NCBI GenBank assembly: GCA_903925685.1
Contig: CAIYGI010000100.1
Location: forward strand, 1 to 32,812
Length of the DNA: 32,812 nt
Direction: 5' to 3'
Source: an uncultured bacterium
GTDB lineage: Bacteria; Verrucomicrobiota; Kiritimatiellia; CAIKKV01; CAIYGI01
A program made the translations under genes and the position numbers. Under the pieces are notes generated by a model. It ran no database searches. It saw nothing but the letters and a program-made list of their open reading frames with translations, and was not told the origin of the DNA. Each line of letters opens with the position of its first letter. The stretch's first letter is position 1. Of this stretch, positions 1 to 32,812 are shown one piece after another.

Positions 1-138
1 CAGTCTATACGATACCTATGTGAAGGTTCGCCAGTCCGTCTGACGGTTACACCTCTAACTGGAGAGCCGTATGCGGGAAATCCGCCTGTACGGTTCGGAG
101 GGAGGGGTGCCGCGGAAACGCGGCATCCCTACCCCTAT
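1..138 (+). mobile_element. 3' end of a group II intron (domain V about 64-96, domain VI about 99-138, truncated by the window edge)
   Basis: GAGCCGTATGCGGGAAATCCGCCTGTACGGTTC matches the bacterial domain V pattern. It is followed by a domain VI hairpin GGGAGGGGTGCCGCG-GAAA-CGCGGCATCCCTACCCC with a bulged A (131), 7 nt before a terminal ..CCCCTAT. Confidence 0.85.
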
Positions 139-419
139 CAGGAACGGCGCACCGGGTGAGGATGGGTGCGGAAGGCGGCGGCTTGATCGGCGGCGGAACG
201 CAGGTGGTTGTCAAAGAAGCGGTCCGGATGCCCCATGTGATTCATGCAGGGTAGAGTAGTCCTGGCGTCAATAGTGTGCAAGTTGTTTGCTGGAGAAGAG
301 AGCAGTTCGGACTGGTTGGACGAGTAGGACAGGTCGGAGGCGGACGGGGCGGAGGTGGAGTGCGCGCGGGTGAGGGCGGCGGCGCGGGAAGAGCGGGTGT
401 TTTTGGGGGCGCGGTTCAT
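138..419 (-). CDS. Small 93-aa ORF overlapping the XRE/ImmA stop (ATGA) and ending at the group II intron junction; coding status uncertain
   Basis: Start ATG at 419 overlaps the regulator's TGA (416-418). Stop TGA at 138-140 spans the inferred intron/exon junction. Low-complexity N-terminal half. Confidence 0.3.
   Translation of the reverse strand: MNRAPKNTRSSRAAALTRAHSTSAPSASDLSYSSNQSELLSSPANNLHTIDARTTLPCMNHMGHPDRFFDNHLRSAADQAAAFRTHPHPVRRS
306..350. repeat. Degenerate 9-bp tandem repeat (GTCNGAC-NN family)
   Basis: TTCGGACTG GTTGGACGA GTAGGACAG GTCGGAGGC ... spaced by 9 bp. Confidence 0.5.
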
Positions 420-1660
420 GGGCGTTTTACCTTGGGCGGGCTGGTTTTGACGCCGTGGCGGGCGAGGGTGCGGCGGAGGGCGGCGCATTCGCGGCGGGCG
501 GCGGAGACCAGCAGCAGGTCGCCGAGGCGGCCGTTGGGGGAGAGAATGCGGCGGGAGCCGTCGGGTTCGGCGTTGTGCGTGGCGGCGTAGTGGGCTTTTA
601 TGCGGGATTTGAGCGCGGCCAGGGTTTTTGGCGCGATCAGGTCAAGTTCGCCCAGCCGGTAGAGGAAGGTTTCGGCCGACACGCCGAAGCGGTGTTTAAG
701 GCGCAGGAGCAGTTCCCAGCTCCAGGCGCCGCGCGACACGCCCACCTGCCGCACCGTGGCATGCATGGCCTCGGCGGGCATCAGGAAAAATGCCGCGAAC
801 TTGCGCGCGACATGCTCGGCGTCGAGCGGCTTGGCGCGCCCCCGCACTTCGCGAAACTCGCCGGTGAAGCAATAGATGCGGCCGAGTTCGAGAACCAGAT
901 GGAAGAGCTGGCGCTCGGCATTCATGGCTGGGTGCGCGGCGACGAACAAAAAGGCGTTATCGGATTGCGCGTCATAACAGGCGGCGCTCTGAATATCGGG
1001 CGGCAGGCGGCAGAAGACGATGCGCAGGCCGGCGTTCTCGAACATCTCCAGGTAATCGAAAATCACGGCCGGCCCGACTCCGAAAAGGCCCCGCACGCGC
1101 ATGGCAAAGTCTTCGATGCCCTGCTCGGTGTGCGGCATCGCCAATTGCAGGGGGATGGCGGCGCGTTTGGGCACCCCGCAAAGATCCTCCATCGTGAGAA
1201 AGGCGTGAACGAGGTCTTCAAACTGCGCCAGCAGCGCCGGCGCATAAGGCTGCGCGGCGGGCACCAGGCGCACCAGGCGCGCGGCAGGCGCCGCCGCGGC
1301 GCCTGCGGCGAATTGCGGCCGGGACGCGCGCGCGGCGGAATCGTGCGCGGGTGTTTCCGCGAGCGGACGGGCGTCAGGGGAATCCTGACCGGCAAAGTCG
1401 CACACATAGGGGGCGTAAGCATCCGACAGCAGCGCCTGCACGGGAACGTCGAGCGCCTGCGCCAGCCGCATGGAGACGGTCAGCGTGGGCAGATGGCGTC
1501 CGCATTCGATGGCATTGACCGGGCCGGGGCGCATGCCGATGCGGCGTGCCAGCTCGGTCTGCGTGAGGTGCCGCAAGCGCCGCAGACGCCTCAACCGCGG
1601 CCCCAGTTGCTTCAACGCGCGGGCTTCCAGGTTGGTGATATGACGTGGACCAGATTTCAT
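416..1660 (-). CDS. XRE-family transcriptional regulator with C-terminal ImmA/IrrE-like domain (degenerate HExxH)
   Basis: N-terminal HTH (LRRLRHLTQTELARRIGMRPGPVNAIECGRHLPTL). ImmA-like region RQLFHLVLELGRIYCF...RKFAAFFLMPAEAM. Confidence 0.85.
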   Translation of the reverse strand: MKSGPRHITNLEARALKQLGPRLRRLRRLRHLTQTELARRIGMRPGPVNAIECGRHLPTLTVSMRLAQALDVPVQALLSDAYAPYVCDFAGQDSPDARPLAETPAHDSAARASRPQFAAGAAAAPAARLVRLVPAAQPYAPALLAQFEDLVHAFLTMEDLCGVPKRAAIPLQLAMPHTEQGIEDFAMRVRGLFGVGPAVIFDYLEMFENAGLRIVFCRLPPDIQSAACYDAQSDNAFLFVAAHPAMNAERQLFHLVLELGRIYCFTGEFREVRGRAKPLDAEHVARKFAAFFLMPAEAMHATVRQVGVSRGAWSWELLLRLKHRFGVSAETFLYRLGELDLIAPKTLAALKSRIKAHYAATHNAEPDGSRRILSPNGRLGDLLLVSAARRECAALRRTLARHGVKTSPPKVKRP

Positions 1661-1717
1661 TAAAAGACGATATAAAGAATCTTTGCGTGAGTGTCAATGA
1701 ATGTTTTAGAGTATGGC

Positions 1718-1760
1718 GTCGGACGGGTCGGACTTGTCGGACTTGTCGGACGGGGCGGAC
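1718..1760. repeat. 9-bp tandem repeat array, about 5 units (GTCGGACTT type)
   Basis: GTCGGACGG GTCGGACTT GTCGGACTT GTCGGACGG GGCGGAC. Confidence 0.9.
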
Positions 1761-1794
1761 TGAGTTAATCTAAAACCTGGCTGGAGGAATGATC

Positions 1795-2634
1795 ATGAGC
1801 GATTCGGATGGGGTGCTGCTGCCGCATGGCGGCTATGAGCACTTACGGAGTTACAAGGTGGCCGAGGCGGTTTATGACGCGACCGTGGTTTTCTGCGACC
1901 GTTTCATTGACAAACACTCGCGCACTCATGACCAGATGGTGCAGGCGGCGCGCAGCGGCGTCCGCAACATCAGCGAGGGTAGCGGCGCGGCGGCGACTTC
2001 GCGAAAGAACGAGATGAAACTCACAAATGTGGCGCGGGCCAGCCTTTCGGATGAATTGCTCAAGGATTACAAAAGCTTTCTGATCCAGCGGGGACTGCGC
2101 GTCTGGAACAAGGATGCACCCGAGGCGCTGGAGATGCGCGAGCGGCTGAAACACGATGTCGCGCCCGATCTGCCGACGGCGCCGGAAGGAACAGTGCGGT
2201 TGACCGGACTGGCGGGGTTATCGGAGTATATGGCCAAGGCCGAGCCTGAATTGGTGGCCAACGCGATGCTGTGCGCCGTGAATCAGGCCGCCTACCTGCT
2301 GAAGCGTCAGATCGAGAGCCAGAGTCGGGAATTTGTCGAGCATGGCGGGTTCACCGAGCGGCTGTATGCGGCGCGGGTGAAAGCGAGGGAGGCGGGGAAG
2401 TCGGACGGGGCAGACAAGTCAGACAAGTCAGACAAGTCGGACATTCCCGTTTGCCCGCTTTGCGGCAAGAGCATGCGGCGGCGTACCGCCAGGCAGGGGG
2501 TACATGCGGGGCAGGCTTTTTTGGGGTGTTCAGGGTATCCGGAGTGCAGGGGGACACGGGCAATGTCAAAAGAGTCGGACGAGTCGGACAAGTCCGACCG
2601 GTCTGACTTGTCTGACCAAGGCGCCAATATATGA
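1795..2634 (+). CDS. Four-helix-bundle (23S-IVS-like) protein with C-terminal topoisomerase-type zinc ribbon
   Basis: N-terminal YKVAEAVYDATVVFCDRFI..THDQMVQAARSGVRNISEGSG..S. C-terminal CPLCGKSM..CSGYPECRG. GGAGG Shine-Dalgarno at 1783-1787. Confidence 0.85.
   Translation: MSDSDGVLLPHGGYEHLRSYKVAEAVYDATVVFCDRFIDKHSRTHDQMVQAARSGVRNISEGSGAAATSRKNEMKLTNVARASLSDELLKDYKSFLIQRGLRVWNKDAPEALEMRERLKHDVAPDLPTAPEGTVRLTGLAGLSEYMAKAEPELVANAMLCAVNQAAYLLKRQIESQSREFVEHGGFTERLYAARVKAREAGKSDGADKSDKSDKSDIPVCPLCGKSMRRRTARQGVHAGQAFLGCSGYPECRGTRAMSKESDESDKSDRSDLSDQGANI
2400..2442. repeat. 9-bp tandem repeat array, 5 units, in frame as SDGADKSDKSDKSD
   Basis: GTCGGACGG GGCAGACAA GTCAGACAA GTCAGACAA GTCGGAC. Confidence 0.9.
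2574..2618. repeat. 9-bp tandem repeat array, 5 units, in frame as SDESDKSDRSDLSD
   Basis: GTCGGACGA GTCGGACAA GTCCGACCG GTCTGACTT GTCTGACCA. Confidence 0.9.
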
Positions 2635-2643
2635 ACGCTCTGG

Positions 2644-3696
2644 TCACCCGAATTCGATGCTGGGGCAGGCATCCAGGGCCAGGCTTTCGCTGAGGGTCGG
2701 CGGCGTCGCTAGTTTGTGCGCGGCGAGGCCGGCCACCATGGCGGCGTTGTCGGTGCAGTAGGCCGGTTCGGCGAGCAGCAGGCGAAAGCCGCGCTCGGCG
2801 GCGGCGGCGGCGAGCAATTCGCGCAGGCGGCGGTTGAGCGATACTCCGCCTGCCACAACCAGTGTTTCGTTGCGGCCCAGCGCCGTCAGTGTGCGCGTCA
2901 CCAGTGTGTCTACTATGGCTTCCTGATAGCTGGCCGCCAGATCGGCCACACCGGGGTTCCCGTCGCGGCCTGGTGGATACTTGCGCAGATGGTAAAGCAG
3001 CGCCGTTTTTATGCCGCTGAAACTGAAGCAGGCGCTGGGATCGACGTCGTCCGCGAAGCGCGCATGTAGTTTGCGCGGAAAGCCGCGCGGGAATATCACG
3101 GCGCCGGGGTTGCCGCCTTCGCGCGCGGCGCGGTCGATCGCCGGGCCGCCGGGATAACCCAGGCCGAGCAACGAGGCGCCCTTGTCGAAAGCCTCGCCGG
3201 CGGCATCGTCCACGGTTTGTCCAATCAGGCGGTAGCGGCCGGGGGCCTCGACATGCAACAGGAGGGTGTGGCCGCCGGAGACGATCAAGGCCAGGCAGGG
3301 CATGACGCTTTCCCAGGCGGGGGCCTGGAGTCCGAGAAAGGCGGAGTAGAGATGCGACTCCATGTGGTGAATGCCGATCAGCGACCGGTCGAGGCGCAGG
3401 GCCAGACCTTTGGCGGCGGCCAGGCCGACGAGCAGACTGCTGGCGAGTCCGGGTCCGTAGGTGACGGCCAGCGCGTCGAGTTGGGACCACTCCAATCCAG
3501 CGCTGCGCACGGCCTCGGCGAGCACGTCGGACAGATGTTCGACATGCTGCCGCGAGGCGATTTCCGGCACCACGCCGCCGTAGGGGCGGTGCGCGGCGAT
3601 CTGACTGTGGACGATGCTGGAGAGCACCTCGCGGCCGTCACGCACGACCGCGGCGGAAGTCTCGTCGCAGGAAGTCTCGATGCCAAGGATGTTCAT
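2644..3696 (-). CDS. tsaD: tRNA N6-adenosine threonylcarbamoyltransferase TsaD
   Basis: MNILGIETSCDETSAAVV, GVVPEIASRQHVEH, GPGLASSLLVG, HHMESHLYSAFL; start trimmed from the longer ORF. Confidence 0.95.
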   Translation of the reverse strand: MNILGIETSCDETSAAVVRDGREVLSSIVHSQIAAHRPYGGVVPEIASRQHVEHLSDVLAEAVRSAGLEWSQLDALAVTYGPGLASSLLVGLAAAKGLALRLDRSLIGIHHMESHLYSAFLGLQAPAWESVMPCLALIVSGGHTLLLHVEAPGRYRLIGQTVDDAAGEAFDKGASLLGLGYPGGPAIDRAAREGGNPGAVIFPRGFPRKLHARFADDVDPSACFSFSGIKTALLYHLRKYPPGRDGNPGVADLAASYQEAIVDTLVTRTLTALGRNETLVVAGGVSLNRRLRELLAAAAAERGFRLLLAEPAYCTDNAAMVAGLAAHKLATPPTLSESLALDACPSIEFG

Positions 3697-3710
3697 TGCG
3701 GGGAGGTCAG

Positions 3711-3770
3711 AAAGCGGAAAGCGGAAAGCGGAATTGTTCACTGTTTACCGTTCACTGTTCACTTCTGACT
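3711..3770. repeat. Heptameric tandem repeats: (AAAGCGG)3 at 3711-3731 and GTTCACT-type units at 3736-3770
   Basis: AAAGCGG x3, then GTTCACT GTTTACC GTTCACT GTTCACT TCTGACT. Confidence 0.85.
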
Positions 3771-4647
3771 TTGCGGGGGGGCCGTACACCGCTTCTTCCA
3801 GCGCGGCGCGCATGGGAGCCAGGGGCGGCGTGACGCCGGTCCAGATGCGGAACGATTCGGCGCCCTGGTGCAGAAGCATGCCGAGGCCGTTGACGGCGCG
3901 CGCGCCGGCCGCGCCGGCGGTGCGCGTGAAGGCGGTTTCGGGACGCATGTAGACCAGGTCCATGGCGCACTGGCCGGGACGGAAGGCGTTGGAGGGCAGG
4001 GGACTGGGATCGTCGGAATGCATGCCGACGGGCGTGGCCTGAACGATCAGGTCAGCCGTGCGGCTGGCTTGCGGCCAGGCGGCGGGGTCGGAACCGGCGG
4101 TTGCGACAACCACCGCGGGGGCCAGGGCGTGGATTTCGTCGCTGAGCCGCTGCGTGCGCGCAGGATCTATATCCGCCAGCATCAGACGGGCGGCGCCACC
4201 GGCGGCGGACGTTATGGCCAGCGCGCGGCCTGCGCCGCCGCAACCGAGCACGAAGAGCGCGCGGCCGGCAAGATTGAAATCGAAGGCTTCGGCGATTGCG
4301 CGCAGGAAACCGCAGCCGTCAGTGTTATGGCCCTTGAGGCCGTCCGGCATGATCTCAACCGTATTGACCGCGCCCAACTGCCGCGCCAGGGGATCGATAT
4401 CGGTAAGACCGCGAAAGGCCACTTCCTTGAGCGGCACGGTCAGATTGATGCCGCCGAAACCCATGGCGGCCATGGCCGGCAGAACCTGCATCAGCCGCTC
4501 CGGGGCGACGTCGAAGGCCAGGTAGACGGCGTCGCGGCCCAGCGCCTGGAAGGCCGCGTTGTGCATGTTCGGCGAGAGGGTGTGCCGGATCGGATGACCG
4601 AGTACCGCATACGGCCGCGTGGCGCCGCTGAGGGTTGCGACGTTCAC
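3745..4647 (-). CDS. aroE: Shikimate dehydrogenase
   Basis: YAVLGHPIRHTLSPNMHNAAF, GGINLTVPLKE, GHNTDGCGF, GCGGAGRA. GTG start overlaps the leuA stop. Confidence 0.93.
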   Translation of the reverse strand: MNVATLSGATRPYAVLGHPIRHTLSPNMHNAAFQALGRDAVYLAFDVAPERLMQVLPAMAAMGFGGINLTVPLKEVAFRGLTDIDPLARQLGAVNTVEIMPDGLKGHNTDGCGFLRAIAEAFDFNLAGRALFVLGCGGAGRALAITSAAGGAARLMLADIDPARTQRLSDEIHALAPAVVVATAGSDPAAWPQASRTADLIVQATPVGMHSDDPSPLPSNAFRPGQCAMDLVYMRPETAFTRTAGAAGARAVNGLGMLLHQGAESFRIWTGVTPPLAPMRAALEEAVYGPPAKSEVNSER

Positions 4648-6224
4648 GCGCGGGACTCCTTGCGCGCCGGTTTGACGGCGGCCGCTTTGACGGCCGCGTT
4701 ACGCAGCGCAATGCGGTTGACGCACGAGAGATAGGCGCGCGCGCTGGCGTCCACAATGTCGGGACTGGCCGCCTTGGCGCTCAGGATGGTCTGGTCGAAC
4801 TGCACGCGCAAGGTTACTTCGCCCAGGGCATCCTGTCCGATCGTGACCGACTGCAGCGCGAAATCCAGCAGGTGTCCTGTGATGCCTGTGATGCGGTCGA
4901 TCGTACGCAGCGCGGCGTCCACGGGGCCGTCGCCGGTCCCGGCGTCCTCGAGAGTTTCCTTGCCGCGGCGGATGCGGACGGTGGCCGTTGGTATCGTGCC
5001 CGTGCCGGCCGAGACGTGCAGGTATTCCAGCGCGTAGAGCCCGACGGCCGGCGATTCGGAGATTTCGTCGCGGGCGATGGCGAGCAGGTCGTCGTCGTAG
5101 AGGTTTTTCTTGCGGTCGGCCAGGGCGATGAATCGGGTATAGGCCCGTTCCAGTTCCGCGGGTGAGAGCGCGAGCCCCATTTTCTGGAGCTTGTTCTGGA
5201 AACCGTGGCGGCCGGAGTGTTTTCCCAGCACGAGTTCATGCTCTTCGATGCCGACATCCTCGGCGCGCATGATTTCGTAGGTGCTGCGATGCTTGAGAAT
5301 GCCGTCCTGATGGATGCCAGCCTCATGTGCGAAGGCGTTGGCGCCCACGATGGCCTTGTTGCGCTGCACCGAAAGACCGGTCAGGCGGCTGACCAGGCGG
5401 CTGACGCGGTAGAGTTCGCGCGTGCGGATGCCGGTTTTGAGTCCAAAGACGTCGGCGCGGGTGCGCAGCGCCATCACCACCTCTTCGAGGGCGCAATTGC
5501 CGGCGCGTTCGCCCAGTCCGTTGATCGTGCATTCGACGCCCCGCGCGCCGGCCTGCACGGCGGCGAGCGAATTGGCCACCGCCAGGCCAAGGTCGTTGTG
5601 GCAATGCACATGGATGCGGGCCAGCCCTATGTTGGGGACGGTCTCGAAAAGGCCCTCGATCAGACGTCCGAACTCGTTCGGGACCGCGTAACCGACCGTG
5701 TCGGGAATATTGACCGTGCAGGCGCCGGCGTCGATCACGGCTTCCACCACTTCGGCGAGAAAGGCGGGCTCCGTGCGCGAGGCGTCTTCGGCGCTGAATT
5801 CGACCTCCTGGCAGAACTTGCGGGCATAGCGAACGGAGGCCACGGCCTGCTTGATCACCCCTTGGCGCGACATGTGCAGTTTGTACTCGCGGTGGATCGG
5901 CGAAGTGGCGAGGAAGACGTGGATGCAGGGTTTGGGCCCGGCGCAAACCGCCTCGGCGCAACGCTGGATGTCCTTGTCCACGCAGCGGGCGAGACCGGCC
6001 ACCACCGGACCCTTGACCGTTTGCGCGATGCTCTTGACGGCCTCGAAATCGTCGGGCGAGGCGATCGGGAATCCAGCCTCGATGATGTCCACGTTGAGCG
6101 CGACCAGCGCCTTGGCGATGTCCAGCTTTTCACGCATGGTCAGGCTGGCGCCGGGCGCCTGTTCGCCGTCGCGGAGGGTGGTGTCGAAGATGACGATCCG
6201 CTGCGGGTCCGGGGCGGTTTTCAT
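4644..6224 (-). CDS. leuA: 2-isopropylmalate synthase
   Basis: [67 protein letters not shown]. Shine-Dalgarno GAGGAGG; ATGA overlap with ilvH. Confidence 0.95.
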
Positions 6225-6706
6225 GGCCGGCCTCCTCTGGCAATGGCGATGATGCCTGAACGCGAGATATCGAGCATGCGGAACGGCGCCAGCAGATCGA
6301 TGAAATCCACAATCTGTTTCGAATCGCCGGTGAGTTGCACGATCATCGCGTCGGTTTGCGACGCGAGCACGCGTCCGCCAAAGCGTTCGGTGAGGGCCGC
6401 AATTGCCGCGTGCTGCGCATGCGTCGCGGCGAGTTTTACAAGCAGGCACTCCTGATTGACGCATGGCGCGCTGGTGAGATCGGTAACATCGATCACGTCC
6501 ACCAGTTTACCAAGTTGCCGCGTCACCTGTTCCAGCACCCGGTTGTCGCCCGGCACCTGCATGGTCATGCGTGAGACGGTCGGGTCGTTTGTGGGACCGA
6601 CGTTGAGCGTTTCGATATTATAGCCGCGGCCCGAGATCAGCCCGACGACGCGCGCGAGCACGCCCGGCTGGTTTTCCACAAGCGCCGTAATTATATGTTT
6701 TTTCAT
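6221..6706 (-). CDS. ilvH: Acetolactate synthase small subunit
   Basis: MKKHIITALVENQPGVLARVVGLISGRGYNIETLNVGPT.. ACT domain; Shine-Dalgarno GGAGAAA. Confidence 0.93.
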   Translation of the reverse strand: MKKHIITALVENQPGVLARVVGLISGRGYNIETLNVGPTNDPTVSRMTMQVPGDNRVLEQVTRQLGKLVDVIDVTDLTSAPCVNQECLLVKLAATHAQHAAIAALTERFGGRVLASQTDAMIVQLTGDSKQIVDFIDLLAPFRMLDISRSGIIAIARGGRP

Positions 6707-6716
6707 ATCATTTCTC

Positions 6717-6765
6717 CGAACGCAGAACATCGAACTCCGAACACTGAACACTGAACACCGAACAC
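6717..6765. repeat. Heptameric tandem repeat (NGAACNC), 7 units, between ilvB and ilvH
   Basis: CGAACGC AGAACAT CGAACTC CGAACAC TGAACAC TGAACAC CGAACAC. Confidence 0.9.
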
Positions 6766-6769
6766 TTGT

Positions 6770-8497
6770 TCAGGCCAGACCTTGCAGTAATTCGTTAAGC
6801 GCCTTGCCTGGGGGCACGATCGGGAAGACGTTTTCCTCGGCCCGCACGAGGCACTCGACGACCACCGGACGACCGGCGGCCAGCGCCTTGACGAGCGCGG
6901 GGGCCACCTCGTCCTGCCGTGTGACGCGCATGCCCAGCGCGCCGTGGGCCTCGGCCAGTTTCACGAAGTCCGGCCGGTAGGGGCCGGCGGCCCGGATGGT
7001 TGCCGGAATGCGCTCGTTAAGGTGGCGTTCGTCGCGGCCCAGGCGGACGCCGGAGTATTCGCGCTTGTAGAAGAGTTCCTGCCATTGGCGCACCATGCCG
7101 AGGTAGCCGTTGTTGAGAATTACGACCACGATGGGCAGGTCATGTTCCACGGCCACCACAAGTTCCTGGAAGTTCATCTGGATGCTGCCGTCGCCGGAGA
7201 TGAGCACCACCGGCTGATCGCGGCGGGCGGCTTTGACGCCGATCGCGGCGGGCAGGCCGAAGCCCATTGTTCCGAGGCCGCCTGAGGTGATGAAGCTGCG
7301 CGGCTTGGAATAGGGATAAAAGTGCGCGGCCCACATCTGGTGCTGTCCGACGTCGGTCACGATCAAGGCGTCGCCGCGGGTTACGGCGGCGATTTGTTCG
7401 ATCACATACTGCGGCAGCAACTCCTTTGAGGAGCGGTCGTAGGTGAGCGGATGGCGCGCTTTCCATTCGGAGACCTGGGCCAGCCATTCCGGGCGCGCGA
7501 CCGGTTCCACGGCTTCGAGCAATTTGCGCAGCGCGATTTTCACATGGCCGACGACCGGAAAATCCACCGGCACGCTCTTGCCGATGGCCGAGGGATCGAT
7601 GTCGATGTGTCCCTTCAAGGCGTGCGGGGCGAAAGTGGAAACCTTGCCTGTCACGCGGTCATCGAAGCGCGCGCCCACCGACACGACGAGATCGCAGGCG
7701 CTGGCCGCGCGGTTGGCGGCCACGGTTCCGTGCATGCCGATCATGCCGAGCGCCAGCGGCGCGCTGCCCGGGAAGGCGCCGAGGCCCATGAGTGTGCTGA
7801 CCACCGGCACGCCGGCCTTGACGGCCACGGCCGCAAACTCGGCGGCGGCATCGCCGGAGATAACCCCGCCACCCACGAGAAAGACGGGACGGCGGGCGGC
7901 GGCGACGGCCCGCGCCAGACGTTCGATGTCCTGGTCATCGGGATCGTTGTCGGGCCGGTAGCCGCGGCGGTTCATCCCTGCCGGGAACGGCGTGTCGCAG
8001 GCGGTTTGCTGGATATCTTTTGGAACATCCACGAGCACGGGGCCGGGCTTGCCGGTGGTGGCGATTTCGAAGGCCTCGACCATGATGCGCGGCAGATCCT
8101 CGACCCTTTTCACGAGGTAGTTATGCTTGGTCACGGCGCGTGTGATGCCGACCGTATCGGCTTCCTGAAAGGCATCGTTGCCGATCAGCGGCGAAGCTAC
8201 CTGACCGGCGATGCAGACCACAGGGCTGCCGTCCATGTTGGCGGTTGCGAGCCCGGTCACTGTATTTGTGGCGCCGGGTCCGGAAGTTACCAGACAGACG
8301 CCCGCCTGACCGGTGGCGCGGGCGTAGCCGTCGGCCATGTGCGCGGCGCCTTGTTCGTGGCGCGCGAGGAAGAATTCAATTGGCGCACATGGCAGTTTGT
8401 CGAAGATGTCCAGAACCATTCCACCAGGCAGTCCAAACAGGGTTTTCACCCCGGCCCGCAGCAACCCCTCGATGACGATATCCGCTCCGGTTCTCAT
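6770..8497 (-). CDS. ilvB: Acetolactate synthase large subunit (biosynthetic)
   Basis: GADIVIEGLLRAGVKTLFGLPGGMVLDIFDKL, RHEQGAAHMADGYARATGQAGVCLVTSGPGATN; ThDP motif GDGSIQMNFQELVVAVEHDLPIVVVILNN. Confidence 0.95.
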   Translation of the reverse strand: MRTGADIVIEGLLRAGVKTLFGLPGGMVLDIFDKLPCAPIEFFLARHEQGAAHMADGYARATGQAGVCLVTSGPGATNTVTGLATANMDGSPVVCIAGQVASPLIGNDAFQEADTVGITRAVTKHNYLVKRVEDLPRIMVEAFEIATTGKPGPVLVDVPKDIQQTACDTPFPAGMNRRGYRPDNDPDDQDIERLARAVAAARRPVFLVGGGVISGDAAAEFAAVAVKAGVPVVSTLMGLGAFPGSAPLALGMIGMHGTVAANRAASACDLVVSVGARFDDRVTGKVSTFAPHALKGHIDIDPSAIGKSVPVDFPVVGHVKIALRKLLEAVEPVARPEWLAQVSEWKARHPLTYDRSSKELLPQYVIEQIAAVTRGDALIVTDVGQHQMWAAHFYPYSKPRSFITSGGLGTMGFGLPAAIGVKAARRDQPVVLISGDGSIQMNFQELVVAVEHDLPIVVVILNNGYLGMVRQWQELFYKREYSGVRLGRDERHLNERIPATIRAAGPYRPDFVKLAEAHGALGMRVTRQDEVAPALVKALAAGRPVVVECLVRAEENVFPIVPPGKALNELLQGLA

Positions 8498-8550
8498 GTC
8501 GTTTGCCTTTTCTTATTTTACATGCAAACACGCATTATACGTGACTATAA

Positions 8551-8582
8551 CGAAAAACCCACTGCGAACTCGCAGTGGGTTT
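8551..8582 (-). terminator. Intrinsic terminator/attenuator hairpin upstream of ilvB
   Basis: Minus strand AAACCCACTGCG-AGTT-CGCAGTGGGTTTTTCG: 12-bp stem followed by U-tract. Confidence 0.85.
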
Positions 8583-8606
8583 GGCGTCAGCCAGATGGCG
8601 GGTGAA

Positions 8607-8717
8607 TCACCCGCCGCCCACCGCGGGGCGCAAAATAACCAGCAGTCCCTCCAGCACCAGCTTGTAGGCCGGGCTGTGATCTGCCGTGCGGATTGCGGTG
8701 GATGTTATGTGGCGCAT
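8607..8717 (-). CDS. Candidate branched-chain amino-acid leader peptide (36 aa) of the ilvB attenuator
   Basis: MRHITSTAIRTADHSPAYKLVLEGLLVILRPAVGGG*: 8 of 11 residues in KLVLEGLLVIL are Leu/Val/Ile. A terminator and a 9-bp competing pairing follow. Confidence 0.7.
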   Translation of the reverse strand: MRHITSTAIRTADHSPAYKLVLEGLLVILRPAVGGG

Positions 8718-8722
8718 GAAAA

Positions 8723-10120
8723 TTAGTATCTTTCATCCGGCTGGGAGTTGTCAACCGCATTTTTTGGGGAGATTTGCGCCACGAAATCGATCAGGCACAG
8801 ACCGGTGTGGTAGCCCGGGTCGGCGTCGGGGGTGGCGGGAATCGCCGTGGATGGATTGCCGCTGGCTTCGCGGGTTTGCAGGAAGAGGCCGGGAAGCGGC
8901 GAGCGAAACGGGCCGAAAAGGGCGCGGGCGCAATCGGCCGCGGCCGCGGCGATTTCCGCGCAGCGGGGGTGCGCGGGGGCCAGGCGAAGCAAGAGCGCGG
9001 CAGCGCGCATCGCCTCCGGCAGGGGCCACCAGGGCATGTCGCCGTTTAAGGGGGTGCGGGCAACCAGGTCGAAGGTTTTGCAGATACCGCCCAGCCGCCG
9101 CTGGAATCCGTTGGCGAACGCCGCCAGGAAGATTTCCGGTAAGCTCTCCCGGCAGGCTGCGGCGAGTTTGCGCAGTTCCTGTGTTGGTGATTTCCGCGCG
9201 CTCGCATGGAGCAGAAAGCGGGCCGCGAGCCCCGTGAACTCGATCGCGTGGCCAGGATCCAGTACAACCTTGCCCTGTTCCGTCCACGGCCTGCCAGCGT
9301 CGTCTGTCCACTCGACGAAATCGAAACGCCGCAGGGTGGTTGTGTCGCGATGAATCACGTGACGGTCGAGCAGATGCTGAAGAAAGAGCCTGCCGCCCTC
9401 GACCCACTCGTCCGCGCCGGGATAGAGATCGCACATCAACGCAAACCCGCCCAGCGCGATCATCCATGGCCCCTGCGCTTGGCGGCCGGGGACGGGCAGG
9501 GCTGGATTCTTGGGATCGAACGAAATCTGGTCCGAGGTAAAACTTCCGTCCCTGATCGCCGCGGCGGCGTTACGGAAAGTGGAGACGCCCAGCTTGCTCA
9601 ACTCCGCGCGGCCCAGCCGGACCCCGGCGGCGGCCAGTCCCTTGCCCGTAAAGAGGTCGGCAAATCCCGGCGGGATTGAAGACGCCGGAAAGTACTCGCG
9701 CCTGCCGTCCGCTCCGCGGCGAAAGGTCCGGCCATCGGGGGTGAACAGAAATACGAACCGGCCGTTGTTCACCCGTCCGAATGCGGCCATCCGCGCCGCC
9801 ACGGTTTCCAGCATCCGGTCGCAGCGCGCCGCCAGGTGCGGGGTGTCGGCCAGGAAAGCCGCGTGCCCCGCCAGCGCTTCCAGCCCGCGCCCCTGGATCC
9901 ATCCGAAGACCGCGCTACGGCCACGGAAGTCGGTCTCCGGGTCGGCTGGCTCCGGAAAATCCCGCCCGCTGTTCGTGCTCAACTTGGTATCCACGAACGG
10001 ATAGCCGGCGTTCTTTTCGAAACGCGATACAACCAGTTCGATGCCGTCTTGTAAGGCGGCGCGGCTATCGGCGATCAAGGCCTTTAAGGCGCCAGGAATA
10101 ACGTCGTCCATGTATGTCAT
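8723..10120 (-). CDS. AGE (N-acylglucosamine 2-epimerase)-like alpha/alpha-barrel protein
   Basis: FRGRSAVFGWIQGRGLEALAGHAAFL and VVLDPGHAIEFTGLAARFLLHA resemble AGE-family motifs; start trimmed to MTYMDDVIP. Confidence 0.55.
   Translation of the reverse strand: MTYMDDVIPGALKALIADSRAALQDGIELVVSRFEKNAGYPFVDTKLSTNSGRDFPEPADPETDFRGRSAVFGWIQGRGLEALAGHAAFLADTPHLAARCDRMLETVAARMAAFGRVNNGRFVFLFTPDGRTFRRGADGRREYFPASSIPPGFADLFTGKGLAAAGVRLGRAELSKLGVSTFRNAAAAIRDGSFTSDQISFDPKNPALPVPGRQAQGPWMIALGGFALMCDLYPGADEWVEGGRLFLQHLLDRHVIHRDTTTLRRFDFVEWTDDAGRPWTEQGKVVLDPGHAIEFTGLAARFLLHASARKSPTQELRKLAAACRESLPEIFLAAFANGFQRRLGGICKTFDLVARTPLNGDMPWWPLPEAMRAAALLLRLAPAHPRCAEIAAAAADCARALFGPFRSPLPGLFLQTREASGNPSTAIPATPDADPGYHTGLCLIDFVAQISPKNAVDNSQPDERY
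8725..8754 (-). promoter_or_regulatory. Putative sigma70-type promoter for the ilvB leader
   Basis: Minus strand TTGACA (8749-8754) - 18 bp - GATACT (8725-8730). Confidence 0.55.
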
Positions 10121-10296
10121 CCCACAGCCATTATTTTGCTTTGCACTTTGCTGTGATTGTGTAAGCGGCGGATCATAGCCTGAGCATACGGACGGCGCAA
10201 TCAAGAGTTGTTTGGGTGTTTTTCGGCGGTCTTGCGCCGGAGGCGCGGGGATGACAGAATGCGCGGACGTGCGCCTGAAATGCGCGCGCCTATGCC

Positions 10297-11631
10297 ATGG
10301 GATATTACTTGTTGCGCCGTTGTTTGCAGATGCTCCCCGTGCTGTTCGGCGTGGTGCTGATCACTTTTGTGCTTTTTCACGTCGTGGGCGGCAGTCCCGC
10401 CGTCATGGCGCTCGGAAAAAACGCCACCCCGGCGGCGCTGGAGGAGTTTGACGAAACGCGCGGGTTCAATCGGCCGCTGCTCTGGGGAAGCTGGACCTCA
10501 ACGCGCGCCTGGACGGACTGGGATGCCCGCCGCGGCTCGGACAGGTCCGGAGCGTGGGAAGGGACGACGGGATCGCGGCTGGATGCGGCGGGCGCTGTGC
10601 TGTTCTCGCCCGGCGTCGGGGTTGTACCGCTGGCCTGTCCTCTGCGCGCCAACACCGATTATCGCTGGCGTTTGGATGTGCGCCAGCCGTCGGGCGGCGG
10701 CACGCTGGCGGTGACAGCGGAGGGTGGGGCGCCGTCCACCGCCGCCGTGCCGGTGCCGACGCGCTGGACGCGGCTGGTTCTGCCGCTCGCCGCCGGCGCG
10801 GGCCGCGCGGATGGCTTGCGGATCACGGTGACGGGCGGAGGGCCGCTGGAAATCCGCGCGGCGCGCCTGGAACGGCGCATGGCGCATCCCTGGGATTCGC
10901 AACTGGCGCATTACCTGGGCCAGGTGGCGCGGCTCGATTTCGGCGTCTCACTGGCCACCAACGAGCGCGTGGCCGACATGCTGAAGCAGGGAATCGGCCC
11001 GTCGCTGATGTTGACGGCGCCGATTTTCTTCGGCGGCTTGATCGTATCCATCGCCCTGGCGTTGATTTGCGCCTGGCGCCGCGACTCCTGGTTCGACCGC
11101 CTGACCGTGGTGATCGCCGTGGTCTTGATGAGCGTCAACTACCTGGTTTGGATCGTGGCCGGACAGTACGTGCTGGCCTACCACGCGGGCTGGTTTCCGA
11201 TCTGGGGCTTCGATTCGTGGCGCTGCCTGCTGCTGCCGGTATCGATCGGTCTCGTCAGCGGTTTGGGCGCCAACCTGCGCTTCTACCGCACTGTCATGCT
11301 GGAGGAGATCAACCGCGACTACGTGCGCACGGCGCTGGCCAAGGGCCTTGGCACTCCGGCCGTGCTGATCCGTCATGTGCTGCGTAACGCCCTGATTCCA
11401 ATCATCACCAGCACCGTGATTGCGATTCCATTTCTCTATACCGGCAGTCTGCTGTTGGAAAGCTTCTTCGGCATTCCAGGCTTGGGCGGACTCAGCATCA
11501 ATGCCATCAATTCGGCCGATGTGGACGTGATCCGCGGCGTGGTGCTGGTGGGCGCGGTGCTCTACATGGCGGCCAACCTATTAACCGACCTCTGTTACGC
11601 GTGGGCCGACCCGCGCATCCGGCTGCGATGA
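10297..11631 (+). CDS. ABC transporter permease, DppB/OppB type, with inserted extracytoplasmic domain
   Basis: N-terminal YYLLRRCLQMLPVLFGVVLITFVLFHVVGGSP; C-terminal RFYRTVMLEEINRDYVRTALAKGLGTPAVLIRHVLRNALIPIIT (EAA-like loop). Confidence 0.9.
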   Translation: MGYYLLRRCLQMLPVLFGVVLITFVLFHVVGGSPAVMALGKNATPAALEEFDETRGFNRPLLWGSWTSTRAWTDWDARRGSDRSGAWEGTTGSRLDAAGAVLFSPGVGVVPLACPLRANTDYRWRLDVRQPSGGGTLAVTAEGGAPSTAAVPVPTRWTRLVLPLAAGAGRADGLRITVTGGGPLEIRAARLERRMAHPWDSQLAHYLGQVARLDFGVSLATNERVADMLKQGIGPSLMLTAPIFFGGLIVSIALALICAWRRDSWFDRLTVVIAVVLMSVNYLVWIVAGQYVLAYHAGWFPIWGFDSWRCLLLPVSIGLVSGLGANLRFYRTVMLEEINRDYVRTALAKGLGTPAVLIRHVLRNALIPIITSTVIAIPFLYTGSLLLESFFGIPGLGGLSINAINSADVDVIRGVVLVGAVLYMAANLLTDLCYAWADPRIRLR

Positions 11632-12647
11632 CAACCTTCGCTCCAGAATCGCCCGGCGTCGCCTTTGCAGGCGCGGATGCGGCGGCCGGCGGCCTGCGTG
11701 TGTGGCGCGGATTGCGCAGCGGCTGGCGGACGCGCGCCAGCATGATCGTGCTGGCCCTTTTCGCCGCCGCCGCGTTGTGGGGCGAAATCGTCTACCGCCT
11801 GGCCCAGGCGCGCGATCGCACGCCGTCCTATGCCCAACTCAACCTGGATGCCCGTTACCTGCCTCCAAGTCTTTTCCGCCACCCCTTTGCGGCGGCGGCC
11901 GGCGCCGAGGCGGACGCACCGCAAGTGGGCGCGCGCCTGTATGCCGGGTTGCGCGAACTGGCGCGGCATCCCTTCGGCACCGACAATCTGGGCCGCGATG
12001 TGGGGCAGCGGCTGATCCAGGGCGCGCGCATTGCTTTCCAGGTTGGTGTGATGACGGCATTGATCGCGATTCCGCTGGGTCTGCTGCTGGGCCTGCTGGC
12101 GGGCTATTTTGGCGGATGGGTTGACGATGTTGTGGTCTGGCTTTACTCGACCGTGGCCGCGATTCCGGGCCTGCTCTTCATCCTGGCCATTGCGCTGGTG
12201 GTGGGCAAGGGCTTAACCGGAGTTTATCTTGGGATCGGACTCACCACCTGGGTGGGCCTGTGCCGCCTGATCCGCGGCGAGACGCTCAAGCAGCGCGAGC
12301 AAACCTACGTGCAGGCGGCGCGGGCGATGGGGCTCGGACATGCCCGGATTCTTTTCCGCCACATTCTGCCCAATGTCTTTCACCTGGTGATCATCACCAT
12401 TTCGCTGCGTTTTCCGGCCGCGGTCAGCACGGAGGTCTTTTTGAGCTTTTTGGGAATCGGCGTGCAGGGCGAGCCCTCCTGGGGCGTCATGCTCGGCAAT
12501 GCGCGCCTGCGCCTCTGGCAGGGCATGTGGTGGGAACTGACCTTTGTGACCATCGCCATCTTCGCGGTCGTGCTGGCCTTCAATCTGCTCGGCGACGCCC
12601 TGCGCGACGCGCTCGATCCCCGCGCCGCGTCTAAATCAGAGGGTTGA
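11628..12647 (+). CDS. ABC transporter permease, DppC/OppC type
   Basis: HPFGTDNLGRDVGQRLIQGARIAFQVG, YVQAARAMGLGHARILFRHILPNV, SFLGIGVQGEPSWGVML; ATGA overlap with the upstream permease. Confidence 0.92.
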   Translation: MTTFAPESPGVAFAGADAAAGGLRVWRGLRSGWRTRASMIVLALFAAAALWGEIVYRLAQARDRTPSYAQLNLDARYLPPSLFRHPFAAAAGAEADAPQVGARLYAGLRELARHPFGTDNLGRDVGQRLIQGARIAFQVGVMTALIAIPLGLLLGLLAGYFGGWVDDVVVWLYSTVAAIPGLLFILAIALVVGKGLTGVYLGIGLTTWVGLCRLIRGETLKQREQTYVQAARAMGLGHARILFRHILPNVFHLVIITISLRFPAAVSTEVFLSFLGIGVQGEPSWGVMLGNARLRLWQGMWWELTFVTIAIFAVVLAFNLLGDALRDALDPRAASKSEG

Positions 12648-12767
12648 AATTCTTGCTTTAACTGCTTAGGTGTTCTGATCTGAGACACCGACGTTAATGC
12701 TTTCCGCTTGGCACATCTGCCTCGTTATCTGAAGGTGGGAAGTAACGCATGAACTGCAGCGCGGATT

Positions 12768-12840
12768 TGGAGGGACGACCTCCGTGTCGTCTGAGTCAGC
12801 CGGAGCGGGAGGAACGGACGGGACGGAGCCCGTCCCTCCA
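12768..12840. repeat. Short element with 10-bp terminal inverted repeats
   Basis: TGGAGGGACG (12768-12777) ... CGTCCCTCCA (12831-12840). Confidence 0.5.
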
Positions 12841-12903
12841 GAAGGCAAGGCGCATCCGCAACGCATCGCAGATGAGCCTCATTCTATGAGAAACCAGGTT
12901 TTC

Positions 12904-12981
12904 ACTACGAAATACGCCAAAGACGCGAAAATCAAGGCAAAAGATTGAGGTTGTTTTCGCGTCTTTGGCGTATTTCGTAGT
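12904..12981. repeat. Perfect 28-bp inverted repeat with 22-nt loop
   Basis: ACTACGAAATACGCCAAAGACGCGAAAA ... TTTTCGCGTCTTTGGCGTATTTCGTAGT. Confidence 0.95.
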
Positions 12982-13165
12982 TGAATCGTCTTATATTCAA
13001 TCAGTCTGGCATGAGCGACGTGCTTGGATAGATGCAAATTTCCATTGGGTAAGATGAGTTTGCACTGAGCCAGGGGTTGATCCGAATCTGGCGTTGTGTC
13101 AAACTATCACCCTTGCAACCAACCGGGTGTCCACGAAAACATTGGATCGATGGAGACTGAAAATC

Positions 13166-14062
13166 ATGCAGAAGCAGAGTATTGTGCAAGCGGTTAAGTC
13201 GGGGCGTGTCTTGGTGGCGGATGGCGCCTGGGGTACCTTTCTCCAGAAGAAGGGCATGCCGCCGGGCGAATGTCCCGAACTGTGGTGCGTGACGCACCGC
13301 ACGGACGTGCTGGACATCGCCCGGAGTTATATCGCGGCCGGCGCCGACATGATCAAGTCCGACAGTTTCGGCGGCACGCGCTGCAAACTGGAATACTTCA
13401 ATCTGGCGGAACGCACCTCGGAGCTCAACCAGGCGGCGGCGGAAATCTCCCGCGAGGCGGCGGGTTCCGACAAGTGGGTGATGGCTTCCGCCGGTCCGAC
13501 GGGGTTGATGACGGCCACGGGCGATGTAACCGAAGAGGAGCTTTATAATTTCTTCAAGGAGCAGGTCGTGGCCCTCGCCGCCGGCGGCGCCGATGCCATC
13601 TGCATCGAAACATTCAGCGCGCTGGATGAAGCCGTGGCCGCCATCCGGGCCACCCGCGACAACACGGCCTGCGAGGCGCTTTGCACCTTCACCTTCGAAC
13701 GCACCGTCAAGGGCGAATACAGGACCATGATGGGCGTCTCCCCGGCCGAGGCCGCAAAGGCCTGCCTCGCGGCGGGCGCGCATGTGATCGGCGCCAACTG
13801 CGGCAACGGCATGGAGCGCATGATCGAGATCGCGAAGCAAATGCGCAAGGCGGCGCCGGCGGCGCCGATCATGGTCAACGCCAACGCCGGTCTGCCGAAG
13901 AACGTCAACGGCGTGGATCTATTCCCGGAGACTCCGGCGGAAATGGCCGGCCGCGTGGCGGCCCTGGTCGCGGCGGGCGCCAATATCGTTGGCGGCTGCT
14001 GCGGGACGACGCCCGCGCATATCGCGGCCATCAAGCAGGCGGTTGTCGGCCTGAAGCAATGA
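13166..14062 (+). CDS. Homocysteine S-methyltransferase-family protein (MetH N-terminal-like)
   Basis: VLVADGAWGTFLQKKG, VIGANCGNG, IMVNANAGLPK, IVGGCCGTTPAHIAAI: three-Cys zinc site (C..CC). Confidence 0.9.
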   Translation: MQKQSIVQAVKSGRVLVADGAWGTFLQKKGMPPGECPELWCVTHRTDVLDIARSYIAAGADMIKSDSFGGTRCKLEYFNLAERTSELNQAAAEISREAAGSDKWVMASAGPTGLMTATGDVTEEELYNFFKEQVVALAAGGADAICIETFSALDEAVAAIRATRDNTACEALCTFTFERTVKGEYRTMMGVSPAEAAKACLAAGAHVIGANCGNGMERMIEIAKQMRKAAPAAPIMVNANAGLPKNVNGVDLFPETPAEMAGRVAALVAAGANIVGGCCGTTPAHIAAIKQAVVGLKQ

Positions 14063-14099
14063 TTACAACCGAATCCCCGGCGCTGTTTCCGGAGCGTTC

Positions 14100-15725
14100 A
14101 TGAGCACGGACATTATTCAATGCGAACGCTTGCTGGCTGAGGTGGAGATTTCCGATCTGGATGGCTTCTGCCGCGATCATGCGGGCAGCGCCGCGCTTCC
14201 GGCGCTGGCCGCTTTCCTGCTCGACCGCTTCAGCGTGGCGCTGGAATGCGATCCCGACATCGTCGCGGGTTTTGCCGGCGACAGTTCGAATCTGCCCGGC
14301 GCGGCGCAGGCCGTCGCCCGTCCGGACAATCCGCGCGATTGCGCCGTGATCTTGCGCGCCTGCACCCAGGCGGGCATCCCGGTCACGTTGTCCGGCGGAA
14401 AATCCAATCTCACCGGCAGCGCCACCCCCGATGGCGGCGTGGTCCTGTCGCTGGTGCGGATGCTGAGCGCCGATGGAGCAGGGGGGGCGCCGGTGGCGGT
14501 TGACGCCGACGCCCGTACGGTGCGCGGCGCGGTCGGGATGATCGTCGAGGACTTGCGCAAGGAAGTGCTGCGCGTCACCGACGGCAAACTTTTCTATCCG
14601 GTCGATCCCACCAGCCGCGCGGATGCCAGCGTGGGCGGCACCGTGATCTGCAACGCCTCGGGCTTCGTTCCCGGACACGCGGGCGCCACGCGCGAATGGG
14701 TGCGCGCGATCGAGCTGGTCCTGCCGGACGGGGCCTTGATTTGCGCCGAACGCGGGCAATATGTCGCGCGCGACGGCCGGTTTGTGCTGGAAGATTACGG
14801 CGTCCGGCGCGAATGGCCGGTGCCGCGCTATCCGCGCCCGACCATTAAAAACGCCGGCGGCCCCTTTTCCGCGCTGGATGGAGTGATGGATTTCGTCGAT
14901 CTGATCGTCGGCAGCGAAGGACTGTTTGGCGCGCTGACCGGCTGCACCTTCGCTTTGCGCCAGAGTCCGGATGCCGTTCTGGATCTGTTTTTCTCGCTGC
15001 CCGAGGAGAAACTGGCGCTGGCCTTCTATCGTCAGGTCAGCAGGCACCTCAAGGGCGATCTGGGGTCGCTGGGCGCGCTGGAGTACTTTGGCGTCAACTG
15101 CCCGCGCTACATGAACCACCGCGACCGGCTGTTCCACGGCGACGACAAGGTGGGCATTTACCTGCAGGTTCCGCTTTACGGGCGCTCGCTGGAAGAGGCC
15201 GCCGAGGAGTGGATGGGCGTGATTCTCGAGAGCGGCTGCGGCGTCAAGGACGAGGCCGTCATGCTGCTGGACTCGGAGAGGAACTGGACCATGTTCATGG
15301 AGGCGCGCCATTCGCTGCCGGCCAACGCGCTGGAGGTGGTCAAACACCGCGGCGCCTTTACGATCATGACCGATACCGTGGTGCCGCCCGGCCGTTTCGA
15401 GGAATTCCTGAACTTCACCCACGGGATATTGGACGAGGCGAAGATGGAGTATCTGGCCTTCGGGCATCTGGGGGATTGTCACTTGCATTTCACCCTGCTG
15501 CCGCATCGCGAACAACTGGATCAGGGCGTGGCCCTGTATGACGCCATCGTGGCGAAATCCGCCGACCTGGGCGGCGTCTATTCCGGCGAGCACGGCACGG
15601 GCAAGCGCAAGCGCAAGGACTTTTTGCGCTGCTACGGTCCGGCGGCGGTCGAGGATGTCCGGCGTTGCAAGGCGGCGGTGGATCCCGGGTTCATGCTGAA
15701 TCGCGGCAATGTGATTGAAGTATGA
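14100..15725 (+). CDS. FAD-binding oxidoreductase (GlcD / D-lactate dehydrogenase-like)
   Basis: PDNPRDCAVILRACTQAGIPVTLSGGKSNLTGSA; VGGTVICNASG; GHLGDCHLHFTLLP; GVYSGEHGTGKRKRKDFL. Confidence 0.88.
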   Translation: MSTDIIQCERLLAEVEISDLDGFCRDHAGSAALPALAAFLLDRFSVALECDPDIVAGFAGDSSNLPGAAQAVARPDNPRDCAVILRACTQAGIPVTLSGGKSNLTGSATPDGGVVLSLVRMLSADGAGGAPVAVDADARTVRGAVGMIVEDLRKEVLRVTDGKLFYPVDPTSRADASVGGTVICNASGFVPGHAGATREWVRAIELVLPDGALICAERGQYVARDGRFVLEDYGVRREWPVPRYPRPTIKNAGGPFSALDGVMDFVDLIVGSEGLFGALTGCTFALRQSPDAVLDLFFSLPEEKLALAFYRQVSRHLKGDLGSLGALEYFGVNCPRYMNHRDRLFHGDDKVGIYLQVPLYGRSLEEAAEEWMGVILESGCGVKDEAVMLLDSERNWTMFMEARHSLPANALEVVKHRGAFTIMTDTVVPPGRFEEFLNFTHGILDEAKMEYLAFGHLGDCHLHFTLLPHREQLDQGVALYDAIVAKSADLGGVYSGEHGTGKRKRKDFLRCYGPAAVEDVRRCKAAVDPGFMLNRGNVIEV

Positions 15726-17077
15726 ACCGCAGGCATATCGAACTCGAATTCGGCCGCGCAACGCTGGCTTTTGACGCGCCGGCCGACGCCGATATTTTGC
15801 GCCTGCCGGAGGTGCGCGCCCTGGCCGATCCCTCCGGCGCCATCCGCGCGGCCCTGGCGTCGCCGCTCGGCACGCCGGCCTTCTCCGATATCGTGCGCGC
15901 CTGCCGGGTCCGGCATGCCGATCCCGCGGCCGTGATCGTGATCAGCGACAACACCCGCCCGGTGCCCTACCGCGGCGCGGAGGGGCTTCTGGAGCCCTTG
16001 CTGGAACTGCTGCGGTCCGGCGGATTCCGCCGCATCACGGTGCTGGTGGCCACCGGCACGCATCGCCTGATGACCACGGACGAATTGCGCGGCCTGTTGA
16101 CGCCGGCGGCCTTCCATGCCGGCGTGGAAATCGTCAATCACGACTGCCGCGACGATGCCTCGCTGCGCTGCATCGGCAACACGCGGCGCGGCACGGAGAT
16201 CTGGCTGAACCGCCGTTATCTGGACGCCGACCTGAAGATACTGACAGGACTCGTGGAACCGCATTTCATGGCCGGCGTCAGCGGCGGACCCAAGTCGGTC
16301 TGTCCCGGCCTGATCGGCGAAAAGGGCACCTATGTTTTCCACGGGGCGCGCATGATGGCGGACGCCCGCGCCGCCAGCCTGCAGTTGGAAAACAATCCCT
16401 GCCAGGAGGAGGCCATGGAGGTGGCGCGCAAGGCGGGCGTGGATTTTATCGTCAACGTCACGATCGGCCGCGATCGCCGGCTGACCGGTGTCTTTGCCGG
16501 GGCGCTGCAACCGGCGCACCGCGCCGCCGCGGCGCGGGTGATGACGGAATCTGTCATCCCGATCGCCGGCGCGTACGATGTGGTGGTGACGCATGCCGGG
16601 TTCGTGGGCATCAACCATTATCAGGCGGCCAAGGCCGCGGTCGAAGCCTCGCGCGCCGTCCGTTCCGGCGGGACCATGATTCTGGCGGCGAATCACACCG
16701 ATCACGACCCGGTGGGCGGACCGAATTACCGGCGTCTGCTGCCCATGCTGACGGAACTGGGGATTGACGAACTGGAGCGCCGGTTGCTGTCGCCGGACTG
16801 GACCTTCGTCCCCGAACAGTGGGAGTTGCAGATGTGGGGGCGCGCCCTGCGCAAACTGGGCCGTGCCGAACGGCTGGTGTACTGCAGCCCGCAACTGACC
16901 GGCGCGGCCTTTCGCGGACTGCCCGGCCGCGACGGCGGCGAGGGCCTGGCGGGCGGTGGCCCGGAATGCGAACTGGCCGCGGCCATGGTGCAACGGGCGT
17001 TGGACCGGGCCCTGGCGGAGCAGCCCGCCGCGCGCGTGGCGGTGCTGTTGGATGGTCCCTACGGGGTGCCCATGTGA
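15722..17077 (+). CDS. LarA-like nickel-dependent lactate racemase family protein
   Basis: VIVISDNTRPVPY, VATGTHRLMT, EIVNHDC, LVEPHFMAGVSGGPKSVCPG; ATGA overlap with the upstream oxidase. Confidence 0.82.
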   Translation: MNRRHIELEFGRATLAFDAPADADILRLPEVRALADPSGAIRAALASPLGTPAFSDIVRACRVRHADPAAVIVISDNTRPVPYRGAEGLLEPLLELLRSGGFRRITVLVATGTHRLMTTDELRGLLTPAAFHAGVEIVNHDCRDDASLRCIGNTRRGTEIWLNRRYLDADLKILTGLVEPHFMAGVSGGPKSVCPGLIGEKGTYVFHGARMMADARAASLQLENNPCQEEAMEVARKAGVDFIVNVTIGRDRRLTGVFAGALQPAHRAAAARVMTESVIPIAGAYDVVVTHAGFVGINHYQAAKAAVEASRAVRSGGTMILAANHTDHDPVGGPNYRRLLPMLTELGIDELERRLLSPDWTFVPEQWELQMWGRALRKLGRAERLVYCSPQLTGAAFRGLPGRDGGEGLAGGGPECELAAAMVQRALDRALAEQPAARVAVLLDGPYGVPM

Positions 17078-17099
17078 CCGTACGAATGGCCCGCCGCGC

Positions 17100-18557
17100 C
17101 TACTTCCGCACTCCCGTGATGGCCGCGGCCAGGGCCTCTTCGAGCATGCTCTCGGGCACGTACTTGATGAATCCGTCCTTGACCAGCGTGGCCGTCAGCT
17201 CCCGCGCGGCTGTGATGTCCCGCTTGGCGGCGGCGTAGGCCTCGTCCCATGTGAGCTTGATCCGCGCAACGCCTTCTTTGACCGCCTGCATCGCCACGTC
17301 GGCGGACTCCACGGGGAAGATGTCGGCCTCGTCCATGGTGGGAACCATGTTGTCGGTCGTGATGCCACGCTTGACCGCGTAGTCCGCCAGCGAGTGGGCC
17401 GCGCGGATGGCCATGCCGTCGGTGATCTTCCGCGACCGCACGAGCAGGGCGCCCTTCAGGATGCCTGGGAACCCGATGGAGTTGTTCACCTGGTTGGGGA
17501 AGTCGCCGCGGCCGGTCGCCACGACGTAGGCTCCGGCCTCCTTGGCCGCGTAGGGGTAGATCTCCGGCACCGGGTTGGCGCAGGCGAAGACGATCGCCTG
17601 CTTGGCCATGCCGCGGATCCACTCGGGCTTGACCTGGTCGGGGCCCGGCTGGGAGAGGGCGATCAGCACGTCGGCGCCTTTGCAGGCGTCGTGGATCGAG
17701 CCGAACCGCTCCGGGTTCATCTGCTCGCAGAGCTCCCACTTGCGGTAGAACCGCGGGTCCTTCTTGATGTCCTCGCGTCCCTTGTGCAGCGACCCCTTCG
17801 TATCGAACATGACCATCTTCCGAGGGTCGGCGCCGTCGGCGATGATCAGCCGCGCGATGCTCGTGTTCGACGCGCCGGCCCCGAGCATGACGATCCGGAC
17901 CTTCGAAAGCTCCTTGTCCGCGAGCTTCACCGCGTTGATGACGCCGGCCAGGGTCACGCTGGCCGTGCCCTGGGCGTCGTCGTGCCACACGGGGATGTCG
18001 CACTCCTGGCGCAGGACGTCCAGCACCTTGTAGCAATTGGGCTGGGAGATGTCCTCGAGGTTCACCGCACCGAAACTGGGCTGGCACATCTTGACGAAGT
18101 CGATGATCTTGTCCGGGTCGTGCTCGCCCCTGGCGTTCCGCGAATCCATGCAGAGGGGCACCGCGTCGATGCCGCCCAGGTACTTCATCAGGAATGCCTT
18201 GCCTTCCATGACGCCCAGTCCTCCGGGGGGCGTGCAGTCGCCGTCGCCCAGGACGCGGGTCGAGTCGCTGACCACGGCCACCATGTTGCCGCGCGACGAC
18301 AAGCTGAAAGACAGCTCGTTATTGTCCCGGATCGACGTGGAAACGGTTGACACGCCCGGGGTGTACCAGACGTTGAACCAGTTGAATCCCGGCACGGGGG
18401 CGCGGGGGACCACCTGGATCTTGCCGCCGTAGAAGCTGTGGGCCAGCAGGGCCAGTTTCTTGTAAAAGGCCGTCTTGGCCTTGGCGATCTGGTCGGGGGT
18501 AAAGTCCTTCGGGAACGTGCTTTCAAGGTTGGACAGATCTGCCTTCAATTTGCTCAT
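17100..18557 (-). CDS. Malic enzyme (NAD(P)-dependent)
   Basis: SDSTRVLGDGDCTPPGGLGVMEGKAFLMKYLGGIDAVPLC, VWHDDAQGTASVTLAG, VMLGAGASNTSIA, FACANPVPEI. Confidence 0.93.
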   Translation of the reverse strand: MSKLKADLSNLESTFPKDFTPDQIAKAKTAFYKKLALLAHSFYGGKIQVVPRAPVPGFNWFNVWYTPGVSTVSTSIRDNNELSFSLSSRGNMVAVVSDSTRVLGDGDCTPPGGLGVMEGKAFLMKYLGGIDAVPLCMDSRNARGEHDPDKIIDFVKMCQPSFGAVNLEDISQPNCYKVLDVLRQECDIPVWHDDAQGTASVTLAGVINAVKLADKELSKVRIVMLGAGASNTSIARLIIADGADPRKMVMFDTKGSLHKGREDIKKDPRFYRKWELCEQMNPERFGSIHDACKGADVLIALSQPGPDQVKPEWIRGMAKQAIVFACANPVPEIYPYAAKEAGAYVVATGRGDFPNQVNNSIGFPGILKGALLVRSRKITDGMAIRAAHSLADYAVKRGITTDNMVPTMDEADIFPVESADVAMQAVKEGVARIKLTWDEAYAAAKRDITAARELTATLVKDGFIKYVPESMLEEALAAAITGVRK

Positions 18558-18619
18558 GGGGGGGGAGCCTGCCAAAAGTGCGGATAAACGTCAATATCGC
18601 CAAGCAACAACAAGCCGTA

Positions 18620-18648
18620 TTGACACAGCGTTTTTGCGGGACTACTTT
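18620..18648 (+). promoter_or_regulatory. Putative sigma70-type promoter for the small Lys-rich ORF
   Basis: TTGACA (18620-18625) - 17 bp - TACTTT (18643-18648). Confidence 0.4.
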
Positions 18649-18716
18649 GTTCCCATTGTAACGGTATGGCCGTTACCGACCGCGAAGCGGCGAAATCGGA
18701 CCGTAAGGAGCGCGCA

Positions 18717-18824
18717 ATGAAGGGACTGGAACGCAAAAAAGAGGACAAGAAGAAACCGACCATGACGCTGAAAGAAAAGCGGGCCGCGAAACTCGCCAAG
18801 AAGTCCGCCAGAAATTCCGTTTGA
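18717..18824 (+). CDS. Small Lys/Arg-rich protein (35 aa), too short for the supplied ORF track
   Basis: AAGGAG-6 nt-ATG: MKGLERKKEDKKKPTMTLKEKRAAKLAKKSARNSV*. An upstream in-frame ATG at 18666 lacks a Shine-Dalgarno. Confidence 0.6.
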   Translation: MKGLERKKEDKKKPTMTLKEKRAAKLAKKSARNSV

Positions 18825-18880
18825 CAACGGACGCCGGAAGCCGCATTTTACGCGGCAGTTCTTTGGCAGATTATTAAATT

Positions 18881-19037
18881 GAGCCGGGCGAAGAACGGAA
18901 GTCCGTTAAAATCGGACGCGGTCGCGCCGCTGTAACCGGATACGAAACCCCGAACGAACCACTCCATCCGCAGGGATGGGGGAAGGCGGGGCGGTAGGTT
19001 CGATGCCGGAAGCCAGAAGACGTTTTGCCCGGGTACT
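18881..19037 (+). ncRNA. Cobalamin (B12) riboswitch
   Basis: GGAAGTCCGTTAAAATCGGACGCGGTCGCGCCGCTGTAACCGG...GGGGGAAGGCGGGGCGGTAGG...CGGAAGCCAGAAGACG (B12-box-like). P1 arms GAGCCGGGC / GCCCGGGTACTC. Confidence 0.93.
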
Positions 19038-19107
19038 CATGGCCGCCGGCTTGTGCCGGTGGAGCCCTCTTTCGCGGATGGAGAGCTTGAGGTGGATTGT
19101 GTCGCAC

Positions 19108-19144
19108 CCCTGGTTTTTTCATCGAGAAGAGACCAGGGTTTTTT
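19108..19144 (+). terminator. Intrinsic terminator of the cobalamin riboswitch expression platform
   Basis: CCCTGGT (19108-19114) ... ACCAGGG (19132-19138) TTTTTT. Confidence 0.85.
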
Positions 19145-19241
19145 GTTGCCGTTCTTTCTTCCCCGGTCTTTCCGTCCGCGTTTGGGCACTGCCAACGATG
19201 GTACGACCGCCCGGCCTCGACCGGGAGAAGGAACGCACGGA

Positions 19242-21173
19242 ATGAAGCTACAACGGAAGATACGTGTTAGGAACGCGGGATTGTGCCTGGCCGGTTTGAT
19301 GGCCGCCTGGATGGGGATTTCCCAGGCCACGGGGGCGGAATCGAACCCGGCGGCTGCAAGCAACAACCTGTCGCGCGCGAATACCAACCAGTCGGCGCCG
19401 ATCGTGGTCACCGCCACGCGCCTGTCGATGCCGATGAGCGATGTGGCCAGCGCGATCACCGTGGTGGAGCACGCGCAGATCGAGGAACACGAAAACCGCA
19501 ACGTGGCCGAGGTCTTGCGCGGGGTGCCGGGGCTGACCATAATGCAAAGCGGCGGACCGGGCGGCACGGTGTCGCCCTTCATTCGAGGCGCATTGCCGGA
19601 GCAGACGCTGGTGCTGTTCGACGGCGTCAAACTCAACGATCCGATCAATGTCGGACGCGGCGTCGATCTATCGCAGATCATGCTGACCGGCGTGGATCGC
19701 ATCGAGGTGCTGCGCGGACCGCAAAGTCCGCTCTACGGTTCCGATGCCATCGGCGGCGTAATCAACATCATCCCCGGCCGCGCGGAAGGGCCGGCCAAAC
19801 TGACCCTCCAGGCCGAGGCCGGGTCGTTCGATACCTTCGCCGAATCGGCGGGGGTCGCCGGCAGCGAACGCGACGTACACTATGCGGCGGGCGTTTCGCA
19901 ATTCGACACGGCGGGCATCTCGCGGGCCGACAAGGCCAACGGCAACAGCGAAGCGGACGGCGACCACACCACCACGCTCTACGGACGCCTGGGCTGGACG
20001 CCGCGCGACGAGTTCGCCCTCGATGCCAACGTGCGCTGGATCGACGGCAAGTACCAGTACGACGATTACGATTTTGCGACCGGCCTGCCGGTGGATGCCA
20101 CCAGTTGGGCCGACCAGCAGAACCTCCTGTCGCGCCTTCAGGGCCGTCTAAGTCTGATGGAAGGCTGGGATCAGCGTCTGGGTTTCAGCATCGCCGACAA
20201 TCATCGCGACGATCACACGATCCTGGGTTCGTCCACCTTCGACAGCCAGTGGCGTAAAATCGACTGGCAGCACGACATCGTGGCGGGGCCGTACAACACC
20301 ATGACCGCCGGGCTGGAATATCAGGACGAGCGCGGCCGTTCACGCTACGAGAGCGCGGGTTTGATCGACGAATTTGCCGAACAAAGCCAGCACACGACTT
20401 CGTTGTTCGCCCAGGATTGCGTCAAGGCGGGCGCCGCCGCCGCCGCCGCCGGAGTGCGCGTTGACGATACCTACGCTTTCGGGTCCGAGGCCACCTATCG
20501 CGTGGCGCCGCAATATACGGTCAGCAGCACGGATACCCGCTTCAAGGGCAGCTATGGAACGGGCTTCAAGACGCCCTCGCTCTTCCAGTTGTATTCGAGC
20601 TACGGCAACCGCGGCCTAAGCCCCGAACACAGCGCCGGTTGGGACGCAGGCGTCGAACAGGGCATCGCCGGCAAGTTCGCGACTGTCGGCGCAACCTGGT
20701 TCCACAACGACTTCCGCGATCTGATCGATTACGACTATCTGGCGAACCGCTACGACAATCTGGGGCATGCCAGTGCCTATGGGGTTGAAACCTTTGCCGA
20801 GATCCATCCATTCGAAATCTGGACCCTGCGCGCCACCTACACCTACACCGAAACGCGCGACGAGACGACCGACCTGCCGCTCCTGCGCCGGCCGAAGAAC
20901 CAGGCCGGGCTGGAGAGCACCTGCGCCTTCACGCCGCGGGCGCGCGGCACGCTCAACCTGGCCTACGTCGGCGCGCGTCGCGATCTAGTCGGCGCGGGCG
21001 ACATCACGATGCCGTCATACACGACCGTAAACCTGCGCGGCGAGTACGATCTTACCCGCTGGGTCACCCTCTTCGCGCGGGTCGAGAATCTGTTCGACGC
21101 CCATTACGAGGAAGTTTACGGTTACGGCAGCCCCGGCATCGCCGCCTATGGCGGCGTGCGGATGGTATTCTAA
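19242..21173 (+). CDS. btuB: TonB-dependent receptor, BtuB-like (vitamin B12)
   Basis: Signal peptide; IVVTATRLSMPMSDV (TonB box), plug VLRGVPGLTIMQSGGPGGTVSPFIRG..., C-terminal barrel ending ..VRMVF; downstream of the B12 riboswitch. Confidence 0.9.
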   Translation: MKLQRKIRVRNAGLCLAGLMAAWMGISQATGAESNPAAASNNLSRANTNQSAPIVVTATRLSMPMSDVASAITVVEHAQIEEHENRNVAEVLRGVPGLTIMQSGGPGGTVSPFIRGALPEQTLVLFDGVKLNDPINVGRGVDLSQIMLTGVDRIEVLRGPQSPLYGSDAIGGVINIIPGRAEGPAKLTLQAEAGSFDTFAESAGVAGSERDVHYAAGVSQFDTAGISRADKANGNSEADGDHTTTLYGRLGWTPRDEFALDANVRWIDGKYQYDDYDFATGLPVDATSWADQQNLLSRLQGRLSLMEGWDQRLGFSIADNHRDDHTILGSSTFDSQWRKIDWQHDIVAGPYNTMTAGLEYQDERGRSRYESAGLIDEFAEQSQHTTSLFAQDCVKAGAAAAAAGVRVDDTYAFGSEATYRVAPQYTVSSTDTRFKGSYGTGFKTPSLFQLYSSYGNRGLSPEHSAGWDAGVEQGIAGKFATVGATWFHNDFRDLIDYDYLANRYDNLGHASAYGVETFAEIHPFEIWTLRATYTYTETRDETTDLPLLRRPKNQAGLESTCAFTPRARGTLNLAYVGARRDLVGAGDITMPSYTTVNLRGEYDLTRWVTLFARVENLFDAHYEEVYGYGSPGIAAYGGVRMVF

Positions 21174-21181
21174 TAGCTTTA

Positions 21182-21976
21182 ATGCAACGCAGGCGACAAA
21201 TCGAAATGGCGGCCGGTTTGGCCCTGGCGCTGCACGCCAGCGCCGCGGTCACAACCATAGGGTATGCCCGTTTCTGGACGCGCCATTCGATGACCGCGCC
21301 CGAGGTTGCGCCGCTAACGATGGAATGGCTGGCGGTGGCGCCGGACGTGCCTGACAAGGCGGGGGCGCAGGCGATCGCCGCCGCGCGCCCGCAAGCTGTA
21401 GCGCCGCCGCCTCCCGCTCCCGTGAAGCAAGCGGCGCCGGTAGCGGTTCCGCCGCCGCCGGCAGTTGTAGCGTCCGACAAGTCCGACAAGTCGGACAAGT
21501 CGGACAAGTCGGACATGTCGGACATGTCAGACAAGTCCGACATTCCATCAAGCGAACCCACGCCTTTTCCGGAAAAGGCCATGGCAACCGCATTCCCGGC
21601 TGGGGCAGGGGCAGTGCCGGATGCAGTCGCGGAGCCTCCTTCAACCGCCAGTGGCTCCCTGCCGACGGCCACGCCTGGTACAGAGGTCCATGGTTCTGCC
21701 GCTCATGGGCCGTATCCCGTGGCGCTGGCCGATATTCGTCCGCGCTATCCGCGTTCCGCGCGCTTGCAGGGCAAGGAGGGGCGGGTGGTGGTGTGGGCGG
21801 TGATTGATGAGACCGGACATTCCGAGCGCCTGGAAGTGCGTGAGTCGAGCGGGCAGCCGGCGCTTGACGATGCGGCGTTGGACGCCGTGCATCGCGCGCG
21901 TTTCCGCCCCGCCACGCGCGATGGCATACCGGTGGCGGGCGAAATCCGCCTGCCCTTCGAGTTTCGCCTGAAGTAA
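21182..21976 (+). CDS. TonB-like energy transducer with Pro-rich and SDK-repeat linker
   Basis: Hydrophobic N-terminus, PPPPAPVKQAAPVAVPPPPA linker, C-terminal YPRSARLQGKEGRVVVWAVIDETGHSERLEVRESSGQPALDDAALDAVHRARFRPA. Confidence 0.9.
   Translation: MQRRRQIEMAAGLALALHASAAVTTIGYARFWTRHSMTAPEVAPLTMEWLAVAPDVPDKAGAQAIAAARPQAVAPPPPAPVKQAAPVAVPPPPAVVASDKSDKSDKSDKSDMSDMSDKSDIPSSEPTPFPEKAMATAFPAGAGAVPDAVAEPPSTASGSLPTATPGTEVHGSAAHGPYPVALADIRPRYPRSARLQGKEGRVVVWAVIDETGHSERLEVRESSGQPALDDAALDAVHRARFRPATRDGIPVAGEIRLPFEFRLK
21472..21541. repeat. 9-bp tandem repeat array, 8 units, in frame as (SDK/M)n in the TonB linker
   Basis: GTCCGACAA x2, GTCGGACAA x2, GTCGGACAT x2, GTCAGACAA, GTCCGAC. Confidence 0.95.
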
Positions 21977-22046
21977 CGAAAGCGCACTCGGTCATTGACG
22001 CGAGGGGCGGCTTTCGGTACTAAGTATTGGCTTTAGGCCATTCCTT

Positions 22047-22122
22047 GGCGGCGTAGCTCAGTTGGCAGAGCAGAGGAATCATAATCCTCGTGTCCGGGGT
22101 TCAAATCCCTGCGCCGCCACCA
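22047..22122 (+). tRNA. tRNA-Met(CAT), elongator-like (Ile2-CAT cannot be excluded), CCA encoded
   Basis: GGCGGCG acceptor pairs with CGCCGCC; GAGGA-ATCATAA-TCCTC anticodon arm; GTTCAAATC T-loop; 3' ACCA. Confidence 0.95.
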
Positions 22123-22124
22123 TT

Positions 22125-23285
22125 CTACCGGCTTTGCGCGGACTGCACCTTTGCGGCGTAGTCGTCGAATTCTTCCCGCGTCCCGATCATCTGAACGCCC
22201 ACCAGCACGCCGTTCTGCAGGATCAGCGCGCGGAACGCATTCGCCTGCCTGGTCTCCAGGACTTGCGTCTCGCAACCGGGACCGTCTGCCAGGCCGACGG
22301 CGTTGACCTCGAACCCTTGCGCCTTGTAGGTCAGTGGCAGCAGGACGGTTTTGTAGATAGCACCCGGCTGTCCACGCGCCGCCGCGACCGCGTTCGTGCC
22401 GGCCAGATGTCCCTGCGCCGCGGCTTCGCGCACTGCGCAGCGGGTTGCAAAGGGCAGTTCCGCCACGTCGCCCGCGGCAAAAACCCGCGCCGCCGAGGCT
22501 TGAAGCGTGGGTGCGACGACGATCCCGCGTCGCGTATGCAATGCCGAAACTTGCGCCAGGTCGAGCGCGGGACGCGCCCCGGCGCTGAGCAGCATGTAAT
22601 CGCAGGCCAGTTGCGTGCCATCGTCCAGCAGCAGGCCAAGCGACTTCGGATCGGTCCGGGATTCCACGCGCGTCAAAGTGCGTCCGGTATGGATGCGGAT
22701 GCCACGCGCGGTCAATTGTTCGAGCAGCAGCGCGGCGGCGCGCGGGCCGAATTGCGCCGGCATCAAATGGTCCAGGCGCTCGACGATGGTTACGGACTGA
22801 TGCGCTTCGATGGCGCGCAAGGCGGCCTCGATGCCGAGAATGCCGCCGCCGAGTATGACCAGATGGCCGTCGGGATGTAATGCGGCATGCAGCGCGGCGG
22901 CATCGGCCATATTCCAGAGCACATGTACCCGCGGACCGTCCAGGCCCGGCACCGGAGGCCGCATCGGCGTGGCGCCGCAGGCCACAATTACGGCGTCGGC
23001 CGGTTCTTCGCCGGCGTCGGTGACAACCGCCAGTGGTTCGAGCTTGAGGCGCCGCGCGGGCGTATTCAAACGCAGCGCGATCCGCCGTCCGGCATACCAA
23101 TCCGCCTGGTGCAGGCGGATCGAATCCGGGCTGGCTTGTCCAAAACCCATGGCGACCAGCCGCGGACGGAAGTAGGGCAGACTCGACTCGGCGGAGTAAA
23201 GCGAGACCTCGTCAGCGCCCGCCGCGGCAGCCGCGGCGGCGGCTTCCACACCGGCATGGCCAGCCCCGATGACGGCGATGCGCAT
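22125..23285 (-). CDS. FAD-dependent pyridine nucleotide-disulfide oxidoreductase (rubredoxin-NAD reductase / nitrite-reductase-like)
   Basis: MRIAVIGAGHAGVEAA, LVILGGGILGIEAALRAIEAHQSVTIVE, ARVFAAGDVAEL. Confidence 0.85.
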   Translation of the reverse strand: MRIAVIGAGHAGVEAAAAAAAAGADEVSLYSAESSLPYFRPRLVAMGFGQASPDSIRLHQADWYAGRRIALRLNTPARRLKLEPLAVVTDAGEEPADAVIVACGATPMRPPVPGLDGPRVHVLWNMADAAALHAALHPDGHLVILGGGILGIEAALRAIEAHQSVTIVERLDHLMPAQFGPRAAALLLEQLTARGIRIHTGRTLTRVESRTDPKSLGLLLDDGTQLACDYMLLSAGARPALDLAQVSALHTRRGIVVAPTLQASAARVFAAGDVAELPFATRCAVREAAAQGHLAGTNAVAAARGQPGAIYKTVLLPLTYKAQGFEVNAVGLADGPGCETQVLETRQANAFRALILQNGVLVGVQMIGTREEFDDYAAKVQSAQSR

Positions 23286-23290
23286 GGCGC

Positions 23291-24286
23291 TTATTTGCCG
23301 CCGAAGGCTTCGTCGAAGACCCTGTCCGAATGCGGGAAGTCGATGTCCTTGACAAAACGGCAGGCTTCCTTGCCGCCGAATTCGCGATCCATGGCGGCAT
23401 CTTCCCATTCGACCGAGAGCGGCCCGCTGTACTGGATCGTATTGAGCGTGCGGATGATTTCCTCGAAGTCCACCTGGCCGCGTCCCAGACTGCGGAAGTC
23501 CCAGCCGCGCCCCGGCGCGCCGAAATTCAGGTTGGACGACAGGATGCCGCTCTCGCCATCGAGCGTGAGCGCCGCGTCCTTCATGTGGACGTGAAAAATG
23601 CGGTCCGGGAATGCCTTGAGAAACTTGACCGGATCCACCATCTGCCAATGCAGGTGACTGGGGTCGAAGTTGAATCCGAAGCTCTGACGATAGTCCAGCG
23701 CCTTGAGCGCGCGGCGGGCGGTCACGATATCGAAGGCGATTTCCGTGGGATGGACTTCCAGGGCGAAACGCACGCCGCACTTGTCGTACGCGTCGAGGAT
23801 CGGATTCCATAACTTGGCGAAATTGCGGAACCCCTCCTCGATCATGGCTTCGCTGACCGGCGGGAAACTGTAGATCAGGTGCCAGATGGAAGAGCCGGTG
23901 AAGCCGTTGACCACCTTGACGCCCATGTTCTGGGCGGCCTTGGCGGTGTCCTTCATGGCTTGAATGGCCCACTTGCGCTTGGCCTCGGGGTTGCCGTGCG
24001 TCTCCTTAGGCGCGAAGAGATCGGAACGGGCGTCGTTATTGAGATCGCAAACCAACTGGCCGGCCAGGTGGTTGCTGATGGCGAAGAGCTTGAGCCCGTG
24101 ATCGGCCAGCAGGTCGCGGCGCGATCGCGCGTACTTCTTGTCGCGCGCGGCGCGGGCGGCGTCCACATGATCCCCCCAGCAGGCCAGTTCCATGCCGTCG
24201 TAACCCATGGCGGCGGCTTTCTTGCAGAGGGTTTCCAATGGCAAATCGGCCCACTGACCGGTGAAAAGGGTGACTGGTCTTGGCAT
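23291..24286 (-). CDS. Sugar phosphate isomerase/epimerase (xylose isomerase-like TIM barrel)
   Basis: [58 protein letters not shown]. Confidence 0.88.
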
Positions 24287-24330
24287 GATGCGCTCTCTTT
24301 CGGTTGGCTTGAATTCAACCAGGTCAATTG

Positions 24331-25107
24331 TTAGCGCAGGCCCATCGCGCGCAGGTTCTTATAACTGATGGCCAGGCTCTTGAACGGATCGTTGGTGATC
24401 GGGCAGCTGTCCTGCTCGACGATGTAGTGTTTGACGCCGCTTCGCTTGCAGGCCTTGAGAATCGCCGGCCAGTTCAGGTTGCCTTCGCCGATCTCGGCAA
24501 AGATCGGCTGATTGTCCAGCATGGCGGCATCCTTCAGGTGGACCTGGTCCATGCGCCCCTTGAGACAGGCGCACCATGCCGCCGGGTCGCCGCCGCCGCG
24601 CGCGATCCAGTGCGTGTCGATTTCCGCCTGCAGGTAGCGCGGATCGCTGTTGGCGTAGAGAATTTCCAGGCCGGTCATGAGGCCGAAGCGCTGCATCTCG
24701 AAGGCGTGGTTGTGATATTGCAGCGTGATGCCTTCCTTCTTGAGTATCTTGCCCAGGCGCGTTAGCTCCTTTGCGCGCGCCTTCCAGGCCGATGCATCCT
24801 TGCGCTCATTCGCATCCAGGTATGCCAAAGCCGCGTAGCGGGTTCCCCAGGTGTGGAGTTCGCGAATCATCCCGGCCAGATCGTCGCGCAGCCTCTGTAG
24901 ACTGGCATGATAACCGACGGCCAGCACACCCGCATCGTCCAGCATGAGTTTCAATTCGCCGGCGTCGATGGGGGCCAGGCCGGAAATCTGGACATTCTCG
25001 TAACCCATCCTGCGCACCCGCTTGAGCGTGGCGGCGATGTCGGCCGGTGACTTGAGAAAGTCCCGGAGCGAATACAACTGTGCGGTCAATTGCGAAGACC
25101 TGGTCAT
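24331..25107 (-). CDS. Sugar phosphate isomerase/epimerase (IolE-like TIM barrel)
   Basis: [60 protein letters not shown]. Confidence 0.87.
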
Positions 25108-25310
25108 GGCAACATAATCCTTTCGAACTTGAAGTGGACGAAAACGGGCGCAAACAACAGTATTGTTTACACATCCGGCCCCCGATTGTCAACACGCCCG
25201 CCCAAAATGAGGCATGTTTGCTTTTGCCAAGATCGCCAAATCGATTGACAAACCTCCGCCCAAAGCGCATAAACATGCCCGTAGCGGGCGGTTTCCGGCC
25301 GCTGTTTTTC

Positions 25311-25384
25311 GCGGGCGTTGCATAGTGGTAATGCTCCAGCCTTCCAAGCTGGTTTCACGGGTTCGATCCCCGTCGCCCGCTCCA
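25311..25384 (+). tRNA. tRNA-Gly(TCC), CCA encoded
   Basis: GCGGGCG pairs with CGCCCGC; CCAGC-CTTCCAA-GCTGG; GGTTCGATCC T-loop; 3' TCCA. Confidence 0.96.
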
Positions 25385-25454
25385 TTCAAAAAAATCAAGC
25401 AAAAGCCCGTTTAATTGAGTGAAAGCACGTTAGGTCATACTGATAAAGGAAAAG

Positions 25455-25757
25455 ATGGCCATGAACATGCCACCGGAAAGTCGCACTCAGTTCAAGGAGC
25501 TGATGACGAAATATTTAGACATGGCGGCCATTATTAAGGCGATCAAGGACGCTATGGTCAAACACTTCACTGCCGACGAGTTGAAGGCTCTCGCTGATTT
25601 TTACGGCTCCCCCGTAGGCAAGTCGGCCATGAAGAAGTTCGGCGTTTACATGGCTGACGCAATGCCGGTGATTCAAGCCGAAATCCTCAAGGCTCAAGGG
25701 GAAGCAATCAAGTCACAGGCGGAAGCCAATCGCCAGAAACCAGACAAAAACGAATGA
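25455..25757 (+). CDS. Small protein resembling the C-terminal part of DUF2059
   Basis: HFTADELKALADFYGSPVGKSAMKKFGVYMADAMPVIQAEILKA; no signal peptide; AAGGAAAAG upstream of the start. Confidence 0.7.
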   Translation: MAMNMPPESRTQFKELMTKYLDMAAIIKAIKDAMVKHFTADELKALADFYGSPVGKSAMKKFGVYMADAMPVIQAEILKAQGEAIKSQAEANRQKPDKNE

Positions 25758-25902
25758 CCGAACCAAGGCGTGCATGCGCCGCGATGCCGTAGCAGTTCTT
25801 GCCGTCACGCCGGTTGGATGTGCCAGGTACACGCCAGGGGAATTGACGCCCTGGCTGCGCTGGCGACCATCTACTAGAGCGTAAGGCCATCGGGCAGGGC
25901 GG

Positions 25903-26217
25903 TCACAGCCTGGTCAGGTCGCGCCATGATTTGAGATATTGACGATACGCTTTACGTCCGGTGGCGGTCAGTGTGTAGTTGGTGTGCGGCTTGCGGTCGA
26001 GGAAATCCTTGTGTTCATCCACGTAGCCCCCGTTGATCAGTTTGGCCATATGTGCGGAAAGATTGCCGCGCGTCAGTCCCGCAATCGCCAGCAGCAGGTT
26101 GAAGTCCGCCGACTCGGCGTCATTGAGCACTGTCACCACTTTCAGTCGCGCGGCCTCGTGAATCAAAGGGTCGAGTGTCGTGGAAACAATGACGTCGCGG
26201 TGGTCTGTTGGGCGCAT
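25903..26217 (-). CDS. Winged-helix transcriptional regulator (MarR/ArsR-like)
   Basis: LDPLIHEAARLKVVTVLNDAESADFNLLLAIAGLTRGNLSAHMAKLINGGYVDEHKDFLDRKPHTNYTLTATGRKAYRQYL. Confidence 0.85.
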   Translation of the reverse strand: MRPTDHRDVIVSTTLDPLIHEAARLKVVTVLNDAESADFNLLLAIAGLTRGNLSAHMAKLINGGYVDEHKDFLDRKPHTNYTLTATGRKAYRQYLKSWRDLTRL

Positions 26218-26496
26218 GCGGTTATTCCTCACCTGACTGTCCCCAGCAACATGAGTGGCCACTGCGAGATGGCCATGACTCGGCGCGCTTCGCGTTGGGC
26301 TATCCGTACATCCTGCATCACCGGCATCGATTCCGTTGTTTCGGGCAGCATAAAACCTCCTATTGTTGTTTGCAACGCAGACATGTTTGCATGGTTGGCG
26401 CGCGGAGTCAAGCCTCAAACATCGCTGTTGACATTCCGCCACCCGTTTAGTGTCATGTCCCACAGTCAAAGCCTTCGACAAGGCATGGAGTATGTC

Positions 26497-27561
26497 ATGC
26501 ATAGCGATTCCGTCGAGTTGTTGCGCGAACTGATCGGCACTGCAAGTCCGTCGGGCTACGAGTGGGGCATTCAGGAGGTCTTGCGCCGCTGCATGCAACC
26601 GGTCTGCGACGAAGTGCGCTCCGACGTGCATGGGAACGTGATCGGCGTGCTGAACGCCGGGGCGCCGATGCGCGTGATGATCTCGGGACATTGCGACGAA
26701 ATCGGCTTCATGATCATGCATATCGACGAGAAGGGTTATCTGTACTTCGCCTCGGTGGGCGGCGTCGATCCGGCCGTGATCAGCGGCCAGCGGGTCATGG
26801 TGCACGCCAGGGATGGCGCGGTTTTTGGAGTGATCGGACGGAAACCGATCCACCTGCTGGAGGTCGAGGAACGCGGCAAGCCGCTCAAGATGCACGAACT
26901 GTTCATCGACATCGGCGCCAGAAAGAAAAAGGACGCCGAGAAGCGTGTGGCGGTGGGCGACTACGCCACCATCGATGTCGGTTTGCGCGAAATGTGCAAC
27001 GGCCTGGTGGCCGGGCGCGGGTTTGACGACCGGGCTGGGGCCTTTGTGGTGGTCGAGACGCTGCGCCGGCTCAAGCAGCAGAAGCTCAAGGTGGCCGTCT
27101 ATGGCGTGACCAGCGTACAGGAGGAGATCGGACTGCGCGGCGCGCAGACCAGCGCCTACGGCATCGACCCGCATGTGGGCATCGCGGTCGATGTCGGGTT
27201 TGCGTCCGACTTTCCGGGATGCGATCCCAAGCGCACCGGCGAGTGCGTGCTGGGCAAGGGCCCTGCGCTGCACCGCGGTCCCAACATCAATCCGGTGCTG
27301 AGCCGGCTGATGGAAGGTTGCGCCAAGAAGCACCGGATCGCCTTCCAGGTCACGGCGGAACCGCGGGCGACCGGCACGGACGCCAACGCCATGCAGGTGA
27401 ACCGCTCGGGCGTGGCCACCGCGCTGGTGAGCATACCCAACCGCTACATGCACACTCCGGTCGAGGTGATCTCGCTGGAGGATCTTGACAACGCCTCGCG
27501 CCTGCTGGCCGCGTTCCTGGCGGAGTTGAAGCCCGGCCAGACCTTCATTCCGGGAACCTGA
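26497..27561 (+). CDS. M42 family metallopeptidase (aminopeptidase/endoglucanase-like)
   Basis: LIGTASPSGYEWGIQEVLR, VMISGHCDEIGFMIMHID, AGRGFDDRAGAFVVVE, TSVQEEIGLRGA, VSIPNRYMHTPVEVISLED. Confidence 0.93.
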   Translation: MHSDSVELLRELIGTASPSGYEWGIQEVLRRCMQPVCDEVRSDVHGNVIGVLNAGAPMRVMISGHCDEIGFMIMHIDEKGYLYFASVGGVDPAVISGQRVMVHARDGAVFGVIGRKPIHLLEVEERGKPLKMHELFIDIGARKKKDAEKRVAVGDYATIDVGLREMCNGLVAGRGFDDRAGAFVVVETLRRLKQQKLKVAVYGVTSVQEEIGLRGAQTSAYGIDPHVGIAVDVGFASDFPGCDPKRTGECVLGKGPALHRGPNINPVLSRLMEGCAKKHRIAFQVTAEPRATGTDANAMQVNRSGVATALVSIPNRYMHTPVEVISLEDLDNASRLLAAFLAELKPGQTFIPGT

Positions 27562-27668
27562 TGCTGGAACGAATTGAAACGCTTGAGCAGAAGGTTGCGC
27601 GGGTGGTGAAGGAGGATGTGGCCGTTGTGCCATACGATCCCCGAGAACGGAATTCGTCATGTGTATAG
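27561..27668 (+). pseudogene. Truncated GrpB-family-like ORF (N-terminal about 28 aa)
   Basis: MLERIETLEQKVARVVKEDVAVVPYDP|RERNSSCV*. The start overlaps the M42 stop (TGATG); identity is lost right after the PYDP motif. Confidence 0.5.
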
Positions 27669-27764
27669 GTTAGACAGCGGGGACATTCTTGAATGTGTAA
27701 ACCCTTGATAAATGGAGTCAAGGTAAACAAGACCCGCTCACAATTAGGCCAGGTTAGGACCCCT

Positions 27765-27817
27765 CTGACCCACTCGTAATGAGCAGGTCATCAGTTCAAT
27801 TCTGACCGTTGGCTCCA
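27765..27817 (+). pseudogene. tRNA-Thr(CGT)-like 3' fragment / degenerate tRNA
   Basis: CTGACCCACTCGTAATGAGCAGGTCATCAGTTCAATTCTGACCGTTGGCTCCA: CTCGTAA loop, TTCAATT T-loop and 3' TCCA, but mismatched anticodon stem and no recognisable 5' half. Confidence 0.5.
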
Positions 27818-27849
27818 ATGTTTGCAGGAATTCCAGCGGGAGGCTCGCG

Positions 27850-29019
27850 ATGCAAGGACGCAAAATCAACGACAGCGTGTGTTGGATGGGCGCAGTGGAT
27901 TGGAATCGGCGGCTCTTCGATTCGCTGATTCCGCTGCCCGACGGCACGAGTTACAATGCCTATCTGGTTCGCGGCAGCGAAAAAACCGCATTGATCGATT
28001 CCGCGGATCCTGCCAAGAGCGACGTGCTATTGAACCAGCTCGACGGCATTGCCCGGATCGACTACCTCGTGGCGAATCACGCGGAACAAGACCACTCGGG
28101 CTGTCTTTCGCTCCTGCTTGAGAAGTATCCCGGGGCAATCGTCGTTTCAACCCCCAAGGCCAAAGGGATGCTCTCCGATCTGCTCGGCATTTCCGAACAA
28201 AGGATCATGACCGTGGAAGACGGGCAGACGCTTGCGCTTGGCGGCAAGACGCTGGAGTTCATTCATACGCCTTGGGTGCATTGGCCGGAAACCATGTGCA
28301 CTTATCTTCAGGAGGACGGGATACTTTTTTCCTGCGACTTCTTCGGCTCGCATCTGGCCACCACGGACTTGTACGTGGTCGACCAGGCCGCGGTCTACGA
28401 AGCAGCGAAACGCTACTATGCGGAAATCATGATGCCGTTCCGGTCGGTCATCCGGAAGAACCTGGCGAAGGTCGAGGCGCATCAGATCAAGATGATCGCG
28501 CCCAGTCACGGCCCCGTTTACGACCGGCCGGGCTTCATCCTGGATGCCTACCGGGACTGGATTTCCGACGCGGTCAAAAACGAGGTGGTGCTGCCTTACA
28601 TCTCCATGCATGGCAGCACACAGAAGATGGCCGACCATCTGGTCGGCGCCCTTGCCGGGCGGGGCGTAAAGGTTCACCTCTTCGATCTAACCGTCACGGA
28701 TATCGGCAAACTGGCGATCGCGCTGGTGGACGCGGCGACGATTGTGATCGGGACGCCCACCGTTCATTTCGGAGCGCATCCGGCGGTGTATTACGCCTCG
28801 CACCTGGCCAATGCGCTGAGGCCCAAGCTGCGTTATGCCTCGATCATCGGCTCCTATGGTTGGGGCACCAAGGCGATCGAGCAGATCGCCGGTCTGATTC
28901 CCAACCTGAAGGTCGAAATCATCGAACCCGTGATGTGCCGCAGTTGTCCGCAATGCGAGACCTTGGCGGCGCTCGACAAACTGGCGGACGCGATCGCCGA
29001 CCGGCACGCAAAGTTGTAA
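27850..29019 (+). CDS. Flavodiiron protein (FprA-type A flavoprotein)
   Basis: LVANHAEQDHSGCL (di-iron site), SCDFFGSHLAT, APSHGPVY, flavodoxin-like C-terminal domain VVLPYISMHGSTQKMADHL. Confidence 0.93.
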   Translation: MQGRKINDSVCWMGAVDWNRRLFDSLIPLPDGTSYNAYLVRGSEKTALIDSADPAKSDVLLNQLDGIARIDYLVANHAEQDHSGCLSLLLEKYPGAIVVSTPKAKGMLSDLLGISEQRIMTVEDGQTLALGGKTLEFIHTPWVHWPETMCTYLQEDGILFSCDFFGSHLATTDLYVVDQAAVYEAAKRYYAEIMMPFRSVIRKNLAKVEAHQIKMIAPSHGPVYDRPGFILDAYRDWISDAVKNEVVLPYISMHGSTQKMADHLVGALAGRGVKVHLFDLTVTDIGKLAIALVDAATIVIGTPTVHFGAHPAVYYASHLANALRPKLRYASIIGSYGWGTKAIEQIAGLIPNLKVEIIEPVMCRSCPQCETLAALDKLADAIADRHAKL

Positions 29020-29046
29020 GTACCGGCGGGGTTCTTTGCGAGATCC

Positions 29047-29649
29047 TCATTTGGCCGGGCTGGTCCACCGGCTGTTGCTCACACGCAGACGCCACGGCCA
29101 TCGCGCATGGGGCCCGGCATAAGCTACGCCCACGCGCGGACTGGCCGTCACCTGACTCGGCGTCACGCTGCCCGCCGGGCCCTCGATCCACAACCTGTCT
29201 CCGCGCAAATCCGCGCCGTCCAGGGCCGTCGTCACGCCCAGGGCCCTGGTCAAGGCGCCGGGACCCGCTGTGATGCGCGTGTCGGGTTGCGTCATGCCGC
29301 GGCGCGCCAGCATTGCCACGATGCCCACCCGCGGTTCGATCGCGCGCACCAGAATCGCATGCGGAATGCCGTCCGAGTTGGTGACGACGTTGAGCATGGC
29401 GTGCATGCCGTAGCAGAGGTACACGTAGGCCACCCCGCCGGGCTGGTACATGGTCTCGGTGCGCGCCGTGCGCCGGTCGCCGTAGGCGTGCGATGCGCGG
29501 TCTTCGGGTCCGGCGTAGGCTTCGGTCTCGACGATCATTCCGCCGGTGAGCACCCCGTCCAGGCGTGTGTACAACATGGCGCCCAGCAATTCGCGGGCGA
29601 TTGTCAGAACATCGGGACGGCGGAAAAAAGCGCGCGGCAGTCTGCTCAT
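29047..29649 (-). CDS. mpg: 3-methyladenine DNA glycosylase (AAG/MPG family)
   Basis: IARELLGAMLYTRLDG, IVETEAYAGPEDRASHAYGDRRTART, YVYLCYGMHAMLNVVT, GPGALTRALGV. Confidence 0.93.
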   Translation of the reverse strand: MSRLPRAFFRRPDVLTIARELLGAMLYTRLDGVLTGGMIVETEAYAGPEDRASHAYGDRRTARTETMYQPGGVAYVYLCYGMHAMLNVVTNSDGIPHAILVRAIEPRVGIVAMLARRGMTQPDTRITAGPGALTRALGVTTALDGADLRGDRLWIEGPAGSVTPSQVTASPRVGVAYAGPHARWPWRLRVSNSRWTSPAK

Positions 29650-29665
29650 GGCCAGCTCCGCGGCG

Positions 29666-31210
29666 TTACTCCCATTCGATCGTGGAAGGGGGCTTGGAGC
29701 TGATGTCGAAGACCACCCGGTTGATGCCGCGCACCTCGTTGATGATGCGATTCGAAATGCGCGCCAGCAAATCGTACGGCACGCGGGTCCAGTCGGCCGT
29801 CATGCCGTCCTGGCTTTCCACCACGCGCAACGCCGCCACGTTCTCGTAAGTCCGGCAGTCGCCCATGACGCCCACGCTTTGAATGGGCAGCAGCACGGCG
29901 AAGGACTGCCAGACGCGGGCGTAACCGTCCCAGGTCAGCATTTCCTCCTGCACCCGCGCATCGGCGGCCTGGAGCAGCGCCACGCGCTCGGCCGTCACCG
30001 CGCCTAAAATGCGCACGGCCAGGCCAGGCCCTGGGAACGGCTGGCGCTGCACGACGAAATCCGGCAGTCCAAGTTCGCGGCCCAGCCGTCGCACCTCGTC
30101 CTTGAACAGTTCGCGTAGAGGTTCGACCAGTTCGAACTTTAAGTCCGGCGGCAGGCCGCCGACGTTGTGATGACTCTTGATGGTTGCGGACGGACCGCCC
30201 AGCGGCGAGACGCTCTCGATCACATCCGGATACAAGGTGCCCTGCGCCAGAAAGCGCGCGTTGCCAAGCTTGCGCGCCTCTTCGGCAAAAACCTCGATGA
30301 AAACGCGGCCGATTATTTTACGCTTTTGCTCGGGTTCCTCCACCCCGCGCAGCGCGTCGAGAAAGCGCGCGCCGGCGCGCGCCACCGTCAGGTTCACGCC
30401 CAGCGCATGCCCGAAAGTGGCCTCCACCTGTTCGGCCTCGTTTGCGCGCAGCAGGCCGTTGTCCACGAAGATGCAGTGCAGTTGCGGGCCGATGGCCTTG
30501 TGCAGCAAGGCGGCCACGACCGACGAATCCACGCCGCCGCTCAGGCCGCAGACAACCTGCCCGCCGCCGATCCGCTTGCGCCAGGCGGCCACGCTTTCCT
30601 CGATGAAACGGCCCATCTCCCATTCGCCCTTGCAGCCGCAGACATCGAAGACAAAATGGCGCAACACCTCCACGCCCCTCGGGGTATGCACGACTTCGGG
30701 ATGAAACTGCAGCCCATAGAGGCGGCGTTTGGAATCGCCCATCGAGGCCACCGGACAGGTGGGGGTGCGCGCCAGCGTTTGAAAGCCGGTCGGCAGGCTC
30801 TCAACCTGGTCGCCGTGACTCATCCAGACATCGAGTTGCGCCGGCAATCCGCGAAAAAGCGCCTCGGGCTTTACGATTTCGATCGTGGCGCTGCCGTACT
30901 CGCGGGCCTGGCCGGGTTTGACCTTGCCGCCCAGCAGATGCGCCATCAGTTGCTGGCCGTAACAGATGCCCAGCACCGGAATGCCCAGACCGAAAATTGC
31001 GGGATCAGCCTGCGGGGCGCCAGCGGCGAAGACGCTCGACGGGCCGCCGGAGAGGATGATTCCCGCGGGCTTGCGTTCGCGCAAGACGGCGGCAGCGGTA
31101 TCGAAACGCATCAATTCCGAGTAGACATTCTGCTCGCGCACCCGGCGGGCGATCAGCTGGCTGTATTGCGAACCAAAATCGAGAATCGCGATCCAATCGT
31201 TGTGAGGCAT
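29666..31210 (-). CDS. guaA: GMP synthase (glutamine-hydrolysing)
   Basis: [57 protein letters not shown]-terminal KPPSTIEWE. Confidence 0.97.
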
Positions 31211-31217
31211 GGGTGAC

Positions 31218-32381
31218 TCAGGCTTTCGCAATCAACTCACGGAATCTGGCGAACAGGTAGAAGGGATCGTGGGGACCGGGCGCCGCTTCGGGATGATACT
31301 GCACCGCGAACATCGGCAGATGCTTGTGCCGAAGGCCTTCCACGGTCCGATCGTTGAGGTTGATATGCGTAATTTCGATTTGCGCGGGGTCCAGGCTCTT
31401 GGGGTCCACGGAAAAGTTGTGGTTCTGCGAGGTGATCTCCACCTTGCCGGTCGCCAGGTCCTGCACGGGATGATTGCAGCCGTGATGGCCGAACTTAAGA
31501 CGGAAGGTTTTGCCGCCGCAGGCCAGGCCCAGAATCTGATGGCCGAGGCAGATGCCCATCAGCGGGGTCTTGCCTAGCAGCGCCCGCGCGTTGTCGATCG
31601 CATATTTGACGGCCGCCGGATCGGCGGGTCCGTTGGAGAGAAAGACCCCGTCGGGCTTCATCGCCAGCACTTCCGCCGCCGTGGTTTTGGCCGGCACAAC
31701 GGTCACGGCCATGCCCGAGCGCCGCAATCCGCGCAGGATGTTCCACTTGATGCCGAAGTCGTAGGCCACGATCTTGAGATCGGTCGGAGGGAGCGTGTCG
31801 GCGCTGCCCCAGGAAGTGGTCAGGCGTCCGTCGGTATCCCAGGCGTAAGCCGTTTTGCAGGTCACAAGCGCGGCATAGTCCTGGCCGTCCAGTCCGATCC
31901 AGGCCTTTGCGCGGCCGATGGCTTCGGACTCGTTCACCTCGCCGCGCACGCTCAAATAGCCCTTGATTGTGCCGTGCGTGCGCAGCCGCGTGGTCAACGC
32001 CCGCGTATCGATTCCGGCCAGCGCCGGAATGCCGTGTTTCAGCAGACTGTCCGTCAGGGTTTCGTCGGCGCGCCAGTTGCTGGGCTGGCCCGGCTCGTGA
32101 ATAATAAAGCCGTTGGCGAAAAGCTGGCGCGACTCCATATCCGCCGCGTTCATGCCGGTGTTGCCGATATGGGGGCAGGTCATGGTCACGAACTGGCCCG
32201 CGTACGAGGGATCGCTCAATATTTCCTGGTAACCGGTCATGCCGGTATTGAATACCACCTCGCCGAGGCTGTCTTTCGGGGCGCCCACGCTGTAGCCCTT
32301 GAGCACGGTCCCGTCCTCTAACGCCAGAAAAGCGCCCCCTTCGCGTTGCTGCCGCCAGTTCCAAATTTTTGCTGCACTCAC
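31218..32381 (-). CDS. carA: Carbamoyl-phosphate synthase small subunit (GTG start proposed)
   Basis: [78 protein letters not shown]. Confidence 0.95.
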
Positions 32382-32659
32382 AAATTGCTCCCTGCCCGAT
32401 GGCCGCGCCGAGGGGTTGCCGCCGTGGCTGTGGAGTCTACCCGCTCGCCGCCCGTTCGACAACCGGAGAATCTGTGATTCAGACAGTGGGGAGGCGGGCG
32501 GGTTGAGCGGGTGGTGGTTCGTGGGAAGTAAGGCGCAACTGGGACAATGGCTGCCGTGGCCGAGTCGCGTGGAGACGACGCGCGAAGTTCCGGTCAGGAT
32601 GATGGCAGTTCGCCTATTTTCAAATAAAGTGCTTGGCGCTTTTTTGGTGTTTGCAAACT

Positions 32660-32685
32660 GTATAACAATCTGATATTGGTTATAC
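32660..32685. promoter_or_regulatory. Inverted repeat GTATAAC-12 nt-GTTATAC; candidate operator
   Basis: Perfect 7-bp arms immediately upstream of the ATG at 32691. Confidence 0.45.
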
Positions 32686-32690
32686 ATCTT

Positions 32691-32812
32691 ATGGACGTTT
32701 CCCAATTAAGACAGCAATTGCGCGAGACCGGGCGGCAAATCGCCCGGCAACTTTGCACGCTCATGGAACACACGCCGCTTCTGCGCGGCGGCGTATACCG
32801 ACTGCGACGACG
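32691..32812 (+). CDS. Partial ORF, possible 5' end of a DUF6788-like gene (runs off the window)
   Basis: [41 protein letters not shown].. open to the window end. Confidence 0.4.

Follow-up and report, generated by a model that had tools for sequence, protein, structure and literature searches.

The ilvB-ilvN-leuA operon of an uncultured bacterium of the class Kiritimatiellia (Verrucomicrobiota) is, in all likelihood, controlled by a ribosome-mediated transcription attenuator that directly precedes ilvB in the 32,812-nucleotide stretch of DNA analysed here (the window). Such a mechanism had been proposed in a sequence-only reading of the same DNA, and the proposal is now supported by comparison with relatives: the arrangement is conserved together with its anatomy, the 1:2, 2:3 and 3:4 strand pairs are complementary in a genome-specific manner exceeding that of controls, and synonymous codon choice in the leaders of the relatives displays selection at the codon level.

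Organization of the ilvB leader region

All elements described below lie on the minus strand. The gene order downstream of the leader is ilvB, ilvN (ilvH), leuA and aroE, and the products of ilvB-ilvN-leuA serve the biosynthesis of leucine, valine and isoleucine. The putatively regulated gene, ilvB, encodes the large subunit of acetolactate synthase (6770-8497; TIGR00118, 748 bits against a cut-off of 538), ilvN the small subunit (6221-6751; TIGR00119) and leuA 2-isopropylmalate synthase (4644-6464; TIGR00973, 711 bits), the true start of the latter being internal, near residue 80 of the open reading frame. The operon composition suggested from the sequence is thereby confirmed. The upstream neighbour, on the same strand as the leader, belongs to the N-acylglucosamine 2-epimerase family (8723-10204). 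Its final codons overlap a predicted promoter (8725-8754), composed of a -35 box TTGACA (8754-8749), an 18-nt spacer and a -10 box GATACT (8730-8725), which together match 10 of the 12 consensus bases; only 0.2 such sites are expected in shuffled sequences.

The leader peptide gene (8607-8717) begins with an ATG 7 nt past the -10 box and encodes 36 residues, MRHITSTAIRTADHSPAYKLVLEGLLVILRPAVGGG. Its codons 20 to 29 (8631-8660) read Leu Val Leu Glu Gly Leu Leu Val Ile Leu, such that eight of the ten specify a branched-chain amino acid. Four strands capable of alternative pairing are distributed along the transcript. Strand 1, TCCACCGC (8695-8702), lies near the beginning of the leader gene and pairs with strand 2, CGCGGTGGG (8617-8625), to form a protector stem, which appears in the minimum-energy fold. 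Strand 2 can instead act as the 5' arm of an antiterminator, pairing over 9 bp (one of them G-U) with strand 3, CCCACTGCG (8571-8579), itself the 5' arm of the terminator. The intrinsic terminator 3:4 (8555-8582), AAACCCACTGCG-AGTT-CGCAGTGGGTTT, has a 12-bp stem, the 3' part of which contains strand 4, CGCAGTGGG (8566-8558), a loop of AGTT and a T-run; it is the sole terminator-like site within 8300-9000. Between strands 2 and 3, a further hairpin of 8 bp with a loop of 3 nt, GGCGGGTGATTCACCCGCC (8597-8615), spans the leader stop codon.

The leader gene, the strong terminator, the 9-bp pairing and the perfect stop-codon hairpin had all been pointed out in the sequence-only reading and were recovered at the same places, although the uridine run consists of only five T residues, followed by CG. 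Strand 1, the TTGACA-18-GATACT promoter and a TATAAT box located between the terminator and ilvB (8534-8539) were absent from that account.

Within the window, these features depart from chance expectation. The transcript from 8720 to 8545 folds with a z-score of -6.0, and none of 200 shuffles was equally stable. Among the 286 ATG-initiated open reading frames of 20-60 residues in the six frames, two contain at least 8 Leu, Ile or Val in 12 residues, and only the leader has a terminator behind it.

Conservation and covariation in the Kiritimatiellia

Relatives were sought by a DNA search over 97 genomes and by an IlvB search over 193 genomes of the class, from which the upstream regions were then fetched. 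One genome of the same genus carries the whole arrangement, with 86% DNA identity over 401 bp. Leader codons 25-37 are identical in the two, which fits coding and RNA constraint equally, and outside this segment 5 of the 8 codon differences alter the residue. Farther afield, about 34 genomes from some 20 families have a small Leu/Val-rich open reading frame with a terminator directly 5' of ilvB, and the spacing of promoter, leader and terminator is kept across these families. Counted separately, about 33 relatives have a leader frame rich in Leu, Ile and Val in the corresponding position, and about 35 have a terminator equivalent to 8582-8555. Examples of leader termini are VEFYLVLVLVLVRAPRWEGGY (genome G012), STVAVVLVLRVLVLRFVPVRVTMGGRFQ (G081) and KILALLVVVVGNRAVGRVLS (G005). 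The expectation that the peptide and the alternative pairing would be retained is thus borne out: Leu/Val-rich leaders with mutually exclusive stems precede ilvB across the class.

Nearly all of the leader-bearing genomes possess an IlvB of the window's type, at 56-69% identity outside the genus (53% in G018). Genomes of the class with a divergent IlvB (mostly at or below 57% identity) mostly lack the leader and terminator, as do most sampled genomes from other classes of the phylum; the arrangement is also absent from G124, yet its IlvB is 66% identical. In two other genomes of the set (G007 and G002), ilvB is preceded by a promoter and a terminator, but the leader frame is poor in Leu, Val and Ile codons; these leaders may have diverged or be differently tuned. 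From other classes of the phylum, a candidate leader frame rich in branched-chain residues, with a terminator, was observed 5' of ilvB in G230, a possible exception, and another, lacking a strong terminator, in G273. No attenuator resembling that of ilvB was found at ilvD, ilvC or leuC of the same genome (G000), a weak negative result, as the script sometimes selected a wrong gene start (e.g., that of ilvC in G000).

Covariation of the alternative stems was assessed in several ways. In 18 of 36 genomes (not independent of one another), the leader offers strand 3 a better partner than dinucleotide shuffles do (p <= 0.05). In a swap test, duplex partners were exchanged between genomes, using one genome for each of 18 families. 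Native pairs outperformed the swapped ones for both 2:3 (z = -6.0) and 1:2 (z = -5.8), whereas z was -0.04 for the negative control 1:3 (leader start versus terminator arm, where no pairing is expected) and about -0.7 +/- 0.9 for shuffled leaders. When the four 10-nt strands were anchored by hand and aligned, with a pair table of 24 genomes, the 1:2, 2:3 and 3:4 combinations exceed permuted partners both in pairs and in compensatory changes, and the 1:4 control shows no such excess. Because hand placement favours the proposed structure, it is the swap test that carries the weight. The two approaches replaced an automatic search for strand 1 (the best duplex in single genomes), which was noisy in GC-rich leaders. 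Examples of 1:2 pairs include CCATTGTGA with TCACGATGG (G137), CACCGTTG with CAACGGTG (G075) and TCTGTTGTGA with TCGCGGCGGA (G133), and of 2:3 pairs GTGGGCGCC with GGCGCCCAC (G029) and ATCGGCG with CGCCGAT (G099). The predicted covariation of the alternative stems is therefore present, native complementarity being greater than that of swapped and shuffled controls.

The hairpin at the stop codon is likewise a recurrent element. Its p value is 0.01 in the window and at or below 0.05 in 9 of 23 genomes (combined p 4e-8), and in many relatives it overlaps or directly follows the leader stop codon, in the loop of the 2:3 pairing. It may help strands 2 and 3 to meet or may affect ribosome release.

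Predicted translation of the leader and proposed mechanism

The position of the leader start codon is conserved relative to the promoter. In 31 of 36 genomes the in-frame ATG is located 6-10 nt past the best -10-like box (7 nt in the window), and boxes resembling TTGACN-17/18-TANNNT occur at the same distance from the ATG in most relatives. Transcription is therefore predicted to start at about the leader AUG, and since so few nucleotides separate the -10 box from the ATG, there is no room for a Shine-Dalgarno sequence. The leader mRNA is thus probably leaderless, given a start site deduced from the position of the -10 box. A start of this kind has precedents in the leaderless leader peptides of ilvB in Corynebacterium diphtheriae (PMC5784534) and Streptomyces lividans (PMC8079986) and of trpL in Sinorhizobium (PMC7298713).

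Codon usage points to translation of the leaders, for the group as a whole. The valine codon GTA is the rarest of its kind in the pooled ilvB genes of the leader-bearing genomes. In 22 leaders it was observed 51 times against 4.3 expected from the ilvB codon usage of the same genomes, an enrichment of approximately 12-fold for the leader frames 5' of ilvB in the class relatives (loci L122-L173) over their own ilvB. The GTA triplets of 34 leaders are distributed 79:12:5 among frames 0, 1 and 2; valine content by itself explains part of this preference for frame 0, and it is the synonymous comparison that is informative. The excess argues for selection on decoding in the relatives. According to models of tRNA charging, the codons preferred in attenuators should be those read with the greatest sensitivity to supply (PMC1183508), and GUA may be such a codon here. 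In the window's genus (two genomes) the leader contains no GTA and has mainly Leu codons in its stead, for which the window uses the common CTG, so that the GTA evidence cannot be applied to the leader of the window itself, which may have shifted toward leucine.

The anatomical parts by which an attenuator is recognized are found, namely the codon run, the intrinsic terminator, the covarying antiterminator and the protector 1:2 stem, and from them we infer where transcription begins and ends, where the ribosome stalls and which amino acids elicit the response. RNA polymerase would initiate close to the leader AUG, and the leaderless 36-codon peptide would be translated. When charged tRNAs for Leu, Val or Ile are scarce, the ribosome would stall at codons 20-29, leaving strand 2 free to pair with strand 3; the 3:4 terminator would be blocked and the operon transcribed. 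When these tRNAs are charged, the ribosome would reach the stop codon and cover strand 2 (or leave, whereupon 1:2 would form). With strand 2 unavailable, strand 3 would pair with strand 4, and transcription would end at about 8551. An untranslated leader should also terminate, because 1:2 and 3:4 form in the minimum-energy fold, i.e., when no ribosome is present.

The placement of the control codons fits this scheme in a ribosome-position model, in which RNA up to 9 nt beyond the A-site codon is assumed to be hidden: strand 2 is exposed by a stalled ribosome and covered once the peptide is completed. With the ribosome stalled at codons 20-28, an antiterminator of 9-10 bp can form ahead of the synthesis of strand 4; a stall at codon 29 leaves 6 bp of it, and a stall at codon 30 or later essentially none.

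Other explanations of the region were also considered. The hairpin could be the terminator of the epimerase-like gene, with ilvB transcribed from the TATAAT behind it and the small open reading frame incidental. The upstream gene indeed shares the strand of ilvB, with its end at 8723, and in 8 of 36 genomes, the window included, the terminator stem is followed at 13-17 nt by an exact TATAAT; such a box could let transcription of ilvB bypass the attenuator, which counts against the attenuator reading. The TATAAT, however, lacks a convincing -35 box and is missing in most families, and a terminator of the upstream gene would account neither for the spacing of promoter, leader and terminator, kept in about 20 families, nor for the covarying complementarity between leader and terminator or the in-frame enrichment of GTA. 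An upstream terminator alone was rejected on conservation and covariation, and we consider this explanation very improbable; under the attenuator reading, the TATAAT may be an internal promoter for basal, unattenuated expression of ilvB.

There is a slimmer chance still that the region is a leader-peptide attenuator answering to a signal other than simple charging of Leu, Val or Ile tRNAs, such as the overall rate of translation or a leader RNA or peptide acting in trans. The similar-looking ilvB leader of Streptomyces coelicolor is reported not to have acted as a classical attenuator, codon replacements in it being without effect (PMC1262725); trpL of Sinorhizobium acts in trans (PMC7298713). 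Against such a signal, the leaders are dominated by Leu and Val and biased to a rare Val codon, and the control codons are situated where stalling frees strand 2. Control of the terminator by a ligand-binding riboswitch or a T-box, rather than by leader translation, has next to no likelihood. T-boxes control some ilvB genes elsewhere, and the same is true of ppGpp riboswitches, as described for certain ilvB genes (PMC10272879). Rfam searches of the window and of 35 relatives gave no match to either class, and what is conserved is the open reading frame and the competing stems, not an aptamer-like core; the riboswitch and T-box reading was rejected on these two grounds.

Relation to known leader-peptide systems

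By anatomy and mechanism the switch is very probably of the textbook type, a classical ribosome-mediated attenuator. Enterobacterial attenuators of this type, at ilvB (ivbL), ilvGMEDA (ilvL) and leu (leuL), comprise a codon run, strands 1-4 with mutually exclusive stems and an intrinsic terminator, followed by genes for branched-chain amino acids. The present locus is like them in its codon run, strands, terminator and downstream genes, and differs in having no match to an Rfam leader family and no Shine-Dalgarno sequence 5' of the leader, and in an operon that joins ilvB, ilvN and leuA.

The closest known systems are the leaderless ilvB leaders of Actinobacteria, exemplified by the peptides MNIIRLVVITTRRLP of C. 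diphtheriae (PMC5784534) and MRTRILVLGKRVG of S. lividans ilvL (PMC8079986) and by the Corynebacterium ilvB-II motif (PMC10272879). Like these, the leader described here is short and rich in branched-chain residues, its transcript is predicted to start at or near the AUG, and hairpins and a terminator intervene before ilvB. Unlike them, it belongs to an unrelated phylum, its peptide and RNA sequences look unrelated, its start is deduced from sequence, it is longer (about 30-40 codons), and it shows conserved CCCACCG/CGGTGGG strands and the GTA-valine bias. The leaderless attenuator of Sinorhizobium meliloti trpL (PMC7298713) is similar in kind and differs in its amino acid, tryptophan, and in sequence. 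The ilvB-OMG and Leptospira ilvB motifs are structured RNAs 5' of ilvB that were reinterpreted as upstream open reading frames rich in branched-chain residues (PMC10272879); neither these nor ilvB-II gave an Rfam match here, and the Rfam release may not include their models.

The region is unannotated as far as Rfam is concerned, as the sequence-only reading had held: searches of the window and 35 relatives at gathering and permissive E-values returned nothing relevant at the leader, and none of the leader families (Leu, Thr, His, Trp and others) gave a covariance-model match at the gathering score. A search of open-licence papers, by which absence is not proven, found none on attenuators or leader peptides in Verrucomicrobia, Kiritimatiell- or Lentisphaerae. 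None of the papers found describes the class-wide occurrence; the lineage-specific features are the leaderless start, the GUA bias and the stop-codon hairpin. We are evenly divided on a broader scenario, in which a class-wide ilvB attenuator would be ancestral to a lineage of the window's class, its leaderless peptide sensing mainly valine via the rare GUA and its conserved stop-codon hairpin contributing to the switch as an additional element, while the window's genus would since have drifted to a leucine-weighted version.

If the attenuator reading is right, classical amino-acid attenuation extends to a little-studied lineage for which the papers searched revealed no attenuator, and a small gene missed by ORF callers gains a regulatory annotation. 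The leaders of about 34 genomes from some 20 families, with their covarying alternative stems, constitute a comparative data set, and the GUA bias allows tRNA-isoacceptor models of attenuator sensitivity to be tested beyond the usual model bacteria. Elsewhere in the window, on the plus strand, a cobalamin riboswitch (18850-19043; 70 bits) and, near the contig end, a group II intron match (62-138; 57 bits) were observed.
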